From Curtobacterium citreum (GTDB taxonomy: Bacteria; Actinomycetota; Actinomycetes; Actinomycetales; Microbacteriaceae), in assembly GCF_006715175.1 (NCBI RefSeq), contig NZ_VFMQ01000001.1:992001-1056000 (forward strand): 64,000 nucleotides of DNA, read 5' to 3'. The notes beneath the pieces were generated by a model that saw nothing but the letters and a program-made list of their open reading frames with translations, ran no database searches and was not told the DNA's origin. The position numbers were made by a program, and so were the translations under genes. This document shows, piece by piece, positions 1 through 64,000 of this stretch; within the stretch, counting starts at the first letter, position 1, and each line of letters opens with the position of its first letter.

Positions 1-309
1 GTCTGGCGAGCGGCGAAGGCGGCGGAGAAGGCCGGGCGACGGAGCGCGTTCGACGGGGTGCCGCGTGCGATGCCGCCGCTCGAGCGGGCCGTGAAGCTGC
101 TCGAGCGGTTGGACGAGCGGGGGGACGCGGGGGCGGTGGTCGAGCGGGTCGGAGCCGGCGGTTCTGCTGCTCACCCCGGCCCGGACGAGCGGTGGGGGAT
201 CGAGATGCTCGCGCAGGTCGCGGCGGCACGGGCTGCAGGGGTGGACCCGGTGGCGGGACTCCGTGCTGCGGTGGCGCGGCTCGAGGAGGTCGGGCGCGAG
301 GGGGAGTGA
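1..309 (+). CDS. mazG: MazG nucleoside triphosphate pyrophosphohydrolase, C-terminal part (5' end outside window)
   Basis: The frame is open from base 1 and ends at a TGA at 307-309, so this is the 3' end of a gene that starts outside the window. The visible 102 residues contain VWRAAKAAEKAGR, then SAFDGVPRAMPPLERAVKLL, matching the C-terminal repeat region of actinobacterial MazG, and end in a helix with AAARAAGVDPVAGLRAAVARLEE typical of the family tail. MazG hydrolyses non-canonical NTPs to NMP and pyrophosphate. The catalytic EExxD helices would lie upstream and cannot be seen. Its position just before hisS and eno fits the order usual in Actinobacteria. Confidence 0.8.
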   Translation, partial: VWRAAKAAEKAGRRSAFDGVPRAMPPLERAVKLLERLDERGDAGAVVERVGAGGSAAHPGPDERWGIEMLAQVAAARAAGVDPVAGLRAAVARLEEVGREGE

Positions 310-362
310 CGGGCGTGTGCAGGCCAGGGCGATGCTCGCGACCGGGCGTCGCGCCGGCGACT

Positions 363-471
363 GACGCGTCCGGGAACGACGGGCCCGGGAACGACGTGCT
401 CGGGAACGACGCGTCCGGGAACGACGTGCTCGGGAACGACGCGTCCGGGAACGACGCGTCCGGGAACGGAG
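363..471. repeat. 15-bp minisatellite downstream of mazG, about 7 copies
   Basis: Units of the form CGGGAACGACGNGYN begin at 371, 386, 401, 416, 431, 446 and 461 (last one partial), with a half unit at 363-370. Two unit variants alternate (GTGCT and GCGTC endings). The array lies between the mazG stop and the hairpin at 474-511. It would read as a GNDxSGND-type pentapeptide in one frame, but the only open frame overlaps mazG and has no start signal, so I treat the array as non-coding. Confidence 0.85.
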
Positions 472-473
472 AA

Positions 474-511
474 GCGGGCGTCCTCCCAACCCGAAAAAGG
501 AGGACGCCCGC
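474..511. terminator. Hairpin downstream of mazG
   Basis: A perfect 13-bp stem (GCGGGCGTCCTCC at 474-486 and its complement at 499-511) encloses a 12-nt loop. No T-run follows on the + strand. On the minus strand the loop and stem read CCTTTTTCGG. It probably ends mazG transcription. Confidence 0.7.
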
Positions 512-693
512 GAGCGGGCCACGGCGCGCCAGGGAACGCGCCGACAGGGACACCCGCTCGAACCGCGGGGCCTGTTGCAGCACATCGGCCCCGCGAACGG
601 CCCGGTGATCGGATCAGGAGACCACCGGACCGAGGTTCTGCATGCAGAGTATCAGTGGGTCGGCACTCGTGCAAGCGCGGCGTCGGACTCTGG

Positions 694-699
694 CAGGAT
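694..699 (+). promoter_or_regulatory. Probable -10 element of hisS (CAGGAT)
   Basis: CAGGAT ends 7 nt before the hisS ATG at 707, and no Shine-Dalgarno sequence lies between. The spacing puts the transcription start at the start codon, that is, a leaderless mRNA. The hexamer matches the TANNNT class only partly. Confidence 0.45.
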
Positions 700-706
700 T
701 GCGGGC

Positions 707-1951
707 ATGGCGACGACCGTGACGGCTCCCCGTGGCATGCGTGACTTCCTCCCCGCGGAGAAGGCCCGTCGGGAGCACGTCCTCGGCGTGATCCGGGGCG
801 TGTACGCGCGACACGGGTTCGACGAGATCGAGACGCCCGTGGTCGAGGACGCCGCACGCCTGCACTCCGGTCTCGGCGGCGACAACGAGAAGCTCGCGTT
901 CGCGGTCATGAAGCGCGGACTGTCCACCGAGGACCTGCAGCAGGCTGAGGCGCCGCTCGACCTCGCCGACCTCGGGCTGCGGTTCGACCTCACGGTCCCG
1001 CTCGCCCGCTTCTACGCCTCCCACCGTTCGGAGCTGCCCACGGTCTTCCGCTCGGTGCAGATCGCGCCCGTCTGGCGTGCCGAGCGCCCCCAGAAAGGCC
1101 GCTACCGCCAGTTCGTGCAGTGCGACATCGACGTGCTCGGCGAGCCCGGGCAGCTCGCCGAGATCGAACTGATCCGTGCGACCACGGCGGCGCTCGACGC
1201 TCTCGGGATCGCGGGCACGACGATCCGGATCAACGACCGTCGGATCCTGCTCGGGCTCCTCGCCTCGTGGGGCATCACCGAGCCGGCGACGGCGGACCGG
1301 GCCCTCATCACGATCGACAAGCTCGACAAGATCGGAGCCGACGGCGTCGCAGCCGAACTGCGCGAGGTCGTCGGGGCCGAGCTGCCCGGGCTCGAGGACA
1401 CGATCCGTGCGCTCGAGTCCGCCGACTGGGACGCGGTCCGGGGTGCTGCCTGGCTGGAGCCGGACGCGTTCGCCGACCTCCTCCGCCTGCGGGAGGCCCT
1501 GCCGGGGGTCGACCTGCGCTTCGACCCGACGCTCGTGCGCGGCATGGGGTACTACACGGGGACGATCTTCGAGGTCGCGCACCCGGACTTCGGCTACAGC
1601 CTCGGCGGCGGCGGCCGGTACGACGGCATGATCGGCCGGTTCCTCGGCCAGGACGTCCCGGCGGTGGGCTTCTCGCTCGGCTTCGAGCGGCTCGTCGACC
1701 TCGTGACGCTCCCGGAGTCCGCCGAGTCCGACGCCGTCGTGCTCGTGCACGACAAGGACGTCGACCCGGTCCGGCTCGCCGCGCTCAAGGCCGAGGCGCT
1801 CGGGTCGCACCGTCGGGTCCGCCTGGAGCGCCGGACGAAGAACACCAAGAACCTGCTGGCCGGACTCGCCGCCCAGGGCTTCGACGCCTTCGCCACGGTG
1901 CGCGCCGACACCGAGACGCTCGACGGCGTCGAGTTCCGTCCACTGGCCTGA
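707..1951 (+). CDS. hisS: Histidine--tRNA ligase (HisRS)
   Basis: Charges tRNA-His with histidine in the cytosol. The product is 414 residues. Class II motifs are visible: RFDLT at about 92-96, motif 2 WRAERPQKGRYRQF at about 123-136, the histidine-binding VRGMGYYTG at about 277-285, and GGGRYDG near 301 followed by motif 3 GFSLGFERL. The C-terminal anticodon-binding domain is short. ATG 707 was chosen over an in-frame start at 575 because MATTVTAPRGMRDFLP is the conserved N-terminus and a -10-like hexamer sits 7 nt before it. It lies between mazG and eno, as in other Actinobacteria. Confidence 0.95.
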   Translation: MATTVTAPRGMRDFLPAEKARREHVLGVIRGVYARHGFDEIETPVVEDAARLHSGLGGDNEKLAFAVMKRGLSTEDLQQAEAPLDLADLGLRFDLTVPLARFYASHRSELPTVFRSVQIAPVWRAERPQKGRYRQFVQCDIDVLGEPGQLAEIELIRATTAALDALGIAGTTIRINDRRILLGLLASWGITEPATADRALITIDKLDKIGADGVAAELREVVGAELPGLEDTIRALESADWDAVRGAAWLEPDAFADLLRLREALPGVDLRFDPTLVRGMGYYTGTIFEVAHPDFGYSLGGGGRYDGMIGRFLGQDVPAVGFSLGFERLVDLVTLPESAESDAVVLVHDKDVDPVRLAALKAEALGSHRRVRLERRTKNTKNLLAGLAAQGFDAFATVRADTETLDGVEFRPLA

Positions 1952-1982
1952 CGCACGACACCTCCGCTCCGCCGCGCGTCGG

Positions 1983-3314
<1,332 letters not shown>

Positions 3315-3328
3315 CCCACGACACCACC

Positions 3329-3362
3329 GAGACGCCGTCCTCCTCCGGGAGGGCGGCGTCTC
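3329..3362 (+). terminator. Intrinsic terminator of eno
   Basis: GAGACGCC at 3329-3336 pairs with GGCGTCTC at 3355-3362, and CCTCC/GGGAGG extends the stem inside. TCGTCGTTCC follows. It starts 15 nt after the eno stop. Confidence 0.8.
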
Positions 3363-3698
3363 GTCGTTCCCGGGCTCCGCCCCCGCCCGTCGCGCGGGCC
3401 ACATCTGGCACGCTCGGCCCCGAGCGGCGACAGGTTTCGCCCGCTCGACGGACCACCGGCGGCGTGTTGTGCCCGCTCGGGCCGACGGGGGTGACGGGGG
3501 CGACGGCGCGGCGGGGAGCACGGGCGGGAGCACGGGCCACGGAGCGACAGGGTGACAGGACGATGGCGAACGCGGTCGGCGGAAGCGACCACACGCCGGG
3601 ACGGGACCGGCGGGGCGGGCCGGCACCGCGCCTCCAGGCCGGCTGGGAGGCGACCCCACGCCCGCGTGCCGGTCCCGGTCCGACCCGCCCAATCGGGT
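3363..3698. other. Gene-free interval between eno and divIC
   Basis: No reading frame here has a ribosome binding site or recognisable protein. The stretch is G-rich on the + strand, with a short direct repeat of GGGAGCACGGGC near 3515-3535. An inverted repeat, CGCCTCC at 3629-3635 with GGAGGCG at 3646-3652, belongs to the GCCTCCAGGCC motif group seen elsewhere in intergenic DNA of this window. Confidence 0.5.
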
Positions 3699-3704
3699 TA
3701 TCGT
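3699..3704 (+). promoter_or_regulatory. Probable -10 element of the divIC-like gene (TATCGT)
   Basis: TATCGT ends 6 nt before the GTG at 3711 with no Shine-Dalgarno sequence, consistent with a leaderless transcript. Confidence 0.5.
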
Positions 3705-3710
3705 CGTGAC

Positions 3711-4268
3711 GTGCCCAGCCAGAAGCCCCGCGTCCGCCGCGTCCCCGTGGCCATGCCGGCGACCGGCGGCCACGAGCAGCCCTGGTACCGGACCATCCGG
3801 TTCTCCGGGTTCAGCCTGCTCATGCTCGCGATCATCGTGCTGTTCGTCGTGGTGCTCGCACCCTCGCTCCGGACGCTCGTGCAGCAGCAGGAGCAGATCG
3901 CCCAGCAGCAGCGCGAGGTCGCCGCGCAGAAGGCCGACGTCGCGCAGAAGAAGCAGGACGTGGCCCGCTGGGACGACCCGGCGTACATCGAGGCGCAGGC
4001 CCGCGACCGGCTGCTCTACGTCTACCCGGGTGAGGAGAGCTACCTCGTGATGGGGTCTGGCGAGGGCTCCGGGGACACGAAGGCCCGCACCGACTCGGGC
4101 AGCCCGGTGAGCTCGACCGTGCAGACGCCGAAGGTCGACTGGGTGCAGGCGATGCTGTCCTCGGTGCTCGAGTCCGGGCTGACGAAGAAGACCACCGACC
4201 AGCTCGTCGCACCGGACGTCTCGGGCACCGGCGACCCCACGGGCGCGGCCACCAGCGACACGAAGTAG
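3711..4268 (+). CDS. FtsB/DivIC-family septum formation initiator
   Basis: Bitopic division protein expected to join the FtsL/FtsQ divisome subcomplex. It has 185 residues: a basic cytoplasmic N-terminus (about 1-25), one membrane helix (FSGFSLLMLAIIVLFVVVL, about 30-50), a Gln/Lys-rich coiled coil (about 60-85), then the conserved segment DPAYIEAQARDRLLYVYPGE that identifies the family. The acidic Ser/Thr-rich tail is variable. GTG 3711 is preferred because of the TATCGT hexamer just upstream. Longer frames into the gene-free interval are not supported. It follows eno, as in most Actinobacteria. Confidence 0.88.
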   Translation: MPSQKPRVRRVPVAMPATGGHEQPWYRTIRFSGFSLLMLAIIVLFVVVLAPSLRTLVQQQEQIAQQQREVAAQKADVAQKKQDVARWDDPAYIEAQARDRLLYVYPGEESYLVMGSGEGSGDTKARTDSGSPVSSTVQTPKVDWVQAMLSSVLESGLTKKTTDQLVAPDVSGTGDPTGAATSDTK

Positions 4269-4288
4269 GCCGAGCGCCGGGACTCGGG

Positions 4289-4294
4289 TAGGCT
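4289..4294 (+). promoter_or_regulatory. -10 element of the DUF501 gene (TAGGCT)
   Basis: GGGTAGGCT precedes two in-frame GTG codons at 4298 and 4304. The 9-nt gap to 4304 fits a leaderless start better than the 3-nt gap to 4298. Confidence 0.55.
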
Positions 4295-4303
4295 CACGTG
4301 CCC

Positions 4304-4852
4304 GTGACGACCCCTCCCTTCGACCCGCCCTCCGAGCACGACGTCCAGGTCGTGTCGGCGCAGCTCGGCCGACCGGCGCGCGACGTCATCGGGATCGCGG
4401 CACGCTGCGTCTGCGGCAACCCCACCGTCGTGTCCACGAAGCCGCGGCTGGGCAACGGCACCCCGTTCCCGACGCTCTACTACCTGTGCCACCCGGCGGC
4501 CACCGCCGCCGTGAGCACCCTCGAGGCGAACCAGGTCATGCCGGAACTGGCGGCCCTGCTCGAGGACGATACCGTGGCGGCGCAGTACCGTGCCGCGCAC
4601 GAGTCCTACCTGGCCGACCGTGAGTCGATCGAGCACGTCGACGAGATCGACGGCATCAGCGCCGGTGGCATGCCCACCCGCGTGAAGTGCCTGCACGCGC
4701 TCGTCGGCCACGCCCTCGCTGCCGGACCCGGCGTCAACCCCATCGGCGACCTCGCGCTCGAGCGCATCGAGTGGTCGCCCTCCCGGTGCGAGTGCCGGGC
4801 GTATGATGGCATGGCAGACGCCGGAGTCGGGGCGGGTGGCGGCGAACTCTGA
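4304..4852 (+). CDS. DUF501 domain-containing protein
   Basis: A 182-residue protein of a family whose biochemical role is unknown to me. It is recognised by the conserved core QLGRPARDVIGIAARC followed by VCGNPTVV, by PTLYYLCHPAATAAVS, and by the C-terminal CLHALVGHALAAGPGVNPIGD. Conserved Cys and His residues in these blocks suggest metal binding, but this is inference. The gene sits between divIC and ndh in the usual actinobacterial block, sometimes alongside ppx. GTG 4304 was chosen for its distance from the TAGGCT element; GTG 4298 would add two residues. Confidence 0.85.
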   Translation: MTTPPFDPPSEHDVQVVSAQLGRPARDVIGIAARCVCGNPTVVSTKPRLGNGTPFPTLYYLCHPAATAAVSTLEANQVMPELAALLEDDTVAAQYRAAHESYLADRESIEHVDEIDGISAGGMPTRVKCLHALVGHALAAGPGVNPIGDLALERIEWSPSRCECRAYDGMADAGVGAGGGEL

Positions 4853-4895
4853 CCAGCCTCCCGGCAACCACCCCACTCCAAGGAGATCATCCCCC

Positions 4896-6371
4896 GTGCC
4901 CAAGATCCTCGTCGTCGGCGGCGGTTACGCCGGTTTCTACACCGCCTGGAAGCTCGAGAAGCACCTTCGTCAGGGCGAAGCCGAGGTCACCATGGTGGAC
5001 CCGCTGCCCTACATGACGTACCAGCCGTTCCTGCCCGAGGTGGCCGCCGGCTCGATCGAGCCGCGTCACGCGGTCGTCTCGCACCGTCGTCACCTCAAGA
5101 AGACCCGCGTCGTCACGGCGAAGGTCACGAAGGTCGACCACGCCACCAAGACCGCGACGATCACCCCGGCCGAGGGCGAGGCGTGGGAGGAGTCCTACGA
5201 CCAGATCGTCATGACCGCCGGTGCCGTCTCCCGCACGTTCCCGATCCCGGGCGTCGCGGACGAGGCCATCGGGCTGAAGACCATCGAGGAAGCCGCGGCG
5301 ATCCGCGACAAGATCCTCGTGAACTTCCACAAGGCAGCGACCCTGCCGGCCGGTCCCGAGCGTGACCGCCTGCTCACGGTCGTCGTCGTCGGTGGTGGCT
5401 TCGCCGGCATCGAGGTGTTCGCCGAGCTCCGCTCCTTCGCGTCCGACCTGCTCAAGAGCTACCCCGAGCTGTCCTTCGACGACACGCACTTCCACCTCGT
5501 CGAGGCGATGGGCCGCATCATGCCCGAGGTGTCGCTCGAGACCTCGCACTGGGTGCTCGAGAACCTCGCGTCCCGCGGTGCCACCGTGCACCTCGAGACG
5601 CAGCTCGCCTCGGCCGAGGGCGGCGTCTGCCAGCTCAAGGCGAAGGACGACTCGATCGAGACCATCGAGTCCGACCTCATCATCTGGACCGCCGGCGTCA
5701 TGGCGAACCCGATGGTCAAGGGCACCGACTTCCCGCTCGAGCAGCGCGGCCGCATCCGCGTCCAGCCCGACCTGCGGGTCGTGGACGACGAGGGTGTCAT
5801 CGCCGACGCGTGGGCCTGCGGCGATGTCGCGGCCGTGCCGGACCTCACCGGCGGCGGCGTGGGCGGCTTCTGCGTCCCGAACGCCCAGCACGCGGTCCGT
5901 CAGGCCAAGCAGCTCGCGAAGAACCTCGTCGCCGTGCTCCGTGGCGAGGCGACGAACGACTACAAGCACGAGAACCTCGGCGCCGTCGCGGGCCTCGGTC
6001 TCGGCATCGGTGTCTTCCAGTCCGGCAAGTTCGCGATGAAGGGCTTCCTCGCCTGGGGCGCCCACCGCGGCTACCACGGCCTGGCGATGCCGTCGTGGGA
6101 GCGCAAGTGGCGCGTCATCGGCGACTGGGTGGGTGGCTTCTTCCTCGGCCGCGACATCGCGTCGCTCGACGACCGCGAGACCCCTCGTGCTTCGTTCGAG
6201 GCCTGGGCCTCGCGGCCGAAGCCCGCGGTCGAGGCGTCGGCTCCGGCCGCCGCGGCGCCGGCCCCGGAGGAGGGCAAGCCCGCCGACGCGGCCGGCCCCG
6301 CGTACGCGACGCCCGCCGAGGACGTCTCGAAGGACGCGCAGCCGGTCGAGGCCGCTGCCGACGCCAAGTAG
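4896..6371 (+). CDS. ndh: Type II NADH:quinone oxidoreductase (NDH-2)
   Basis: Membrane-associated, non-proton-pumping respiratory dehydrogenase that passes electrons from NADH to menaquinone through FAD. It has 491 residues. The FAD-binding glycine motif ILVVGGGYAGFYTA is at the N-terminus, the NADH-binding VVVVGGGFAGIEV lies near residue 165, and the second FAD contact AWACGDVAAVPD near residue 310 is followed by PNAQHAVRQ. A C-terminal stretch GWVGGFFLGRD probably lies against the membrane. An Ala/Pro-rich tail of about 50 residues is extra to the family core. AAGGAG at 4880-4885 fixes the GTG start and excludes the longer frame from 4803. Confidence 0.93.
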   Translation: MPKILVVGGGYAGFYTAWKLEKHLRQGEAEVTMVDPLPYMTYQPFLPEVAAGSIEPRHAVVSHRRHLKKTRVVTAKVTKVDHATKTATITPAEGEAWEESYDQIVMTAGAVSRTFPIPGVADEAIGLKTIEEAAAIRDKILVNFHKAATLPAGPERDRLLTVVVVGGGFAGIEVFAELRSFASDLLKSYPELSFDDTHFHLVEAMGRIMPEVSLETSHWVLENLASRGATVHLETQLASAEGGVCQLKAKDDSIETIESDLIIWTAGVMANPMVKGTDFPLEQRGRIRVQPDLRVVDDEGVIADAWACGDVAAVPDLTGGGVGGFCVPNAQHAVRQAKQLAKNLVAVLRGEATNDYKHENLGAVAGLGLGIGVFQSGKFAMKGFLAWGAHRGYHGLAMPSWERKWRVIGDWVGGFFLGRDIASLDDRETPRASFEAWASRPKPAVEASAPAAAAPAPEEGKPADAAGPAYATPAEDVSKDAQPVEAAADAK

Positions 6372-6396
6372 GCGTCGCACCGCACGCACGCACGAC

Positions 6397-6433
6397 ACGA
6401 CGGCCGTCGCCCCGGTGGGGCGGCGGCCGTCGT
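6397..6433. terminator. Terminator hairpin of ndh
   Basis: A 17-bp stem with one mismatch (left arm 6397-6413, right arm 6417-6433) closes a GGT loop 25 nt after the ndh stop. It separates ndh from the tRNA promoter. Confidence 0.75.
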
Positions 6434-6441
6434 CGCGTCGG

Positions 6442-6447
6442 TAGGCT
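6442..6447 (+). promoter_or_regulatory. -10 element of the tRNA gene (TAGGCT)
   Basis: TAGGCT in the GGTAGGCT context ends 11 nt before the first base of the tRNA. Confidence 0.5.
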
Positions 6448-6458
6448 GTTGCGGCTGC

Positions 6459-6532
6459 GCCCCCGTGGCCCAACCGGTAGAGGCATGCGACTTAAAATCG
6501 CCGAGTTGTGGGTTCGAGTCCCACCGGGGGTA
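6459..6532 (+). tRNA. tRNA-Leu (anticodon TAA), short variable loop
   Basis: A 74-nt cloverleaf can be drawn by hand. The acceptor stem GCCCCCG pairs with CGGGGGT, and the D arm has GCC/GGC around a loop containing GG. The anticodon stem-loop is TGCGA-CTTAAAA-TCGCC with anticodon TAA. A 5-nt variable loop GAGTT follows, then the T arm GTGGG-TTCGAGT-CCCAC and discriminator A. CCA is not encoded. The anticodon reads UUA leucine codons, which are very rare at this base composition. Normal bacterial tRNA-Leu has a long class II variable arm; this one does not. Confidence 0.8.
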
Positions 6533-6572
6533 CGGAACGTCGCCACTGCGAGGACCACCTAGCATCGTGTCC

Positions 6573-7922
6573 GTGGTCGGACTCGGAAGCGCCCTCGCGA
6601 ACCTGCGCAACGCCCTCGGACGCCCCGAGGCCCACGTCGAGGTCGTCGACGGCGAGACCGTCCCCACCGGCATGCTCCTCGGCACGCTCGGCGCCCTGCT
6701 CCTCGACGCCGGCAGCTCCGTCACCGACGTCCGCTCGGCGCTCGAGAAGGCCCGCGACGCCGCCGGGGTGGGGCCGACCCTCGCCGTGGGGGTCCTGCCC
6801 GCGCTCGTGATGGTGAGCGAGGTCGCGACGGGCGCCGCCACGATCGTGAACGCCGAGGGCATCGAGCTCTCCTCGCGCCAGGCAGCCCGCGCGAACCGGC
6901 TCGTGCTCGGCCTGGAGAGCGGGTCGATCGGCCTCGCCGAGATCCCCGCCCGCGTCCGGGCCATCCGCGCGGGCACCGTGCCGCCCCCGGCCCTGCCGTG
7001 GATCGTCGGCAACGCCCTGACCTCGGCTGGTCTCGCGGTGGTGTTCCGCTGCCCGTGGTGGGCGGTCCTGCTCGCGCTCGGCGTCGGCGCCCTCGTCGGG
7101 GTGATCAGCTTCGTGCTGCGCCGCTTCCGCGAGGCCGTCGCGATCATCCCGTTCCTCGGGGCGTTCGTCTCGACGAGCATCGTCGGCCTCGTCGCCGCCG
7201 GCACCGGCTTCGACCACGTGCCCCTGTTCGCCGTGTGCGCGCCCGTCGCGGTGTTCGTCCCGGGTGCGCTCATCACGAACGCGCTGCTCGAGCTCACCGC
7301 GGCGGACATCGTCACCGGGTCGTCGCGGCTCGTCCAGGGGCTCATCACGCTCGGGTTCATGGCCGCGGGCATCGCCGCCGGCAGCGCGCTCACCGGACTG
7401 CGGGTCGACCCGGCCTCCGCGGCGCTCGTGGGGGAGGTCGCCGGCGTCGGCACGGACCGCGGCGGGTGGGAGGCCGTGCCGTCCTACTGGGTGTCGTGGG
7501 TGGCGGTCGTCGGGCTCGCGGTCGGCCTCGGCCTGGTCTTCCGGTCCGGGTGGCGGCTGACGCTCGTGTCCGTCGCGGTCATGATCACCGCCTACGCGGT
7601 GGTGAGTGGCACGACGCCGGTGTGGGGAAGCGTCGTCGCGACGGGAGCGGCGGCGGCCCTGCTGTTCGTCGCGACCCGACTGCTCGAGCGGCTCGTGCCC
7701 GTGATCCCGGCGACCGTGTCGTTCTTCCCCGCGTTCCTGCTCCTCGTCCCCGGGACGGTCGGGCTGGTGGCGGTCGCGACGTTCGACCCGCAGGCGCTCG
7801 GCGTCCCCCTCGCGACGTTCGTGTCGCTGTGCATCGGGACGAAGATCGGCGGCCTCCTGCCCGGGCTCTTCGCACGTAACGCACCACACCCGCGCGCGGA
7901 CGCGACCGACGCGGCCCGCTGA
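6573..7922 (+). CDS. thrE: ThrE-type threonine/serine exporter family protein
   Basis: Polytopic inner-membrane protein of 449 residues with the two-part architecture of the ThrE family. The N-terminal soluble-plus-membrane half includes GETVPTGMLLGTLGALLLDAG and IELSSRQAARANRLVLG. The C-terminal half of repeated hydrophobic helices includes VIPATVSFFPAFLLLVPG. About ten membrane segments can be counted. ThrE of Corynebacterium exports threonine and serine; the substrate here is inferred. TAGCAT at 6560-6565 ends 7 nt before GTG 6573, so I prefer that start over GTG 6567. Frames reaching into the tRNA are artefacts. Confidence 0.82.
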   Translation: MVGLGSALANLRNALGRPEAHVEVVDGETVPTGMLLGTLGALLLDAGSSVTDVRSALEKARDAAGVGPTLAVGVLPALVMVSEVATGAATIVNAEGIELSSRQAARANRLVLGLESGSIGLAEIPARVRAIRAGTVPPPALPWIVGNALTSAGLAVVFRCPWWAVLLALGVGALVGVISFVLRRFREAVAIIPFLGAFVSTSIVGLVAAGTGFDHVPLFAVCAPVAVFVPGALITNALLELTAADIVTGSSRLVQGLITLGFMAAGIAAGSALTGLRVDPASAALVGEVAGVGTDRGGWEAVPSYWVSWVAVVGLAVGLGLVFRSGWRLTLVSVAVMITAYAVVSGTTPVWGSVVATGAAAALLFVATRLLERLVPVIPATVSFFPAFLLLVPGTVGLVAVATFDPQALGVPLATFVSLCIGTKIGGLLPGLFARNAPHPRADATDAAR

Positions 7923-7953
7923 GTGCGGCGGTCGCCGGGACGGGACGGACGAC

Positions 7954-7995
7954 GGACGGGAGGCGCGTGACGGGCCCGCCCCGTGCCTCCCGTCC
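7954..7995. terminator. Bidirectional terminator, GGACGGGAGGC family
   Basis: GGACGGGAGGC (from 7954) pairs with GCCTCCCGTCC (to 7995). It lies between the convergent thrE and the 8029-10509 gene, so it can serve both. The same arm sequence recurs at 22888, 30669 and 56518. Confidence 0.75.
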
Positions 7996-8028
7996 GGTGT
8001 CCACGCACCACGTGACGGACGTCGCGGT

Positions 8029-10509
8029 TCAGCGTGCCGTGTCGCCGCCGACGGCGGCGCCGGGTCGGCGCTGCCACCACCAGCCGACGACCAGGAGGGC
8101 CACCGCGGCCGTCGCGAGGGTGGTGACGACCCCGGGACCCGTCGGCCGGATCGCCGAGCCGGCGTAGACCGCGGCCGCCAGGGCGAGGGACGCGACCGCG
8201 AGACCGACGTACCGGCCCCGGGCCGCGTCGAGCAGCGTGGCACCCGCGGAGCCGGCGAGCGGGACGAGCGAGACGACCAGCGCACCGATGCCGCCGACGC
8301 AGAGCGTGGTGGTGAACTCGGAGCCGAGCGCGGTCCAGAAGCCGGTGTCCGGGGTCACGGAGTGCAGCACCCAGCCGACCACGGTGACCACGAGGAGTGC
8401 GCCGGTGCGGGCGGTGGCGCTGCGGACACCCGCGGCCAGACCGGACCCGAGACGGAGTGCGCCGGTGTCGGCTCCCGGGCGGCCGACCGGGACGAGGACG
8501 GCGCCCACGACCAGGGCGGGGGAGACGTCCGTCGTCCGGGTGAGCGCGCAGGCGACGAGCGCGGCGAGGACGAGCCACGGCGAGACGCGGAAGCCGACCG
8601 TGCCGCGGTCGCGCCCCGCAGCCCAGCGGGTCGCGACCACCACGGCCGCGGTGAGCACGGCCGAGCCGGAGAGCACGGCGACGGCGAGGCGGACGTAGCG
8701 GGCCTCGAGACCGACCCCGACGCCGAGCAGCGTCGCGACCGTGACGATCCCGACACCGAGCGCGACGGCTGCCCAGGTGGGCAGCACGTCGTCGCCGAGG
8801 CGACGCTCGGCGCGCGTGCGGTTCCGGCCGAGGACGCCGGCGAAGGGGTTGCGGAGCCACGAGGTCCGGAGGCGTCCCCGCGCCGCCGCACCGACGAGGG
8901 CGAGCGGCGTCGTGACGAGGACCAGGAACCCGGCGGCGACCGCGGTCGCCACGAGGACGGTGCCCCACGAGAACGACGCTGCCAGCGACGGCACTCCGCG
9001 GTCGTAGGTCGTCGCGGCCGCCCAGTCGCCCGCGGGACCGGACCAGTCCGGGACGCCGCGGCCCCCGGGGCCGCCCGCGGTGCCGGCGCTGCCGTCCGTC
9101 GTGCCGCCGGGGCCGCTGCCCGCGCTGCCCGGCGCCCCGCCGCCGCCCGCGCTCGGCGTCGTGCCGGGCGTGGCGCCCGCGGTCCGTCCAGGGGTACCGG
9201 TCGGCGATGCGTTCGACGCCGTGCCCGACGGGGTGCCCGGTGCCGTGCTCGGGGACGTGGTGGAGCCGCTCGCCCGGACGCGGATCGTGGGGGAGGACGG
9301 GGAGACGTTGCCCGCGGCGTCCTGCTGCAGGGCGGTGACCGCGTGCGTGCCCCCGCTCAGGACCGAACCCTCGGTCGAGCAGCGCCAGCGGCCGTCGTCG
9401 CCGACCCGGGTCCGGCAGACCGGAGCGCGGTCGACGTACGCCGTGACGGTGGCGCCCGGCTCGCCCGAGCCCGCGATCGTGGTCCCCCCGGCGTCGACGG
9501 TGGACCCGGATCGCGGTGTCTCGATGCGCGGGGCCGACGGCGGCGTGCGGTCGAGCGTGACGGTCCGCGGCGTGGACGCAGCACTGCGGAGGTCCGATCG
9601 GTAGCCGCCCGCGGTGCTCGCCGTCTGCGAGGCCGTCACCGTGAGGCGGCCGTCCTGCGCGGCGACCGACCCGAGCGCCACGGTCCAGGTGCCGTCGGCG
9701 CGCACGGTGGCGACCGCCTCGCCGCGGGCGCCGACGACGCCGACGGTGACCGTCGCGCCGGGCAGGCCCGTGCCCGAGAGCGGACCCGCGGTCGGACCGG
9801 CGGTGGTGACGGACGGCGGGACGACGACGTCCGAGGCGGGGGCGTTCGACGAGCCCAGTGCGGGGGCGTCGCGGTCCGTGACGCTGAACACCTGCTGCGG
9901 CCCCGAGCGGACCGTCGCCATGCAGGCCCAGGTACCGTCGGCGCCCACCGTGCCCGTGCAGCCCGTCCCGCCCGGACCGGTGATCCGGACGGTGTGTCGG
10001 GGGGTGCCGGTCCCGTGCAGGCGGACGGTCGCGGTCGTGACGTCGCCCGGGTCGGCGATGGTCGGGCGGACGGCGGGGCGGTCGGTGGGGGTCGGTGTCG
10101 GGGAGTCGGAGCCCGAGCCGCCGGCGTCGGGCGGGAGCGAGCCGAGCAGGGGTGCCGGGGTGCCCGTGGGGGCGGGGGTGGCCTTGGTGGCGGTGCGCTC
10201 GGCGGGTGCGGCTGTTGCGGCTGTCGTGTCGGCTGTGCCGTCGGTCTCGGTGGTGGTGGTGGCTGCGGGCGCGGCGGCGTCCGGCGTGGCCACGCCTGGC
10301 TTCGCGGTGCTGGTCGCGGTCGTGGACGTGGACATGGACGAGGTGGCGGCCGTCGCCTCAGCCGGGGTGCCCAGCACGAGTGCGCCGGACAGGGCGAGCG
10401 CCGCCGCCGCGGACAGGGCGGCGACCGTGCCGACGAGTCGCCGGGCGCGGCCGTCGCCCCCGACGGCCGTCTCGTCCACGTTGTCCCCGAGCGTGTTCAC
10501 CGCCTCCAT
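8029..10509 (-). CDS. Ig-like repeat protein with C-terminal polytopic membrane domain
   Basis: A large envelope protein of 826 residues, not assigned to a known function. After a cytoplasmic N-terminus comes a hydrophobic helix (about 24-48, ending GTPAEATA) and a Ser/Thr/Ala-rich stretch. Three Ig-like units follow, marked by G-x-PGATVTV-type turns (GTPRHTVRITGPGG, GTGLPGATVTVGV, GSGEPGATVTAYV), each closed by a DGTW or DGRW strand. A Gly/Pro/Ser-rich linker leads to about nine membrane helices in the last 300 residues. ATG 10509 starts a sensible signal-anchor; upstream residues look random. It is divergent from lemA. Confidence 0.75.
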   Translation of the reverse strand: MEAVNTLGDNVDETAVGGDGRARRLVGTVAALSAAAALALSGALVLGTPAEATAATSSMSTSTTATSTAKPGVATPDAAAPAATTTTETDGTADTTAATAAPAERTATKATPAPTGTPAPLLGSLPPDAGGSGSDSPTPTPTDRPAVRPTIADPGDVTTATVRLHGTGTPRHTVRITGPGGTGCTGTVGADGTWACMATVRSGPQQVFSVTDRDAPALGSSNAPASDVVVPPSVTTAGPTAGPLSGTGLPGATVTVGVVGARGEAVATVRADGTWTVALGSVAAQDGRLTVTASQTASTAGGYRSDLRSAASTPRTVTLDRTPPSAPRIETPRSGSTVDAGGTTIAGSGEPGATVTAYVDRAPVCRTRVGDDGRWRCSTEGSVLSGGTHAVTALQQDAAGNVSPSSPTIRVRASGSTTSPSTAPGTPSGTASNASPTGTPGRTAGATPGTTPSAGGGGAPGSAGSGPGGTTDGSAGTAGGPGGRGVPDWSGPAGDWAAATTYDRGVPSLAASFSWGTVLVATAVAAGFLVLVTTPLALVGAAARGRLRTSWLRNPFAGVLGRNRTRAERRLGDDVLPTWAAVALGVGIVTVATLLGVGVGLEARYVRLAVAVLSGSAVLTAAVVVATRWAAGRDRGTVGFRVSPWLVLAALVACALTRTTDVSPALVVGAVLVPVGRPGADTGALRLGSGLAAGVRSATARTGALLVVTVVGWVLHSVTPDTGFWTALGSEFTTTLCVGGIGALVVSLVPLAGSAGATLLDAARGRYVGLAVASLALAAAVYAGSAIRPTGPGVVTTLATAAVALLVVGWWWQRRPGAAVGGDTAR

Positions 10510-10660
10510 CAGACGTGATCCGCGCGCCGCGGTCAATCCGCCGCACGGATGATGTGTCCGACGGTGCACGAGCCCGCACGGCGCCCGGACGCCCGGTGGA
10601 CGCCACTCGGGAATCACCCGTGAACCGTGGCCGCGGTCGGTCCTCCCGGGAGCGCCTCGG

Positions 10661-10666
10661 TAGGAT
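10661..10666 (+). promoter_or_regulatory. -10 element of lemA (TAGGAT)
   Basis: GGTAGGAT gives a leader of about 70 nt that ends in the ribosome binding site AAAGGAG (10728-10734), one of the clearest Shine-Dalgarno sequences of the window. Confidence 0.55.
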
Positions 10667-10742
10667 CGTGGGCGGCCCTCGCACGGCCACGCACCGCCCG
10701 CGGCACGCCGCGCGGTACCCGACGCGCAAAGGAGTACGCCCG

Positions 10743-11324
10743 ATGGACACCGGACTCGTCACGACGCTCATCGTCGTCGCCGTGGTGGTGGTCCTGCTCG
10801 TCGTGGTCGGGATCGCCCTCTGGTCGAGCTACCGGTCGCTGATGTCCCTCACGGGACGGGTCGACGCCTCGTGGAACGACGTCGCCACCCACCTGCAGCG
10901 TCGCGCGGACCTCATCCCCACGATCGTCGAGACCGTGCAGGGCTACGCCACGCACGAGAAGGCCGTCTTCGCGGACGTCAGCAAGGCCCGGGCGGAGACG
11001 CTCAGTGCCGCGGACGCCCCGAGCGCCTCGGTGGCCGAGGGCCACATGCAGAAGGCCCTGAAGAGCGTGTTCTCCGTCGCCGAGGGCTACCCGCAGCTCC
11101 AGTCGAGCCAGGCGTTCCTGCAGCTGCAGTCCGAGCTCGTCGAGACCGAGGACCGCATCCAGGCCGCGCGACGCTCGTACAACGGCGGCGTCCGCGAGCT
11201 CAACACCAAGATCAAGCACTTCCCCACGTCGACGTTCGCGAAGAGCAAGGGCGTGCAGGAGGCGTCGTTCTTCGAGACCGCCGAGCCCTCGGCCATCGCC
11301 GAACCCCCGCGCGTCCAGTTCTGA
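10743..11324 (+). CDS. lemA: LemA family protein
   Basis: A 193-residue membrane-anchored helical protein. One N-terminal transmembrane helix (about 6-27) is followed by the LemA core: SLMSLTGRVDASWNDVATHL, QRRADLIPTIVETVQGYA, then SSQAFLQLQSELVETEDRI with YNGGVRELNTKIKHFPT near the end. The last motif is diagnostic. The family's role is not settled; it is often next to TPM-domain proteins, but here its neighbour is the divergent Ig-like membrane protein. ATG 10743 follows AAAGGAG at a spacing of 8 nt. Confidence 0.9.
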   Translation: MDTGLVTTLIVVAVVVVLLVVVGIALWSSYRSLMSLTGRVDASWNDVATHLQRRADLIPTIVETVQGYATHEKAVFADVSKARAETLSAADAPSASVAEGHMQKALKSVFSVAEGYPQLQSSQAFLQLQSELVETEDRIQAARRSYNGGVRELNTKIKHFPTSTFAKSKGVQEASFFETAEPSAIAEPPRVQF

Positions 11325-11364
11325 CCGCGTCGGCTCGGTCGCCCCGCAGCGCGACCGGTGACCG

Positions 11365-12630
11365 TCAGGCCGCGTCGTCCGTCGGCGTCGACTCGGGAGC
11401 GTCAACGTCGTCCGCTGCGACGTGCGGCACGAGCGGCACACCGAGCGCCCCGGCGACGGCTGCCGCAGCGGTGCCGCGGGCGGTGACCTCGACGCCGTCG
11501 AGTCCCTGCCAGGTCGCGGTCCGCCGCAGGGTCTCCGCGAGCCGCTCGGCGTCCAGGTGCTCTCCGGGCTCCTGCCAGGCCGTCCGGACCCGGAGCAGCC
11601 CGCGTTGCCGGTCGCTCTTCAGGTCGATCCGCCCGGTCAGCCGGTCGTCCTGCAGGACCGGCAGCACGTAGTAGCCGAACACCCGCTTCGGTGCCGGCGT
11701 GTAGATCTCGATCCGGTAGTGGAAGCCGTACATCCGCTCGGCCCGGCGACGGAACCACACGACCGGGTCGAAGGGGCTCAGCACAGCGTCTGCGGTCAGG
11801 CGTCGGGGCACCCGGGCGTCGGCGTGCAGCCAGGCCCGCTCCTTCCAGCCCTCGACCGTCACCGGCACGAGCTCGCCGCGTTCGACGAGCTCGGCCACGG
11901 CCGCGGCGGTGTCGTCCGAGCGCAGTCGGAAGTAGTCGGCGAGGTCCGCGCGCGTCGCGACCCCGAGCGCACGGCCCGCGCGCCGCACGAGTTCGGTGAC
12001 GGCGGTGGTCCGGTCGGGGGCGGTCTCGAGGGCCCCGGGTGCCAGGACCTGCTCGGGCAGCGCGTAGACGCGTTCGAAACCGGACCGTCCGGCGCTCACG
12101 ACCTCGCCCCAGCGGAACAGCTGCTCGAGCCCGGTCTTCACGTCGCTCCACCCCCACCACGGGCCTCGGCGGACGTTCGCCTCGTGCTCGACGGCGCTCG
12201 CGGGCATCGGCCCCTCGACCCGGAGCAGGGCGAGCAGCTCGCGTCGGACACCGGCGGTCCGCTCGACGCCCTCGATCCGGTTCGGGCGAGCGTCACGCTC
12301 CCGGAACGCGTCCATGCGCCAGCGGAACAGCGGCAGGTCGGTCCGGGCGACGAACGCCGCCTCGTGCGCCCAGTACTCGGCGTACGGACCGCGACGGGTC
12401 ATGGTCAGACGGTCCAGCGTGGCCCGGTCGTACGACCCGAGCCTGGCGAACAGCGGCAGGTAGTGGCTCCGCTCGAACACGTTCACGGAGTCGATCTGCA
12501 ACAGCCCGAGCCGCGCGAACCCGGCCGTGAGCGTCCGGGTCGACACGGTGTCGGCGGGGGCGGCGCCGAAACCCTGCGCCGCGAGCGCGACCCGTCGTGC
12601 CTCGGCGGCGGAGAGCGTCGTCCTGACCAT
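11365..12630 (-). CDS. YcaQ-like winged-helix protein (crosslink repair glycosylase family)
   Basis: A 421-residue protein of the HTH_42/YcaQ family. Characterised members, E. coli YcaQ and Streptomyces AlkZ, unhook interstrand crosslinks and bulky alkyl adducts from DNA. Visible landmarks are the N-terminal helix-turn-helix FARLGLLQIDSVNVFERSHY, EYWAHEAAFV, LAPFDP-like LSPFDPVVWFRRRAERMYGF, and the YYVLPVLQDDRLTGRIDLK strand pair. QIDSVN matches the QxD-type catalytic motif reported for the family. The start at 12630 lies 7 nt after TAGCGT on the minus strand, giving a leaderless message. The activity is inferred by family. Confidence 0.85.
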   Translation of the reverse strand: MVRTTLSAAEARRVALAAQGFGAAPADTVSTRTLTAGFARLGLLQIDSVNVFERSHYLPLFARLGSYDRATLDRLTMTRRGPYAEYWAHEAAFVARTDLPLFRWRMDAFRERDARPNRIEGVERTAGVRRELLALLRVEGPMPASAVEHEANVRRGPWWGWSDVKTGLEQLFRWGEVVSAGRSGFERVYALPEQVLAPGALETAPDRTTAVTELVRRAGRALGVATRADLADYFRLRSDDTAAAVAELVERGELVPVTVEGWKERAWLHADARVPRRLTADAVLSPFDPVVWFRRRAERMYGFHYRIEIYTPAPKRVFGYYVLPVLQDDRLTGRIDLKSDRQRGLLRVRTAWQEPGEHLDAERLAETLRRTATWQGLDGVEVTARGTAAAAVAGALGVPLVPHVAADDVDAPESTPTDDAA

Positions 12631-12710
12631 GAGGACGACGCTACCGAGCCGCGCCGACACGGCCCGCTGACGCGTATGCCGCATCTGGAACGTCCGATGT
12701 GCCGCGTCGG

Positions 12711-12716
12711 TACACT
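12711..12716 (+). promoter_or_regulatory. -10 element of the AI-2E transporter gene (TACACT)
   Basis: GGTACACT ends 7 nt before ATG 12724, with no Shine-Dalgarno sequence. This is a leaderless arrangement. Confidence 0.55.
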
Positions 12717-12723
12717 CGCTGGC

Positions 12724-13962
12724 ATGGCCTGGGGCAAGAAGACGCATCCCGATCCCGTCGTCGAGGACTCGGTGCCCACCGGCATGCGGATCGCCGGCGC
12801 TTGGTCGTGGCGCGTGCTCGTCGTGCTCGGGGTCGTCGCGGTGGTCATCTACCTCGTCACGCTGTTCAGCGAGGTGCTCATCCCGTTCCTCATCGGCATC
12901 GTCGTGGCGGCGCTCCTCGTCCCGCTGTCGAACTGGATGCAGCGGCACCACGTCCCGAAGTGGATCGCGGTCGTGGTCAGCCTGGTCGGCGGGCTCGCGG
13001 CGGTCGCTGGTCTGATCTGGCTCGTCGTCGACCAGATCGCCGCGTCCTACCCCTCCCTGCGCGACCGGACGCTGTCGCAGTACGACACCATCCGCGAGTT
13101 CGTCACCAACTCCGGACTCGGGATCAGCCAGGGCGACCTCAACAAGTACCTCAGCCAGGCCACCGACTGGCTCTCGAGCAACTCGGGGTCGATCCTGTCC
13201 GGCGTCGCCAGTGCCGGGTCGTCGCTGACGCACCTGCTCGCCGGGCTCTTCGTCGTGATCTTCACCGTGATCTTCCTGCTGATCGACGGCAAGAACGTCT
13301 GGCGCTGGACCGTCCGGCTCTTCCCGAAGAAGGCGCGCGCGGCCATCGACGGCGCCGGGGTCGCGGGGTGGACCACCCTGACGAGCTTCATCCGCGTGCA
13401 GATCTTCGTGGCGTTCGTCGACGCCGTCGGCATCGGCATCGGTGCGGCCGCCCTGCAGCTGCCGCTCGTCATCCCGATCGCGGTGTTCGTGTTCCTCGGC
13501 GCGTTCATCCCGGTCGTCGGCGCGATCGTCACCGGCTTCCTCGCCGTCTTCATCGCGCTCATCTTCAACGGCTGGGTCGCCGCGGTGATCATGCTCGGCG
13601 TGATCCTCGTCGTGCAGCAGGTCGAGGGGCACATCCTGCAGCCGCTCGTGATGGGCAGCGCGGTCAAGGTGCACCCGCTGGCCGTCGTGCTCGGTGTGAC
13701 GGCGGCGTCCGGGCTCGCGGGCATCGCGGGGGCGTTCTTCGCGGTGCCGCTCATCGCGACCGTCAACTCCATGGTGACGACGATCGCGAGCGGGCGGTGG
13801 AAGGGCCTCGACTCGGACCACGTGCTCGAGGCGAAGCAGCGCGACCACCACGCGAGTGTCGAGGCGAAGCGGAAGCGGCGCTGGCGGAAGCGGCACCCCG
13901 ACGGCGTGCCCGCTCCCGGCAGCGACGAGCAGCCGACCGCGGCGAAGGGCACCGCGGGCTGA
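12724..13962 (+). CDS. AI-2E family transporter
   Basis: A polytopic inner-membrane protein of 412 residues. It shows the family plan: a pair of helices near the N-terminus (SWRVLVVLGVVAVVIYLVTL and the next), a soluble helical insertion at about 100-165, then a block of helices with PIAVFVFLGAFIPVVGAIV, VQQVEGHILQPLVMG and AFFAVPLIATVNSM. The QQVEGHILQP motif is diagnostic. Members export autoinducer-2 or small cations; the substrate cannot be told from sequence. The C-terminal 60 residues form a basic cytoplasmic tail. Confidence 0.88.
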   Translation: MAWGKKTHPDPVVEDSVPTGMRIAGAWSWRVLVVLGVVAVVIYLVTLFSEVLIPFLIGIVVAALLVPLSNWMQRHHVPKWIAVVVSLVGGLAAVAGLIWLVVDQIAASYPSLRDRTLSQYDTIREFVTNSGLGISQGDLNKYLSQATDWLSSNSGSILSGVASAGSSLTHLLAGLFVVIFTVIFLLIDGKNVWRWTVRLFPKKARAAIDGAGVAGWTTLTSFIRVQIFVAFVDAVGIGIGAAALQLPLVIPIAVFVFLGAFIPVVGAIVTGFLAVFIALIFNGWVAAVIMLGVILVVQQVEGHILQPLVMGSAVKVHPLAVVLGVTAASGLAGIAGAFFAVPLIATVNSMVTTIASGRWKGLDSDHVLEAKQRDHHASVEAKRKRRWRKRHPDGVPAPGSDEQPTAAKGTAG

Positions 13963-14025
13963 GCGCCTCCACAGGCCGCTCGTCACGAGTTCGCCGTGCG
14001 GCCCGGGAGCGACGATGATGGTCCC

Positions 14026-15285
14026 GTGACCGACACCACCACGCCCCGACCGCAGACCGCCGCGTACCCGACGCTCGCGGACATCGAGGCAGCGCGGGAG
14101 ACCATCGCCGGGGTCGCACGCGTCACGCCGATGGAGACGTCGCAGTTCCTCGCCGAGCTGCTCGGCTCACCGGTGCACCTGAAGTGCGAGAACCTGCAGC
14201 GCACCGGCGCGTACAAGGTCCGCGGCGCGTACAACCGTCTCTCCACGCTCAGTCCCGAGCAGCGTGCAGCGGGAGTCGTCGCCGCCAGCGCCGGCAACCA
14301 CGCGCAGGGGGTCGCGCTCGCCGCCCGGGAGCTCGGCATCCCCGCCACCATCTTCACCCCGGTCGGCGTCGCCCTGCCGAAGCTGCAGGCGACCAGACAC
14401 TACGGCGCCGAGGTCGTCCTGCGCGGGCACTCCGTCGAGGAGGCGCTCTCGGCCGCGAAGGACTTCGCCGCCCGGACCGGCGCCGTGTTCATCCCGCCGT
14501 TCGACCACCCCGCCGTGATCGCGGGCCAGGGCACGCTCGGCCTCGAGATCATCGACCAGGTGCCGGACGTCGACACCGTGGTCGTGCCGATCGGCGGCGG
14601 CGGCGTGATCGCCGGCATCGCCCTGGCCGTGAAGGGCACGGCGGAGCGGCTCGGCCGCGAGATCAAGGTCATCGGCGTGCAGGCCGAGAACGCCGCCGCC
14701 TACCCGTCGTCGATCCGAGCGGGGGAGCCGGTCACGGTCGCGACCACGCCGACGATCGCCGACGGCATCGCCGTGGCCCGCCCGGGCGACCTCAACTTCC
14801 CGATCATCCGCGACCACGTCGACGAGATCGTCACGGTCTCCGATGACGACACCGCCCGCGCGCTGCTCGTGCTGCTCGAGCGGGCGAAGCTCGTCGTCGA
14901 GGCAGCGGGCGCGGTCGGCGTCGCGGCGATCATGTCCGGCGCGGTCAAGGACACCGGCCGCACGGTCGTGCTGCTGAGCGGCGGCAACATCGACCCGCTC
15001 ATGATGGAGCGCGTGATCACCCGCGGGCTCGTCGCGGCGTCGCGGTACATCGGCATCCGGATCATGCTGCCGGACCGTCCGGGACAGCTCGCCCGTGTCG
15101 CGCAGGTCATCTCCGAGGCCGGCGCGAACGTCGTCGAGGTGCTGCACACCCGGCACGGCCAGGGCCTCGTCATCAACGAGGTCGCGCTCGACCTGTCGAT
15201 CGAGGCCCGCGGCCCCGAGCACGCGCAAGAGGTCATCAAGCGCCTGCACGAGGTCGGGTTCCGCCCCGAGCTCCTCGAGCACTAG
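14026..15285 (+). CDS. ilvA: Threonine ammonia-lyase (threonine dehydratase) with C-terminal ACT domain
   Basis: PLP enzyme of 419 residues that deaminates threonine to 2-oxobutanoate. The PLP lysine lies in ENLQRTGAYKVRGA, followed by ASAGNHAQGVALAA, the phosphate-binding VPIGGGGVIAGIA and VLLSGGNIDP. A single C-terminal ACT-like domain begins near IRIMLPDRPGQLARVAQVIS. A single ACT-type regulatory domain is the short form, often serving catabolic or relaxed isoleucine supply. The GTG start follows GATGAT at 6 nt and MTDTTTPRP fits. A hairpin at 15297-15314 follows. Confidence 0.93.
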   Translation: MTDTTTPRPQTAAYPTLADIEAARETIAGVARVTPMETSQFLAELLGSPVHLKCENLQRTGAYKVRGAYNRLSTLSPEQRAAGVVAASAGNHAQGVALAARELGIPATIFTPVGVALPKLQATRHYGAEVVLRGHSVEEALSAAKDFAARTGAVFIPPFDHPAVIAGQGTLGLEIIDQVPDVDTVVVPIGGGGVIAGIALAVKGTAERLGREIKVIGVQAENAAAYPSSIRAGEPVTVATTPTIADGIAVARPGDLNFPIIRDHVDEIVTVSDDDTARALLVLLERAKLVVEAAGAVGVAAIMSGAVKDTGRTVVLLSGGNIDPLMMERVITRGLVAASRYIGIRIMLPDRPGQLARVAQVISEAGANVVEVLHTRHGQGLVINEVALDLSIEARGPEHAQEVIKRLHEVGFRPELLEH

Positions 15286-15296
15286 AGAACCCGTCA

Positions 15297-15314
15297 GCGG
15301 TCCGCACGGACCGC
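15297..15314 (+). terminator. Hairpin after ilvA
   Basis: GCGGTCC (15297-15303) pairs with GGACCGC (15308-15314) around a 4-nt loop, 12 nt after the ilvA stop. Confidence 0.55.
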
Positions 15315-15380
15315 GCGCGTGACCGTCAGGGTTCCGTCTGCGACGGGGCGGACGGCCGGGAGGCGCGTGATGCTGCCGTC

Positions 15381-15872
15381 ATGACCCTCACGTCGATCCT
15401 CCCCTCGCTCCGCGCTTCGCTCCCCGATCCCCTCGACCCGGTGCTCTGGCCGGCGAGCACCGAGGCGACGACCGACGACGTCCGGGTGCGTGCGGTGTCC
15501 ATGCAGCGACTCGCGGCGGTCGCGGGGACACCCTGCGTGCACACCGCGGAGCAGGCACCGCCGCGGTACCGCCCGCGCGACTGGGTGCCGCGGGACGTCT
15601 GCGTCGCCGTGGCCGCGGTCGCCCGGGTCCGGCGGCCCTGGGGCGTGCTGCTCGTCGAGCTCGACGCGGTGCTGCCCGACTGCGCCGTGCTCGCCGAGGC
15701 CCGACTGATCGGCCGCCGGTCGGTGGCTCCGGCTGCGGCGGTCACCGTGACGACGAACCCGACGGGGACGGCCGGTCGCGATGCGGTGCTGCCCGGGGAC
15801 GTCGCGGTGGGGGACCTGGTGTGCTTCCCGTGCGCCCGAGCGCTGACGCACCGCGAGGTCGCGACGCTCTGA
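15381..15872 (+). CDS. Hypothetical protein
   Basis: A 163-residue protein I do not recognise. Codon use is genome-like, with strong G/C at third positions, which supports a real gene. It has scattered cysteines (TPCVH, PDCAV) and a C-terminal LVCFPCARALTHREVATL with a CxxC pair, which might bind metal. No signal peptide or membrane helix is seen. GATGCT ends 6 nt before the ATG, in keeping with a leaderless start. It stands alone between ilvA and the long inverted repeat at 15938-16000. Confidence 0.55.
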   Translation: MTLTSILPSLRASLPDPLDPVLWPASTEATTDDVRVRAVSMQRLAAVAGTPCVHTAEQAPPRYRPRDWVPRDVCVAVAAVARVRRPWGVLLVELDAVLPDCAVLAEARLIGRRSVAPAAAVTVTTNPTGTAGRDAVLPGDVAVGDLVCFPCARALTHREVATL

Positions 15873-15937
15873 CGCGCGCGCCGGGCGCCGGGCGCCGACG
15901 CTCCCGCGTCGATGCCCGTCGAACCGGAGATGCCCGT

Positions 15938-16000
15938 CGAACCAGAGAACCGACGTGGAACCGGGGCGGGTGCCCGGTTCGACGTCGGTTCTGTGGTTCG
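15938..16000. repeat. Long inverted repeat, 28-bp arms, GGTTCGA type
   Basis: Left arm 15938-15965 and right arm 15973-16000 are complementary over 28 bp with two mismatches, around a 7-nt loop. The arms contain CGAACC, GAACCGACGT and GGAACCGGG. A partial copy (GTCGAACCGGAGATGCC) lies just upstream at about 15919-15935. A related structure stands at the end of the window (63924-63962). It lies between the hypothetical gene and the end of greA. Confidence 0.85.
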
Positions 16001-16031
16001 TCACGTCCCGCACGGTGCGGGGCCGATCGGG

Positions 16032-16520
16032 CTACGGCTCGTAGCGATCGACCTTCGTTACCGTGACGGCGATCTCCTTGCCGTTGGGCGCCGTGTACGT
16101 GGTCTCGTCGCCGGCACGCATGCCCACGATGGCCGCGCCGACCGGGCTGACCGGGCTGTAGACGGTGAGGTCCGAGCCGTCCGCGACGATCTCGCGGTTG
16201 CCGACGAGGAACGTCGACTCGTCGCCGGCGATCACGGCGGTGACGACCGTGCCGGGTTCGACGGTGCCGTCGAAGTCCGCTTCGCCGACCGTGGCGTGCT
16301 TGAGGAGCTCGGTGAGCTGGCGGATGCGCGCCTCGATCTTGCCCTGCTCGTCCTTCGCGGCGTGGTAGCCGCCGTTCTCCTTCAGGTCGCCCTCTTCACG
16401 TGCCGCCTCGATGCGGTCCGCGATCTCCTTGCGGGCGGGGCCGGAGAGCTGCTCGAGCTCGGCCGTCAAGCGGTCGTGCGCCTCCTGGGTCAGCCAGGTG
16501 ACCTGGGGGTCGTTGCTCAT
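16032..16520 (-). CDS. greA: Transcription elongation factor GreA
   Basis: Rescues backtracked RNA polymerase by stimulating transcript cleavage. It has 162 residues, close to the family norm. The N-terminal antiparallel coiled coil (about 10-80) carries the tip GDLKENGGYHAAKDEQ with the acidic pair that reaches the polymerase active site. The C-terminal domain includes VGAAIVGMRAGDETTYTAP. Actinobacterial members start with a short WLTQEAHDRL segment, as here. AAGG precedes the ATG. Its leader contains an 11-bp hairpin (16543-16569). Confidence 0.95.
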   Translation of the reverse strand: MSNDPQVTWLTQEAHDRLTAELEQLSGPARKEIADRIEAAREEGDLKENGGYHAAKDEQGKIEARIRQLTELLKHATVGEADFDGTVEPGTVVTAVIAGDESTFLVGNREIVADGSDLTVYSPVSPVGAAIVGMRAGDETTYTAPNGKEIAVTVTKVDRYEP

Positions 16521-16542
16521 GTGGGTTCCCTTCGACAGAGAA

Positions 16543-16569
16543 CGAGACCGGCCGGTGTGGCCGGTCTCG
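16543..16569 (-). terminator. Hairpin in the greA leader
   Basis: A perfect 11-bp stem (CGAGACCGGCC and complement) with a 5-nt loop is followed on the minus strand by TTCTCTGT. It lies after the DUF4307 stop (16588) and about 22 nt before the greA ATG. It is also downstream of a TAGACT -10 candidate (16590-16585), so it could act as terminator for DUF4307, as attenuator of greA, or both. Confidence 0.65.
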
Positions 16570-16587
16570 CTCGCGAATCAGACGAGT

Positions 16588-17115
16588 CTAGGGAACCCAG
16601 CAGTCGTGGATCAAGCCGGTCACGCCGCGCGTCGTGGTGTTCACAGGCGTCGTGATGCTGCGGGTGCGTTCGTTCGACGGCGGCAGCGTGACGACCTTCC
16701 ACCCGACGATCGAGTACGACTTGTCGAGGGCCTGCACGGCGCACTTCGCCTCGGTCCCGGGGTCGACGGACACCTGGGAGTGCACGACGGTCTCGTGGTC
16801 GGAGACGACCTGGTAACCGACGTCCGTGCTGTCGAGCCCGTGCGAGCTCTGGTCGAGCCCGGCCCAGACCACCCAGGCGGCGAACACCACGACCACGGCG
16901 GCGGCGGCCACGATCGCGAGCAGTCGGGAGCGCTTCCGGTTGCCCGCGGTGCGACCGTAGCGGTCGTCCAGGGTCGCCGCGGTGGCGCCGGCCGGAGCGG
17001 TGCGGGTGGCGTCGGGGGCGACGGGGGGAAGCGGTTCGGACAGTTCGGGGCTCCTGGGGTGATTATCCTGGTCCCAGGGTAGGCCACGCCCCGCTGTGCA
17101 CCGCCCGAATCCCAC
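16588..17115 (-). CDS. DUF4307 domain-containing membrane protein
   Basis: Single-pass membrane protein. The diagnostic LDDRYGRT is followed by a basic stretch (NRKRSRLL), one helix (AIVAAAAVVVVFAAWVVWAG) and an outer domain with DVGYQVVSDHETVV and CAVQALDKSYSIVGWKVV. The start is uncertain. GTG 17115 gives 175 residues, but a GATAAT hexamer on the minus strand (17067-17062) and AGGAG (17055-17051) followed after 7 nt by an in-frame CTG at 17043 suggest that translation may begin there with MSEPLPPVAPDA. It is divergent from mca, with shared promoter DNA. Function unknown. Confidence 0.78.
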   Translation of the reverse strand: MGFGRCTAGRGLPWDQDNHPRSPELSEPLPPVAPDATRTAPAGATAATLDDRYGRTAGNRKRSRLLAIVAAAAVVVVFAAWVVWAGLDQSSHGLDSTDVGYQVVSDHETVVHSQVSVDPGTEAKCAVQALDKSYSIVGWKVVTLPPSNERTRSITTPVNTTTRGVTGLIHDCWVP

Positions 17116-17135
17116 TCGTCTCCGAAGGGACCCCC

Positions 17136-18026
17136 GTGCCGTTCCGCCTGCTGGCCGTCCACGCCCACCCCGACGACGAGTCGAGCAAGGGAGCGGCCAC
17201 CGCGGCGAAGTACGTCGCCGAGGGCCACCAGGTCATGGTCGTCTCGTGCACGGGCGGCGAGGCCGGGGACATCCTCAACGACCACCTCGGCGAGCCGGCG
17301 ACGAGCCGCGCGCACCGCGACATGGCCGGGTACCGCCGCACCGAGATGGCCGCCGCGCAGGCCGCGCTCGGGATCGAGCACGTCTGGCTCGGGTACCACG
17401 ACTCCGGGTTGCCCGACGCCGAGCAGGGCGAGACGGTCCGTCCGGGCACGTTCTCCACCGTCCCGCTCGAGTACTCGACCGAGACGCTCGTCCGCGTGGT
17501 CCGTCGGTTCCGTCCGCACGTGCTCGTCACCTACGACGAGAACGGCGGCTACCCGCACCCGGACCACATCCGCACGCACGAGGTCTCGGTCGCCGCCTGG
17601 CGCGACGCCGCGGACCCGACGAAGTACCCGGCGGCCGGCCCGGCGTGGGCGGTGTCGAAGCTCTACTACGAGCGGACGATGAACCCACGGCGCTTCCGGA
17701 CGATCTACGACGCCATGCGGGAGCGGAACCCGGAGGACACGGCGCTCGTGCAGCTCGGCGAGTGGGTCGAGCGCTTCGCGGACCGACCGGACCTGTCCAC
17801 GTCGCACGTCGACGTCCGCGACCACTTCGACGCCCGTGACGCCGCGCTCCGTGCGCACGCGAGCCAGGTGCCGCCGGACAGCGCCTTCTTCTCCTGGCCG
17901 AACGACCTCCTCGCGACGGTGTGGCCCACCGAGGACTACCAGCTCGTCGAGGCACGCGTGCCCACCGACCTGCCGGAGTCCGACCTGTTCGCGGGGATCC
18001 CCGAGGACGAGGACACCACCGCGTGA
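17136..18026 (+). CDS. mca: Mycothiol S-conjugate amidase Mca
   Basis: Zinc hydrolase of 296 residues in the LmbE/PIG-L family. It cleaves mycothiol S-conjugates to mercapturates and GlcN-Ins in detoxification, and its presence implies mycothiol as the cell's thiol. The metal-binding motif AVHAHPDDES is at residues 7-16, and the third ligand lies in GGYPHPDHIRTHE. Between them YHDSGLPDAEQ and FSTVPLEYSTETLVRVVR are typical of Mca rather than MshB. GTG 17136 follows GAAGGGA. The downstream small gene overlaps its stop codon by GTGA, so the two are translationally coupled. Confidence 0.93.
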   Translation: MPFRLLAVHAHPDDESSKGAATAAKYVAEGHQVMVVSCTGGEAGDILNDHLGEPATSRAHRDMAGYRRTEMAAAQAALGIEHVWLGYHDSGLPDAEQGETVRPGTFSTVPLEYSTETLVRVVRRFRPHVLVTYDENGGYPHPDHIRTHEVSVAAWRDAADPTKYPAAGPAWAVSKLYYERTMNPRRFRTIYDAMRERNPEDTALVQLGEWVERFADRPDLSTSHVDVRDHFDARDAALRAHASQVPPDSAFFSWPNDLLATVWPTEDYQLVEARVPTDLPESDLFAGIPEDEDTTA

Positions 18027-18319
18027 GCACCATCACGGCGACGATCATCGCCGCCACGAACCCCAGCCCGAGCCCGTCGACCGTCCCGGACGTCGACGTC
18101 ACCCCCGGCGTCGCGGGCTTCATCGCCATCGCGGTCGTCGCCGTGGTGACGATCCTGCTCGTGGTCGACATGACGCGTCGCATCCGGCGGACGCGCTACC
18201 GCGCCGAGATCCGGGAGCGCCTGGAGCAGGGCGACGCCGGGACCGCGACGGACGAGCCGGAGCGGCGGTCGGCCGAGGACGGCCGCACCGACGTGGGCGA
18301 CGACACCGAACGCGGGTAG
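18023..18319 (+). CDS. Small single-pass membrane protein, coupled to mca
   Basis: A 98-residue hypothetical protein. An outer Ser/Pro-rich N-terminus (PSPSPSTVPDVDVTPG) is followed by one membrane helix (AGFIAIAVVAVVTILLVVD), a basic stop-transfer segment (RRIRRTRYR) and an acidic cytoplasmic tail. Its GTG overlaps the mca TGA (GTGA), and the frame has normal codon bias, so it is very likely real. Similar small membrane proteins follow mca in related genomes; I know no function. Confidence 0.78.
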   Translation: MSTITATIIAATNPSPSPSTVPDVDVTPGVAGFIAIAVVAVVTILLVVDMTRRIRRTRYRAEIRERLEQGDAGTATDEPERRSAEDGRTDVGDDTERG

Positions 18320-18338
18320 AAGGCACCACCGACGGACT

Positions 18339-18424
18339 GGCGCGGCCCGCTCAGCGGTGACGCGCCAGCGGCACGCGGGCCGCGCCGACCGAGCTTGCGA
18401 GGGAGGCGTGGCGGGACCGCCACG
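18339..18424. terminator. Two hairpins between convergent genes
   Basis: GGCGCGGCCCGC (18339-18350) pairs perfectly with GCGGGCCGCGCC (18375-18386). Then CGTGGCGG (18407-18414) pairs with CCGCCACG (18417-18424), inside an imperfect GAGGCG/CGCCTC extension. They separate the 18023 gene from the converging hemolysin III gene. Confidence 0.6.
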
Positions 18425-18455
18425 CGCCTCGCGTCCGTGACGCGCCCCGGAACGG

Positions 18456-19151
18456 TCAGCGCACCGGGTGCAGCGCCACGATGAGCACACCCACCCACTG
18501 GGCGGCGAAGGCCACGACCGTCAGGGCGTGGAAGACCTCGTGGAACCCGAACACCGTCGGGGCGGGGTCGGGACGCTTGAAGCCGTACACGAGCGCACCG
18601 AGGATGTAGGCGAGCCCGCCGGAGAGCACCAGGACCGTCATCGGGACGCTCGCGGCGAAGAACTGCGGCAGCAGCCCCAGCGCGGCGCATCCGAGCACGA
18701 GGTAGATCGGGACGTACAGCCAGCGCGGCGCACCGATCCACAGCACGCGGAACGCGATGCCCAGCGCGGCGCCGGACCACATCACCCAGAGCACGACGAC
18801 CATCAGCGTGTGCGGCAGGGCGCAGATCGCGATCGGCGTGTACGTGCCGGCGATGAGCAGCAGGATGTTCGTGTGGTCGATCCGCTTGAGGACCTTCTTG
18901 ACCGTCGGCCCCCACGGGAACCGGTGGTACGTCGCGGAGACGCCGAACAGCAGCAGGGACGACGCCATGAAGACGGCGCTCCCGGCCTTCGCGGCCGCAC
19001 TGTCGGCGAGCGTGATGAGCACGACGCCCATCGCGACGGCGAACGGGAACGTGCCGAGGTGGATCCACCCGCGCCAGGCCGGACGGGGCGGCTCGGTGAC
19101 GGCTTCCTCGGTGAACGGGACGTGGGGGAGGGTCGCGGTCTCGTCCTGCAT
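18456..19151 (-). CDS. Hemolysin III family (TrhA/PAQR) membrane protein
   Basis: Seven-helix membrane protein of 231 residues. Family landmarks are SATYHRFPWG (helix 2 end, conserved Ser and His), RIDHTNILLLIAGTYTPI (conserved Asp and His), and the C-terminal GFHEVFHALTVVAF with two more His residues that form the metal site of PAQR-type proteins. Bacterial members act in membrane-lipid homeostasis; haemolytic activity is mostly historical. TACTGT on the minus strand (19163-19158) ends 6 nt before the ATG, giving a leaderless start. Confidence 0.9.
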   Translation of the reverse strand: MQDETATLPHVPFTEEAVTEPPRPAWRGWIHLGTFPFAVAMGVVLITLADSAAAKAGSAVFMASSLLLFGVSATYHRFPWGPTVKKVLKRIDHTNILLLIAGTYTPIAICALPHTLMVVVLWVMWSGAALGIAFRVLWIGAPRWLYVPIYLVLGCAALGLLPQFFAASVPMTVLVLSGGLAYILGALVYGFKRPDPAPTVFGFHEVFHALTVVAFAAQWVGVLIVALHPVR

Positions 19152-19208
19152 GGGGCGACAGTAGGGCCACTGCCCGAACGGCAGCCGAACATCGGAGGAT
19201 CGGTGCAC

Positions 19209-19214
19209 TACAGT
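19209..19214 (+). promoter_or_regulatory. -10 element of the prenyl transferase gene (TACAGT)
   Basis: TACAGT ends 6 nt before GTG 19221 with no Shine-Dalgarno sequence, and this decides the start of the gene. Confidence 0.5.
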
Positions 19215-19220
19215 CGTGCC

Positions 19221-20006
19221 GTGAGCGGCAGGGTGCAGTGGGCCGGGCGCGGGATCCTCTACCGCGCCTACCAGCGTCGTATCCGCCGCCAGATCGACGG
19301 ACAGGCGATGCCGAAGCACGTCGCCATGATCGTCGACGGAAACCGCCGCTGGGCGAAGCAGCTCGGACTCGAGTCCGCGGCGCACGGACACCGGGCCGGC
19401 GCGGCGAAGATCCCCGAGTTCCTGGACTGGTGCGACGACCTCGGCATCGAGGTCGTGACGCTGTACCTGCTGTCGTCGGACAACCTGACCGGCCGTGGCG
19501 GCGAGGAACTCGAGCAGCTCATCGGCATCATCGCCGACCTGGCCGGCACGCTCGCCGACCACCGCGACTGGCGCGTCCAGCACGTCGGGGCGAACGAGGG
19601 GCTGCCCACGGCGCTCGTCGACGCGCTCGAGACCGCCGAGGCGAAGACCGCGGAGCACACCGGCCTGCACGTCAACCTGGCGGTCGGCTACGGCGGCCGC
19701 CGCGAGATCGCGGACGCCATGCGGAGCATCGTGCGGGCGCACGGCGAGGGCGGCGGCACGCTCGACACCCTGGCCGAGGTGCTGACCCCGGAGCTCATCG
19801 GCGACCACCTGTACACGCAGGGGCAGCCGGACCCGGACCTCGTGATCCGGACGTCGGGCGAGCAGCGGCTCTCCGACTTCATGCTGTGGCAGAGCGCGCA
19901 CAGCGAGTTCTACTTCGTCGAGGCCTTCTACCCGGACCTGCGCGAGGTGGACTTCCTGCGCGCCGTCCGCGACTTCGGCCTGCGGTCCCGACGCTTCGGC
20001 GGCTGA
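19221..20006 (+). CDS. uppS: Isoprenyl transferase (cis-prenyl transferase, UPP synthase family)
   Basis: Makes Z-polyprenyl diphosphates from isopentenyl diphosphate for cell-wall lipid carriers. It has 261 residues. The diphosphate-binding HVAMIVDGNRRWAK is at about 34-47, AHGHRAGAAKI follows, then the helix with LYLLSSDNL. The C-terminal RTSGEQRLSDFMLWQ and AFYPDLREVDFLRAVRDF close the active site. DGNRRWAK is the form of the short-chain Z-FPP/decaprenyl synthase group (Rv1086-like), so the chain length may be short. GTG 19221 is set by the TACAGT element; longer starts lie upstream of the promoter. Confidence 0.92.
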   Translation: MSGRVQWAGRGILYRAYQRRIRRQIDGQAMPKHVAMIVDGNRRWAKQLGLESAAHGHRAGAAKIPEFLDWCDDLGIEVVTLYLLSSDNLTGRGGEELEQLIGIIADLAGTLADHRDWRVQHVGANEGLPTALVDALETAEAKTAEHTGLHVNLAVGYGGRREIADAMRSIVRAHGEGGGTLDTLAEVLTPELIGDHLYTQGQPDPDLVIRTSGEQRLSDFMLWQSAHSEFYFVEAFYPDLREVDFLRAVRDFGLRSRRFGG

Positions 20007-20136
20007 GGGCGCGCCGGAGCCGTCCTGCGGTCGCCGCTCGCGCCGCGTCCTCCGGTGCGTCCGGCGGCCTGCGTTCGCCCGCGCCCGGGCATCCCAGTAC
20101 ACTCACAGGGTTCTCCACCCACGGAAGGTTGCCCCT

Positions 20137-21246
20137 GTGAACACCACCGAGTACGCCGCCGGCTTCGCCGAGGAGCCCGGCTACCTCGACCACGCCGCGT
20201 TCGGTCCCGTGCAGACCGCGGTGCTCGAGGAGCAGCGCGTGCTCGGGACCATCCAGGAGCACATGCGCTTCGGCGCCATGGAGACGCTCGACGAGCAGGA
20301 CGCCCGTGTCCGGACGGTCGCCGCGCGGCTGGTCGGCCGGCGTGAGGACCAGGTCGTCTCCCAGACCGCGACGACCCCGGGGCTGCTGCACACCGCGTTC
20401 GGCCTGACCGGTGGCGTGCTCGTCGCCGCGGACGAGTACCCGTCGCTGCCCCTCGCCCTCGCGAGCGCCGCCTCGGCCACGGGCGGCCGCGTGCAGCCCG
20501 TCGTCGTCGAGTCCGGCGCCGGGTGGATGACGCCGTCGCTCATCGCGTCGCGGCTCTCGGACGACGTCACCGCGGTCGCCGTGTCCCTCGTGGACTGGCA
20601 GACCGGGTACCTCGCCGACCTCGCCGCGATCCGCGAGGTCATCGGCGACCGGCTCCTGATCGTCGACGCGATCCAGGGCTTCGGCGTCGTGGACGCCCCG
20701 TACGAGCTCGCGGACGTCGTCGCGACCGGCGGGCAGAAGTGGCTGCACGCCGGCTGGGGCACGGGCTTCACGGCCTTCAGCGACCGCGCCCTGAACCGCC
20801 TGCGCCCGGCGCTGTCCGGCCCGCAGGGCACCACCGGTTGGCCGACCGAGGTGCCCTCGGTGAAGCCCGGGGCCGCCGGGTTCCAGATGACCAGGACCGA
20901 TCCGGTCGCCCAGGCCCGCACGGCCGTCGCGCTCGAACGGCTCGTGTCCGTCGGCGTGGCCGCGGTGCAGGAGCAGGTCGCCGAGCGGGTCGAGCGGGTC
21001 TTCGACATCGCCGACGAGTTCGGGCTGTCCGTCGAGTCGAGCCGCGACCCGCGCGAGCGCGCCGGGATCGTCGTGCTCCGGCCGCCGCAGGGCCGTCTCA
21101 CGGCGCTGTCCGCCGCCTTCCACAACCACGGGGTCACCGCCACGACGCGGCTCGGGGTCGCCCGGGTGTCGGTGTTCGCGTCCACGACGGACGAGACGCT
21201 CGACATGTTCCGCGACGCCTGCCTGTCCTACGCGACCATGCAGTGA
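20137..21246 (+). CDS. Class V aminotransferase family PLP protein
   Basis: A 369-residue PLP enzyme of the cysteine desulfurase/isopenicillin-epimerase-like fold. The PLP lysine is K201 in ATGGQKWLHAGWGTGF, preceded by the aspartate in LIVDAIQGFGVVD. The N-terminus GYLDHAAFGPV and the C-terminal arginine motif GVTATTRLGVARVSVF complete the fold. The substrate cannot be told. TACACT at 20098-20103 and GGAAGG at 20122-20127 precede the GTG. It stands alone between uppS and the PhoH gene. Confidence 0.85.
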   Translation: MNTTEYAAGFAEEPGYLDHAAFGPVQTAVLEEQRVLGTIQEHMRFGAMETLDEQDARVRTVAARLVGRREDQVVSQTATTPGLLHTAFGLTGGVLVAADEYPSLPLALASAASATGGRVQPVVVESGAGWMTPSLIASRLSDDVTAVAVSLVDWQTGYLADLAAIREVIGDRLLIVDAIQGFGVVDAPYELADVVATGGQKWLHAGWGTGFTAFSDRALNRLRPALSGPQGTTGWPTEVPSVKPGAAGFQMTRTDPVAQARTAVALERLVSVGVAAVQEQVAERVERVFDIADEFGLSVESSRDPRERAGIVVLRPPQGRLTALSAAFHNHGVTATTRLGVARVSVFASTTDETLDMFRDACLSYATMQ

Positions 21247-21507
21247 TGCCGGTCGCGCAGGTGCGCGCGGACGGACGCGAGCCGCGCGGCGGCGTCGCCT
21301 CGAGCCTCCAGGCCGGAACTGTCCCGTTCACGTGACCGTAACCTGCCGAACAGCGTGTCGGGATGCCGCTGTCGGAGGGCGGACGTAGCTTGGCCCCATC
21401 GGGCACCGCGCCCGATCGAAGCGGCCACAGTCGGTGCTTCGGGACCCGCTCCACGGCCGCGTCGAGGACAGTGACCGGGCCGCGCGCGGCCCGGGGATGG
21501 AGTGGTC

Positions 21508-22863
21508 GTGACCTCTCAGAACGTCTCTCGCGGAACCCAGCAGCACCACACCGCGGACTCGTCCACCTCGGTCGCCCAGCGCACGTTCGTGCTCGACACA
21601 TCGGTGCTCCTCAGCGATCCGCGGGCGTTGTTCCGCTTCGCCGAGCACGCGGTCGTCCTGCCCGTCGTCGTCGTCAGCGAACTGGAGGCCAAGCGCAACG
21701 ACCCGGAGATCGGGTACTTCGCGCGGCAGGCCCTCCGACTCCTCGACGAGCTGCGCATCGAACACGAACGACTCGACTTCCCGATCGCCCTCGCCGACGG
21801 CGGGTCGTTCCGGGTCGAGCTGAACCACTCCAACCAGTCGGTGCTGCCCTCGGGCCTGCAGCTCGGTGACAACGACTCCCGGATCCTCGCGGTCGCGATG
21901 AACCTGGCGAACGACGGACTCGACGTCGTCGTCGTGTCGAAGGACCTGCCGCTCCGGGTCAAGGCGTCGTCGATCGGCATGGCGGCGGAGGAGTACCGCG
22001 CCGAGCTCGCCGTCGACTCCGGCTACACGGGCATCACCGACCTGCAGGTGTCGGGCGAGCAGATGGCCGACCTGTACGAGCGCGAGGAGGTCCCGTCGTC
22101 GCAGCTCGCCGGTGTCCCGGTCAACACGGGGGTCGTCATCCACTCGGAGCGCGGGTCGGCCCTCGGCCGGGTGCACACCGCCGGGTCCGTCGCCCTGGTG
22201 CGCGGGGACCGCGAGGTCTTCGGGCTCCGTGGGCGCTCGGCGGAGCAGCGGCTCGCGATCGACGCCCTGCTCGACCCGGAGATCGGCATCGTCTCGCTCG
22301 GCGGGTCAGCGGGCACCGGCAAGTCGGCGCTCGCGCTCTGCGCCGGGCTCGAGGCCGTCCTCGAACGGCAGCAGCACAAGAAGATCATGGTGTTCCGGCC
22401 GCTCTACGCGGTGGGCGGCCAGGAGCTCGGCTTCCTGCCCGGCGACGCCAACGAGAAGATGAACCCGTGGGCGCAGGCGGTGTTCGACACCCTCGGCGCG
22501 CTGGTGTCCGACAACGTCCTGGACGAGGTCGTCGAGCGCGGCATGCTCGAGGTGCTCCCGCTGACCCACATCCGCGGGCGCTCCCTGCACGACGCGTTCG
22601 TGATCGTCGACGAGGCACAGTCCCTCGAGCGCAACGTCCTGCTCACCATGCTCTCGCGCATCGGGCAGAACTCGCGGGTGGTCCTGACGCACGACGTGGC
22701 GCAGCGGGACAACCTGCGCGTCGGGCGGCACGACGGGGTCGCGTCGGTCATCGAGCGGCTGAAGGGGCACCCGCTGTTCGCGCACGTCACGCTGACGCGC
22801 TCCGAGCGTTCGGCGATCGCAGCGCTCGTGACGGACCTGCTCGACTCGCCGGACCTGGTGTAG
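21508..22863 (+). CDS. PIN-PhoH fusion (PhoH2-type RNA helicase/RNase)
   Basis: A 451-residue two-domain protein. The N-terminal PIN nuclease domain starts at [13 protein letters not shown] and carries acidic metal ligands in SELEAKRND and [11 protein letters not shown]. The C-terminal PhoH ATPase has Walker [12 protein letters not shown] near residue 270 and Walker [13 protein letters not shown]. PhoH2 proteins of mycobacteria unwind and cleave RNA and are often tied to a small antitoxin-like gene. No such gene is seen directly upstream here. GTG 21508 has GGAG at a good distance; GTG 21502 would add two residues. A 22-bp hairpin follows. Confidence 0.93.
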
Positions 22864-22887
22864 CGCGCGGGGCGGACGCGACCCCGG

Positions 22888-22935
22888 GACGGACGGGAGG
22901 CACGGTGCCAGCCGGCACCGTGCCTCCCGTCCGTC
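22888..22935. terminator. Bidirectional terminator, 22-bp perfect stem
   Basis: Left arm 22888-22909 and right arm 22914-22935 are perfectly complementary around an AGCC loop. The arms contain GGACGGGAGGCACGG and its complement. It stands between the convergent PIN-PhoH gene and fumC and is the longest member of the GGACGGGAGGC family. Confidence 0.85.
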
Positions 22936-22949
22936 GGTGGGTGCGCCCG

Positions 22950-24380
22950 TCAGTTCGGGTGCGTCATCGACAGCACGTCCAGAGCGCTGTCGAGCTGCTC
23001 CTCGGTGACCTCGCCCCGCTCGACGTGGCCGAGGGCCACGACGGCCTCACGCACGGTGATGCCCTCGGCGACGGCGTACTTCGCGACCTTCGCGGCGGCC
23101 TCGTAGCCGATGACCCGGTTGAGCGGCGTCACGATCGACGGCGACGACTCGGCGAAGGCCCGCGCGCGCTCGAGGTTCGCCTGCAGCCCGTCGATCGTCT
23201 TGTCGGCGAGGACCCGCGAGCTGTTCGCGAGCAGGCGGATCGACTCGAGGAGCGCGGTGCCCATCACCGGGATCGCGACGTTCAGCTCGAACGCGCCCGA
23301 GGCCCCGGCCCACGCGATGGTGGCGTCGTTGCCGATCACGCGCGCGGCGACCATGAGCGTGGCCTCGGGGATGACCGGGTTGACCTTGCCGGGCATGATC
23401 GACGACCCCGGCTGCAGGTCGGGGATGTGCAGCTCGCCCAGGCCGGTGTTCGGACCGGAGCCCATCCAGCGCAGGTCGTTGTTGATCTTCGTCAGGCTGA
23501 CCGCGATGACCTTGAGCGCGCCGGACGCCTCGACCAGGGCGTCACGCGCGCCCTGCGCCTCGAAGTGGTCGAGCGCCTCGGTGATCGGCAGCCCGGTGTC
23601 GGACGCCAGCTGCGCGATGACGCGCTGCGGGAAGCCCTTCGGGGTGTTGATGCCGGTGCCGACCGCGGTGCCGCCGAGCGGGACCTCGGCGACGCGGGGG
23701 AGCGTCGCCTGCACCCGCTCGACCCCGAGCCGGACCTGGCGCGCGTAGCCGCCGAACTCCTGGCCGAGGGTGACCGGCGTCGCGTCCATCAGGTGCGTGC
23801 GGCCGGACTTCACCGCGTCGGCCCAGAGCGTCGCCTTGGCCTCGAGGGACTCGGCGAGGTGCTCGAGCGCCGGGACGAGGGTGCGGATGAGCGCCTCGGT
23901 CACGGCGACGTGCACGGAGGTCGGGAACACGTCGTTCGAGGACTGCGACGCGTTGACGTGGTCGTTCGGGTGCACGTCCGACCCGGCGATCCGGGTGGCG
24001 AGCGTCGCGAGGACCTCGTTCATGTTCATGTTCGACGAGGTGCCGCTGCCGGTCTGGTAGACGTCGACCGGGAACTGGTCGTGGTGCTGCCCGCCGATGA
24101 CAGCGTCCGCGGCCTGCGCGATCGCGTCCGAGACGGCCGGGTCGACGATGCCGAGCTCGCCGTTGACGACCGCGGCGGCGCGCTTGATCCGGGCGAGCGC
24201 GACGATCTGCGCCGACTCGAGGCCGGCACCGGAGATCGGGAAGTTCTCGACGGCACGCTGGGTCTGGGCGCGGTAGAGCGCCGACGCCGGTACCCGGACC
24301 TCGCCCATGGTGTCGTGCTCGATGCGGTAGTCGCCCTCGGGGGTGCTGTCCGGGGCGGTGGTCGCGGTGGTGTCGGTCAC
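22950..24380 (-). CDS. fumC: Class II fumarate hydratase
   Basis: Interconverts fumarate and malate in the TCA cycle as a homotetramer. It has 476 residues. Active-site blocks are visible: [53 protein letters not shown] with the catalytic histidine, and the lyase signature [15 protein letters not shown]. The GTG start lies after AGGAAGGACC on the minus strand. It follows the carbonic anhydrase gene on the same strand with about 95 nt between, so they may share a transcript. Confidence 0.96.
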
Positions 24381-24475
24381 GTCGTCGTGGTCCTTCCTGT
24401 CGTGCTCGCCGGCGCGGTCGCGTCGACGCGGTCGTACGGTCCCGTCGGTGTCGGGGCCTGCGTCGTCGGCGCCGG

Positions 24476-25090
24476 TCAGGCCTGTCCGACTACGGTGTCG
24501 ATGGAGACCTCGCCGGTCCCCAGGTCGTAGGTCGCGCCGACGACCGCGAGCCGTCCCTCGGCGATCGCGTCCGAGACGGCGCCGGAGCGCTCGATCACCT
24601 GGCGGAGCGTGGCCTCGAGATGGGCGGCGCCGACGGCTTCCTGCGGCAGGTCGGCGTCGGTGGTGCGGACCTGCTCGACACTCGGCGCGATGGCGTCGAC
24701 GAGGGCCTGCAGGTGCGGCGCGGGCACCGGCTCACCGGAGCGGGCGGCGGCGACCGCTCCGCAGCGGGTGTGGCGGAGCACGACGACGAGCGGCGTGCCG
24801 AGCGCCACGACCGCGAACTCGATCGAGCCGAGGACGACGTCGTCGACGATCTGCCCGGCGTTGCGGATCGCGAAGAGGTCGCCGATACCGGCGTCGAAGA
24901 CGTGCTCGAACGGCACGCGCGAGTCGGAGCACCCGAGGACGGTGGCGAACGGAGCCTGCGAACCGGTGAGCTCACCACGGCGGTCCGGGTCGATCCGGCC
25001 GGTGCGGCGCTTGTCGGCGGCGAAGCGGGCGTTGCCCTCGACGAGCAGGCGGAGGGCCTCGGACGGGGTGGCGGCGGCGCGGTCGGGCAT
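24476..25090 (-). CDS. Beta-class carbonic anhydrase
   Basis: Zinc enzyme of 204 residues interconverting CO2 and bicarbonate. Zinc ligands are C54 in LGCSDSRVP and H107/C110 in [11 protein letters not shown], with the catalytic D56-R58 dyad in the same CSDSR. The motif [12 protein letters not shown] is also typical. ATG 25090 starts [16 protein letters not shown], where the conserved helix begins; the longer frame extends into the DUF4245 gene and is not supported. It is the fourth gene of the minus-strand series xseA-xseB-DUF4245-carbonic anhydrase. Confidence 0.93.
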
Positions 25091-25127
25091 GGGCTTCCTC
25101 GGGGTCGGGTGGGCTGCGTCGGGTGGG

Positions 25128-25766
25128 TCACTGCTGCGCGAACTGCTTCGACACGGCCGTGGCGACGGTCGTGAAGGACGCGTCGTCGGCGGTGCCGGAC
25201 AGGACGATGGTGTTCCGGTCGAAGGTACCGACCAGCGAGTACGCGTGGTTGCCCGCGTCCTTGCCCTCGGCTCGCCGGTCGTACACGGTCCACTTCGTGC
25301 CCGCGATGGTGCGGTCACCGGTGGACGGCTTCTGGTCGAGCTGGTTCGCGACCCACGAGGCGTTCGCGTCGATGCCCTGCTGCAGGCCGATGTACTGCTT
25401 GTCGGGCGTGATCAGGCCGACCGTCCAGACCTTGACCTCGTCGGAGGTCTTGTCCTGGAAGTCGGCGCGGTTGGCGCTGTAGTCCTTCGGCAGGTCCGGG
25501 GCGGCGAGGGTCACGCCGGGGACGTTCGCCTGCGACGCGATCTGCTGGTAGTCGACGGTCCGGTCCACGGTCTGGTCGGGGCGGACCACGACGAGCACCA
25601 GGAACAGCACGATGCCGAGTGAGGCGATGAGGGCGAGCACGAGGTTGAACGCCGTCTGGTGCTCACGACGGGTGCGGCGTGCGGCGTCCTTGCGCGCCCA
25701 GGTCTCCTCAGCCGTCTCGGGGCGGCCGAGCTCGGCGACGATCGGGCGGCCGTCGGCGTCGGTCAC
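25128..25766 (-). CDS. DUF4245 domain-containing membrane protein
   Basis: A 212-residue single-pass protein. A cytoplasmic N-terminus ending in RRTRREHQTAFN leads into one helix (LVLALIASLGIVLFLVLVVVRP). The outer domain has VPGVTLAAPDLPKDYSANRADF, WTVGLITPDKQYIGLQQG and GTKWTVYDRRAEG, which mark DUF4245, a family without assigned function. The GTG at 25766 overlaps the xseB stop (GTGA), so it is coupled to xseB. This exonuclease VII neighbourhood is common in Actinobacteria. Confidence 0.88.
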   Translation of the reverse strand: MTDADGRPIVAELGRPETAEETWARKDAARRTRREHQTAFNLVLALIASLGIVLFLVLVVVRPDQTVDRTVDYQQIASQANVPGVTLAAPDLPKDYSANRADFQDKTSDEVKVWTVGLITPDKQYIGLQQGIDANASWVANQLDQKPSTGDRTIAGTKWTVYDRRAEGKDAGNHAYSLVGTFDRNTIVLSGTADDASFTTVATAVSKQFAQQ

Positions 25767-26032
25767 CGGTCCGCTCCGTCCTGGTCGCCCGCTCCGTCCG
25801 CGTTCGCACCGGCGGTGGAGGCACGGGCGGCGTCGAGCCGGGCGCGGGCGCCGACCAGCCACTCCTCGCACCGGGCGGCGAGGGACTCCCCGCGCTCCCA
25901 CAGCGCCAGCGAACGCTCGAGCGTCGCGGACCCCTGCTCGAGCTCCGTGACGACGCGCACGAGTTCGTCGCGCGCCGCTTCGTAGCTCAGCGACTGCACG
26001 TCGGACGGCACGGGTTCCTGCTGGGTCGACAC
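25763..26032 (-). CDS. xseB: Exodeoxyribonuclease VII small subunit
   Basis: An 89-residue helical subunit that binds several-fold to XseA to form exonuclease VII, which degrades single-stranded DNA. The diagnostic stretch is LSYEAARDELVRVVTELEQG followed by TLERSLALWERGESLAARCEEWL. The tail is Ala/Asp-rich. TAGGAT on the minus strand (26044-26039) ends 6 nt before GTG 26032 and 3 nt before GTG 26035; I take 26032 as the leaderless start. Confidence 0.93.
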   Translation of the reverse strand: MSTQQEPVPSDVQSLSYEAARDELVRVVTELEQGSATLERSLALWERGESLAARCEEWLVGARARLDAARASTAGANADGAGDQDGADR

Positions 26033-26145
26033 CACTCGATCCTACCGAGCACCCTCCGACGCGGCGTACCGGCGGCCGGACCGGTGGAGAACGGTGCGGC
26101 GCCGGATCCCGCGGCCCGCGGCGCCGGGCGCGTCCGGCTCGGCGG

Positions 26146-26208
26146 CAGGCCCCGAACCCGTCAGGCCCCGGACCCGTCAGGCTCCGGACCCGTCCGGCCC
26201 CGGCCCGT
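26146..26208. repeat. 16-bp minisatellite at the 3' end of xseA
   Basis: Units of CAGGCYCCGRACCCGT begin at 26146, 26162 and 26178, with a diverged fourth at 26194. The array crosses the xseA stop codon (26177-26179), so the last residues of the protein (Pro-Asp-Gly repeats) are encoded by it. Confidence 0.75.
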
Positions 26209-27418
26209 CCGGCTCGAGCGTGCCGGTCGCCGTGCCCGCCCCGAGCGTCACGTGCACGGGCGTCGGCCCCGACAGGTCGTCGGTGCCGCGGACGACCCCG
26301 CCGTCCGCGGTCTGCACGATGGCGTAGCCCCGCCGCAGCGTGTCCCGCGGGGAGAGCGCGCGGAGCCGGCCGGTCAGGTGCCCGACGTCGCTGTGCGAGC
26401 GCTCGAGCCGACGGTCGAGCAGCTCGCGGGCGCGGGAGAGGTCGCGCGCCACCTCCTCTGCCCGGGTGTCGACGAGCCACGCGGTCGACGCCAGGGCGGG
26501 GCGGGAGCGGAGCGCGGCGATCCGGTCGGCCTCGACCGACAGGGTGTGCGACAGCCGCAGGCCCAGGCGTGCCCGGGCCTGCCGGACGTTGGCGAGCTCC
26601 TCGGCCACGTCCGGCACGACCCGCTTCGCCGCGTCGGTCGGGGTCGAGGCGCGGAGGTCAGCGACCTCGTCGAGGATCGGCCGGTCGGCCTCGTGCCCGA
26701 TCGCCGAGACGATCGGCGTCGACGCGGCCGCCGCGGTGCGGACCAGCCCCTCGTCGCTGAAGCCGAGCAGGTTCTGGAAGTCTCCGCCACCGCGGGCCAC
26801 GATGATGACGTCGACGGTCGGGTCGGCGTCGAGCTCGACGATCGCGGCCGTGACCTCGCCCACCGCGCGTTCGCCCTGCACGGCGGTGTGCACCGTGCGG
26901 AACTCCACCTGCGGCCACCGCAGCTGCGCGTTCCGCTTGACGTCCTTCTCGGCGTCGGAGTCCTTGCCGGTGATCAGGCCGATGCGGTGCGGCAGGAACG
27001 GCAGGCGCTTCTTGCGGGCGGGGTCGAACAACCCCTCGGCCGCCAGGGTCCGGCGCAGCCGTTCGAGGCGCTCGAGCAGGTCACCGAGCCCGACGTGCTT
27101 CATCTCGACGACCTGCATGGTCAGCGAGCCGCCCTTGACCCAGTAGTTCGGTTTGACGGCCGCGACCACCCGGGCGCCCTGCTTCAGGTCCGCCGGCACG
27201 CGGGAGCGCACGCTCGACCAGATCGAGAAGGACACGGTCGCGTCGACCTCGACGTCCTTGAGCTTGCCGTAGACGTTGCCGCCGGCGACGTTCCACTGGG
27301 TGATCTCGCCCTCGACCCAGGCGACGCCGAGCCGGTCGATCCAGTCGCGGATCTTCGCGCCGAGCAGCGCGACGGGCCACGGGTTGTCGGCCGTCGGTGG
27401 GCCCTGCTCGATCGCCAT
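26177..27418 (-). CDS. xseA: Exodeoxyribonuclease VII large subunit
   Basis: Catalytic subunit of exonuclease VII, 413 residues. The N-terminal OB-fold domain has [22 protein letters not shown]. The nuclease domain carries [16 protein letters not shown] and [20 protein letters not shown], then [30 protein letters not shown], all strongly conserved. A long coiled coil (about 270-350) binds XseB, and [14 protein letters not shown] closes the domain. The C-terminal Asp-Gly-Pro tail comes from a minisatellite. The gene is divergent from ispH and leads the exonuclease VII operon. Confidence 0.95.
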
Positions 27419-27553
27419 GCCCCCATGCTGCCGCATCCCGGCGACACCGCCGGGCCGAGCGACCGCCGACCGGCGACACCGCGTGGCCGCGCGACCGTCG
27501 GCGATGCCGGGCCGCGCACCCCGCCGTCCCAGGCCCCGTGCCGCCCGCGCACC

Positions 27554-27559
27554 TATCAT
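27554..27559 (+). promoter_or_regulatory. -10 element of ispH (TATCAT)
   Basis: TATCAT ends 7 nt before GTG 27567, with no Shine-Dalgarno sequence. This is a leaderless arrangement. Confidence 0.55.
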
Positions 27560-27566
27560 CGGGGGC

Positions 27567-28631
27567 GTGACGATCACCAACGGCCGAACGGTCCCGCTCG
27601 CCCCGCCGCGCGTGCACGCAGCGCGGGGTCGCCTGCGGGACGAGCCGGTCCCGGGCGACAAGAAGGTCCTGCTCGCCGCCCCGCGCGGCTACTGCGCCGG
27701 GGTCGACCGGGCCGTCGTCGCGGTCGAGAAGGCCCTGGAGCAGTACGGCGAACCCGTCTACGTGCGCAAGCAGATCGTCCACAACGTGCACGTCGTCTCC
27801 ACGCTCGAGCAGCGCGGTGCGGTGTTCGTCGACGACGTCACCGAGGTCCCGCACGGCGCCCACGTCGTCTTCAGCGCCCACGGAGTGTCCCCGGCGGTCG
27901 TCGCCGGCGCCGCCGAGCGCGACCTGCACGCCATCGACGCGACCTGCCCGCTCGTCACGAAGGTGCACCGCGAGGCCACCCGGTTCGCGAAGGCCGAGCG
28001 CACGATCATCCTCATCGGCCACGCCGGGCACGAGGAGGTCGAGGGCACGATGGGCCACGCCCCCGAACGCACCATCCTGGTGAACGGCCCCGAGGACGTC
28101 GCCGCGCTCGAGGTCCCGGACCCTGACAACCTCGTCTGGCTGTCGCAGACCACGCTGAGCGTCGACGAGACCATGGAGACCGTCCGCCGGCTCCGCGAGA
28201 AGTTCCCGTCCATCGAGAACCCGCCGTCGGACGACATCTGCTACGCCACCCAGAACCGCCAGGTCGCGGTGAAGAAGGTCGCCCCCGCCGCCGACCTGGT
28301 CATCGTGGTCGGCTCGGCGAACTCCTCGAACAGCGTCCGACTGGTCGAGGTCGCGCTCGAGCACGGCGCGAAGGCCGCGCACCGGGTCGACTACGCCGAG
28401 GAGATCCGCCAGGAGTGGCTCCACGGCGTCGCCACGGTCGGTGTGACGAGCGGCGCCTCGGTGCCCGAGGAACTCGTCGCCGAGGTGCTCGAGCAGCTCG
28501 CGGACGCCGGCTACGGCACCGTCGAGGAGATCGTCACCGCGCACGAGGACCTCATGTTCTCGCTCCCGAAGGAGCTCCGCACCGACGCGTCGGGCAACCC
28601 GACGCGTGCGCTCGGCGGGCGTCGCCGGTGA
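27567..28631 (+). CDS. ispH: 4-hydroxy-3-methylbut-2-enyl diphosphate reductase
   Basis: Last enzyme of the methylerythritol phosphate pathway, reducing HMBPP to IPP and DMAPP with an Fe-S cluster. It has 354 residues. The three cluster cysteines are C43 ([10 protein letters not shown]), C127 ([10 protein letters not shown]) and C225 ([11 protein letters not shown]). [14 protein letters not shown] and [13 protein letters not shown] carry the substrate-binding histidines. An N-terminal extension of about 30 residues precedes the core, as in other Actinobacteria. The DUF6264 gene overlaps its stop by GTGA. Confidence 0.95.
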
Positions 28632-29296
28632 GCGGCGGGGACTGGTCCGCGGCCCCGGCCCGCGAGCCGGGTCACGTCGACGAGACGGCGCTCGGCCGGG
28701 AGGCACGCCCCGCCTCCGCCGGGTCGGCTGCCGGTCCCGCGGTCGGCCGGGTCCACGGCCGTCCGGCACCGGAGTACGGCGAGTACGCCCCGGAGGGGTG
28801 GGTGAACCCGGTCCTGGAGGCCCAGCGCCGCGAGGACGAGCGTCGAGCCCAGGAGCGCCGCGAGGAGCAGCCGATCGCGACGGCGAAGTCCGCGGCGGCC
28901 GCCCAGCAGGTACCGCGCAGCCGGTTCGGCGCGTCCCCGCTCGACTTCGTGCTGACGGTCGGACTGCTCGTCACCGGGCTGTTCTCGACCGTGCAGTCGC
29001 TCTCGGTGTCGCAGGTCGCGTCCTCGGTGCGCGAGACCTTCGAGCAGCAGTACACGACCTTCGCGGACCCAGCAGCCCTGTCCACCGCGGCCGTGGTCGG
29101 TGCGATCGGCAGCGTCGTCGTGTTCGCGCTGGTGACGTGGTGGTCGATCCGTCGCCTCCGGGCACGCCGACGGACCTTCTGGGTGCCGCTCCTCGGCGGG
29201 GTCGTCGCCACGGCGATCAGCGTCACCGCGTTCATCGTGGTCGTGCTGCAGGACCCCAGGTTCCTGCAGGCCGTGATGCAGCACTCCGGCGGCTGA
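28628..29296 (+). CDS. DUF6264 family membrane protein, coupled to ispH
   Basis: A 222-residue protein. The cytoplasmic N-terminal half is rich in charged residues, with the conserved [13 protein letters not shown] and a Glu/Arg helix (about 65-90). Three membrane helices follow: [40 protein letters not shown] and [20 protein letters not shown]. The [11 protein letters not shown] motif marks a family that I associate with Microbacteriaceae. Function unknown. Its GTG overlaps the ispH TGA. Confidence 0.8.
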
Positions 29297-29325
29297 GCCC
29301 GCCCGACGAGTGCGCCCGACGAGCC

Positions 29326-30582
29326 CTACCCGGCCAGGAAGGCGGCGACCGCGCCGTGCAGTGCCGCGAGGTCGTCGACGTGCACGAGCTCACGGACCGA
29401 GTGCATCGACAGCAGGCCGACGCCGATGTCGATCGTCGGGATGCCGAGCCGCGTCGCCGCGATCGGGCCGATCGTCGAGCCGCCCGGGATCGTGTTCACG
29501 TTGACGAACGGCTGCCACGGCACGCCGGCGGTGTCGCACGCGGCAGCCCAGACCGCCTCGCCCTTCGCCTCGGTCATGTAGCGCTGGTTCGCGCTGGTCT
29601 TCAGGAGCGGACCGCCGCCGGGACGCGGGCGGTTCGTCGGGTCGTGCTTCTCCGGCTGGTTCGGGTGCACGAGGTGCCCGGCGTCGCTCGACAGCAGCCA
29701 CGAGGCACGGAACGCCCGGGCAGCCTCGGACCGCGAGGCGCCGAGGCCCTCCTGCAAGCGTCCGAGCACGTCCTCGAGGAACGGACCACCGGCACCGGAC
29801 GGCGTCGAGGAGCCGATCTCCTCGTGGTCGAACGCGGCGAACACGGGGATGTGCGCGCCGTCCGCGGGGGCGTCGACGATCCCGCGGAGTCCCGCGTGCA
29901 CGCTCGTCAGGTTGTCCATCCGTCCGGACGCCAGGAACTCCCGCTCGATGCCGATCCGCGCCGGGGCCTGCGTGTCGGCCAGGAAGAGGTCCCACGACAC
30001 CGCGTCGCCCACCCGGGCACGCAGCCACGCGGTGACGTCCGTGCCGCCGTCGTCGCCGCCCACGCCGACGATCGGGATCGTGTGGCGCTGCCGGTCGATC
30101 TCCTTGCCGTCGTTCACCCCGCGGTCGAGGTGGATCGCGAGGTTCGGGATGCGCGCGACGGGCCCGGTGGACACGAGCCGCACGCTGCCGTCGGCGTCGA
30201 CCACCCGGCCGGCGATCTGCAGGTCGCGGTCGAACCACGTCGACAGGAGCGCTCCGCCGTAGACCTCGACGTTGAGCTGCTCCCACCCGAGGGTCCGCAC
30301 GGCGGGGTTCGGCTTGACGCGGAACGTGGGGGAGTCGGTGTGCGCGCCGAGGATGCGGAACGGGGTCGTCGCGGTCGCGCCCTCCGGCAGTCGCCAGGCG
30401 ATGAGTGCGCCGTCACGGACGACGACGTAGGCGCCGGCCTCGGTCGGCCACGCGTCGAGCTCGGACAGCTCGGTGAAGCCCGCCGCGACGAGTCGGTCGC
30501 GGGCCGCCGCTGCCGCGTGGAACGCGGTGGGGGACTCGGTGACGTACTGGGCGAACTCGGAGGCGATGGCGTCGGCGGTCAC
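29326..30582 (-). CDS. M18 family aminopeptidase
   Basis: Zinc metallopeptidase of 418 residues, of the aspartyl-aminopeptidase type, that removes N-terminal residues in the cytosol. The co-catalytic metal ligands are in GAHTDSPTFRVKPNP (His), SGRMDNLTSVHA (Asp), FDHEEIGSSTPSGAGGPFLE (Glu-Glu) and LLSMHSVRELVH (His). The dimerisation domain lies between about 95 and 230. The length matches the family. A GTG start at 30582 follows CACGAT at 6 nt on the minus strand. It is convergent with the DUF6264 gene, with 29 nt between. Confidence 0.93.
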   Translation of the reverse strand: MTADAIASEFAQYVTESPTAFHAAAAARDRLVAAGFTELSELDAWPTEAGAYVVVRDGALIAWRLPEGATATTPFRILGAHTDSPTFRVKPNPAVRTLGWEQLNVEVYGGALLSTWFDRDLQIAGRVVDADGSVRLVSTGPVARIPNLAIHLDRGVNDGKEIDRQRHTIPIVGVGGDDGGTDVTAWLRARVGDAVSWDLFLADTQAPARIGIEREFLASGRMDNLTSVHAGLRGIVDAPADGAHIPVFAAFDHEEIGSSTPSGAGGPFLEDVLGRLQEGLGASRSEAARAFRASWLLSSDAGHLVHPNQPEKHDPTNRPRPGGGPLLKTSANQRYMTEAKGEAVWAAACDTAGVPWQPFVNVNTIPGGSTIGPIAATRLGIPTIDIGVGLLSMHSVRELVHVDDLAALHGAVAAFLAG

Positions 30583-30638
30583 CCGACCATCGTGGCACGG
30601 CCCGCGGTGCACGACGCCCAGTGGTGACCGGACGCAGG

Positions 30639-30667
30639 ACGGGGCGCGTCCGTCGGACGCGCCCCGT
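30639..30667 (-). terminator. Terminator of fba
   Basis: A 13-bp stem (30639-30651 with 30655-30667) closes a GTC loop 20 nt after the fba stop on the minus strand. GCCTCCCGTCC follows on the + strand, linking it to the GGACGGGAGGC group. Confidence 0.75.
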
Positions 30668-30686
30668 GCCTCCCGTCCGGTGTGGA

Positions 30687-31715
30687 CTAGCCCTTGGTGT
30701 GCCCGGCCGAGCCGAGGACCTTCGCCGCCTCGCCGACGCGGGCCGCCATGGCCGTCTCGGCCACCTTGCCCCAGGCGCGGGGGTCGTACTGCTTCTTGTT
30801 GCCGACCTCGCCGTCGACCTTCAACACGCCCTCGTAGTTCCGGAACATCGAGTCGGCGATCGAGCGCGTGAACGCGTACTGCGTGTCCGTGTCGATGTTC
30901 ATCTTGATGACGCCGTTGCGGACGGCCTCGTGGATCTCGTCGTCGGTCGAGCCGGAGCCGCCGTGGAAGACCAGGTCGAGCGGGTTCTCGCCGGTGCCGT
31001 GCTTCTCGGCGACGGAACGCTGGATCTCGCCGAGGAGCTCCGGACGCAGCTTGACGCCCCCCGGCTTGTACACGCCGTGCACGTTGCCGAAGGTGAGCGC
31101 CGCGATCCAGCGACCCTGGTCGCCCAGGCCGAGCGCGTCGACGACCTTCTCGACGTCGTTCGGGGTCGTGTAGAGCGCGTCGTTCGTGCCCTCGTGCTGG
31201 ACGCCGTCCTCCTCGCCGCCGACGACGCCGATCTCGACCTCGAGGATCGCGTTGATGTTCCGCGTCTTCTCGATCATGGTCTTGGCGATCTCGATGTTCT
31301 CGTCGAGCGGCACCGCGGAGCCGTCCCACATGTGCGACTGGAAGATCGGGTTGCGGCCCTGGCGGACCTCTTCCTCGCTCGCGGCGATGAGCGGCAGGAC
31401 GAAGCCGTCGAGGGCGTCCTTCGGGCAGTGGTCGGTGTGCAGCGCGACCGTGATGTCGTAGTTCTTCGCGACCTCGTGGGCGAAGCGCGCCATCGCGAGG
31501 GCGCCGGCAGCGCGGTTCTTCACGGTGTGGCCGGCGAAGTAGTCGGCGCCGCCCGTCGTCACCTGGAGGATGCCGTCCGAGCCGGCTTCCTGGAGTCCCT
31601 GGAGGACGGCGTTGATCGTCTGCGAGGAGGACACGTTCACCGCGGGGTAGGCGAACTTGCCGGCCTTCGCTCGTTCGAGCATCTCGGCGTACTGTTCCGG
31701 CGTTGCGATGGGCAC
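30687..31715 (-). CDS. fba: Class II fructose-bisphosphate aldolase
   Basis: Zinc aldolase of glycolysis and gluconeogenesis, 342 residues. Metal-binding and catalytic blocks are ALHTDHCPKDALD (zinc His), EVEIGVVGGEEDGV (Glu ligand), TFGNVHGVYKPG (His) and LVFHGGSGSTDDEIHEAV (His plus phosphate loop), with KMNIDTDTQYAFTR near the end. This is the long class IIA form. GTG 31715 is fixed by AAGGAG on the minus strand and by the conserved IATPEQYAEMLERAK. It is divergent from glpX. Confidence 0.96.
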   Translation of the reverse strand: MPIATPEQYAEMLERAKAGKFAYPAVNVSSSQTINAVLQGLQEAGSDGILQVTTGGADYFAGHTVKNRAAGALAMARFAHEVAKNYDITVALHTDHCPKDALDGFVLPLIAASEEEVRQGRNPIFQSHMWDGSAVPLDENIEIAKTMIEKTRNINAILEVEIGVVGGEEDGVQHEGTNDALYTTPNDVEKVVDALGLGDQGRWIAALTFGNVHGVYKPGGVKLRPELLGEIQRSVAEKHGTGENPLDLVFHGGSGSTDDEIHEAVRNGVIKMNIDTDTQYAFTRSIADSMFRNYEGVLKVDGEVGNKKQYDPRAWGKVAETAMAARVGEAAKVLGSAGHTKG

Positions 31716-31824
31716 TGCGATCTCCTTCGACGTGGTGGTGTCCACGCCGAGCCTAGTCAGGCGGACTGGAGGCGTTACGGGTGCACGTCCGTGCACCCGG
31801 TGTAGCTCCTGTGAGGGCGGTGGG

Positions 31825-31830
31825 TAGGCT
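31825..31830 (+). promoter_or_regulatory. -10 element of glpX (TAGGCT)
   Basis: GGGTAGGCT ends 6 nt before GTG 31837, giving a leaderless transcript. Confidence 0.6.
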
Positions 31831-31836
31831 CTGGTC

Positions 31837-32826
31837 GTGACTCCCAGCACTGAGACCGGTTCCCTGTTCCTCCAGCCCGACCGCAACCTGGCGCTCGAGC
31901 TCGTGCGTGCGACGGAGGCCGCCGCGATCCGTGCGCAGCCGTGGGTGGGTCGGGGTGAGAAGAACCTCGCGGACGGTGCCGCCGTCGACGCGATGCGCAA
32001 GTTCCTCGGCACCGTGAACTTCGACGGCGTGGTCGTCATCGGTGAGGGCGAGAAGGACAACGCCCCGATGCTCTACAACGGCGAGCACGTCGGCAACGGC
32101 CACGGCCCGGCCTGCGACATCGCGGTCGACCCGATCGACGGCACCTCGCTCACCGCCGCCGGTCGACAGAACGCGATCTCGGTGATGGCCGTCTCGGACC
32201 GCGGTTCGATGTACGACCCGTCGGCCGTGTTCTACATGGACAAGATCGCCGCCGGGCCCGAGGGCCGTGGGGTCCTCGACCTGGAGAAGCCGATCGGCGA
32301 GAACATCCGCGCCCTGGCGAAGGCGAAGCACAAGGACATCGAGGACATGCAGATCGCCGTCCTCGACCGGCCCCGCCACGACGAGCTGATCCGCGCGATC
32401 CGTGCGACCGGTGCCGGCACGCGCCTGCTGCTCGACGGTGACGTCGCGGGCGGCATCTCGGCGGCGCTGCCCGGCTCGAAGATCGACATGTGCGTCGGTG
32501 TCGGCGGGACCCCGGAGGGCATCATCACCGCGTGCGCGATCAAGGCGCTCGGCGGCGTGATCCTCGGCAAGCTCCAGCCCAAGGACGACGAGGAGCGCCA
32601 GAAGGCGATCGACGCCGGGCACGACCTGGACAAGGTCCTCGACCAGGACGACCTCGTCACGGGCGACAACACGTTCTTCGTCGCGACCGGTGTCACCGAC
32701 GGTGTCCTCGTCGACGGTGTCCGCCGTTCACGCGGTGTCATCCACACGGACTCGCTCGTGCTGCGGTCCCGCTCGAACACGATCCGCCGGATCCAGGCCG
32801 ACCACCGCGCCGAGAAGTGGTTCTGA
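31837..32826 (+). CDS. glpX: Class II fructose-1,6-bisphosphatase
   Basis: Gluconeogenic phosphatase, 329 residues, the only FBPase type in most Actinobacteria. Metal-binding residues lie in [14 protein letters not shown] and [31 protein letters not shown] and [22 protein letters not shown] form the sugar-phosphate pocket. The leaderless GTG is placed by the TAGGCT element. It is divergent from fba, so opposing steps of the same pathway share a promoter region of about 120 bp. Confidence 0.96.
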
Positions 32827-32862
32827 TCCGCCGCACGTGACGGGGATCGCACCCCCAGGCTG

Positions 32863-32894
32863 ACATCGCACCCCGTCTCGGCGGGGTGCGATGT
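32863..32894. terminator. Bidirectional terminator between glpX and rmuC
   Basis: A perfect 13-bp stem (32863-32875 with 32882-32894) encloses a TCTCGG loop. The left arm ACATCGCACCCC is preceded by a near copy, GATCGCACCCCC, at about 32846-32856. Confidence 0.8.
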
Positions 32895-32927
32895 TCGTTC
32901 CCGGGTGCAACGCGCCGCAGCGGCCGC

Positions 32928-34190
32928 TCAGTCCTCGTCGAGCGCCCCGACCAGCTCCGGCGCCGTGAGCAACCGCGGCTCGTCCTCGATCGACACCGGG
33001 TCGGCGATGACCTTCGACTCGTCGAGCAGCGACAGCCGCCTGGCACTCGGCAGCACCTGCCGCTCGAGCGACCCCACGAACCGGTTGTAGTCGACCACGG
33101 ACCCCCGGATGGCCCGTCCGAGCTTGTCCACGTGCCCGCCGAGGGTCGCGAGTCGGCCGTACAGCTCGCGCGACACCGTGAAGAGCTCGCGCGCCTCGGC
33201 CGTGACGACGTCCTGCTGCCACGAGAACGCCACGGTCTTCAGGACCGACCAGAGCGTGACGGGCGAGGCGAGTGCGATCCGCTTCCGGAACGCGTGGTCG
33301 AGCAGCCCGGGGTCGGCGGCGAGGGCGCTCGAGATGAGGGACTCGGACGGGATGAACGCGATGGTGAGCTCGGGGGAGGCGTCGTACCCGGACCAGTACT
33401 CGCGCGCCGCGAGGGCGTCGACGTGCGCCCGGAGCGCCTTGACGTGCTGTGCGACGAGCTGGTCGCGCCGTGCGCCCTCGGCGCCGGTGGCTCCCGCCGG
33501 GATCTCCGCCGCCTGCAGGTAGGCGCTGAAGGGCACCTTGGCGTCGACGGCGATCGTCTTGCCGCCGGGCAGGTGCACGACCATGTCGGGTCGAGCGGCG
33601 CCGGCCGACGTGGTGACGGCGGACTGCACGTCGAAGTCCACGCGTTCGAGCAGCCCGGCCGCCTCGACCACGTTCCGCAGCTGGGTCTCGCCCCAGACGC
33701 CCCGCGTGCTGTTCGAGGACAGGGCGCTCGCGAGCGTGTCGGCGGTGGCGCGCAGCCGTTCCTCGGACTCGGCGGCGGACCGGAGCTGTGCGGAGAGCGC
33801 GCCGTACTGCTCGCTGCGGGACTGCTCGAGCTCGGCGATCTTGGCGCGCATCACGTCGAGGGTCTGCGCGACGGGGCTCAGCGCCGAGAGCACCTTCGAC
33901 TCGCCCTGCTGGCGCGCCGCGTCCACCCCGTGCATCCGCTGCAGCAGGTGCTCGAGCTCGGCGGTTCGGCGTTCGAGCGAGTCGACCTGCCGCCGGTACT
34001 GGGCGTCCTGCGCGTCGAGCCGCTCCTCGGCGTCGGAGCGGACCGTGTCGAGCTGCGCGCGCAGCGCGTCGGCCGTCGCATGTGCGGCGGCCGCGTCGAC
34101 GCCGGCCCGGGAGCGGGCGAGCGACCAGGCGACGACGGCGCCGACGGCGGCGCCGAGCACGAGACCGATGACCAGCGCGAGGATCTGCAT
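32928..34190 (-). CDS. rmuC: DNA recombination protein RmuC
   Basis: A 420-residue protein of the RmuC family, which limits inversions at short inverted repeats in E. coli. An N-terminal membrane helix (about 4-24) is followed by a long coiled coil (about 30-140). The nuclease-like core has RGVWGETQLRNVVEAAGL, PDMVVHLPGGKTIAVDAKVP (PD-x-VDAK, restriction-like fold) and ELTIAFIPSESLISSAL, then VTLWSVLKTVAFSWQQ. ATG 34190 places the helix at the very start, as expected. Confidence 0.92.
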   Translation of the reverse strand: MQILALVIGLVLGAAVGAVVAWSLARSRAGVDAAAAHATADALRAQLDTVRSDAEERLDAQDAQYRRQVDSLERRTAELEHLLQRMHGVDAARQQGESKVLSALSPVAQTLDVMRAKIAELEQSRSEQYGALSAQLRSAAESEERLRATADTLASALSSNSTRGVWGETQLRNVVEAAGLLERVDFDVQSAVTTSAGAARPDMVVHLPGGKTIAVDAKVPFSAYLQAAEIPAGATGAEGARRDQLVAQHVKALRAHVDALAAREYWSGYDASPELTIAFIPSESLISSALAADPGLLDHAFRKRIALASPVTLWSVLKTVAFSWQQDVVTAEARELFTVSRELYGRLATLGGHVDKLGRAIRGSVVDYNRFVGSLERQVLPSARRLSLLDESKVIADPVSIEDEPRLLTAPELVGALDED

Positions 34191-34265
34191 GACGCAACCG
34201 TGGCAGTGCCCACCGACACCGTGCCTCCAGGCCGGCGGTGTGGCGTCGTCAACCCGCACCGATCC

Positions 34266-34299
34266 ATGTAATGACATTCGGCCAAACGCGGTGTACAGT
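34266..34299 (+). promoter_or_regulatory. Promoter of the inositol operon with a GntR-type operator
   Basis: ATGTAATGACAT (34266-34277) is a near palindrome. It overlaps a -35 candidate ATGACA (34271-34276), which stands 17 nt before a -10 TACAGT (34294-34299). The core TGTAATGACA recurs at 46009-46018 and, as TGTCGTGACA, before gntR. A repressor bound here would block the -35 region. Confidence 0.6.
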
Positions 34300-34344
34300 C
34301 GTGACCGTCCGACGATGAAGCCGCACGGAAGGTCCCCGCGTCGC

Positions 34345-35346
34345 ATGACCGATGAAGCGCCCCACGCACACGACGTGATCACCATGGGCCGCGTGTCCGT
34401 CGACATCTACCCGCAGCAGACCGGCCCGCTCGAGGACGTCACGACCTTCTCGAAGTCGGTCGGAGGCAGCGCCACGAACGTCGCCATCGCCGCCGCACGG
34501 CACGGTGCCGACGCCGCCGTGATCACCCGCACGGGCGACGACCCGTTCGGTCGCTACATCGCTCGGACACTGCCCGAGTTCGGCGTCGCGAACACGTTCG
34601 TGGAGACCGTCGCGGGGCTCAACACCCCCGTCGCGTTCTGCGAGGTGTTCCCGCCGGACGACTTCCCGCTGTACTTCTACCGGGCCCCGAAGGCGCCGGA
34701 CCTGATGATCACCACGAAGTCCCTTCCGCTGCACGAGATCGAGCGCGCGCGGGTCTTCTGGACCACGGTCACGGGCCTCAGCGAGGAGCCGAGCCGCAGC
34801 GCCCACCACGCGGCATTGAGGGCGCGGAGCGAAGCGGAGCTTGCCCGAGGGATGTATACAGTGCTCGACCTGGACTACCGGGCGATGTTCTGGTCGAACC
34901 CCGCGGCGGCGACGCGCGAGGTCGCCGTCGCCCTGGAGCACGCGACCGTCGCCGTCGGCAACCGCGAGGAGTGCGAGGTCGCGGTGGGGGAGACCGACCC
35001 GGTCCGCGCGGCCGACGCCCTGCTCGAACGGGGCGTCGAGGTCGCGATCGTGAAGCAGGGCCCCAAGGGCGTGCTCGCCAAGACCCGCGACGAGGTGGTC
35101 GAGTTCCGCCCGCACACCATCGACGTCGTCAACGGCCTGGGGTCGGGCGACGGGTTCGGGGGCGCGCTCGTGCACGGCCTGCTGCAGGGGTGGTCGCTCG
35201 ACCGCACCCTCGCGTTCGCGAACGCTGCCGGGGCCATCGTCGCCACCCGCTTCGAGTGCTCGACGGCGATGCCGACGAGCGACGAGATCGAGCAGTTCCT
35301 GCAGGAGAACCCCGTGCAGCCCACCAAGGAGGACGTCGATGCCTGA
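34345..35346 (+). CDS. iolC: 5-dehydro-2-deoxygluconokinase
   Basis: PfkB-fold sugar kinase of 333 residues that phosphorylates 5-dehydro-2-deoxygluconate in inositol breakdown. The N-terminal GRVSVDIYPQQTGPLEDV and SFSKSVGGSATNVA-like FSKSVGGSATNVAIAAARHG are typical of IolC. The anion hole and catalytic aspartate lie in VVNGLGSGDGFGGALVHGL. ATG 34345 fits the family start; ATG 34315 in frame would add ten residues and lies close to the predicted transcription start. A patch at about 34815-34860 has codons unlike the rest (TTG, AGG, CTT, CGA, ACA). The next gene overlaps by 8 nt. Confidence 0.9.
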   Translation: MTDEAPHAHDVITMGRVSVDIYPQQTGPLEDVTTFSKSVGGSATNVAIAAARHGADAAVITRTGDDPFGRYIARTLPEFGVANTFVETVAGLNTPVAFCEVFPPDDFPLYFYRAPKAPDLMITTKSLPLHEIERARVFWTTVTGLSEEPSRSAHHAALRARSEAELARGMYTVLDLDYRAMFWSNPAAATREVAVALEHATVAVGNREECEVAVGETDPVRAADALLERGVEVAIVKQGPKGVLAKTRDEVVEFRPHTIDVVNGLGSGDGFGGALVHGLLQGWSLDRTLAFANAAGAIVATRFECSTAMPTSDEIEQFLQENPVQPTKEDVDA

Positions 35347-36334
35347 GATCAGCTCCGCCGACTTCGCCCGCCTGCGCGACCTGCGGGCCGGTGCACCGGA
35401 GCGGGTCGCGGACGTGCTCCGCACCCGCACCCGTCGCCCGCTGCTCGCCGACGACGGCAAGCTCTTCATCGTCGCCGCCGACCATCCGGCGCGCGGCGCC
35501 CTGGCGGTCGGGTCGGACGCCACGGCCATGGCCGACCGCTACGACCTGCTCGAGCGGCTCGTCGTCGCCCTCGGCCGGCCGGGCGTCGACGGGGTGCTCG
35601 GGACGCCGGACGTCCTCGAGGACCTCGCGCTCCTCGGCGCACTCGACGGCAAGGTCGTCGTCGGGTCGATGAACCGCGGCGGACTCCGCGGCGCGACGTT
35701 CGAGCTCGACGACCGCTACACCGCGTACTCCGCGCAGGCGATCAAGGACGCCGGGCTCGACTTCGCGAAGCTGCTGGTCCGCGTGGCCCTCGAGGACGCC
35801 GGCACCGTCGCGACCCTCGAGGCGACGGCGAAGGCGGTCAGCGAGGCCGCCGCGCTGCAGCTGCCGATCATGCTCGAGCCGTTCATGTCCTCGTGGCGCG
35901 ACGGCAGGGTCGTCAACGACCTGTCGGCCGACGCGGTGATCACGTCGATGGCCATCGCCGCCGGACTCGGCGAGTCGAGTGCCTACAGCTGGCTGAAGAT
36001 CCCGGTCGTCGACGACATGGCGCGCGTGATGGCGGCGACCACGCTGCCGACGTTGCTGCTCGGCGGCGACCCCTCCGGCAGCCCGGACGAGACGTACGCG
36101 ACGTGGGCCGACGCCCTCGCGCTCCCCGGGGTCCGCGGACTGGTCGTCGGGCGCACCCTCCTCTACCCCCGGGACGGCGACGTGGCCGCGGCCGTCGACG
36201 TCGCCGCGTCCCTCGTCCACGGCCAGGAGGACCGGGGCCGGTCCGCCGCACCGGCGCACGTCCCGCACTCCTCGACCCCGGCACCCGCCCAGCAGATCCC
36301 GCCCCTGTCCGTCCCGGAAGGAAGCAACGCATGA
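35339..36334 (+). CDS. Cgl0159 family (beta/alpha)8 aldolase-like protein
   Basis: A 331-residue TIM-barrel protein of the family named after Corynebacterium glutamicum Cgl0159, which also lies in an inositol cluster. It has FIVAADHPARGALAVG at the first strand, GTPDVLEDLALLGALDGKVVVGSMNRGGL, a candidate Schiff-base lysine in LDFAKLLVRVALED, PIMLEPFMS, and PTLLLGGDPSGSPDETYATW. By position it probably cleaves 2-deoxy-5-keto-gluconate-6-phosphate, the step served by IolJ elsewhere; this is inference. The C-terminal 35 residues are Pro/Ala-rich. Its ATG overlaps iolC. Confidence 0.82.
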   Translation: MPEISSADFARLRDLRAGAPERVADVLRTRTRRPLLADDGKLFIVAADHPARGALAVGSDATAMADRYDLLERLVVALGRPGVDGVLGTPDVLEDLALLGALDGKVVVGSMNRGGLRGATFELDDRYTAYSAQAIKDAGLDFAKLLVRVALEDAGTVATLEATAKAVSEAAALQLPIMLEPFMSSWRDGRVVNDLSADAVITSMAIAAGLGESSAYSWLKIPVVDDMARVMAATTLPTLLLGGDPSGSPDETYATWADALALPGVRGLVVGRTLLYPRDGDVAAAVDVAASLVHGQEDRGRSAAPAHVPHSSTPAPAQQIPPLSVPEGSNA

Positions 36335-37875
36335 CCACCACCGAGTCGACCGACCAGCGGTCCGGCACCACGACCGTCGGCCACTGGATCGACGGGGAGC
36401 ACGTCACCTCGACCTCCGGTCGGACGGCGCCCGTGTACGACCCGGCGCTCGGCGTCGTGACGAAGCAGGTCGCCCTCGCGGACCAGGCCGAGATCCAGCG
36501 CGCGATCGCCAGCGCCAAGGCGGCCTTCCCGGCGTGGGCCGACCTGTCGCTCACCAAGCGCCAGCAGGTCCTCTTCGCCTTCCGCGAGATCCTGAACCGC
36601 GACAAGGCCGAGCTGGCCGAGATCATCACCAGCGAGCACGGCAAGGTCGTCTCGGACGCGCTCGGCGAGATCGCCCGCGGACAGGAGGTCGTGGAGCTCG
36701 CGACGAACATCCCGTCGCTCATGAAGGGCGAGTTCTCCGACCAGGTCTCGACCGGGATCGACGTCTACTCGATCCGGCAGCCGCTCGGCGTCGTCGGCAT
36801 CATCTCGCCGTTCAACTTCCCGGCGATGGTCCCGCTCTGGTTCCTGCCGATCGCGATCGCAGCCGGCAACACCGTCGTGCTGAAGCCGAGCGAGAAGGAC
36901 CCGTCCGCGGCGATCTGGCTCGCGCGGAAGTTCCAGGAGGCCGGGCTGCCCGACGGTGTCTTCACCGTGCTGAACGGCGACAAGGAGTCGGTCGATGGCC
37001 TGCTCACGAGCCCCGACGTCGAGTCGATCTCGTTCGTCGGTTCGACGCCCATCGCGCAGTACGTCTACGAGACGGGCACGAAGCACGGCAAGCGCGTGCA
37101 GGCCCTCGGCGGCGCGAAGAACCACATGCTCGTGTTGCCGGACGCCGACCTCGACCTCGTCGCGGACAACGCGATCAACGCGGGCTTCGGCTCCGCGGGT
37201 GAGCGCTGCATGGCGATCTCGGTCGTCGTCGCGGTCGAGCCGGTCGCCGACGAGCTCATCGCGAAGATCACGGAGCGCGCGGCGACGCTGCGCATCGGGG
37301 ACGGGCGCCGTGGCTGCGACATGGGCCCGCTCGTCACCGAGCAGCACCGCGACAAGGTCGCCTCGTACATCGAGGTCGCCGAGCAGGACGGTGCGGTGAT
37401 CGTGGTGGACGGCCGCACCGTCCGACCCGACGGCGACGAGAACGGCTTCTGGCTCGGCCCGACGCTGATCGACCGGGTGCCCACGACCAGCCGCGTCTAC
37501 ACCGAGGAGATCTTCGGCCCGGTGCTGTCGGTCGTCCGCGTGCGGTCCTACGAGGAGGGCCTCGAGCTCATCAACTCCGGCGCGTACGGCAACGGCACGG
37601 CGATCTTCACGAACGACGGCGGCGCCGCCCGGCGCTTCCAGCGCGACGTGCAGGTCGGCATGATCGGCATCAACGTCCCGATCCCCGTGCCGGTCGCGTA
37701 CTACTCGTTCGGCGGCTGGAAGAACTCGCTGTTCGGCGACCACAAGGCGTACGGCGCCGACGGCGTGAGCTTCTTCACGCGGCAGAAGGCGATCACCTCC
37801 CGATGGGCAGATCCAGCCGAGAGGGGTGGTCCCTCGCACGGCGGGATCAACCTCGGATTCCCGTCGAACGGCTGA
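36331..37875 (+). CDS. iolA: CoA-acylating methylmalonate-semialdehyde dehydrogenase
   Basis: Converts malonate semialdehyde from inositol, or methylmalonate semialdehyde from valine, to acetyl-CoA or propionyl-CoA. It has 514 residues. The catalytic cysteine is in GSAGERCMAISVVVAVE, the oxyanion asparagine in ISPFNFPAMVPLWF, and the NAD site includes VLKPSEKDPSAA and SFVGSTPIAQYVYE. The CoA-dependent type is marked by the absence of a general-base glutamate (GGAKNHMLVLPDAD). The ATG overlaps the previous stop (ATGA), with GGAAGGAA upstream. Confidence 0.94.
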   Translation: MTTTESTDQRSGTTTVGHWIDGEHVTSTSGRTAPVYDPALGVVTKQVALADQAEIQRAIASAKAAFPAWADLSLTKRQQVLFAFREILNRDKAELAEIITSEHGKVVSDALGEIARGQEVVELATNIPSLMKGEFSDQVSTGIDVYSIRQPLGVVGIISPFNFPAMVPLWFLPIAIAAGNTVVLKPSEKDPSAAIWLARKFQEAGLPDGVFTVLNGDKESVDGLLTSPDVESISFVGSTPIAQYVYETGTKHGKRVQALGGAKNHMLVLPDADLDLVADNAINAGFGSAGERCMAISVVVAVEPVADELIAKITERAATLRIGDGRRGCDMGPLVTEQHRDKVASYIEVAEQDGAVIVVDGRTVRPDGDENGFWLGPTLIDRVPTTSRVYTEEIFGPVLSVVRVRSYEEGLELINSGAYGNGTAIFTNDGGAARRFQRDVQVGMIGINVPIPVPVAYYSFGGWKNSLFGDHKAYGADGVSFFTRQKAITSRWADPAERGGPSHGGINLGFPSNG

Positions 37876-37883
37876 GCCGACGC

Positions 37884-38786
37884 ATGACGAACGACAACTG
37901 GTTCAACCCGAAGGGCAGTCGCCCCGAGGACGGCTGGACCGACGTGGTCGACGGCCGCGTCGACGGCTGGACCCACACCGGCATCCGCACGGGTGAGCTG
38001 ACCGACGGAGGCGAGCTGCGCCTCCCGGCCGCTCCCGTGGAGCGCATGGTCGTGCCGCTCTCGGGGAGCTTCCACGTCACCTGGTCCGGTGCCGAGAACG
38101 GCGAGCAGGGCCTGGAGGGACGTGGCGGGGTCTTCGAGGGACCGACCGACGTCCTGTACCTGGGGTCCGGACTGCAGGCGCAGATCACCGGATCCGGACG
38201 GGTCGCGGTGGCCGAGGCGCCCACCGACGTCGTCAAGCCGGTCGCGTACATCGCGAAGGCCGACGTCCCCGTCGAGCTCCGTGGGGCCGGACAGTCGTCG
38301 CGGCAGGTGCACAACTTCGGCACCCCGGCCGGGCTCGACGCGGTGAAGCTCCTGGCGTGCGAGGTGATCACGCCGGCCGGCAACTGGTCGTCGTACCCGC
38401 CGCACAAGCACGACACGCACCGTGACGGCGAGGAGTCGAACCTCGAGGAGATCTACTACTACGAGGTCGACGTGGCCCGCGGTGTGGACGCCCCCGCCGG
38501 CGCCGAGCCCTTCGCGCTGCACCGCACCTACGCGTCGGACGACCGGCCCATCGACGAGTTCCGTCAGGTCCGCACCGGCGACGTCGCCCTGGTGCCGTAC
38601 GGCTGGCACGGACCCGCGGTCGCCGCACCGGGCTACGACATGTACTACCTGAACGTGATGGCCGGGCCCGACCCGGAGCGCGTCTGGAACATCACCGACG
38701 ACCCCGCGCACGGCTGGGTCCGCCAGGTGTGGGACACCGAGACGATCGACCCGCGCCTGCCCTACGGAGAGGACACCGCCCGATGA
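37884..38786 (+). CDS. iolB: 5-deoxy-glucuronate isomerase
   Basis: Cupin enzyme of 300 residues that isomerises 5-deoxy-glucuronate to 5-dehydro-2-deoxygluconate. The metal-binding cupin motif is SSYPPHKHDTHRDGEESNLE with the following EIYYYEV, and the second part includes DVALVPYGWHGPAVAAPGYDMYYLNVMAGP. The ATG lies 8 nt after the iolA stop. An in-frame ATG at 37803 inside iolA is not supported. The iolD start overlaps its stop by ATGA. Confidence 0.93.
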   Translation: MTNDNWFNPKGSRPEDGWTDVVDGRVDGWTHTGIRTGELTDGGELRLPAAPVERMVVPLSGSFHVTWSGAENGEQGLEGRGGVFEGPTDVLYLGSGLQAQITGSGRVAVAEAPTDVVKPVAYIAKADVPVELRGAGQSSRQVHNFGTPAGLDAVKLLACEVITPAGNWSSYPPHKHDTHRDGEESNLEEIYYYEVDVARGVDAPAGAEPFALHRTYASDDRPIDEFRQVRTGDVALVPYGWHGPAVAAPGYDMYYLNVMAGPDPERVWNITDDPAHGWVRQVWDTETIDPRLPYGEDTAR

Positions 38787-40678
38787 ACACCCGTCGGATG
38801 ACCGTCGGCCAGGCCCTGGTCGAGTTCCTGGCGAACCAGTGGACCGTCGACGGCGACCACCGCGAGCGGACCGTCCCCGGGATCTTCGGGATCTTCGGGC
38901 ACGGCAACGTCGCCGGGCTCGGGCAGGCGATCAAGCAGCTGCACGTCGAGCAACCCGGTCTGCTGCCGTACCACCAGGCGCGCAACGAGCAGGCGATGGT
39001 GCACCAGGCCGTCGGCTTCGCCCGCATGCACCGCCGCCGCGCGACCTTCGCCGCGACGGCCTCGGTCGGCCCCGGAGCGGCGAACATGCTGACCGCCGCG
39101 GCGCTCGCCACGACGAACCGGCTCCCGGCGCTGCTGCTGCCGTCGGACACCTTCGCCACGCGGACCACCGACCCCGTGCTGCAGCAGATCGAGCTGCCGC
39201 ACGACACCTCGCTCCAGGTGACGGACGCGTTCCGCCCGCTGTCGCGCTACTTCGACCGGGTGGAGCGACCCGAGCAGCTGTTCTCGATCGCCCTCGCGGC
39301 GATGCGCGTGCTGACCGACCCGGCCGAGACCGGCGCCGTGACCATCGCGCTGCCCGAGGACGTCCAGGCCGAGGCGCTCGACGTCCCGGTCGCGTTCCTG
39401 CAGCCCCGCGAGTGGCACATCCGACGGCCGCTGCCCGAGCGCGGGCCGCTCGCCCGCGCGGTCGCGGCCATCCGGGCGGCGGAGCGCCCCGTGGTCGTCG
39501 CCGGCGGCGGCGTGCTCTACGCCGACGCGGTCGACGCGCTGCGGGAGTTCGTCGAGGCGACGGGCATCCCGGTCGGCACGTCCCAGGCCGGCGGTGGTGC
39601 CCTCGCGTGGGACCACCCGCAGTACCTCGGCGGCATCGGCGCGACGGGCACGGCCGCGGCCAACGCCGTCGCGGCGCAGGCCGACGTCGTGATCGGGATC
39701 GGCACGCGCTACAGCGACTTCACGACCGCGTCCCGGACCGCGTTCCAGGACCCCGACGTCACCTTCGTCAACGTGAACGTGGCGTCCTTCGACGCCTACA
39801 AGCACGGGTCGCAGCTGCCGGTGATCGCCGACGCCCGCGAGACCCTGACCGCCCTGACGGCCGAGCTCGCGTCGTACTCGGTGGACGCCGGGTACGCCGA
39901 CGAGATCGCGACGCGCAAGGCCGAGTGGGACGCGGTCGTCGACGCCGCACTCGCGCCGTCCGGCAACGCGTTGCCCGGGCAGGCCGAGATCATCGGCGCC
40001 GTCCAGCGCGCGTCCGACCCGCGGGACGTCGTCATCCAGGCGGCCGGGTCGCTCCCGGGCGACCTGCACAAGCTGTGGCGGGTGCGCGACGAGCTCGGCT
40101 ACCACGTCGAGTACGCGTTCTCGTGCATGGGCTACGAGATCGCCGGCGGGATCGGTGTCCGACGTGCCGCCCCCGACCGCGACGCGATCGTGATGGTCGG
40201 CGACGGCTCGTACCTGATGCTGCACACCGAGCTCGTCACCGCCGTGGCCGAGGGCATCAAGATCGTCGTCGTCCTCATCCAGAACCACGGGTACGCGTCG
40301 ATCGGGCACCTGTCCGAGACCGTCGGGTCCGAGCGGTACGGCACGAAGTACCGCTACCTGGACGAGACGCAGTCGTTCGAGAACGGCGACCCGCTGCCCG
40401 TCGACCTCGCCGCGAACGCCCGCTCGTACGGCGTGGACGTGATCGAGGTGCAGCCGGGGCCGGACGTGATCGCCGACCTCGAGGCCGCCGTCCGCCAGGC
40501 CAAGGCGAACGACCACACCACGCTCGTGCACGTCGACTCCGACCCGCTCGTCTACGCCCCGGACGGCCACGGCTGGTGGGACGTCCCGGTCGCCCAGACC
40601 TCGACCCTGCCGAGCACCCGGCAGGCCCGCGCCGAGTACGAGCAGCAGGTCGCCGCCCAGCGCCCGCTGCTCGGCTGA
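38783..40678 (+). CDS. iolD: 3D-(3,5/4)-trihydroxycyclohexane-1,2-dione acylhydrolase
   Basis: Thiamine-diphosphate enzyme of 631 residues that opens the inositol-derived ring. The N-terminal PYR domain has GIFGIFGHGNVAGLGQAI and YHQARNEQAMVHQAVGFAR with the catalytic glutamate. The C-terminal PP domain has VGDGSYLMLHTELVTAVAEG and the cofactor loop LIQNHGYASIGHLSE. Length and motifs match IolD rather than acetolactate synthase. It sits fifth in the operon. Confidence 0.95.
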   Translation: MNTRRMTVGQALVEFLANQWTVDGDHRERTVPGIFGIFGHGNVAGLGQAIKQLHVEQPGLLPYHQARNEQAMVHQAVGFARMHRRRATFAATASVGPGAANMLTAAALATTNRLPALLLPSDTFATRTTDPVLQQIELPHDTSLQVTDAFRPLSRYFDRVERPEQLFSIALAAMRVLTDPAETGAVTIALPEDVQAEALDVPVAFLQPREWHIRRPLPERGPLARAVAAIRAAERPVVVAGGGVLYADAVDALREFVEATGIPVGTSQAGGGALAWDHPQYLGGIGATGTAAANAVAAQADVVIGIGTRYSDFTTASRTAFQDPDVTFVNVNVASFDAYKHGSQLPVIADARETLTALTAELASYSVDAGYADEIATRKAEWDAVVDAALAPSGNALPGQAEIIGAVQRASDPRDVVIQAAGSLPGDLHKLWRVRDELGYHVEYAFSCMGYEIAGGIGVRRAAPDRDAIVMVGDGSYLMLHTELVTAVAEGIKIVVVLIQNHGYASIGHLSETVGSERYGTKYRYLDETQSFENGDPLPVDLAANARSYGVDVIEVQPGPDVIADLEAAVRQAKANDHTTLVHVDSDPLVYAPDGHGWWDVPVAQTSTLPSTRQARAEYEQQVAAQRPLLG

Positions 40679-40715
40679 GACACCCGCCCACCACTGCAGA
40701 GAGACACCACCCGCC

Positions 40716-41636
40716 ATGACCGAAACCCCTGCCGCCTCGATCCGCATCGGCACCGCTCCCGACTCGTGGGGCGTGTGGTTCGCGGACGACCCGAACCAGG
40801 TGCCGTGGCAGCGCTTCCTGGACGAAGCCGCCGCCGCCGGGTACCGGTGGATCGAGCTCGGCCCCTACGGCTACCTGCCGACCGACCCCGCGCAGCTGTC
40901 CGACGAGCTCGAGTCCCGCGGACTCCGGCTGTCCGCCGGCACCGTGTTCACGGGCTTCCACAAGGGCGAGGACCAGTTCCAGCGCGCGTGGGACCAGGCG
41001 GTCAAGGTCGCCGGGCTCGCCGCAGCGCTCGGTGCCGAGCACCTGGTGACGATCCCCGACCTGTGGCGCTCGGACGCCACCGCCGAGGTGCTCGAGTCCC
41101 GCACGCTGACCGACGAGCAGTGGCAGCGGCTCGGCAAGGGGCACGACCAGCTCGGCAAGGCGCTGCTCGAGGAGTACGGCGTCCACCAGCAGTTCCACAC
41201 CCACGCCGACAGCCACGTCGGGACCTACCGCGAGACCGTGCGGTTCCTGTCGGAGACGGACCCCGCGTACACGAACCTCTGCCTGGACACGGGTCACTTC
41301 GCCTACTACGGCGGCGACAACCTCGAGCTCATCGCCGAACACCCCGAGCGCATCGGCTACCTGCACCTCAAGCAGGTCGACACCGACCTGCTGTTCGACG
41401 TCCTGAAGAACGACGTCCCGTTCGGCGACGCCGTCGCGCAGGGGATCATGACCGAGCCCCCGCACGGCACCCCCGAGCTGGCACCGATCATCGAGGCCGT
41501 CGCCGCGATCAACCCGCAGATCTTCGGGATCGTCGAGCAGGACATGTACGGCTGCTCGGTCGACGCCCCCGGCCCGATCGCCGAGCGCACGTTCCAGCAC
41601 ATCTTCGGCTCGACCGCCGCCGCCCGCGTCTCCTGA
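40716..41636 (+). CDS. iolE: Myo-inosose-2 dehydratase
   Basis: TIM-barrel metalloenzyme of 306 residues that dehydrates scyllo-inosose to the trihydroxycyclohexane dione used by IolD. N-terminal IRIGTAPDSWGVWF and EAAAAGYRWIELGPYGYLPTD are typical of IolE. Metal ligands are in VHQQFHTHADSHVGTY, NLCLDTGHFAYYGGD and GYLHLKQVD, with GIVEQDMYGC near the end. AGAGAGA lies before the ATG, and 37 nt separate it from iolD. Confidence 0.94.
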   Translation: MTETPAASIRIGTAPDSWGVWFADDPNQVPWQRFLDEAAAAGYRWIELGPYGYLPTDPAQLSDELESRGLRLSAGTVFTGFHKGEDQFQRAWDQAVKVAGLAAALGAEHLVTIPDLWRSDATAEVLESRTLTDEQWQRLGKGHDQLGKALLEEYGVHQQFHTHADSHVGTYRETVRFLSETDPAYTNLCLDTGHFAYYGGDNLELIAEHPERIGYLHLKQVDTDLLFDVLKNDVPFGDAVAQGIMTEPPHGTPELAPIIEAVAAINPQIFGIVEQDMYGCSVDAPGPIAERTFQHIFGSTAAARVS

Positions 41637-41677
41637 CGCACCGCCAGCACCGCGTCCAACCCCTCCAGGAGCACCCC

Positions 41678-42739
41678 ATGAGCAGCAACCAGAACCTCCG
41701 CGTCGCCGTCGTCGGCGCCGGCATGATGGGCGCCGACCACGTCCGTCGGATCACCGCGAAGATCTCGAACGCCGACGTCGTCGCCGTCGTCGAGCCCGAC
41801 CAGGTGCGCGCACAGGCCGCGGCCGCCCTCGCCCCCGGCGCGGTCACGGCCGCGTCCTTCGACGAGGCGCTCGCCGCGACCGAGATCGACGCCGTCGTGA
41901 TCGCGACGCCGGGCTTCCTGCACGAGCCGATCCTGGTGACCGCGCTCGAGCGCGGGCTCACCGTGCTGTGCGAGAAGCCCCTGACGACGAGCGCCGAGGA
42001 CTCGCTGCGCATCGTCGAGCTCGAGCAGCAGCACGCCGACCACCCGGTCATCCAGGTCGGCTTCATGCGCCGGTTCGACGCCGGCTACCAGGAGCTCCGG
42101 GCGCTCCGGGAGTCCGGGGCGAACGGCGCACTGCTGGCCCTGCACCACGCCCACCGCAACCCGACGACCCCGCCGAACTTCAGCGAGTCGATGCTCATCC
42201 ACGACTCGGTGATCCACGAGATCGACATCATCCCCTTCCTGACCGGCGAGGCGATCACGAGCGTCGAGGTCAAGAAGCCGCGGAAGAACTCGCTCGCGCC
42301 GGCGGACCTTCCCGAGCCGCAGTTCGTGCTGTTCACCACGGAGTCGGGGACGATGGCGATCGTCGAGATCAACGTGAACGCTCAGTTCGGCTACCAGGTC
42401 ACGACCGACGCGGTCTTCGAGTCCGGGGTCGCGTACATCGGCCGGGACACCTCGCAGACCATCGTGTCCGCCGGCCAGTCGTCGCAGGGCGTCACGCCGT
42501 CGTACAAGGAGCGCTTTGGTGCCGCCTACGACGAAGAGGTGCAACGCTGGGTGGACGCCGCGCGGAACGGCGGCATCGACGGGCCGAGCGCCTGGGACGG
42601 GTACACGGCGTCCGTCGTGGCCGAGGTCGCCGTGCGCGCCCAGCAGTCGGGCGCGCTCGAGACGGTCGAGTACGCGCTGACGAAGCCCGCGTTCTACGAC
42701 ACCGCGGCCGAGCGCGAGCCGGCGACCGCGGAGGCCTGA
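41678..42739 (+). CDS. iolG: Inositol 2-dehydrogenase, Gfo/Idh/MocA family
   Basis: NAD-dependent oxidoreductase of 353 residues for the first step, myo-inositol to scyllo-inosose. The Rossmann motif VAVVGAGMMGADHVRRI starts at residue 8, VLCEKPLTTSAEDSLRI carries the EKP signature, and the catalytic lysine lies there with the Asp/His pair in MLIHDSVIHEIDI. AGGAG at 41667-41671 sets the start. The next gene begins within its stop (TGATG). Confidence 0.93.
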   Translation: MSSNQNLRVAVVGAGMMGADHVRRITAKISNADVVAVVEPDQVRAQAAAALAPGAVTAASFDEALAATEIDAVVIATPGFLHEPILVTALERGLTVLCEKPLTTSAEDSLRIVELEQQHADHPVIQVGFMRRFDAGYQELRALRESGANGALLALHHAHRNPTTPPNFSESMLIHDSVIHEIDIIPFLTGEAITSVEVKKPRKNSLAPADLPEPQFVLFTTESGTMAIVEINVNAQFGYQVTTDAVFESGVAYIGRDTSQTIVSAGQSSQGVTPSYKERFGAAYDEEVQRWVDAARNGGIDGPSAWDGYTASVVAEVAVRAQQSGALETVEYALTKPAFYDTAAEREPATAEA

Positions 42740-43608
42740 TGCCGAAGATCGCCCTCGACCCCACTCCGTTCCACCACGACCTGTCGCTGCTGGAGTTCCC
42801 GCAGAAGGTCGCGGACCTCGGGTACGAGTACCTCCAGCTGACACCGCACAAGGACTTCATCCCGTTCTACCGGCACCCGAAGGCGGACGACGACCTCGTC
42901 GACGCGTTCGCCGCAGCGTGCCGCGACGCCGGGGTGCAGGTGGCGAGCGTCCTGCCGGTGCTCCGCTGGTCCGGCCCGGACCGCGACGCCCGCGAGGCCG
43001 CGGTGACCAAGTGGAAGCGGGTCATCGAGATCACGAAGCGGCTCGGCGTCGACACGATCAACACCGAGTTCTCCGGGCGACCGGAGCGTGCGGAGGAGTC
43101 CGAGGACGCCTTCTACCGCTCGATGGAGGAGCTCCTGCCGATCATCGAGTCGTCCGACCTGCGCGTCCTCATCGACCCGCACCCCGACGACTTCGTCGAG
43201 GACGGCCTCGAGGCCCTGCGGGTGATCCGCGGGCTCAACTCGAAGCACGTCGGCTTCGTCTACGTCGCCTGCCACACCTTCCACTACGGCGGCGACATGG
43301 ACGCGATCATGGACGCCGCGGGGGACGCGCTCCAGCTCGTGCACGTCGCCGACGCGTACGACCACCGTCGCTCGCACGGCCTCCGGTACATCTCGAACCC
43401 GCCGGGGAACACCGCGCGCGTGCACCAGCACCTGCCGGTCGGACAGGCCGACGTCGACTTCGACGCCTTCTGGGCCGGGCTGGCACGCATCGGTTTCACC
43501 GACCGGGACGACACCGTCGCCGTGTCGAGCGTCTTCGCCGAGGACGAGAACGCCGACGCGGTGTCCCGCTCCCAGCTCGACGCGATCACGAAGGGACTCA
43601 CCCGATGA
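42739..43608 (+). CDS. Sugar phosphate isomerase/epimerase family protein (IolH/IolI-like)
   Basis: A 289-residue TIM-barrel metalloprotein. KIALDPTPFHHDLSLLEFPQ starts it, with metal ligands in INTEFSGRPER (Glu), LIDPHPDDFVEDGLEAL (Asp/His), VYVACHTFHYGGDM (His) and VADAYDHRRSHG. IolH- and IolI-type proteins of inositol clusters isomerise inososes or act late in the pathway. Which of the two this is cannot be decided here. It overlaps iolG by one base and the transaldolase gene by four. Confidence 0.85.
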   Translation: MPKIALDPTPFHHDLSLLEFPQKVADLGYEYLQLTPHKDFIPFYRHPKADDDLVDAFAAACRDAGVQVASVLPVLRWSGPDRDAREAAVTKWKRVIEITKRLGVDTINTEFSGRPERAEESEDAFYRSMEELLPIIESSDLRVLIDPHPDDFVEDGLEALRVIRGLNSKHVGFVYVACHTFHYGGDMDAIMDAAGDALQLVHVADAYDHRRSHGLRYISNPPGNTARVHQHLPVGQADVDFDAFWAGLARIGFTDRDDTVAVSSVFAEDENADAVSRSQLDAITKGLTR

Positions 43609-44720
43609 CCAGCACGCTCGAGACGGCCGCCGACCGGGCCGCCGCGGACCCCCGTCCGGTCACCCTGCAGGCCGCGACCGCCACGCCGACGGCGCTCTGG
43701 AACGACTCCGCCGACCCGCGCGAGCTGTCCACCGCGATCCACGAGTACGGCGCGGTCGGCGCCACCTGCAACCCGGTCATCGCGTTCACCTGCATCCAGC
43801 AGGACCCCGACCGGTGGGTGCCCCGCATCCGCGAGATCGCCGCGGAGCACCCGACCGCGGGGGAGTCCTGGATCGGCTGGAAGGCGGTCGAGGAGCTCTC
43901 GATCGCGGCCGCCGAGCAGCTGCTCCCGGCGTTCGAGGCCTCCGGCGGCCGCAACGGTCGCCTCAGCATGCAGACCGACCCGCGACTGCACCGTGACCGT
44001 GACGCGCTGGTGGAGCAGGCCGTCCGGTTCTCCGGGCTCGCGCCGAACATCATCGTGAAGATCCCCGCCACGAAGGTCGGGATCGCCGCGATCGAGGAGG
44101 CCGCGTACCGCGGGGTCTCGATCAACGCGACCGTGTCGTTCACGGTGCCGCAGGTGGTCGCCGTCGGTGAGGCGATCGAGCGCGCCCTGGACCGCCGGGC
44201 CGCCGACGGACTGCCGGAGCAGGAGTTCGGGCACGTCGTGACGCTCATGGCCGGCCGCTTCGACGACTGGCTGAAGACCGTCGTGGGGCGCGACCACGTG
44301 CTCGTCGACCCGGGGATCCTCGAGTGGGCCGGGGTCGCCGCCGTCAAGCAGGCGTACCGGGTGTTCCGCGAGCGCGGGTTCCGGTCGCGGGTGCTCGTCG
44401 CGGCCTTCCGGAACGCCCTGCAGTGGTCGGAGTTCCAGGGCGGGGACCTCGTCGTCTCGCCGCCGTTCCAGTGGACGAAGGACATCAACGACAACGCGTT
44501 CCCCTGGCGTCCGGACGCGATCGACGACGAGGTCCCCGCACACGTCCTCGACGCCCTGCGTGCGGCCACGCCGGAGTTCGCCCGCGGGTACGACGTCGAC
44601 GGCATGACGATCGACGAGTTCGACCGCTTCGGCGCGACCGTCACGACGCTGCGGCAGTTCCTGGACGCCGACGCGAAGCTCGACGCCCTGGTGCGCGACA
44701 TCGTGGTCCCGGCGGCATGA
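43605..44720 (+). CDS. Transaldolase family protein within the inositol operon
   Basis: A 371-residue (beta/alpha)8 enzyme. The Schiff-base lysine is K152 in APNIIVKIPATKVGIAAIEE, which is the transaldolase signature. GATCNPVIAFTCIQQDP matches the TSNPxIF-like first motif, and SINATVSFTVPQVVAVGEAIE the NxTLxF-like motif. The C-terminus differs from TalB. Transaldolases move a dihydroxyacetone unit; why one is coupled to inositol genes is unclear. It is joined to both neighbours by ATGA overlaps, so a role in the same pathway is likely. Confidence 0.85.
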   Translation: MTSTLETAADRAAADPRPVTLQAATATPTALWNDSADPRELSTAIHEYGAVGATCNPVIAFTCIQQDPDRWVPRIREIAAEHPTAGESWIGWKAVEELSIAAAEQLLPAFEASGGRNGRLSMQTDPRLHRDRDALVEQAVRFSGLAPNIIVKIPATKVGIAAIEEAAYRGVSINATVSFTVPQVVAVGEAIERALDRRAADGLPEQEFGHVVTLMAGRFDDWLKTVVGRDHVLVDPGILEWAGVAAVKQAYRVFRERGFRSRVLVAAFRNALQWSEFQGGDLVVSPPFQWTKDINDNAFPWRPDAIDDEVPAHVLDALRAATPEFARGYDVDGMTIDEFDRFGATVTTLRQFLDADAKLDALVRDIVVPAA

Positions 44721-45937
44721 CCGCGGACACGATCGGCGTCGGCCTGGTCTCGGTCGGGTGGATGGGGCGGTTGCACTCCCGCGCCTACCGCGCCCTGCCC
44801 GACCACTTCCCAGAGCTCGGTGTGCAGCCGCGGCTCGTCGTCGCGGCGGATCCCGTCGAGGCCGCCCGCGACCAGGCGCTCGAGCGGCTGGGGTACGAGC
44901 GCGCGGTCGCCGACTGGCGCGAGGTCCTCGCCGACCCCGAGGTCGACGTGGTGTCGATCTGCTCGCCGAACTTCCTGCACCGCGAGGTGGCCGTCGCCGC
45001 GGCGGAGGCGGACAAGCCGTTCTGGATCGAGAAGCCGATGGGCCGGTACGCGAGCGACTCGCGGCAGATCCACGAGGCCGTCCAACGCGCGGGCGTGATC
45101 ACGAGCGTCGGCTTCAACTACCGGCACGCCCCCGCGATCCAACGGGCCCGCGAGCTCGTCCGGAGCGGTCGGCTCGGACGGATCACGAACGTCCGCGGGG
45201 CGCTCCTCGCCGACTACTCGTCCGACCCCGCAGCGCCGCTCACCTGGCGCTTCGAGCGTGAACGGGCCGGCTCCGGGGTCCTCGGCGACCTGCTGTCGCA
45301 CGGCCTCGACCTGGCGCAGTACGTCGTCGGTCGGATCGCGAGCGTGACCGCCCTCGCCGAGACGTTCATCGAGACCCGTCCGCGCCCCGGGCGGGGGATC
45401 GTGGACCGGACGGCGGCGGCGACGGGTGAGCACGGCCCGGTCGAGAACGAGGACTACGCCGCCCTGCTGTTCCGCTTCGAGGACGGCGCGGTCGGCACGA
45501 TGGACTCGAGCCGGGTGATGCGCGGGCCGCACGCCGAGTACGCGCTCGAGGTGTACGGGACGAAGGGGTCCGTCCGCTGGGACTTCCAACGCCTGAACGA
45601 ACTCGACGTCTTCCTCGACGGACAAGAGGTGGCGGGCTACACGACGCACCTCGTCGCTCCGGGGGACGGCGAGTTCGCCCGCTTCCAGCCGGGCGCCGGG
45701 ACCGCGATGGGGTACGACGACCTCAAGACGATCGAGGCCGCGCAGTTCGTCGCGAGCGTCCGCCGCGGGGAGCAGCTCGCACCGTCGGTCGCCGACGGCC
45801 TGGCGGCCGCGTCGATCGTGGAGGCGGCGGAGGCCTCGCTCGCCGACGGGGCGTGGCACGACGTGGCGCGCGTCGACGGGCCGCTCACCTACCGGGCGGC
45901 GACACCGGTGCTGGAGACGCACCGAGAAGCGGACTGA
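44717..45937 (+). CDS. Second Gfo/Idh/MocA family oxidoreductase of the inositol operon
   Basis: A 406-residue NAD(P)-dependent oxidoreductase. The Rossmann motif VGLVSVGWMGRLHSRAYRAL is at the N-terminus, then the WIEKPMGRYASDSRQIHEAV signature and GVLGDLLSHGLDLAQYVVG with the catalytic Asp/His. It is longer than iolG and clearly a different subfamily; it may oxidise another inositol isomer or an inositol derivative. It is the last gene of the series, coupled by ATGA, and its stop codon lies inside the terminator stem. Confidence 0.88.
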   Translation: MTADTIGVGLVSVGWMGRLHSRAYRALPDHFPELGVQPRLVVAADPVEAARDQALERLGYERAVADWREVLADPEVDVVSICSPNFLHREVAVAAAEADKPFWIEKPMGRYASDSRQIHEAVQRAGVITSVGFNYRHAPAIQRARELVRSGRLGRITNVRGALLADYSSDPAAPLTWRFERERAGSGVLGDLLSHGLDLAQYVVGRIASVTALAETFIETRPRPGRGIVDRTAAATGEHGPVENEDYAALLFRFEDGAVGTMDSSRVMRGPHAEYALEVYGTKGSVRWDFQRLNELDVFLDGQEVAGYTTHLVAPGDGEFARFQPGAGTAMGYDDLKTIEAAQFVASVRRGEQLAPSVADGLAAASIVEAAEASLADGAWHDVARVDGPLTYRAATPVLETHREAD

Positions 45938-45972
45938 AGGCGTGGTGCAGGCTGGCACCGCGCCTCCAGTCC
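45931..45972 (+). terminator. Terminator of the inositol operon
   Basis: An 18-bp stem (45931-45948 with 45955-45972) carries two G-U type pairs and a 6-nt loop. The stop codon of the last gene (45935-45937) is part of the left arm. It shares GCCTCCAGTCC with the dispersed GCCTCC-type hairpins. Confidence 0.75.
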
Positions 45973-46003
45973 GTCTCGGGGAGACTTCTGGACCGGCGCT
46001 TGT

Positions 46004-46019
46004 TAGTATGTAATGACAA
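46004..46019 (+). promoter_or_regulatory. Promoter and GntR-type operator of the tautomerase gene
   Basis: TAGTAT (46004-46009) is a -10 candidate, and ATGTAATGACAA (46008-46019) overlaps it. The core TGTAATGACA is identical to that before iolC. The ribosome binding site AGGAGG lies at 46031-46036. Confidence 0.6.
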
Positions 46020-46040
46020 AGTCCCGAACCAGGAGGCACC

Positions 46041-46448
46041 ATGCCGCTCGTCCGTATCGACCTCGCCACCGGCCGCACCCCCGAGCAGGTCCGCGCGATC
46101 GCCGACGCGATCCACACCGCCATCGTCTCGGAGTACGGCATCCCGGAGCGCGACCGCTTCCAGGTGATCACCGAGCACCCGGCACAGCAGATCATCGCGC
46201 AGGACGCCGGCCTCGGCTTCGAGCGCACCGAGGGCGTCGTGATCATCCAGGTCTTCACGCAGCGCGGCCGCAGCGACGAGGCGAAGCAGGGCCTCTACCG
46301 TGCCGTGCACGACCGGCTCACCGAGGCCGGCGTCGCGAGCGAGGACGTCTTCATCGGCTACGTCGAGAACGGCCCGCAGGACTGGTCGTTCGGGTTCGGC
46401 CGCGCCCAGTACGTCACCGGCGAGCTCGGCGTCCCCTCCGCGAGCTGA
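46041..46448 (+). CDS. Tautomerase family protein
   Basis: A 135-residue protein of the 4-oxalocrotonate tautomerase superfamily, longer-subunit type. After removal of Met the N-terminal residue is the catalytic proline (MPLVRIDLATGRTPEQVRAI). A conserved C-terminal segment VFIGYVENGPQDWSFGFG is typical of the long form. Such enzymes act on enol or keto acids, or as 5-carboxymethyl-type isomerases. Because it carries the same operator as the inositol operon and lies between it and gntR, it may act on an inositol intermediate; this is inference. Confidence 0.88.
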   Translation: MPLVRIDLATGRTPEQVRAIADAIHTAIVSEYGIPERDRFQVITEHPAQQIIAQDAGLGFERTEGVVIIQVFTQRGRSDEAKQGLYRAVHDRLTEAGVASEDVFIGYVENGPQDWSFGFGRAQYVTGELGVPSAS

Positions 46449-46481
46449 CCCGTCCCGGCTCTGTCGGGACCGTCGCACGAC

Positions 46482-47240
46482 CTACTTGTCGACGAGGGTG
46501 ACCTCGAACGAGTAGCGGTCCGGGCGGTAGCAGTGCACGCCGTACTCCACCGCCCGGCCCGACGCGTCGTACGCCGTCCGGCTCATCGTGAGCACCGGGT
46601 CGCCGTCCTCGATCTCGAGCAGGTCGGCCTCGTCGCCGGTCGCCGCACGGGCACCGATCCGCTGCTTCGCGACCCGCATCGTCACGCCCCGGCCGCGCAG
46701 CAGCTGGTACAGGCCGTGCGCCTGCAGGTCGGTGTCGGTGATGTCGGTGAACTCCGGCGGCAGGTAGTTCTCGAGCACCGCCATCGGCACGTCCTCGGCG
46801 AACCGCACCCGGCGGATGTGGGCGACGACCGTGCCGGGGGCGACGCCGAGCGCCTCGGCCACGACGTCCGAGGCCGGCACGTCGTTCCGTTCCAGCAGCT
46901 TCGTCGTCGGCACCTGCGACCCCTGCGCCAGGTCGTCGTACAGGCTCGTCAGCTCGACCTTGCGCGTGACCGGGCCGTGCACGACCTGCGTGCCGATGCC
47001 GCGCCGACGCACGAGCAGCCCCTTGTCGACGAGGTCCTGGATCGCCCTGCGGATCGTCGGCCGCGACAGGCCCAGGCGTTCCCCGAGGGCGATCTCGTTC
47101 TCGAGCCGAGCACCGGGGGGCAGGACACCCGAGCGGATCGTCTCCTCGATGCGCGAGGCGACCTGGAAGTACAGGGGCATCGGACCCGACCGGTCCAGGT
47201 CCAGGAACAGGTCGGACGGCAGCTGGCCCTCGTTGGTCAT
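46482..47240 (-). CDS. GntR family transcriptional regulator, UTRA (HutC) type
   Basis: A 252-residue regulator. The N-terminal winged helix has PLYFQVASRIEETIRSGVLP, the recognition helix region GERLGLSRPTIRRAIQDLVDKG, and the wing LLVRRRGIGTQVV. The C-terminal UTRA domain (about 95-250) has DVVAEALGVAPGTVVAHIRRVRFAEDVPMA and binds a small-molecule effector. The start at 47240 follows AAGGA on the minus strand. Its own promoter contains TTGTCGTGACAA, related to the sites before iolC and the tautomerase, so it is the likely repressor of the inositol genes and of itself. Confidence 0.9.
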   Translation of the reverse strand: MTNEGQLPSDLFLDLDRSGPMPLYFQVASRIEETIRSGVLPPGARLENEIALGERLGLSRPTIRRAIQDLVDKGLLVRRRGIGTQVVHGPVTRKVELTSLYDDLAQGSQVPTTKLLERNDVPASDVVAEALGVAPGTVVAHIRRVRFAEDVPMAVLENYLPPEFTDITDTDLQAHGLYQLLRGRGVTMRVAKQRIGARAATGDEADLLEIEDGDPVLTMSRTAYDASGRAVEYGVHCYRPDRYSFEVTLVDK

Positions 47241-47283
47241 CGCGGTCCTTCGGGAAGACGGGGTCGGCGACAGCGCCGGACGG

Positions 47284-47297
47284 ATTGTCGTGACAAT
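47284..47297. promoter_or_regulatory. Operator before gntR
   Basis: ATTGTCGTGACAAT is palindromic over 6-bp half sites with 2 central bases. Its core TGTCGTGACA matches the TGTAATGACA cores at 34267 and 46009 in eight of ten positions. It lies about 44 bp upstream of the gntR start, and TATTGT on the minus strand within it could be the -10. Confidence 0.6.
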
Positions 47298-47335
47298 ACC
47301 ACCGCGCTGTGCGGCTCCTCGGCGGCCCGCTGGCG

Positions 47336-48010
47336 TCAGTCGGCGAAGATCATCGGGCGGTTCGACAGGCGCGGCTGCCGCGGCTGCGTCGTCGCCCGTG
47401 GCTGCTCGGCACGCGGTCGGACCGGCGCGATGTGCACGCGCGTCGCCGCCCCGAGCGCCTCGACCGTGTCGCACCCGTGCTGGCCGGCGGCGTGCACGAC
47501 GATCGCGGCGCAGGCCTCGGCGTCCGCGGCCGCGTCGTGGTGCTGGAAACCGACGTACCCCGCTGCCCGGGCGGCCATCGGCAGGCGGTAGGACTCGAGC
47601 GCGTAGGTCTTGCGGGCCACCTGCAGGGAGCACAGCGAGTGGTGCTCGGCCAGCTCGGTGCCCGTGGCGGAGCACCCGCCGGCGATCACGCCCATGTCGA
47701 AGCGGGCGTTGTGCGCGACGAGGACGTCCCCCTCGGCGAAGGCCACGATGTCCGCGTACTGCTCCGCCCAGCCCTTCGCGCCGACGACGTCCGACGCGAC
47801 GATGCCGTGGATGCGCGTGTTCCACTCCAGGAAGGCGTCGTGCCCGGTCGGCGGCTGGATGAACCACGACGCCCGATCGACGACCCGGCCGCCGCGGACC
47901 TTGACGAGTCCGACGGAGCAGGCGCTGGCGGGCGAGCTGTTCGCGGTCTCGAAGTCGATCGCGGTGAAGTTCAACGGCACGGGCCCGATCGTCGCACGGG
48001 GTTCCGACAT
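47336..48010 (-). CDS. 3'-5' exonuclease, DnaQ/DEDDh type
   Basis: A 224-residue protein with the three exonuclease motifs of DEDDh enzymes: FTAIDFETANSSPASACSVG (Exo I, Asp-Glu), LVAHNARFDMGVI (Exo II, Asp) and QHHDAAADAEACAAIV (Exo III, His-x4-Asp). The C-terminal 40 residues are Arg/Pro/Gln-rich and probably disordered. Members range from polymerase III proofreading subunits to RNase T-like trimming enzymes, and the exact role is not clear. ATG 48010 follows a G-rich ribosome binding site. Confidence 0.87.
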   Translation of the reverse strand: MSEPRATIGPVPLNFTAIDFETANSSPASACSVGLVKVRGGRVVDRASWFIQPPTGHDAFLEWNTRIHGIVASDVVGAKGWAEQYADIVAFAEGDVLVAHNARFDMGVIAGGCSATGTELAEHHSLCSLQVARKTYALESYRLPMAARAAGYVGFQHHDAAADAEACAAIVVHAAGQHGCDTVEALGAATRVHIAPVRPRAEQPRATTQPRQPRLSNRPMIFAD

Positions 48011-48048
48011 CCCCCCGTCGTGCCCTCGGCGTTGCGGCCACCGGGCGG

Positions 48049-48054
48049 TAGCGT
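48049..48054 (+). promoter_or_regulatory. -10 element of the 48062 gene (TAGCGT)
   Basis: GGTAGCGT ends 7 nt before GTG 48062. This is a leaderless arrangement. Confidence 0.5.
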
Positions 48055-48061
48055 CCGGAGC

Positions 48062-48616
48062 GTGACCGCGACCACCACGCCCCCGCTCGTCCTGCTGCTG
48101 CCCGGCGCCGGCTACGGCCGTCAGGCGCCGCTGCTGTGGTGGTCGCACGCGATAGCCGCCGGGTACGGCGCCGAGGTCGTCGCGCCCACCTGGGCGGTCG
48201 ACGCCGCCGCGAAGGCCGACCCGGTCGCGTTCGTCGAGGGCGCCATCGTGACTGCGCTCGACGGCCGCATGCCCGACCTGGTCGTCGCGAAGTCCTTCGG
48301 CTCGTACGCGCTCCCGTGGGCGGTCCGCCACGGCGTCGACTGCGTCTGGCTGACCCCTGTCCTCACCGACGGCACGGTGGCCGCCGCCCTCGCCGGATGC
48401 GGCTCTGGATCCCTCGCGGTCGGCGGCTCCGCCGACCCGCTCTGGGTGCCGTCCGCGGTCGGCACGACCCGTGCCGGGCTGCACACCGTCGACGGGGCCG
48501 ACCACGCGCTCGAGGTGACCGGTGACTGGCGACGCTCGCAGCGCCTCCAGTCCGACGTCCTGGAACTCGTGGACCGCCGGATCCGCACCCTGGCGTCCGG
48601 AGGCGACCCGTCGTAG
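48062..48616 (+). CDS. Alpha/beta-hydrolase-like protein
   Basis: A 184-residue protein with the start of an alpha/beta-hydrolase fold. PLVLLLPGAGYGRQAP gives the first strand and oxyanion region. The expected nucleophile elbow is replaced by LVVAKSFGSYALP (x-S-x-G with Lys before Ser). Later SADPLWVP and VDGADHALEV could supply the acid and the histidine (ADHAL). It is shorter than most hydrolases, like small RBBP9/YdeN-type members. The activity is not certain. Confidence 0.75.
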   Translation: MTATTTPPLVLLLPGAGYGRQAPLLWWSHAIAAGYGAEVVAPTWAVDAAAKADPVAFVEGAIVTALDGRMPDLVVAKSFGSYALPWAVRHGVDCVWLTPVLTDGTVAAALAGCGSGSLAVGGSADPLWVPSAVGTTRAGLHTVDGADHALEVTGDWRRSQRLQSDVLELVDRRIRTLASGGDPS

Positions 48617-48619
48617 ATT
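48614..48619 (+). promoter_or_regulatory. -10 element of the small membrane protein gene (TAGATT)
   Basis: TAGATT overlaps the previous stop codon (TAG) and ends 6 nt before ATG 48626. This is a leaderless start. Confidence 0.5.
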
Positions 48620-48625
48620 CAGCGC

Positions 48626-48826
48626 ATGGGGGAGTCTGACGGCATCGACGAGCTGCTGGCGCGCGCCCGACGCGTCGAGGCGGAACCGCGGACCGCGCGA
48701 CGCGCGGTGGGTCTCGGGACGGCGCTCGTCGCGAGCGGGGTCACCATCGCGGTGATCGTCTCGGGGACGGCGTACGGACTCTGGATCACCTTCTGGGGGC
48801 TCCTCATGTCCGCTTGGCCGTCCTGA
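48626..48826 (+). CDS. Small single-pass membrane protein
   Basis: A 66-residue hypothetical protein. A charged helix (GIDELLARARRVEAEPRTARRA) is followed by a membrane segment of about 30 residues (LGTALVASGVTIAVIVSGTA and on), ending in LMSAWPS. The TAGATT hexamer at 6 nt and normal codon bias support it as a real gene. No function is known. Confidence 0.65.
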   Translation: MGESDGIDELLARARRVEAEPRTARRAVGLGTALVASGVTIAVIVSGTAYGLWITFWGLLMSAWPS

Positions 48827-48873
48827 CCGACCGGCCTGGAGGATCGGGGTCGGCTCCGGCGGGCGGCCGCCGG

Positions 48874-48879
48874 TAGGCT
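48874..48879 (+). promoter_or_regulatory. -10 element of ychF (TAGGCT)
   Basis: CGGTAGGCT ends 8 nt before GTG 48888. There is no Shine-Dalgarno sequence. Confidence 0.55.
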
Positions 48880-48887
48880 GTCCTCCC

Positions 48888-49961
48888 GTGGCTCTCACCA
48901 TCGGAATCGTCGGTCTCCCGAACGTCGGCAAGTCGACCCTGTTCAACGCCCTGACCAAGAACCAGGTCCTCGCCGCGAACTACCCCTTCGCGACGATCGA
49001 ACCGAACGTCGGCGTGGTGAACCTGCCCGACCCGCGGCTCGACCAGCTCGCGACGCTCTTCGGGTCCGAGAAGACCGTGCCCGCGCCGGTGTCGTTCGTC
49101 GACATCGCCGGCATCGTCAAGGGCGCCAGCGAGGGGGAGGGGCTCGGCAACAAGTTCCTCGCGAACATCCGCGAGGCCGACGCCATCGCGCAGGTCGTCC
49201 GCGGCTTCACCGACGACGACGTCGTGCACGTGGCGAACAAGGTCTCGCCGAAGGACGACCTCGAGGTCATCAACACCGAGCTGATCCTCGCCGACCTCGA
49301 GACCATCGAGAAGGCGCTGCCCCGGTACGAGAAGATCGTCAAGCTCAAGCAGGCCGAGCCGATCGTGCTCGAGACCGCGCGCGCCGCGAAGGAGATCCTC
49401 GAGCAGGGCACGCTGCTGTCCGCCGCGACGATCGACCTCGCGCCGATCGCCGAACTCGGGCTGCTCTCGGCCAAGCCGTTCATCTTCGTCTTCAACGTCG
49501 ACGAGGCGATCCTGACCGACGAGTCCCGCAAGGCCGAGCTCGCCGCGCTCGTCGCCCCCGCGCAGGCCGTGTTCCTCGACGCCCAGGTCGAGTCGGAGCT
49601 GATCGACCTCGACCCCGCCGACGCCGCCGAGCTGCTGGAGTCCACCGGGCAGACCGAGTCCGGGCTCGACCAGCTCGCGCGCATCGGCTTCGACACCCTC
49701 GGGCTGCAGACCTACCTGACGGCCGGGCCGAAGGAGTCGCGGGCGTGGACGATCGGCAAGGGGTGGAAGGCGCCCCAGGCTGCCGGCGTGATCCACACCG
49801 ACTTCGAGAAGGGCTTCATCAAGGCCGAGGTCATCTCGTTCGAGGACCTCATGGCGACCGGCTCGATCGCCGAGGCGCGCGCTGCCGGCAAGGCCCGGAT
49901 CGAGGGCAAGGACTACGTCATGCAGGACGGCGACGTGGTGGAGTTCCGCTTCAACAACTGA
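48888..49961 (+). CDS. ychF: Redox-regulated ATPase YchF (OLA1 family)
   Basis: A P-loop protein of 357 residues, the universal ribosome-associated YchF/OLA1 family that prefers ATP. G1 is IGIVGLPNVGKSTLFNAL and G3 is FVDIAGIVKGASEGEGLGNKFL. The G4 position reads FIFVFNVDEA (NxxE in place of NKxD), the reason for the ATP preference. The TGS domain at the C-terminus includes ESRAWTIGKGWKAPQAAGVI and MQDGDVVEFRFN. The length is typical. It is convergent with the TetR gene, 33 nt apart. Confidence 0.96.
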   Translation: MALTIGIVGLPNVGKSTLFNALTKNQVLAANYPFATIEPNVGVVNLPDPRLDQLATLFGSEKTVPAPVSFVDIAGIVKGASEGEGLGNKFLANIREADAIAQVVRGFTDDDVVHVANKVSPKDDLEVINTELILADLETIEKALPRYEKIVKLKQAEPIVLETARAAKEILEQGTLLSAATIDLAPIAELGLLSAKPFIFVFNVDEAILTDESRKAELAALVAPAQAVFLDAQVESELIDLDPADAAELLESTGQTESGLDQLARIGFDTLGLQTYLTAGPKESRAWTIGKGWKAPQAAGVIHTDFEKGFIKAEVISFEDLMATGSIAEARAAGKARIEGKDYVMQDGDVVEFRFNN

Positions 49962-49994
49962 TCGAGCGGGCGACCTGGGTGCGGTTGCGCGGGG

Positions 49995-50630
49995 TCAGAC
50001 CGTCTCGAGCGCGTCCAGGTCCCACACCGGCGGCACGTACGCGCGTGACCACCCCTCGCGCAGCCGGGTGACCGCCCGGTCGAACGACTCGAGCAGGTCC
50101 ATCTCCGGCCGGACCATCGACTGCAGCTGCAGTCCCTCGTAGGTCGCGAGCAGCTGCTCGGCGCCCCGCGCCGGCTCCATGGTGTCCGGCTCGCGCCCGA
50201 CCTCGACGTCGTGCTGCAGCGCCTGCTGCACGAACGCGTGGAAGCGCCGCCACCGCACGTACAGCATCGGTGCGAGCGGGTGGTGCGGCGTCGCGGCGAT
50301 GTTGAGCGTGGACGTCAGGAAGCGCATGAGCGACGGATCGGCCACGTTCGCTCCGACGATCGCGCGCAGGAACACGACGGTGCCGCTGCGCTCCGCGATC
50401 GGCATGAGCGGCAGGGTCCGCTGCTCGTTCCACTGGTCGATCGTCGCGAGCAGGAGCCCGTCCCACGTGGGGAACACCTCGGTCACGATGTCGATCGGGT
50501 GACCGGACTCCGTCGCGACGTGCTCGAACGCGACCTCGTGCAGGGCGCGGACGCGGAGCACGCGGATCATCGCCCCGACCACCTCGACTCGGAGGCGCGC
50601 GGCAGCATCGGCGGGGGCGACGGGGAGCAT
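49995..50630 (-). CDS. TetR family transcriptional regulator
   Basis: A 211-residue repressor-type protein. The N-terminal helix-turn-helix lies at about 12-62 (VVGAMIRVLRVRALHEVAFE, then a recognition helix DIVTEVFPTWDGLLLATI). The rest is the helical ligand-binding domain with PLAPMLYVRWRRFHAFVQQ. The helix-turn-helix is weaker than in typical members (ATESGHPIDIV), so the class is assigned with moderate confidence. Its target is unknown. The upstream neighbour on the other strand is the small gene at 50739. Confidence 0.72.
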   Translation of the reverse strand: MLPVAPADAAARLRVEVVGAMIRVLRVRALHEVAFEHVATESGHPIDIVTEVFPTWDGLLLATIDQWNEQRTLPLMPIAERSGTVVFLRAIVGANVADPSLMRFLTSTLNIAATPHHPLAPMLYVRWRRFHAFVQQALQHDVEVGREPDTMEPARGAEQLLATYEGLQLQSMVRPEMDLLESFDRAVTRLREGWSRAYVPPVWDLDALETV

Positions 50631-50738
50631 GTCACCAGTCCACCCGGTGTCCGTCCGGGGAGCTACCCCCAGAACAGGCCGTGCCCGAGTGGGGGACGAA
50701 CCTGGGGACGCCCGGAAGTGGGGGCGTTGGATGGTGGC

Positions 50739-51092
50739 ATGAAGTACGTGGTCTACGGAGACAACCGGGTGATGACCGGCACTGCGATCGCCGAAGCGGT
50801 GCTCGCCTACGCCGCTGCGCTCGGTGAGAACGGGACGACGGACATCGTCGAGATCCCGAGTGCCGACGCCGAGGGGTTCAGCACGACCGCTGAGGTCCTG
50901 CTCGGCCCGGCGTCGCAGATCATGGTCGAGGACGCACCCGACGACGAGCTCGAGCCGGAGGACGAGGACCTGGTCAACGAGCTGGTCCGTCGTACGGCTG
51001 CGGTCGGTGGGGGACGCTTCGCCGACGCCGCCTCGTCGCACTCCGACGAGCCCGAGGCGCGGAAGCTCCGCACGCAGCCGCCCACCCCCTGA
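50739..51092 (+). CDS. Small acidic protein of unknown function, paralogue of 52549-52878
   Basis: A 117-residue protein that I do not recognise. It aligns end to end with the protein at 52549: MKYVVYGDNRVMTGTAIAEA against MKYIHYDANLILTGDLIADA, then AVLAYAAALGENGTTD, VLLGPASQ and the acidic APDDELEPEDEDLV. TTGGAT (50727-50732) ends 6 nt before the ATG. The pair brackets the toxin-antitoxin genes. The repeated DDELEPED block may be a protein-binding or metal-binding segment, but this is a guess. Confidence 0.72.
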   Translation: MKYVVYGDNRVMTGTAIAEAVLAYAAALGENGTTDIVEIPSADAEGFSTTAEVLLGPASQIMVEDAPDDELEPEDEDLVNELVRRTAAVGGGRFADAASSHSDEPEARKLRTQPPTP

Positions 51093-51129
51093 CCTGCCCC
51101 GGCGGGCGCCGTTCCGCTACGGTGTCGCC

Positions 51130-51591
51130 ATGTCGTACGTCGTCGACTTCGTCACCGTCTCCACCGCGGGCCTGGAGTCCTCACCGCACGCCGAGGCCCT
51201 CGCCGGACTCCGGGCGAACGAGGCGCGGTACTTCCGGAACAAGTACGACCACGTGTTCACGACGGAGCCGGCGGCAGAGGTTCCCGAGCTCGTCGAGTAC
51301 GTCGCCCGGATCCTGCGCGAGGAGCGGAGCATCGAGATCTCGTCGCCCGTGCTCGAGGCGACGCAGTTCGAGGTCGAGGGACTCCGGTGGACCTACGTGT
51401 TCCACGAGTCGGGCCTGTCGATCAACGTCCTCTACGCTCTCGAGCCCGGCGGGAAACGGGCGGTCGGCTTCAAGCTCTCCGACGGCATGGACGAGCCCGA
51501 GGAATTGAGCGCGTTCAAGTTCGCGCGGCAGCGGTCGAAGCTCGCCGGGACGATCCGCGGCTCGTACTTCGTCATCAAGAACGAGTACTGA
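51130..51591 (+). CDS. Hypothetical protein
   Basis: A 153-residue protein that I do not recognise. It is rich in beta-strand-like segments (ATQFEVEGLRWTYVFHESGL, SINVLYALEPGGKRAVGFKL) with a basic C-terminal helix (AFKFARQRSKLAGTIRGSYF). TACGGT (51118-51123) ends 6 nt before the ATG, so the gene is probably expressed from a leaderless message. It is convergent with the HEPN gene, with 7 nt between the stops. Confidence 0.65.
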   Translation: MSYVVDFVTVSTAGLESSPHAEALAGLRANEARYFRNKYDHVFTTEPAAEVPELVEYVARILREERSIEISSPVLEATQFEVEGLRWTYVFHESGLSINVLYALEPGGKRAVGFKLSDGMDEPEELSAFKFARQRSKLAGTIRGSYFVIKNEY

Positions 51592-51598
51592 CCCGACG

Positions 51599-51973
51599 TC
51601 AGCCGACGACCGCCAGGATGACGGCCGGGATTCGGTGCTCCACGACGTCCCAGACGATCTCTTTCCTCGCGCGTCGGTCGTCGTGCGACAAGATGTTCCG
51701 AGTCCGGCGCACCGCTGCCAGCGAGAGATCTGCCGGGAGCATCGCGAGCCGGTCGTCCGGAAGGCGTCCCAGCAGATCATCGAAGTGGATGACGACGGCT
51801 TCGGCGGCGCGGTAGGTCAGGCTGCGTGCTTCGTCGAACTCCGAGCGGCCGCGGTCGACGATCATGGAACACTCCGCGAGCAGGTCCAACAGGCCGTCGC
51901 GGACGGCGGGCCAGCGATTCAGGTCCGCCGTGTGCGGATCTCGCGGACGCGGACGGAACCGTTCGTCGCTCAC
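51599..51973 (-). CDS. HEPN domain toxin (HepT/DUF86-like ribonuclease)
   Basis: A 124-residue helical protein. The HEPN catalytic motif R-x4-H is at R92-H97 (RRTRNILSHDD). HEPN proteins of MNT/HEPN modules cleave RNA and are kept inactive by AMPylation of a tyrosine two residues after the histidine. Here that position is Asp (HDD), so the classical modification site is missing. The upstream gene is the cognate nucleotidyltransferase, and its TGA overlaps this GTG (GTGA). A toxin role is inferred from motif and pairing. Confidence 0.8.
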   Translation of the reverse strand: MSDERFRPRPRDPHTADLNRWPAVRDGLLDLLAECSMIVDRGRSEFDEARSLTYRAAEAVVIHFDDLLGRLPDDRLAMLPADLSLAAVRRTRNILSHDDRRARKEIVWDVVEHRIPAVILAVVG

Positions 51974-52434
51974 AACGGCACCGCCTCGTCGAGCACGTGC
52001 CGGAACGCGTCGTCACCGTCGAGGTCGTCGGTGAGCAGGTCGGTCGTGAATCCGGTGATCGTCTCGACCTCGTGGGCGAACCCACCGAGATCGAACAACG
52101 AGGCGTCCGGGGTCAGGGACACGAGCAGGTCGATGTCGCTGTCCTCGTGGTCCTGACCGCGCACAGCAGAGCCGAACACGCGGACGTTCGTGAGGTGGTG
52201 CCGTTCAGCGGCGCGCAGGATGTCGTCCGCGTACACCGCGAGCGGGATGCTCGGACGGACGCGGGCGGCGCGCAGCAGTCGTGCCAGCGTCTCACCGCGG
52301 GGTTGCTTGCGGCCACTCTCGTACGCGGAGATGGTCGGCTGCTGCATCCCGGCAGCCGAGGCGAGCGCGCTCTGCGACATGCCGACGTCCTCGCGCGCGG
52401 CACGCAGGAGGTCAGCGGCCCGATCGATGCGCAT
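51970..52434 (-). CDS. Antitoxin: XRE helix-turn-helix fused to MNT nucleotidyltransferase
   Basis: A 154-residue two-domain protein. The N-terminal XRE helix-turn-helix (about 5-58) has VGMSQSALASAAGMQQPTIS and AYESGRKQPRGETLARLL. The C-terminal minimal nucleotidyltransferase has VRVFGSAVRGQDHEDSDIDL with G88-S89 and the metal aspartates D100 and D102. It should AMPylate the HEPN partner and repress the operon. A 15-bp palindrome overlaps its -10 element. Fusion of the DNA-binding domain to the antitoxin is a less usual arrangement than separate genes. Confidence 0.85.
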   Translation of the reverse strand: MRIDRAADLLRAAREDVGMSQSALASAAGMQQPTISAYESGRKQPRGETLARLLRAARVRPSIPLAVYADDILRAAERHHLTNVRVFGSAVRGQDHEDSDIDLLVSLTPDASLFDLGGFAHEVETITGFTTDLLTDDLDGDDAFRHVLDEAVPL

Positions 52435-52445
52435 GGTGCGTCCCC

Positions 52446-52461
52446 ATAGACCCGGACTATA
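52446..52461 (-). promoter_or_regulatory. Operator and -10 of the HEPN/MNT operon
   Basis: ATAGACCCGGACTAT (52446-52460) is palindromic except at two mirrored positions. On the minus strand TATAGT (52461-52456) is a good -10, placing the operator across the transcription start. It lies 12-27 bp upstream of the antitoxin start, as expected for autoregulation by its XRE domain. Confidence 0.55.
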
Positions 52462-52548
52462 CCGGTCCCCGCTGGCCAGGGAACGCAGAGTCCGAACGGC
52501 CTCGCACACCGCCCACCTAGCGTCGACGGGGACAGAGCGGGAGGGCAC

Positions 52549-52878
52549 GTGAAGTACATCCACTACGACGCCAACCTGATCCTGACGGGGGACCTGATCG
52601 CCGACGCGGTCGTCGACTACGCAGCAGTGCTCGGCGCGAACGCCCGGACGGACGCGATCACGGTGCCGATCGTCGGCGACGACGGTTCGGTTTCCACCGC
52701 CCTCGTGCTCATCGGGCCGGCGAGTGAGCTCACGGTCACCGTGGCGCCGGACGACGAACTCGAGCCCGAGGACCCGGCGTTCATCCGTCGGCTCCGCGAC
52801 GCCGCTCGGCGCGCTGGCCCCGCGGTCCCGGTGAACGCCGACGGCCGTGCGCACTTCCGCGGCGCCGACGACCGCTGA
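52549..52878 (+). CDS. Small acidic protein of unknown function, paralogue of 50739-51092
   Basis: A 109-residue protein, paralogous to the one at 50739 over its first 85 residues, including MKYIHYDANLILTG, DAVVDYAAVLGANARTDA, VLIGPASE and VAPDDELEPEDPAF. The C-terminus after that block is unrelated in sequence but again basic (RRLRDAARRAG). TAGCGT near 52519 and GGGAGGG before the GTG at 52549 support expression. It is divergent from the antitoxin gene, sharing a 114-bp promoter region. Confidence 0.72.
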   Translation: MKYIHYDANLILTGDLIADAVVDYAAVLGANARTDAITVPIVGDDGSVSTALVLIGPASELTVTVAPDDELEPEDPAFIRRLRDAARRAGPAVPVNADGRAHFRGADDR

Positions 52879-52904
52879 CCGGGAGCCAGACGCGCGCAGC
52901 CCGC

Positions 52905-52963
52905 TCGATGGAGCAGAAGACGTCGGGCGTCCCGCCGGCACTCGACGGTTGCTGCTCCATCGA
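52905..52963. repeat. Spaced inverted repeat after the 52549 gene
   Basis: TCGATGGAGCAG (52905-52916) and CTGCTCCATCGA (52952-52963) are perfect complements 35 nt apart, starting 26 nt after the stop codon. It may be a terminator with a large loop or a protein site. Nothing else is recognisable up to 53040. Confidence 0.6.
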
Positions 52964-53042
52964 CGGACGGCCGAGCCGACGGGCAGGCGGACAGGCCGCC
53001 GGAGGGGGGGAAAGACCACCGGGGCACCGAGCCCCGACACGA

Positions 53043-53075
53043 CGAACGCCGCCGGCACGGAGCCGGCGGCGTTCG
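53043..53075 (-). terminator. Terminator of the 53093-53383 gene
   Basis: A perfect 14-bp stem (53043-53056 with 53062-53075) encloses ACGGA, 17 nt after the stop codon of the gene on the minus strand. Confidence 0.8.
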
Positions 53076-53092
53076 GTGTCGAGCGGGTGCGG

Positions 53093-53383
53093 TCAGGCCG
53101 CGAGGGCCAGTTCGCCCTGGTGGACGGACCCGGCGAGCAGGATGGTCCGGCTCGCCTCGCCCCGCCAGGAGCGTCCGGGGACGGTCCAGGCGGCCTCGCC
53201 GTCGACGGCCACGCGGGCGTCACGGGTGACGAAGGTCCGGAGGTCGTCGGCCGGGATGCGGACGAGGTACTCGCGCTGCGAGCGGTCCTCGCGCACCGGG
53301 AACTCGGCGATGCGGTCGGGGGTGATCACGGGCGCCGCGAGTGCGGTCCCGGAGATGGAGATGCGGTCGATGGTGCTGGTCAT
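53093..53383 (-). CDS. Hypothetical protein
   Basis: A 96-residue protein that I do not recognise. It contains DRIAEFPVREDRSQREYLVR, then VTRDARVAVDGEAAWTVPGR and a C-terminal SRTILLAGSVHQGELALAA, probably beta-rich. AGGAAG lies before ATG 53383 on the minus strand, and a strong terminator follows, so it is a complete monocistronic unit. The longer frame to 53479 has no supporting start. Function unknown. Confidence 0.65.
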   Translation of the reverse strand: MTSTIDRISISGTALAAPVITPDRIAEFPVREDRSQREYLVRIPADDLRTFVTRDARVAVDGEAAWTVPGRSWRGEASRTILLAGSVHQGELALAA

Positions 53384-53780
53384 GGTGGTGCGGTACTTCC
53401 TGGTCGTTCGGCGCCAGGGGCTCCCGGTGTCGGCGCGGACATCCCAGTCCGGCCCGACGCATCGGGGCGTGGCGCGCACGTCGTGTCTCGACGTGCAGCT
53501 CGTCCGTTCGGATCGAGCGGTGGTCTCGGTGGAATGCGATCCGGCGGATCGGTGTCGAGACGGTTCGGTGTGCGCGAGTCAGATGGGTTCGCTGCAGTGC
53601 ACCAACAAGAAACTATACGTCAGGTGGTGCGGAACGTCCAGCAAGATCCCACGACCGCGCTCGGTGGGCACGACGTAACGCCGACGAAACGCCCCGCGCC
53701 CGTCCGCGAAACAGCACGTCGTTAGCGTGCGGATCACTGAGTACCCGCTCAGTCATCCCGCACCCGAAGGGCCTGCCTGC
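53384..53780. other. Gene-free interval before the cohesin/dockerin pair
   Basis: No supported gene is seen. A locally AT-richer patch at about 53605-53630 (containing ACAAGAAACTATACG) stands out from its surroundings. It could hold the promoter of the 53781 operon, with a leader of about 150 nt. Upstream of it (53400-53600) I see nothing recognisable. Confidence 0.4.
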
Positions 53781-54563
53781 ATGCAGCACCGAACCCTCCG
53801 GTGTCCCCGCGCCACGGTCGTCTCCGCGACGATCGCCGCTGCCGGGGCCATCGGCCTCAGCCTCCTCGTCGCCGCACCGGCGTCGGCGGCTCCGACCGCG
53901 TCCACCGTCCGCGTCGCGGCTCCGACGGCCGCGACCGTCGGCCAGCCGTTCGACCTCGACGTCACGATCCCGGCCGCCACGGACGTCTACGCGTACGAGA
54001 TCACCCTCGACGCCGACCCCGACGCGGTGTCGCTCGTCGACGACAGCGTCACCGGCCCGGACGGCGGCTTCGACCGCGCCGACCAGGACGCCGACGCGAT
54101 CATGATCGTGCACACGCGGCTCGGCACCTCGCCGGCGCTGAACGGTGACCTCGACGCCGAGGTGTCCCTCACGCCCGAGGCCGCCGGCGAGACGACCCTC
54201 ACGGTCACGCGCCTCGTGCTCGTCGGCTCGGACGGGTCGACCACGACCCTCGCCGACCCGGCCTCCGCCACGGTCGCCGTCGCCGGACCCTCGCCCAGCA
54301 CGCCCCCGACGAGCGGCCCGACCGCCGGTGCCGACCCCACCGGCACCCCGACCAGCGAGCCGTCCGGCAGCGCCACGACGCCTGCCGGGGTCACGCCCGT
54401 CGGTACCGACGGCGGCCGACCGACCGGCGGCGCGCTGGCCTGGACCGGCGCCGACGTCCTGCCGTGGGCGGCCGCGTCGCTGGCACTCCTCGGCCTCGGT
54501 GCCGCCCTGTTCACCGTGCGCGCCCGTCGTGCACGCCGCGAGCGCGAGGGAGCCGCCGCATGA
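53781..54563 (+). CDS. Cohesin-like surface protein with LAxTG cell-wall sorting signal
   Basis: A 260-residue exported protein. The signal peptide (about 1-36) ends LLVAAPASAA. A cohesin-like beta domain follows (about 40-170): AATVGQPFDLDVTIPAATDV, YAYEITLDADPDAVSLVDDS, ending TTLADPASATVAV. A Pro/Ser/Thr linker leads to LAWTG, a hydrophobic helix (WAAASLALLGLGAALF) and a basic tail RARRARRERE, the layout of a sortase substrate. ATG 53781 directly precedes a normal signal peptide. The next gene encodes a dockerin-bearing amidase and overlaps by ATGA, so this protein may tether it. Confidence 0.8.
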   Translation: MQHRTLRCPRATVVSATIAAAGAIGLSLLVAAPASAAPTASTVRVAAPTAATVGQPFDLDVTIPAATDVYAYEITLDADPDAVSLVDDSVTGPDGGFDRADQDADAIMIVHTRLGTSPALNGDLDAEVSLTPEAAGETTLTVTRLVLVGSDGSTTTLADPASATVAVAGPSPSTPPTSGPTAGADPTGTPTSEPSGSATTPAGVTPVGTDGGRPTGGALAWTGADVLPWAAASLALLGLGAALFTVRARRARREREGAAA

Positions 54564-56476
54564 CCACCACCGACAGCAAGCAGGCAGCCACCACCGACAG
54601 CAAGCGGGCAGCCACCGTCGGCAGCAAGCAGGCAGCACGGACCTCCCGGACGCGCACCGCCGCGTCCGGCGTCGCCCTGATCGCCCTCGTCGGCACGGCG
54701 CTCGCCGCCGCGCCCGCCCTCACCGCCACCGCCGCGCCGACGGTCGATGCGAGCCCCGCCGCGATGCTCGCGCCGTACTACACGCAGCTCGACCTGACCG
54801 GCGACGACCAGGTCACCCGTGACGACGTGGCACTCCTCACCGCCCACCTCGGTGCGACGAGCAGCACCGACCCCGACTGGTCGACGGTCGCGGCGGCGGA
54901 CACCGACCAGGACGGCACGATCACCGTCGCCGACGTCGCCGCGCTCTCGCAGCGGATGATCTACGACGACGGCCCGTTCCAGCTCGTCGAGGCGTCGACG
55001 ATCGACATGCAGGCCGCGATGAACGCCGGGGTCACCACCTCGGCCGCCATCACGCAGGAGTACCTCGACCGGATCGCCGCCTACGACCGCACCAAGGTCG
55101 ACCCGGCGTCGATCGGCCGCCCGCTCAACTCGATCATCACGACGAACGCCGCCGCGCTGACCGCCGCGAAGGCCGCCGACGCCGAGCGTGCCGCGCACGG
55201 CATGACGAGCATGCTCCTCGGGGTCCCGATCGCCGTGAAGGACAACTACGACACCAAGGACATGCCGACCACCGGTGGCTGCGGCTGCTGGGACGGCAAC
55301 CAGACCACCACCGACGCGACCATGGTCGCCGGGCTCCGGGACGCCGGCGCGGTGATCCTCGCGAAGGCCAGCCTGGACGAGTTCGCCTACGGCTTCGTGT
55401 CGGAGTTCTCGGCCGGCCAGCCGGCTGGCTCCTCGCTCCTCGTCGCGAGCCCGTACGTCACCGCGCAGAGCGCCGGTGGCTCGAGCGGCGGCACCGGCGC
55501 GGCGATCGCGGCGAACCTCGCCGGCATCGGGTTCGGCACCGACACCGGCGGATCGATCCGCATCCCATCGACCTACAACCAGCTGGTCGGCATCCGCCCG
55601 ACCGTCGGCCTGACCAGCCGCGACGGGATCATCCCGCTCGCGCTGTCGCAGGACACCGGCGGGCCGATCGCCCGCTCCGTGACCGACGCCGCGGTGGCCC
55701 TCGACGCCGTCACGGGCGTGGACGCCGCCGACCCGGCGACGAGCGCGCAGGTCGGCAAGGTGCCCACGTCGTACACCGCGTCGCTCGACCCGACCGCGCT
55801 GCAGGGCGCCCGGATCGGCTACGTCACGAGCATGGTCGGCACGAACGCGACGACGAAGCGACTCTTCGACCAGTCGGTCGCCGAGCTGCAGGCCGCCGGC
55901 GCGACCGTCGTCCCGATCACCGCGACGACGGGCTTCAACCGCGTACTCTCCGAGGGGAGCGGCAGCACGAACGAGTTCGGGCACGACCTGGACGAGTACG
56001 TGGCGAAGCACCTCGACCCCGACGTGAGTGCGCGGTCGCTGCAGGGCATCCTCGACTCCGGCAGGTACGTCCCGAGCCGGAAGGCGACCTACGAGTCGCG
56101 GAACGCGGTCACCGACGCGCAGTACCAGGCGTGGGCGGGTCCGAGCGGTTCGCACACGACGCAGCTCGCGACCGGCAAGCAGCTCGTCACGCAGATGCTG
56201 CAGGACCAGGACCTCGACGCCCTCGTGTACCCGTCCGGGACGCCGTACGGCACCCAGTCGACGAACATGCGGCTCAGCCCGAACACCGGCATGCCGGCGA
56301 TCACCGTTCCGATGGGCCAGGCCACGGCAGCGGACGGCACCGTCACCGGCGGCGGCGTGAACCTCGAGTTCCTCGGCCGTTCGTTCGACGAGGCCACGGT
56401 CATCGGACTCGGCTACGCCTTCGAGCAGGCGACGCACGCGCGCACCACACCGGCCCTCTACGGGCCGGTCGGCTGA
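54560..56476 (+). CDS. Secreted amidase-signature enzyme with dockerin-like module
   Basis: A 638-residue exported protein. A long basic N-terminus built on three 8-residue repeats (DSKQAATT type) precedes the export helix (SGVALIALVGTALAAAPALT). Two EF-hand-like dockerin loops follow: DLTGDDQVTRDD near 76-88 and ADTDQDGTITVADV near 114-128. The amidase-signature domain (about 155-630) has all three catalytic residues: K227 (PIAVKDNYD), cis-Ser S308 (AGGSSGGTGAA) and nucleophile S332 (GTDTGGSIRIPS). Spacing between the two serines is 24, as in the family. The substrate is an amide outside the cell, identity unknown. Confidence 0.85.
   Translation: MTTTDSKQAATTDSKRAATVGSKQAARTSRTRTAASGVALIALVGTALAAAPALTATAAPTVDASPAAMLAPYYTQLDLTGDDQVTRDDVALLTAHLGATSSTDPDWSTVAAADTDQDGTITVADVAALSQRMIYDDGPFQLVEASTIDMQAAMNAGVTTSAAITQEYLDRIAAYDRTKVDPASIGRPLNSIITTNAAALTAAKAADAERAAHGMTSMLLGVPIAVKDNYDTKDMPTTGGCGCWDGNQTTTDATMVAGLRDAGAVILAKASLDEFAYGFVSEFSAGQPAGSSLLVASPYVTAQSAGGSSGGTGAAIAANLAGIGFGTDTGGSIRIPSTYNQLVGIRPTVGLTSRDGIIPLALSQDTGGPIARSVTDAAVALDAVTGVDAADPATSAQVGKVPTSYTASLDPTALQGARIGYVTSMVGTNATTKRLFDQSVAELQAAGATVVPITATTGFNRVLSEGSGSTNEFGHDLDEYVAKHLDPDVSARSLQGILDSGRYVPSRKATYESRNAVTDAQYQAWAGPSGSHTTQLATGKQLVTQMLQDQDLDALVYPSGTPYGTQSTNMRLSPNTGMPAITVPMGQATAADGTVTGGGVNLEFLGRSFDEATVIGLGYAFEQATHARTTPALYGPVG
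54572..54643 (+). repeat. 24-bp tandem repeat at the 5' end of the amidase gene
   Basis: Three in-frame units of the type GACAGCAAGCAGGCAGCCAC plus CACC begin at 54572, 54596 and 54620, the last diverged. They encode the repeated DSKQAATT peptide ahead of the export signal. Loss or gain of a unit keeps the frame. Confidence 0.8.
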
Positions 56477-56517
56477 CCGGGAGCGGCCGTCGGTCGGTCG
56501 CGACGCGACCCCACACC

Positions 56518-56559
56518 GGACGGGAGGCGCGGCACCAGCTGGTGTCGCGCCTCCCGTCC
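56518..56559. terminator. Bidirectional terminator, GGACGGGAGGC family
   Basis: A 19-bp stem with one G-U pair (56518-56536 with 56541-56559) closes an AGCT loop. It lies between the convergent amidase and PEP mutase-family genes. Confidence 0.82.
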
Positions 56560-56582
56560 GTCACGTGGCCGGGTGGTGACCG

Positions 56583-57359
56583 TCAGTTGAGGACGGGGGT
56601 GTCCTCGGGGACCACGCCGCCGCCGTAGAGGTCGGTCGCCAGGTCGCGGAGCGCGCGCAGCGCGACGCGCTGCGTGAGCGGGCCGTAGGAGATGCGTGCG
56701 ACGCCGAGTTCCTGGTACTCGGCGGCGGGCAGGGCGCCCGGCAGGCCGATGACCGAGAGCTTGCCGCGTCCGAGGCCCGCGACGAGTCGCTCGACCACGT
56801 CGCGCTGGATCGCGCCGGGGACGAACACGAGCGCCGCGCCGTTGTCCAGGAAGGCCTTGCCGCGGGCGATCGCGTCCTCGATGCTCTCGTCGATCGGGCG
56901 GTCTCCACCGCGGGCGATCGCGTCCGTGCGGGCGTTGAGCTGGAAGTCGATGCCCTCGGCCTGGGCGGCGGCGGTGATCGCGGCGACGCGGGCCACGGCC
57001 TCGTCGAAGGGGCGGAGCCGGTCCTCGACGTTCGCGCCGACGATGCCCGCGCCGATTGCCCGCCGGATCGTCTCGGCCGGGTCCTCGTAGCCGTCGTCGA
57101 GGTCTGCGGTCACCGGCAGGTCGGTCGCGCTCCTGATCGTCGCGGCGCCGGCGAGGGCGACGTCGAGGGGCATCCCGCCGTCGTCGTAGCCGTGGCTCGC
57201 GGCGATCGAGTGCCCGGCGGTCGCGATCGCCTTCGTCTCCGGCAGGTCGCTGACGACCTTGGCGCTGATGGCGTCCCAGACGTTCACGACGCGGAGGATC
57301 TCGGGGGCTTCGTGCAGCTGCTTGAGGGTGGTCGCCTTGTCGGCGGTGCTCGTGCTCAT
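56583..57359 (-). CDS. Isocitrate lyase/PEP mutase superfamily protein
   Basis: A 258-residue (beta/alpha)8 protein. Landmarks are VVNVWDAISAKVVSDL, IATAGHSIAASHGYDDGG, PVTADLDDGYEDPAETIRRA with the metal aspartates, VGANVEDRLRPFDEAVARV and FQLNARTDAIARGGDRPIDE. The catalytic-loop cysteine of isocitrate lyases is absent, which places it with oxaloacetate decarboxylase/PEP phosphonomutase-like members of unknown substrate. ATG 57359 begins MSTSTADKATTLKQLHEA. It lies next to the 57516 module but has ordinary codon use. Confidence 0.88.
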   Translation of the reverse strand: MSTSTADKATTLKQLHEAPEILRVVNVWDAISAKVVSDLPETKAIATAGHSIAASHGYDDGGMPLDVALAGAATIRSATDLPVTADLDDGYEDPAETIRRAIGAGIVGANVEDRLRPFDEAVARVAAITAAAQAEGIDFQLNARTDAIARGGDRPIDESIEDAIARGKAFLDNGAALVFVPGAIQRDVVERLVAGLGRGKLSVIGLPGALPAAEYQELGVARISYGPLTQRVALRALRDLATDLYGGGVVPEDTPVLN

Positions 57360-57481
57360 GACCCGAACCTACGGGCGGGACGGCGAGCGTGTCCGTGAGG
57401 CGCGTCAGCCCCGAAGGCGGGGAATCTCGGTGTCGTCGGCACGCCCTACGATTCTCCGAGGATCACTCGCCAGACTCATGC

Positions 57482-57500
57482 CCGATCAGTGGCTGATCGG
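57482..57500. promoter_or_regulatory. Inverted repeat before the 57516 operon
   Basis: CCGATCAG-TGG-CTGATCGG is a perfect 8-bp inverted repeat, ending 10 nt before the GAGAGGG ribosome binding site region and downstream of a TACGAT hexamer near 57445-57450. It may be an operator or a small leader hairpin that hides the ribosome binding site. Confidence 0.5.
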
Positions 57501-57515
57501 CGCTGAACGAGAGGG

Positions 57516-58790
57516 ATGACCTTGGCACGTAGACGCGGTTTCTTCGCGGAGATCCAGCACCAGCAGCGGCTCGCGGATCAGCGCGCAGCTCGCGCCCGGC
57601 GGGAACGTGCTGCCGCGCTTGCAGCCGTGGAACGTTCTCGCGTCCAGGTCGAGCGAGCTCGTGCACAGGCCGCCCGATCGGCGGCGGCATCCGCCCGGGC
57701 GACCGAAGCAGAGCGCAAGCGCGCCGAACGCGAAGCGCAGGCCGCCTACGCGGAGGCCCGCAAGGCTGAGGCTGATGACCAGAACGAAGCGCTCAGGCTG
57801 ACGAACGAATCGATCGCGAATCTCCTCTCGGCAACGCTCGAGGTCGACGACTACGTCGACCTCGAGCAACTGAAGCGAACGGCCGAGCATCCGCCGTTCC
57901 CGCACCCGGATCTCGAAGCGCCGATTCCTCGCCCGATGCCTCTGGCTCTCCCGCCGGCACCGATGTGGCAAGAGCCGCCCGCTCCGAAGGGTCTGTTCGG
58001 AAAGCGGAAGAAGCACGAAGAGCTGAAGCAGGAAGCGTGGGCTACCTTCCAAGCGAATGGAGCCGAGTGGGAGCGTCTCCGCGATTCTCTTCCTGGGCGA
58101 CAAGCAGAGGCGGACCGACAGTACGAAGGCCTCGAGCAGCGGCGCCGTGACCAGCTCGCTGCGGAGCGACGTCGCTACGAAGCGGCGTGCAACGTCCGCC
58201 AGCGCGATGTCGACGAGCACAACGCGGAGATCGATGCCCTCATCGCGGGGCTCGGGTACGGCGTACCCGAGGCAGTCCAGGAGTACCTCGACATCGTCCT
58301 CGCGAACTCGATCTACCCGGAAGACTTCGAGGTGCGGCATGAAGCGTCCTTCGACGCCGCTTCGAGCGAGGCGCGCATCCGCGCCGTCGTGCCGGCACCT
58401 GAGACGATCCCGACCGTCAAGGCTTACCGCTGGGTGAAGGCGTCGGACGAGATCGTCGGCTCTCCGCTCACCAAGAAGGATCAGACGGAGCGGTACGGGG
58501 ACGCACTCGCGCAAGTCGCCCTCCGCACGCTCCACGAGGTGTTCGAGGCTGACCGCCGCGGTATCGTTCAGTCGATCTCGCTCGAGGTCGGACCCGCCAC
58601 CAAGGATCCGGCGACCGGGCTCGACCGGTTCTTCCCCCTGGTGGCCGTCGGAGCCTCGCGGGAGCACTTCACCGGATTCGACCTTTCGGCAGTCGTGCCG
58701 TCCTCGACACTGCAGCACCTCGGTGCTGCGATCTCGAAGAACCCGTTGTCGCTCAGTGTCGTCGATCCTGGCGGGGTGCGCCGATCATGA
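57516..58790 (+). CDS. Coiled-coil protein resembling the N-terminal region of actinobacterial Mrr-type restriction enzymes, without nuclease domain
   Basis: A 424-residue protein. MTLARRRGFFAEIQHQQRLA starts a long Ala/Arg/Glu coiled coil (about 1-105). DDYVDLEQLKRTAEHPPFP, a Pro-rich linker and KGLFGKRKKHEELKQEA follow, then a second coiled coil (about 165-235). The alpha/beta domain (about 240-424) has VQEYLDIVLANSIYPEDF, VKAYRWVKASDEI, AQVALRTLHEVFEADRR and HLGAAISKNPLS. From memory, these blocks precede the Mrr nuclease in large actinobacterial restriction proteins; here the frame ends before any such domain. Codon use is less GC-rich than in the neighbours. The nuclease gene overlaps it (ATGA). 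Confidence 0.75.
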   Translation: MTLARRRGFFAEIQHQQRLADQRAARARRERAAALAAVERSRVQVERARAQAARSAAASARATEAERKRAEREAQAAYAEARKAEADDQNEALRLTNESIANLLSATLEVDDYVDLEQLKRTAEHPPFPHPDLEAPIPRPMPLALPPAPMWQEPPAPKGLFGKRKKHEELKQEAWATFQANGAEWERLRDSLPGRQAEADRQYEGLEQRRRDQLAAERRRYEAACNVRQRDVDEHNAEIDALIAGLGYGVPEAVQEYLDIVLANSIYPEDFEVRHEASFDAASSEARIRAVVPAPETIPTVKAYRWVKASDEIVGSPLTKKDQTERYGDALAQVALRTLHEVFEADRRGIVQSISLEVGPATKDPATGLDRFFPLVAVGASREHFTGFDLSAVVPSSTLQHLGAAISKNPLSLSVVDPGGVRRS

Positions 58791-60307
58791 GTACTCGACG
58801 GTTCAACCCGCCTCCGTCGTGGCCGCCGGTGCCGGCGGGATGGGAACCGCCGACATCGTGGGTGCCTCCCTCTGACTGGCCAGCGCTTCCGGCCGGATGG
58901 TCGTTGTGGATCGAGGACGAGCCGATCGATCCGGTGTTCGCTTCCGAGGACGTGCCGCCGCCGACTACGGACGCAACGGCTTCATCACCCGTCGCCGACT
59001 CACAGCTGACGGTGACGGAGATCGAACGCGACGGTGTCGTGTTCGTCGTCCTTCCGGTAGGGAGGGGAGCGGGATCCCCGGTCGTGACGATCCCGCGTTC
59101 GTCCTGGACTGGAGGCAGCGGTGACCGGCCGACGGTCGAGCCGTCCGAGGTGCAAGACCGTGCGATCGGCAGCCGGTCGACCGAACGTGCCGTCGTGGAT
59201 CCTCGGGATCAGCGGATCGCGTCGCTCGAAGCTGAGGTGCTGCGACTTCGCAGCAGCACGACGGCGCCGTCGAACGGCGCGGTTCCCCTCGATGATCAGC
59301 AGGTCCTGCAGTCAGTCGGGATCTACCGGTACCACCACCCGCTGGAGAACGCAGTCGCTTACAAAGATCGTCTGACCGTCATCGAAGCGGAGATCGCGGC
59401 GCTCGTCCGCGAGGGACGAGCGATCGAGCGGTCGAACATGTTCACGTTCGACAACTCGCTCGCCAAGGGGCGGAAGATGAGTGACGATCTCTCCAAGCTC
59501 ATGCTCCGCGCGTACAACGCCGAAGCAGACAACGCGGTTCGGTCCCTGCGCGCCGGGAACGTCGAAACCGCCAAACGACGGCTTGAGAAGTCACGAGAGG
59601 CCATCGCACGACTGGGAGCGATGATGGAGATGCGCATCGCGGCCGAGTACCACGACCTCCGCGTTGAAGAGGTCGAGTTGACGTCGGACTGGCTCATGCG
59701 GAAGCAAGAGGAGCGGGAACTCGAGCGAGACGAGCGTGCCCGACTGCGTGAGGAGAAACGCGTCCAGCAGGAACTCGAGGCAGAACGCGAGCGCCTCGAC
59801 AAGGAACGCGCACTGATCGAGCAGACGATCGAGCGCCTGCGTGAGAACGGCGAGGTGGACGCAGTACTCGAAGCCCGCCTCGGTCAGATCGACGCCGCAA
59901 TCCAGCAGAACGACTTCCGTGCGGCGAACATCCGAGCGGGGTACGTCTACGTCATATCCAATCGCGGCGCCTTCGGACCCGATGTCGTCAAGATCGGGCT
60001 CACTCGGAGGCTCGAGCCCTCCGATCGAGTGAACGAGCTCGGAGGTGCTTCGGTCCCGTTCCGATTCGACGTGCACACCATCTACTTCTCCGAGGACGCT
60101 GTGTCCCTCGAGACCGAGCTGCACCGACACTTCGCCTCTCGCGCGCTCAACCAGGCGAACCCGCGCAAGGAGTTCTTCTTCGCGACTCCGGCAGAGGTTC
60201 GCGAGGTGCTCATGCAGAAGGTGGGCGCCCTTCTCGAGTTCCGGGAGGACGCAGAGGCGACCGAATACCTGCAGTCTGTCGGGGCGTGGCCGGTGCGGGC
60301 AGCCTGA
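58787..60307 (+). CDS. DUF4041/GIY-YIG nuclease family protein (T5orf172/MUG113 type)
   Basis: A 506-residue protein. The N-terminus holds repeated Pro-Trp segments (PPSWPPVPAGWEPPTSWVPP and DWPALPAGW). A linker and a coiled coil with DQRIASLEAEVLRLRS lead to a DUF4041-like region (about 175-300: GIYRYHHPLENAVAYKDRL, SLAKGRKMSDDLSKLMLRAY, AEADNAVRSLRAGN). A charged coiled coil follows (about 300-375), then the GIY-YIG domain (about 385-480) with GYVYVISN, VVKIGLTRRLEPSDRVNELG, SLETELHRHF and ANPRKEFFF. GIY-YIG nucleases cut DNA or RNA. Translation is coupled to the preceding gene by ATGA, and base composition is shared with it. Confidence 0.85.
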   Translation: MSTRRFNPPPSWPPVPAGWEPPTSWVPPSDWPALPAGWSLWIEDEPIDPVFASEDVPPPTTDATASSPVADSQLTVTEIERDGVVFVVLPVGRGAGSPVVTIPRSSWTGGSGDRPTVEPSEVQDRAIGSRSTERAVVDPRDQRIASLEAEVLRLRSSTTAPSNGAVPLDDQQVLQSVGIYRYHHPLENAVAYKDRLTVIEAEIAALVREGRAIERSNMFTFDNSLAKGRKMSDDLSKLMLRAYNAEADNAVRSLRAGNVETAKRRLEKSREAIARLGAMMEMRIAAEYHDLRVEEVELTSDWLMRKQEERELERDERARLREEKRVQQELEAERERLDKERALIEQTIERLRENGEVDAVLEARLGQIDAAIQQNDFRAANIRAGYVYVISNRGAFGPDVVKIGLTRRLEPSDRVNELGGASVPFRFDVHTIYFSEDAVSLETELHRHFASRALNQANPRKEFFFATPAEVREVLMQKVGALLEFREDAEATEYLQSVGAWPVRAA

Positions 60308-60383
60308 TGAAGTGACCACCCCTGCGACGCGGGATGACGGTCGGACTCGCACCGTGCCTCCTCTCCGATGCATGCTGATACGC

Positions 60384-61571
60384 ATGGCTGACGACGAACA
60401 GGACCCGGTCGGCTCGCTCCGCGGGGTCCGCACGAGCATCAAGTGGACGCGGTACGCGCCCGACGTGCTGCCCCTGTTCGTCGCGGAGATGGACCACGAC
60501 GTTGCACCGGCGATCCGGCAGGCGCTGATCGAGCGGGTGCAGCAGTCCGACCTCGGGTACCTCGACGGCCCGGGCCCGCTCGCGCCCGCGTTCGCGCAGT
60601 TCGCCCGCGAGCGGTGGGGCTGGGACGTCGACCCGGCACGCGTGCACCTGGCGACGGACGTCAGCGTCGGGATCGTCGAGTCGCTGCGTCTCGCGCTGCC
60701 CGACGGTGGGCGCGTCGCCATCACGCCGCCGGTGTACCCGCCGTTCTTCGAGCTCGTCGAAGAGGCGCGATGTCAGGTCGAGGAGGTGCCGCTCGCCGAG
60801 CAGTGGGGCGTCTACCGGCTCGACCTCGAGGGGCTCGAGCGAGCGTTCGCCGACGGCGTCCGCGTCTTCCTGCTCTGCAACCCGCACAACCCGATGGGTC
60901 TGGTGCACGACCGGGCCGACCTGGTGGCGCTCGCCGAACTCGCCGCGCGGTACGACGTGCTCGTCATCAGCGACGAGATCCACGCGCCGCTGACGCACCC
61001 CGGCGTCCGCTTCACCCCGTTCGCGATGGTCGCCGAGGCCGCCGGTGCCCGCAGCGTCTGCGTGACGAGCGCGAGCAAGGGGTGGAACCTCGCGGGGGTG
61101 AAGTGCTCGGTGATCGTCGCGGGGGACGACCGGACCGAGGCGCTCCTCGACACGCTGTGGGAGGAGGTGGCCTGCCGGACGAGCATCCTGGGGCTGCACG
61201 CGAACCTCGCTGCGTTCACGCTCGCCACGGACTGGCTCGACGACGTCGTCGCGCGGATCGTGGCGAACGAGCGGCTGCTCGGCTCGCTGCTCGCCGAGCA
61301 CCTGCCCGGGGTGGTCTACACGCGTCCGCGGGCCGGGTACCTGGCGTGGCTGGACTTCCGGGGGATCGGCCTGGGCGACGACCCGGCGGTGCCGCTGCGC
61401 GAGAACGCCTACGTGGCGCTGAACTCGGGCCTCGGGTTCGGGTCGCAGGGGCGGGGGTTCGCGCGGCTCAACCTGGCGTGCTCACCGGAGACCCTGCGCG
61501 AGGCGGTGTTCCGCATCGCGGCGGCGTACCCGTCGAGTGCGCAGGAGGGGTTGGTCTGGCACGTGGCGTGA
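60384..61571 (+). CDS. MalY/PatB family PLP aminotransferase (C-S lyase type)
   Basis: A 395-residue fold-type I PLP enzyme. The N-terminal IKWTRYAPDVLPLFVAEMDH and DLGYLDGPGPLAPAFAQFA mark the MalY/PatB subgroup, whose members cleave cystathionine or other cysteine S-conjugates. PVYPPFFELV, LCNPHNPMGLVH, ISDEIHAPLTHPG and the PLP lysine in VTSASKGWNLAGVKCS follow. The usual cofactor aspartate is in ISDE. ATG 60384 is taken because MADDEQDPVGSLRG leads straight into the fold; ATG 60372 in frame would add four residues. Confidence 0.9.
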   Translation: MADDEQDPVGSLRGVRTSIKWTRYAPDVLPLFVAEMDHDVAPAIRQALIERVQQSDLGYLDGPGPLAPAFAQFARERWGWDVDPARVHLATDVSVGIVESLRLALPDGGRVAITPPVYPPFFELVEEARCQVEEVPLAEQWGVYRLDLEGLERAFADGVRVFLLCNPHNPMGLVHDRADLVALAELAARYDVLVISDEIHAPLTHPGVRFTPFAMVAEAAGARSVCVTSASKGWNLAGVKCSVIVAGDDRTEALLDTLWEEVACRTSILGLHANLAAFTLATDWLDDVVARIVANERLLGSLLAEHLPGVVYTRPRAGYLAWLDFRGIGLGDDPAVPLRENAYVALNSGLGFGSQGRGFARLNLACSPETLREAVFRIAAAYPSSAQEGLVWHVA

Positions 61572-61619
61572 GTGCCGGCGGCCTGGGCCGAGTCTCGGGC
61601 ACGGGCTCGCGCGGCGGGC

Positions 61620-61808
61620 TCAGTCGTCGACGTACTGGTTGCGCCCGACGACGCGGATGCGCAGGTCGTCGGTGCGGTCCATGGCGAGGAACTCCCGTGC
61701 GACCGGCCCGACGGACGACCAGCGCAGGACCTCGGTGATCGGGGTCCCCTCGATGAACACCTGCCACACGCCGCGCTCGCGGACGGCCTGCACCTCGTAC
61801 GTCGCCAT
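61620..61808 (-). CDS. Small HicB-like protein
   Basis: A 62-residue protein: MATYEVQAVRERGVWQVFIE, then TPITEVLRWSSVGPVAREFLA and DLRIRVVGRNQYVDD. The strand-strand-helix-strand pattern resembles the N-terminal fold of HicB-type antitoxins, but no HicA-like gene is next to it. TACGCT on the minus strand ends 6 nt before the ATG, giving a leaderless start. Function unknown. Confidence 0.68.
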   Translation of the reverse strand: MATYEVQAVRERGVWQVFIEGTPITEVLRWSSVGPVAREFLAMDRTDDLRIRVVGRNQYVDD

Positions 61809-61825
61809 GCCGCGAGCGTACCGGC

Positions 61826-62380
61826 TCACCGCAGGCGCTTCTCGTACCACCGCATGGTCGGGACGGTCCCGTCCGGCTTCGCCCAGTCGGCGGGGGACCG
61901 GTGGGTCAACCGCCACCCGCGGCGTTCGTACAGCCGCCACGCGCCCGGGGTCTCCTCGGTCACGTCGAGCCGGAGGGTCGGCACGTCGGGGGCGTCGGCG
62001 GCGGCGTCGGCGGCGGGCTCGGCGGTCGCCTTGGCTGCGGCTGCGGCTGCGGCTGCGGCTGCGGCGGTGGCAGCTGCTGCTCCGGCGGCCGCTTCGGCGG
62101 TCGCGAGGAGGGCGTCGGCGATCCCGAGCCCGCGGTGGTCCCGGTGGACGACGAGCCGGGTGACCAGCGGGGCCGCGTCCGGGTCGGGAGCGGCCAGCCC
62201 GACGTGCCCCACCACGCTGCCGGACGACCACGCTGTCCAGGCGGCGAGGTGCCCGGGCGGCGTCAGCCACGACGCGGGGTCGTCGGGCCAGCGCGCCGGG
62301 TAGCCGTCCTCGTCGTGCGTGCGCCGGAGCACCTCGACCAGGTGCTCCAGGTCGTCGTTGCGGCGCGGTCGGATGTGCAC
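61826..62380 (-). CDS. GNAT family N-acetyltransferase with alanine-rich insertion
   Basis: A 184-residue protein. IRPRRNDDLEHLVEVLRRTH starts the GNAT fold. The acetyl-CoA loop is near VTRLVVHRDHRGLGIADALL (motif A, R-x-x-G-x-G/A form), and TPGAWRLYERRGWRLTHR is motif B. Between them lies an Ala-rich insertion of about 30 residues encoded in part by a (GGCTGC)5 microsatellite at 62033-62062. TAGCGT on the minus strand ends 7 nt before GTG 62380. The substrate is unknown. Confidence 0.85.
   Translation of the reverse strand: MHIRPRRNDDLEHLVEVLRRTHDEDGYPARWPDDPASWLTPPGHLAAWTAWSSGSVVGHVGLAAPDPDAAPLVTRLVVHRDHRGLGIADALLATAEAAAGAAAATAAAAAAAAAAAKATAEPAADAAADAPDVPTLRLDVTEETPGAWRLYERRGWRLTHRSPADWAKPDGTVPTMRWYEKRLR
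62033..62062. repeat. (GGCTGC)5 microsatellite inside the GNAT gene
   Basis: Five perfect hexanucleotide units, flanked by further GCGGC-type sequence, encode a run of alanines in the 61826-62380 protein. Slippage by whole units keeps the frame. Confidence 0.85.
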
Positions 62381-62421
62381 GACCGCGACGCTACCGCGGC
62401 CGCGACGTCTCCGGGCGGGGA

Positions 62422-62910
62422 TCACACCAGGTCGAGCACCATGTGCACGTCGGCGCGGGCGTAGGGGCTCGGGGCGATCTCGTCGTGTTCGAGGTGCCGG
62501 AAGCCGAACGCCTCGTACAGGTGCACCGCGTTCGCCAGGCTGCTGGCGCTCTCGAGTGCCACGCGCTGGGAACCCAGTGCCCGCGCGCGGTCCAGGGCTG
62601 TGGCGATGAGCTTCCGGCCGGTGCCGTGCCCCTGGTGCTCGGGCGACACCGCCATCTTGACGAGCTCGTACACGCGCTCGCCGACGGGCATCAGGCCGAC
62701 GCAGCCGATCACCTCGTCGTCCAGGCGGGCGACGAACACCGCACCGCCGGGTTCGACGATGCGGCCGACCGGGTCGCCGAGGATCGCCCGGTCCTCGTCC
62801 TCGAGCGTGAAGTACCGCTCGATCCACGCCTCGTTGAGGGTCCGGAACGCGGTGGCGTCGGCGGGGGAGTCGAGTTCGGCGATGGTCAGGGTGGGCGTCG
62901 CTTCGGGCAT
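62422..62910 (-). CDS. GNAT family N-acetyltransferase
   Basis: A 162-residue acetyltransferase. TLNEAWIERYFTLEDEDRAI is followed by GGAVFVARLDDEVIGCVGLM, then motif A ELVKMAVSPEHQGHGTGRKL with Q/R-x-x-G-x-G/A for acetyl-CoA. ALESASSLANAVHLYEAFGF is motif B. ATG 62910 is set by GGAGG on the minus strand. It is divergent from the LysR gene and may be its target. Confidence 0.9.
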   Translation of the reverse strand: MPEATPTLTIAELDSPADATAFRTLNEAWIERYFTLEDEDRAILGDPVGRIVEPGGAVFVARLDDEVIGCVGLMPVGERVYELVKMAVSPEHQGHGTGRKLIATALDRARALGSQRVALESASSLANAVHLYEAFGFRHLEHDEIAPSPYARADVHMVLDLV

Positions 62911-62930
62911 GCCTCCATCCTCGGCGGGCG

Positions 62931-62980
62931 ATGCAGTCACGTCCAATACTCGTTCGTGCACATCGATAACCTGACTGCAT
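62931..62980. promoter_or_regulatory. Divergent LysR/GNAT promoter with inverted repeat
   Basis: ATGCAGTCA (62931-62939) and TGACTGCAT (62972-62980) are perfect complements at the two edges of the intergenic region; the second includes the LysR start codon. GATAAC (62965-62970) ends 8 nt before that ATG and may be its -10. LysR proteins commonly bind such sites in divergent promoters. Confidence 0.55.
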
Positions 62981-63857
62981 GGATGTCGACCTCCGTCAGC
63001 TGCGCGCCTTCCTGGCCGTCGCGGACGAACTGCACTTCGGTCGGGCAGCGTCCCGACTGCGGCTCGCGCAGCCCGCCCTGTCGCAGCAGATCCGGCGCAC
63101 CGAACGCGACCTCGGTGTCGACCTGTTCGTCCGGACCTCGCGCAGTGTGGCGCTGACGCCGGCGGGTCACGTGCTGCAGGGTCGGGCGAGGTCGCTCCTC
63201 GACCAGGTGGAGCGCGACCTGGACGAGGTCGTCCGGGTCGGTCGGGGTGAGGCCGGTCGGCTCGACGTCGGGTTCGTCGTCTCGGCGCTGCCCCTCGGGC
63301 CGATCGAGCGAGTCCAGGCGTTCCGGCAGCGGTACCCGCTCGTCCGCGTCGAGCTGTCCGAGGGCTACTCGTCGACGCTCCTCGCCCGGATCGTCCGCGG
63401 CGAGCTGGACCTCGCCGTCCTGCGGGATCCCGACCCGACGCCCGCCGTTCGCTTCCGGCCCTTCCGGTCCGAACCCTTCGTGGCCGCGGTCCCGCGCGGA
63501 CACCGGCTCGCGGACCGGAAGGCGATCCGCGGCGCGGAGCTCGTGGACGACCCGTTCGTCTTCTTCCCCGCCGTCGCCGGTTCGGTCGCGACCGAGCGGA
63601 ACCTCGCGCCCGTCGTCGTCGAGGGGCGCCGGCCGCGGGTCGTGCAGGAGGCGACGACCTGGGCGACCGTGCTCCACCTGGTCGGCGCGGGGCTCGGGGT
63701 CACGGTCGCGCCGGAGAGCGCCACGCTCGCCGCGCCGGACACGGTCGTGCTGCTCCCGCTGCGGGACGATCCGCACCGGAGCGAACTGGTGTGGGCCGTC
63801 CGGGCCGACGACGACCGCGAGATCCTCCGCAACTTCATCGCCGCGACGGAGCCCTGA
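62979..63857 (+). CDS. LysR family transcriptional regulator
   Basis: A 292-residue regulator. The N-terminal winged helix has LRQLRAFLAVADELHFGRAA, SRLRLAQPALSQQIRRTERD and LFVRTSRSVALTPAG, a textbook LysR helix-turn-helix. The effector domain includes RLDVGFVVSALPLGPIERVQ and GELDLAVLRDPDPTPAVRFR, with the C-terminal GLGVTVAPESATLAAPDTVV. Such regulators usually control a divergent gene, here the GNAT gene at 62422-62910. The effector is unknown. Confidence 0.93.
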   Translation: MDVDLRQLRAFLAVADELHFGRAASRLRLAQPALSQQIRRTERDLGVDLFVRTSRSVALTPAGHVLQGRARSLLDQVERDLDEVVRVGRGEAGRLDVGFVVSALPLGPIERVQAFRQRYPLVRVELSEGYSSTLLARIVRGELDLAVLRDPDPTPAVRFRPFRSEPFVAAVPRGHRLADRKAIRGAELVDDPFVFFPAVAGSVATERNLAPVVVEGRRPRVVQEATTWATVLHLVGAGLGVTVAPESATLAAPDTVVLLPLRDDPHRSELVWAVRADDDREILRNFIAATEP

Positions 63858-63923
63858 CCCGCGCGGTGCGCTGCCGAACCCGCACGGCGCCCGATGTCCG
63901 GGGGTCCGGATCGAACCAGGCAC

Positions 63924-63962
63924 CCGACATCGAACCAGCGCGCGGGGCTGGTTCGATGTCGG
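63924..63962. repeat. Inverted repeat of the GGTTCGA type, 16-bp arms
   Basis: Left arm 63924-63939 and right arm 63947-63962 are perfectly complementary around a 7-nt loop and contain ATCGAACCAGC and its complement. Outside them GGATCGAACCAGG (left) and GGTGGTTCGAC (right) continue the pairing imperfectly. This is related in sequence to the 15938-16000 element. It may also end the LysR transcript. Confidence 0.8.
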
Positions 63963-63971
63963 ATCGGTGGT

Positions 63972-64000
63972 TCGACACCGACCGACACCGACCGACACCG
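63972..64000. repeat. 10-bp tandem repeat at the window edge
   Basis: The unit CACCGACCGA is repeated about three times and runs off the window, so its full length is unknown. It directly follows the inverted repeat. Confidence 0.75.

Follow-up and report, generated by a model that had tools for sequence, protein, structure and literature searches.

According to excerpts of two reports (PMC9519451, 2022; PMC13190303, 2026), SNIPE (PD-Lambda-1) is a DUF4041/GIY-YIG nuclease with experimentally shown anti-phage activity. It has been described as a single gene, its type protein carries an N-terminal membrane segment, and phage DNA is cleaved during injection with the tape measure protein bound. 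The excerpts of the later report further state that Glu414 is catalytic, as judged from the E414A mutant, that DUF4041 promotes DNA binding, and that SNIPE deprived of its transmembrane (TM) segment is toxic and moves to the nucleoid (PMC13190303). A TM-less SNIPE would thus need some other form of restraint. An N-terminal TM segment is present in 66% of the published homologues and is thus not strictly defining (PMC13190303). The Mrr-type proteins, scored by PADLOC as mREase_IV ('type IV methyl-directed restriction enzyme'), belong to the type IV restriction enzymes, a class for which recognition of modified DNA is a defining trait. The terms 'Mrr', 'two-gene' and 'DUF2510' do not occur in the main text of PMC13190303, and the only literature found to join 'PD-lambda' with Mrr is the founding PD-Lambda-1 paper.

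The locus described here lies in a window of 64,000 nucleotides (the whole stretch of DNA analysed) from Curtobacterium citreum, and its two open reading frames overlap by ATGA on the + strand, as the preliminary description of this DNA had it:

57516..58790, + strand: gene 1, 424 aa, a relative of Mrr-type (mREase_IV) proteins without the nuclease
58787..60307, + strand: gene 2, 506 aa, a SNIPE/PD-Lambda-1 homologue
58787..58790, + strand: ATGA, the stop/start overlap of gene 1 and gene 2
57379..60324, no strand: DNA that is missing at the empty site of G015, a genome of the same genus; limits approximate (window searched by blastn with the G015 intergenic region)

Our main reading, to which we assign a probability of about 0.66, is that the two genes make up a two-component version of SNIPE, the anti-phage nuclease, with gene 1 acting in trans to restrain and aim the nuclease. 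Whereas SNIPE is published as a single gene, the module is a two-gene genomic unit by its order, overlap and matching trees, and it further differs from SNIPE in lacking a TM segment and in having a Pro-Trp N-terminus.

The module differs from its surroundings in composition, and the lower GC claimed for it is borne out. The GC content is 66.7% in gene 1 and 64.9% in gene 2, compared with 72.4-73.2% for three genes nearby, and third-position GC is 0.76 and 0.78 against 0.95-0.96. Of 613 2.8-kb segments only 5 equal the module in GC or fall below it, and the lowest of all (start 57700) overlaps it. Presence at the site is patchy: in the 53 Curtobacterium genomes surveyed the pair occupies it in 4, other cargo in 3, and 46 are empty, the extent of the G015 empty site being supplemented by this gap survey of the genus. 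Most relatives thus lack the module at this site, which is the opposite of a gene pair held by all at the same locus with ordinary composition. A scan for sigma-70-like promoters in the module region found none, and an Rfam scan of the window matched only a tRNA distant from the module.

Gene 2 is the more readily classified of the two proteins and has the following features:

58802..58915, + strand: Pro-Trp-rich N-terminal segment, aa 6-43 (translation)
59495..59662, + strand: DUF4041, PF13250, aa 237-292 (Pfam)
59939..60211, + strand: GIY-YIG nuclease domain, T5orf172, PF10544, aa 385-475 (Pfam)
60110..60112, + strand: Glu442, aligned to the catalytic Glu414 of SNIPE

It matches the PADLOC PD-Lambda-1 model with an E-value of 3e-97 and the Pfam families DUF4041, MUG113 and T5orf172, in agreement with its earlier assignment as a DUF4041/T5orf172-type GIY-YIG nuclease. 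The DUF4041 match (PF13250) reaches 79.4 bits over a cut-off of 27, the GIY-YIG domain is recognised by PF10544 and PF13455, and the order of DUF4041, a long helix and a GIY-YIG domain with its catalytic glutamate is common to SNIPE and gene 2. Residues 174-499 share 35% identity with a protein annotated as PD-lambda-1 in phage PhiR26_1; the catalytic glutamate is kept, its equivalence to Glu414 having been counted along this alignment, and Glu442 is invariant across an 89-row alignment that includes the query. Unlike the PhiR26_1 protein, neither gene 1 nor gene 2 has a TM segment by hydropathy (a 19-residue Kyte-Doolittle window of at least 1.8; none in P0002, one in P0242). Since gene 2 is homologous to SNIPE/PD-Lambda-1, which has been studied by experiment, half of what had been put forward as an undescribed system is already described.

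Gene 1 is built from long helices and a C-terminal head:

57540..57818, + strand: long N-terminal helices, aa 9-101 (AlphaFold2 model)
57990..58013, + strand: GLFGKRKK motif, aa 159-166 (a lead only)
58002..58256, + strand: second long helix, aa 163-247 (AlphaFold2 model)
58266..58754, + strand: alpha/beta head domain, aa 251-413, the Mrr-associated region (mREase_IV match, AlphaFold2)
58773..58787, + strand: C-terminal GVRRS tail, signature of the paired clade

The mean pLDDT of the AlphaFold2 model is 89.6, but falls to 66-80 in blocks of aa 11-70. Positions 26-382 of the 544-position PADLOC mREase_IV profile align with gene 1 (E 6.7e-36), and because the match ends at position 382 the C-terminal nuclease part is taken to be missing; a Pfam scan likewise found no nuclease, including the PD-(D/E)xK domain Mrr_cat. 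Mrr_cat is present in 6 of the 9 gene 1 relatives that were scanned. Both earlier observations on gene 1, its kinship to the region preceding the Mrr nuclease and the lack of a PD-(D/E)xK domain, therefore hold. An HMM built from the tails of 20 relatives detected no Mrr_cat among the paired gene 1 ORFs, and L059, the single matching row, is an unpaired full-length protein. Among the matches listed, 109 of 120 gene 1 relatives (query included) measure 400-440 aa and none of the 120 has a precomputed Pfam domain. Many gene 1 homologues bear the JGI label 'restriction system protein', and a nuclease domain is listed for none of them. Gene 1 thus shares the pre-nuclease region of Mrr-type proteins and differs from them by a G[VI]R tail in place of Mrr_cat; judged by sequence, it probably descends from the pre-nuclease part of such a protein. 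The locus also suggests that pre-nuclease regions of the Mrr type serve as transferable units.

Pairing of the two genes is conserved rather than random, as the co-occurrence survey proposed in the preliminary description brought out. Among genome contigs 13 loci were found, one cut by the contig end (L019) and one with a broken gene 1 (L020), and all 12 with room for it have gene 2 immediately behind gene 1; a Kocuria plasmid has the same order. The class sample, with at most four candidates scored per genome, has gene 2 directly behind gene 1 in 8 of 9 genomes carrying a close nuclease-less gene 1. In the ninth (L043) gene 2 is cut by a transposase-like insertion, named by eye and not by domain search; the idea that this locus places a different effector behind Pro-Trp was dropped, the reading frame being the start of a SNIPE-type gene that the insertion interrupts. 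A stop/start overlap is found in 18 of the 20 pairs with a clear start.

The paired nucleases fall into a single clade (UFBoot 94), as do the paired gene 1 proteins at moderate support (84, range 84-88), and the correlation between gene 1 and nuclease distances is strong (21 loci, r = 0.874; 0 of 5000 permutations). The gene 1 tree has 60 rows. L009, L019 and L020 were excluded as duplicates or truncated copies, as were L052 and two fragments of L047 without that label, and L004-L007 were not among the input; L089 duplicates L046, and 9 of the 32 rows of the paired clade come from the homologue listing, their neighbours unseen. From the nuclease tree L009, L020, L047 and short matches were omitted; L062 and L063 duplicate PhiR26_1 and phage Mask, and L039 is represented by the C-terminal part of an ORF that is split. 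Among the weaker gene 1 matches, two proteins carry Mrr-type tails (L105, L106) and one is divergent (L104).

At least six single-chain fusions of gene 1 with the nuclease fall within the paired clade, where each tree has them at two distinct positions. They come from a search in which 120 of 450 proteins were listed and 118 new ones scanned; eight had a gene 1 match, P0316 and P0318 by weak coil matches only. In the fusions among the matches listed gene 1 occupies the position of SNIPE's N-terminal adapter, and five of the six keep the G[VI]R tail internally. One fusion (P0244) comes from a single 3.1-kb metagenome contig; the others were read as protein sequences. The tail itself is found in 22 of 22 paired gene 1 rows against 0 of 28 unpaired rows, and in 120 of 120 close homologues among the matches listed; in L050 no G[VI]R follows the head domain, as read from its sequence.

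Tight linkage of the genes and their fusion into one protein in some sequences make joint action against phages the most likely function. We infer binding, restraint, targeting and defence for the two proteins; the observations themselves are homology, retention of the catalytic glutamate, a gene order and overlap that are conserved, concordant trees, natural fusions with gene 1 in the adapter position, and patchy presence at an otherwise empty site. Gene 2 would be the nuclease subunit, its DUF4041 binding DNA and perhaps the phage tape-measure protein, and its GIY-YIG domain cutting. Gene 1 would be a dedicated partner, standing in trans for the N-terminal adapter of SNIPE in both position and function; overlapping translation would produce both proteins together, and they would bind each other. 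Gene 1 would hold the nuclease off the host chromosome and bring it to incoming phage DNA, or release it there. It is possible, if tentative, that the self/non-self principle of membrane location in SNIPE has been exchanged for a detachable Mrr-type protein sensor, one nuclease family thus serving two recognition principles, with sensor and cutter joined more than once. SNIPE having been published as a single membrane nuclease, the module offers a testable answer to how TM-less homologues spare their host: the partner gene is identified, its tail is a candidate contact site, and fusions occur in nature.

Gene 1 might instead be a true Mrr-like sensor that recognises foreign DNA by some property, modified bases for instance, and switches the nuclease on anywhere in the cell, in a type IV-like system with an exchanged cutter. 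Kinship to the part that precedes Mrr_cat and replacement of the Mrr nuclease by an unrelated GIY-YIG nuclease speak for such a sensor, but the head domain gave only weak PDB matches, which exclude nothing, and no known DNA-reading fold, and DUF4041 itself promotes DNA binding in the excerpted account of SNIPE (PMC13190303), so we regard this as rather unlikely. Less probable still is a purely protective, antitoxin-like gene 1 that spares the host while the nuclease finds phage DNA unaided: the overlap with gene 1 in first position and the reported toxicity of TM-less SNIPE (PMC13190303, in excerpt) would suit it, whereas single-chain fusions and descent from a nuclease-linked region better fit a lasting working part, and unpaired TM-less SNIPEs exist.

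Some observations count against the preferred two-component reading. In the class sample 15 of 23 DUF4041 nucleases have no adjacent gene 1, and as 14 of these 15 also lack a strong hydrophobic segment (L038 has one), gene 1 is not generally required by TM-less SNIPEs. Two phylum-sample genomes (L102, L103) hold short N-terminal gene 1 fragments and gave no DUF4041 match above the cut-off. Of 172 neighbouring ORFs picked, 139 were scanned; the named domains from the Pfam scan belong mostly to ordinary genes, and the defence-gene scan of these neighbours had no control set. Patchy presence at one site, and the fact that PADLOC scores the halves as two separate defence families, might even suggest co-inherited neighbours in a mobile segment that act independently; given the overlaps, the matching trees, the fusions and a tail signature confined to paired gene 1 proteins, we consider this very improbable. 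With the PADLOC models annotation splits the pair between two systems.

The repeated Pro-Trp N-terminus of gene 2 is present as noted earlier (pLDDT 81-93 in blocks of aa 1-40), but its proposed role as a docking segment specific to gene 1 was rejected: the segment is missing from paired L018 and L031, whose nucleases begin with a short stretch that also lacks a TM segment, and it is carried by unpaired L026, L027, L032, L033 and L039 and by predicted membrane proteins. A role of the segment in taking the protein to the membrane is a lead only, and the C-terminal G[VI]R tail of gene 1 is, from its distribution, the better candidate for contact between the two proteins. Actinobacterial SNIPEs that are unpaired and begin with a Pro-Trp or DUF2510 region have the same nuclease domains and often the same Pro-Trp segment, and differ in having no adjacent gene 1 and in an FG-basic motif in cis, like GLFGKRKK of gene 1, at 11 of 20 loci against 0 of 20 paired ones; homology of these motifs is not claimed because only nine columns align.

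Gene 1 was found in none of 50,697 phage records at E 1e-3, the nuclease in 34 phage records at E 1e-5, and a scan of viral_contigs with fusion P0246 revealed no relative. Seventeen plasmid records match gene 1, nearly all annotated as restriction endonuclease apart from the Kocuria one, which alone reaches 80% coverage; with P0246 as query 178 plasmid records match, and the single one covering more than 80% of the query is the same Kocuria pair.

The two genes overlap on the forward strand of the window, next to a PEP-mutase family gene on one side and an aminotransferase gene on the other:

57516-58790, + strand, gene 1, an ORF overlapping gene 2
58787-60307, + strand, gene 2, whose start overlaps the end of gene 1 by ATGA

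The lowest-GC stretch of the window falls on this pair (66.7% for gene 1, 64.9% for gene 2), and third-position GC is 0.76 and 0.78, respectively, compared with 0.95-0.96 in three neighbouring genes; the ATGA overlap and lower GC content claimed in the preliminary description are both borne out by the ORFs and by total and third-position GC.

Gene 2 is a homologue of SNIPE/PD-Lambda-1 (PADLOC, E 3e-97), and its residues 174-499 share 35% identity with a protein of phage PhiR26_1 annotated PD-lambda-1. SNIPE defence is ended by a change of Glu414 or deletion of DUF4041, and SNIPE without its membrane segment is toxic and moves to the nucleoid; a predicted membrane segment is missing from 34% of SNIPE homologues (PMC13190303). 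Glu442 of gene 2 aligns with Glu414 and is invariant across an 89-row alignment, and hydropathy reveals no membrane segment in gene 2. The gene 2 model (mean pLDDT 77.9) is less sure than that of gene 1 (89.6). It places beta strands at 59015-59095 (aa 77-103), between the Pro-Trp-rich N-terminus and a coil, and a mildly hydrophobic stretch begins at aa 84.

Gene 1 matches the PADLOC model mREase_IV (E 6.7e-36, profile 26-382 of 544) and lacks the Mrr nuclease domain (Mrr_cat) in Pfam, which upholds the proposed Mrr-type kinship without a nuclease. Six of nine distant relatives scanned carry Mrr_cat at the C-terminus; Pfam did not find it in the other three (L044:4760-5851, L045:4825-6378 and L052:4396-5532), which have no DUF4041 neighbour and may reflect decay or other partners. 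One chain, L060:4333-6390, combines a gene 1-type region with Mrr_cat and a TerD domain; P0337 likewise combines DUF2510, SNIPE domains and TerD. Close gene 1 homologues are numerous and conserved in length: 1301 of 7998 scored candidates reach E 0.001 or better and, among the 120 matches listed, which include the query, lengths of 400-440 aa hold for 109, none has a precomputed Pfam domain, and all carry G[VI]R within the last 12 residues. All 22 paired rows tested have this C-terminal tail, whereas the 28 unpaired rows, 27 of them distinct, all lack it at the corresponding place. The predicted structure comprises:

aa 9-101 and 163-247, long helices
aa 251-413, an alpha/beta head, for which a search of solved structures gave no clear relative

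The pairing is conserved across the genomes surveyed, a check suggested in the preliminary description. Gene 2 lies directly 3' of gene 1 at all 12 loci in the contig database with enough contig (13 found; gene 1 is broken in L020), in records titled Curtobacterium, Salinibacterium, Microbacterium and Rhodococcus and in MAGs titled Nitrospira, Solirubrobacterales, Peribacteraceae and 'bacterium', whose titles are possibly wrong; the most doubtful is that of L014 (3.8 kb), which both trees show to be almost identical to the Nitrospira copies. DUF4041 occurs in 23 of 296 class genomes, and in 8 of these 23 a close nuclease-less gene 1 adjoins the DUF4041 gene. A ninth genome has gene 1 beside an interrupted gene 2 (L043:3279-4458), broken behind the Pro-Trp segment by a transposase-like ORF. 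The pair is also present on a Kocuria plasmid. Among 296 phylum genomes no complete close gene 1 turned up apart from the copy in the window; L102 and L103 are N-terminal fragments in genomes without DUF4041. The gene 2 start is clear in 20 pairs, counting the window and the broken L043 and L047 but not L018, L023 and L030, whose starts are unclear. In 14 of the 20 the stop codon overlaps the start codon by 4 bases and in 4 by 1 base, and gaps of 3 and 1 bases separate the genes in L025 and L031.

Gene 1 and gene 2 have evolved together. The paired nucleases group in one clade (UFBoot 94) and the paired gene 1 proteins in another (UFBoot 84, or 97 with one long-branched Mrr_cat protein included), and over 21 loci the distances of the two correlate with r 0.874, a value reached in 0 of 5000 permutations (highest 0.33). 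Shared species history can account for part of such a correlation. Among the 120 of 450 matches listed for a query of both proteins joined, at least six single chains hold a gene 1 part, then DUF4041, then GIY-YIG:

P0244, 893 aa, on one 3.1-kb contig
P0245-P0249, 762-835 aa, on five contigs; P0246 comprises 12 member sequences

Both trees nest these fusions within the paired clade, at two distinct points: P0244, which has the Pro-Trp segment and lacks G[VI]R, groups with L021-L028, and P0245-P0249, which retain GVRRS or GVRKS within the chain and in which no Pro-Trp segment was seen, group together elsewhere (UFBoot 100). With the gene 1 part placed before DUF4041 and GIY-YIG in the fusions, gene 1 occupies the position of the SNIPE N-terminal adapter region. 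The two proteins probably work as a single machine, with gene 1 doing in trans the job of SNIPE's cis adapter, restraining and aiming the nuclease; less probably, gene 1 is a DNA reader in the manner of a type IV sensor. A search of mainly open-access papers gave no description of the pair; DUF4041 appeared in three of them, the SNIPE paper included, and T5orf172 and Mrr occurred together in one, as separate table entries.

In 53 of 60 genomes of the genus both flanking genes lie on one contig in opposite orientation; the module sits between them in four (gap 2953-3051), 46 have an empty site of 136-298 bases, and three hold other content. Other cargo at the site (L064:2499-6473, L065:1690-2639) comprises what look by eye like dehydrogenase and aldehyde dehydrogenase genes together with transporter genes, or else an AraC-like regulator. 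The three other genus copies share 68-72% (gene 1) and 67-68% (gene 2) identity with the window, compared with 80-94% for the flanking genes, and gene 1 is broken in one of the four carriers (G056). Defence-gene matches around the pair are weak evidence. The 139 ORFs scanned around 17 pair loci gave matches to 100 PADLOC families at E 1e-8, of which 25 were listed, and Pfam found chiefly ordinary genes; five of nine neighbours scanned singly had no PADLOC match. Directly 3' of one gene 2 lies a 1157-aa ORF (L021:5842-9312) matching DpdE and ZorD helicase models, and an NsnA-like protein (PADLOC) adjoins the Kocuria plasmid pair.

The Pro-Trp segment had been suggested as a possible docking segment, but docking to gene 1 is not supported: the segment is found in most paired nucleases examined and is absent from paired L018 and L031, and it is present on unpaired SNIPEs (L026, L027, L032, L033, L039). 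Across 98 class genomes it matched 12 times, on three SNIPEs (G000, G143, G189), the L043 remnant, six diverse proteins with hydrophobic segments that carry it at the N- or C-terminus (L091, L092, L096, L098, L099, L101) and two doubtful cases (L097, L100). Pfam scans of L091, L092, L098 and L099 gave no domain name for it, and in two SNIPEs, one from L024 and one from phage Mask, DUF2510 stands at its position. A reasonable guess is that the segment acts as a membrane-proximal address. The SNIPE-type gene at L039:4174-5863 is split across two overlapping frames, by frameshift or assembly error. Adjoining one pair, a divergent gene (L028:7578-8918) joins two Pro-Trp repeats to another nuclease, Mrr_cat (E 4.1e-12).
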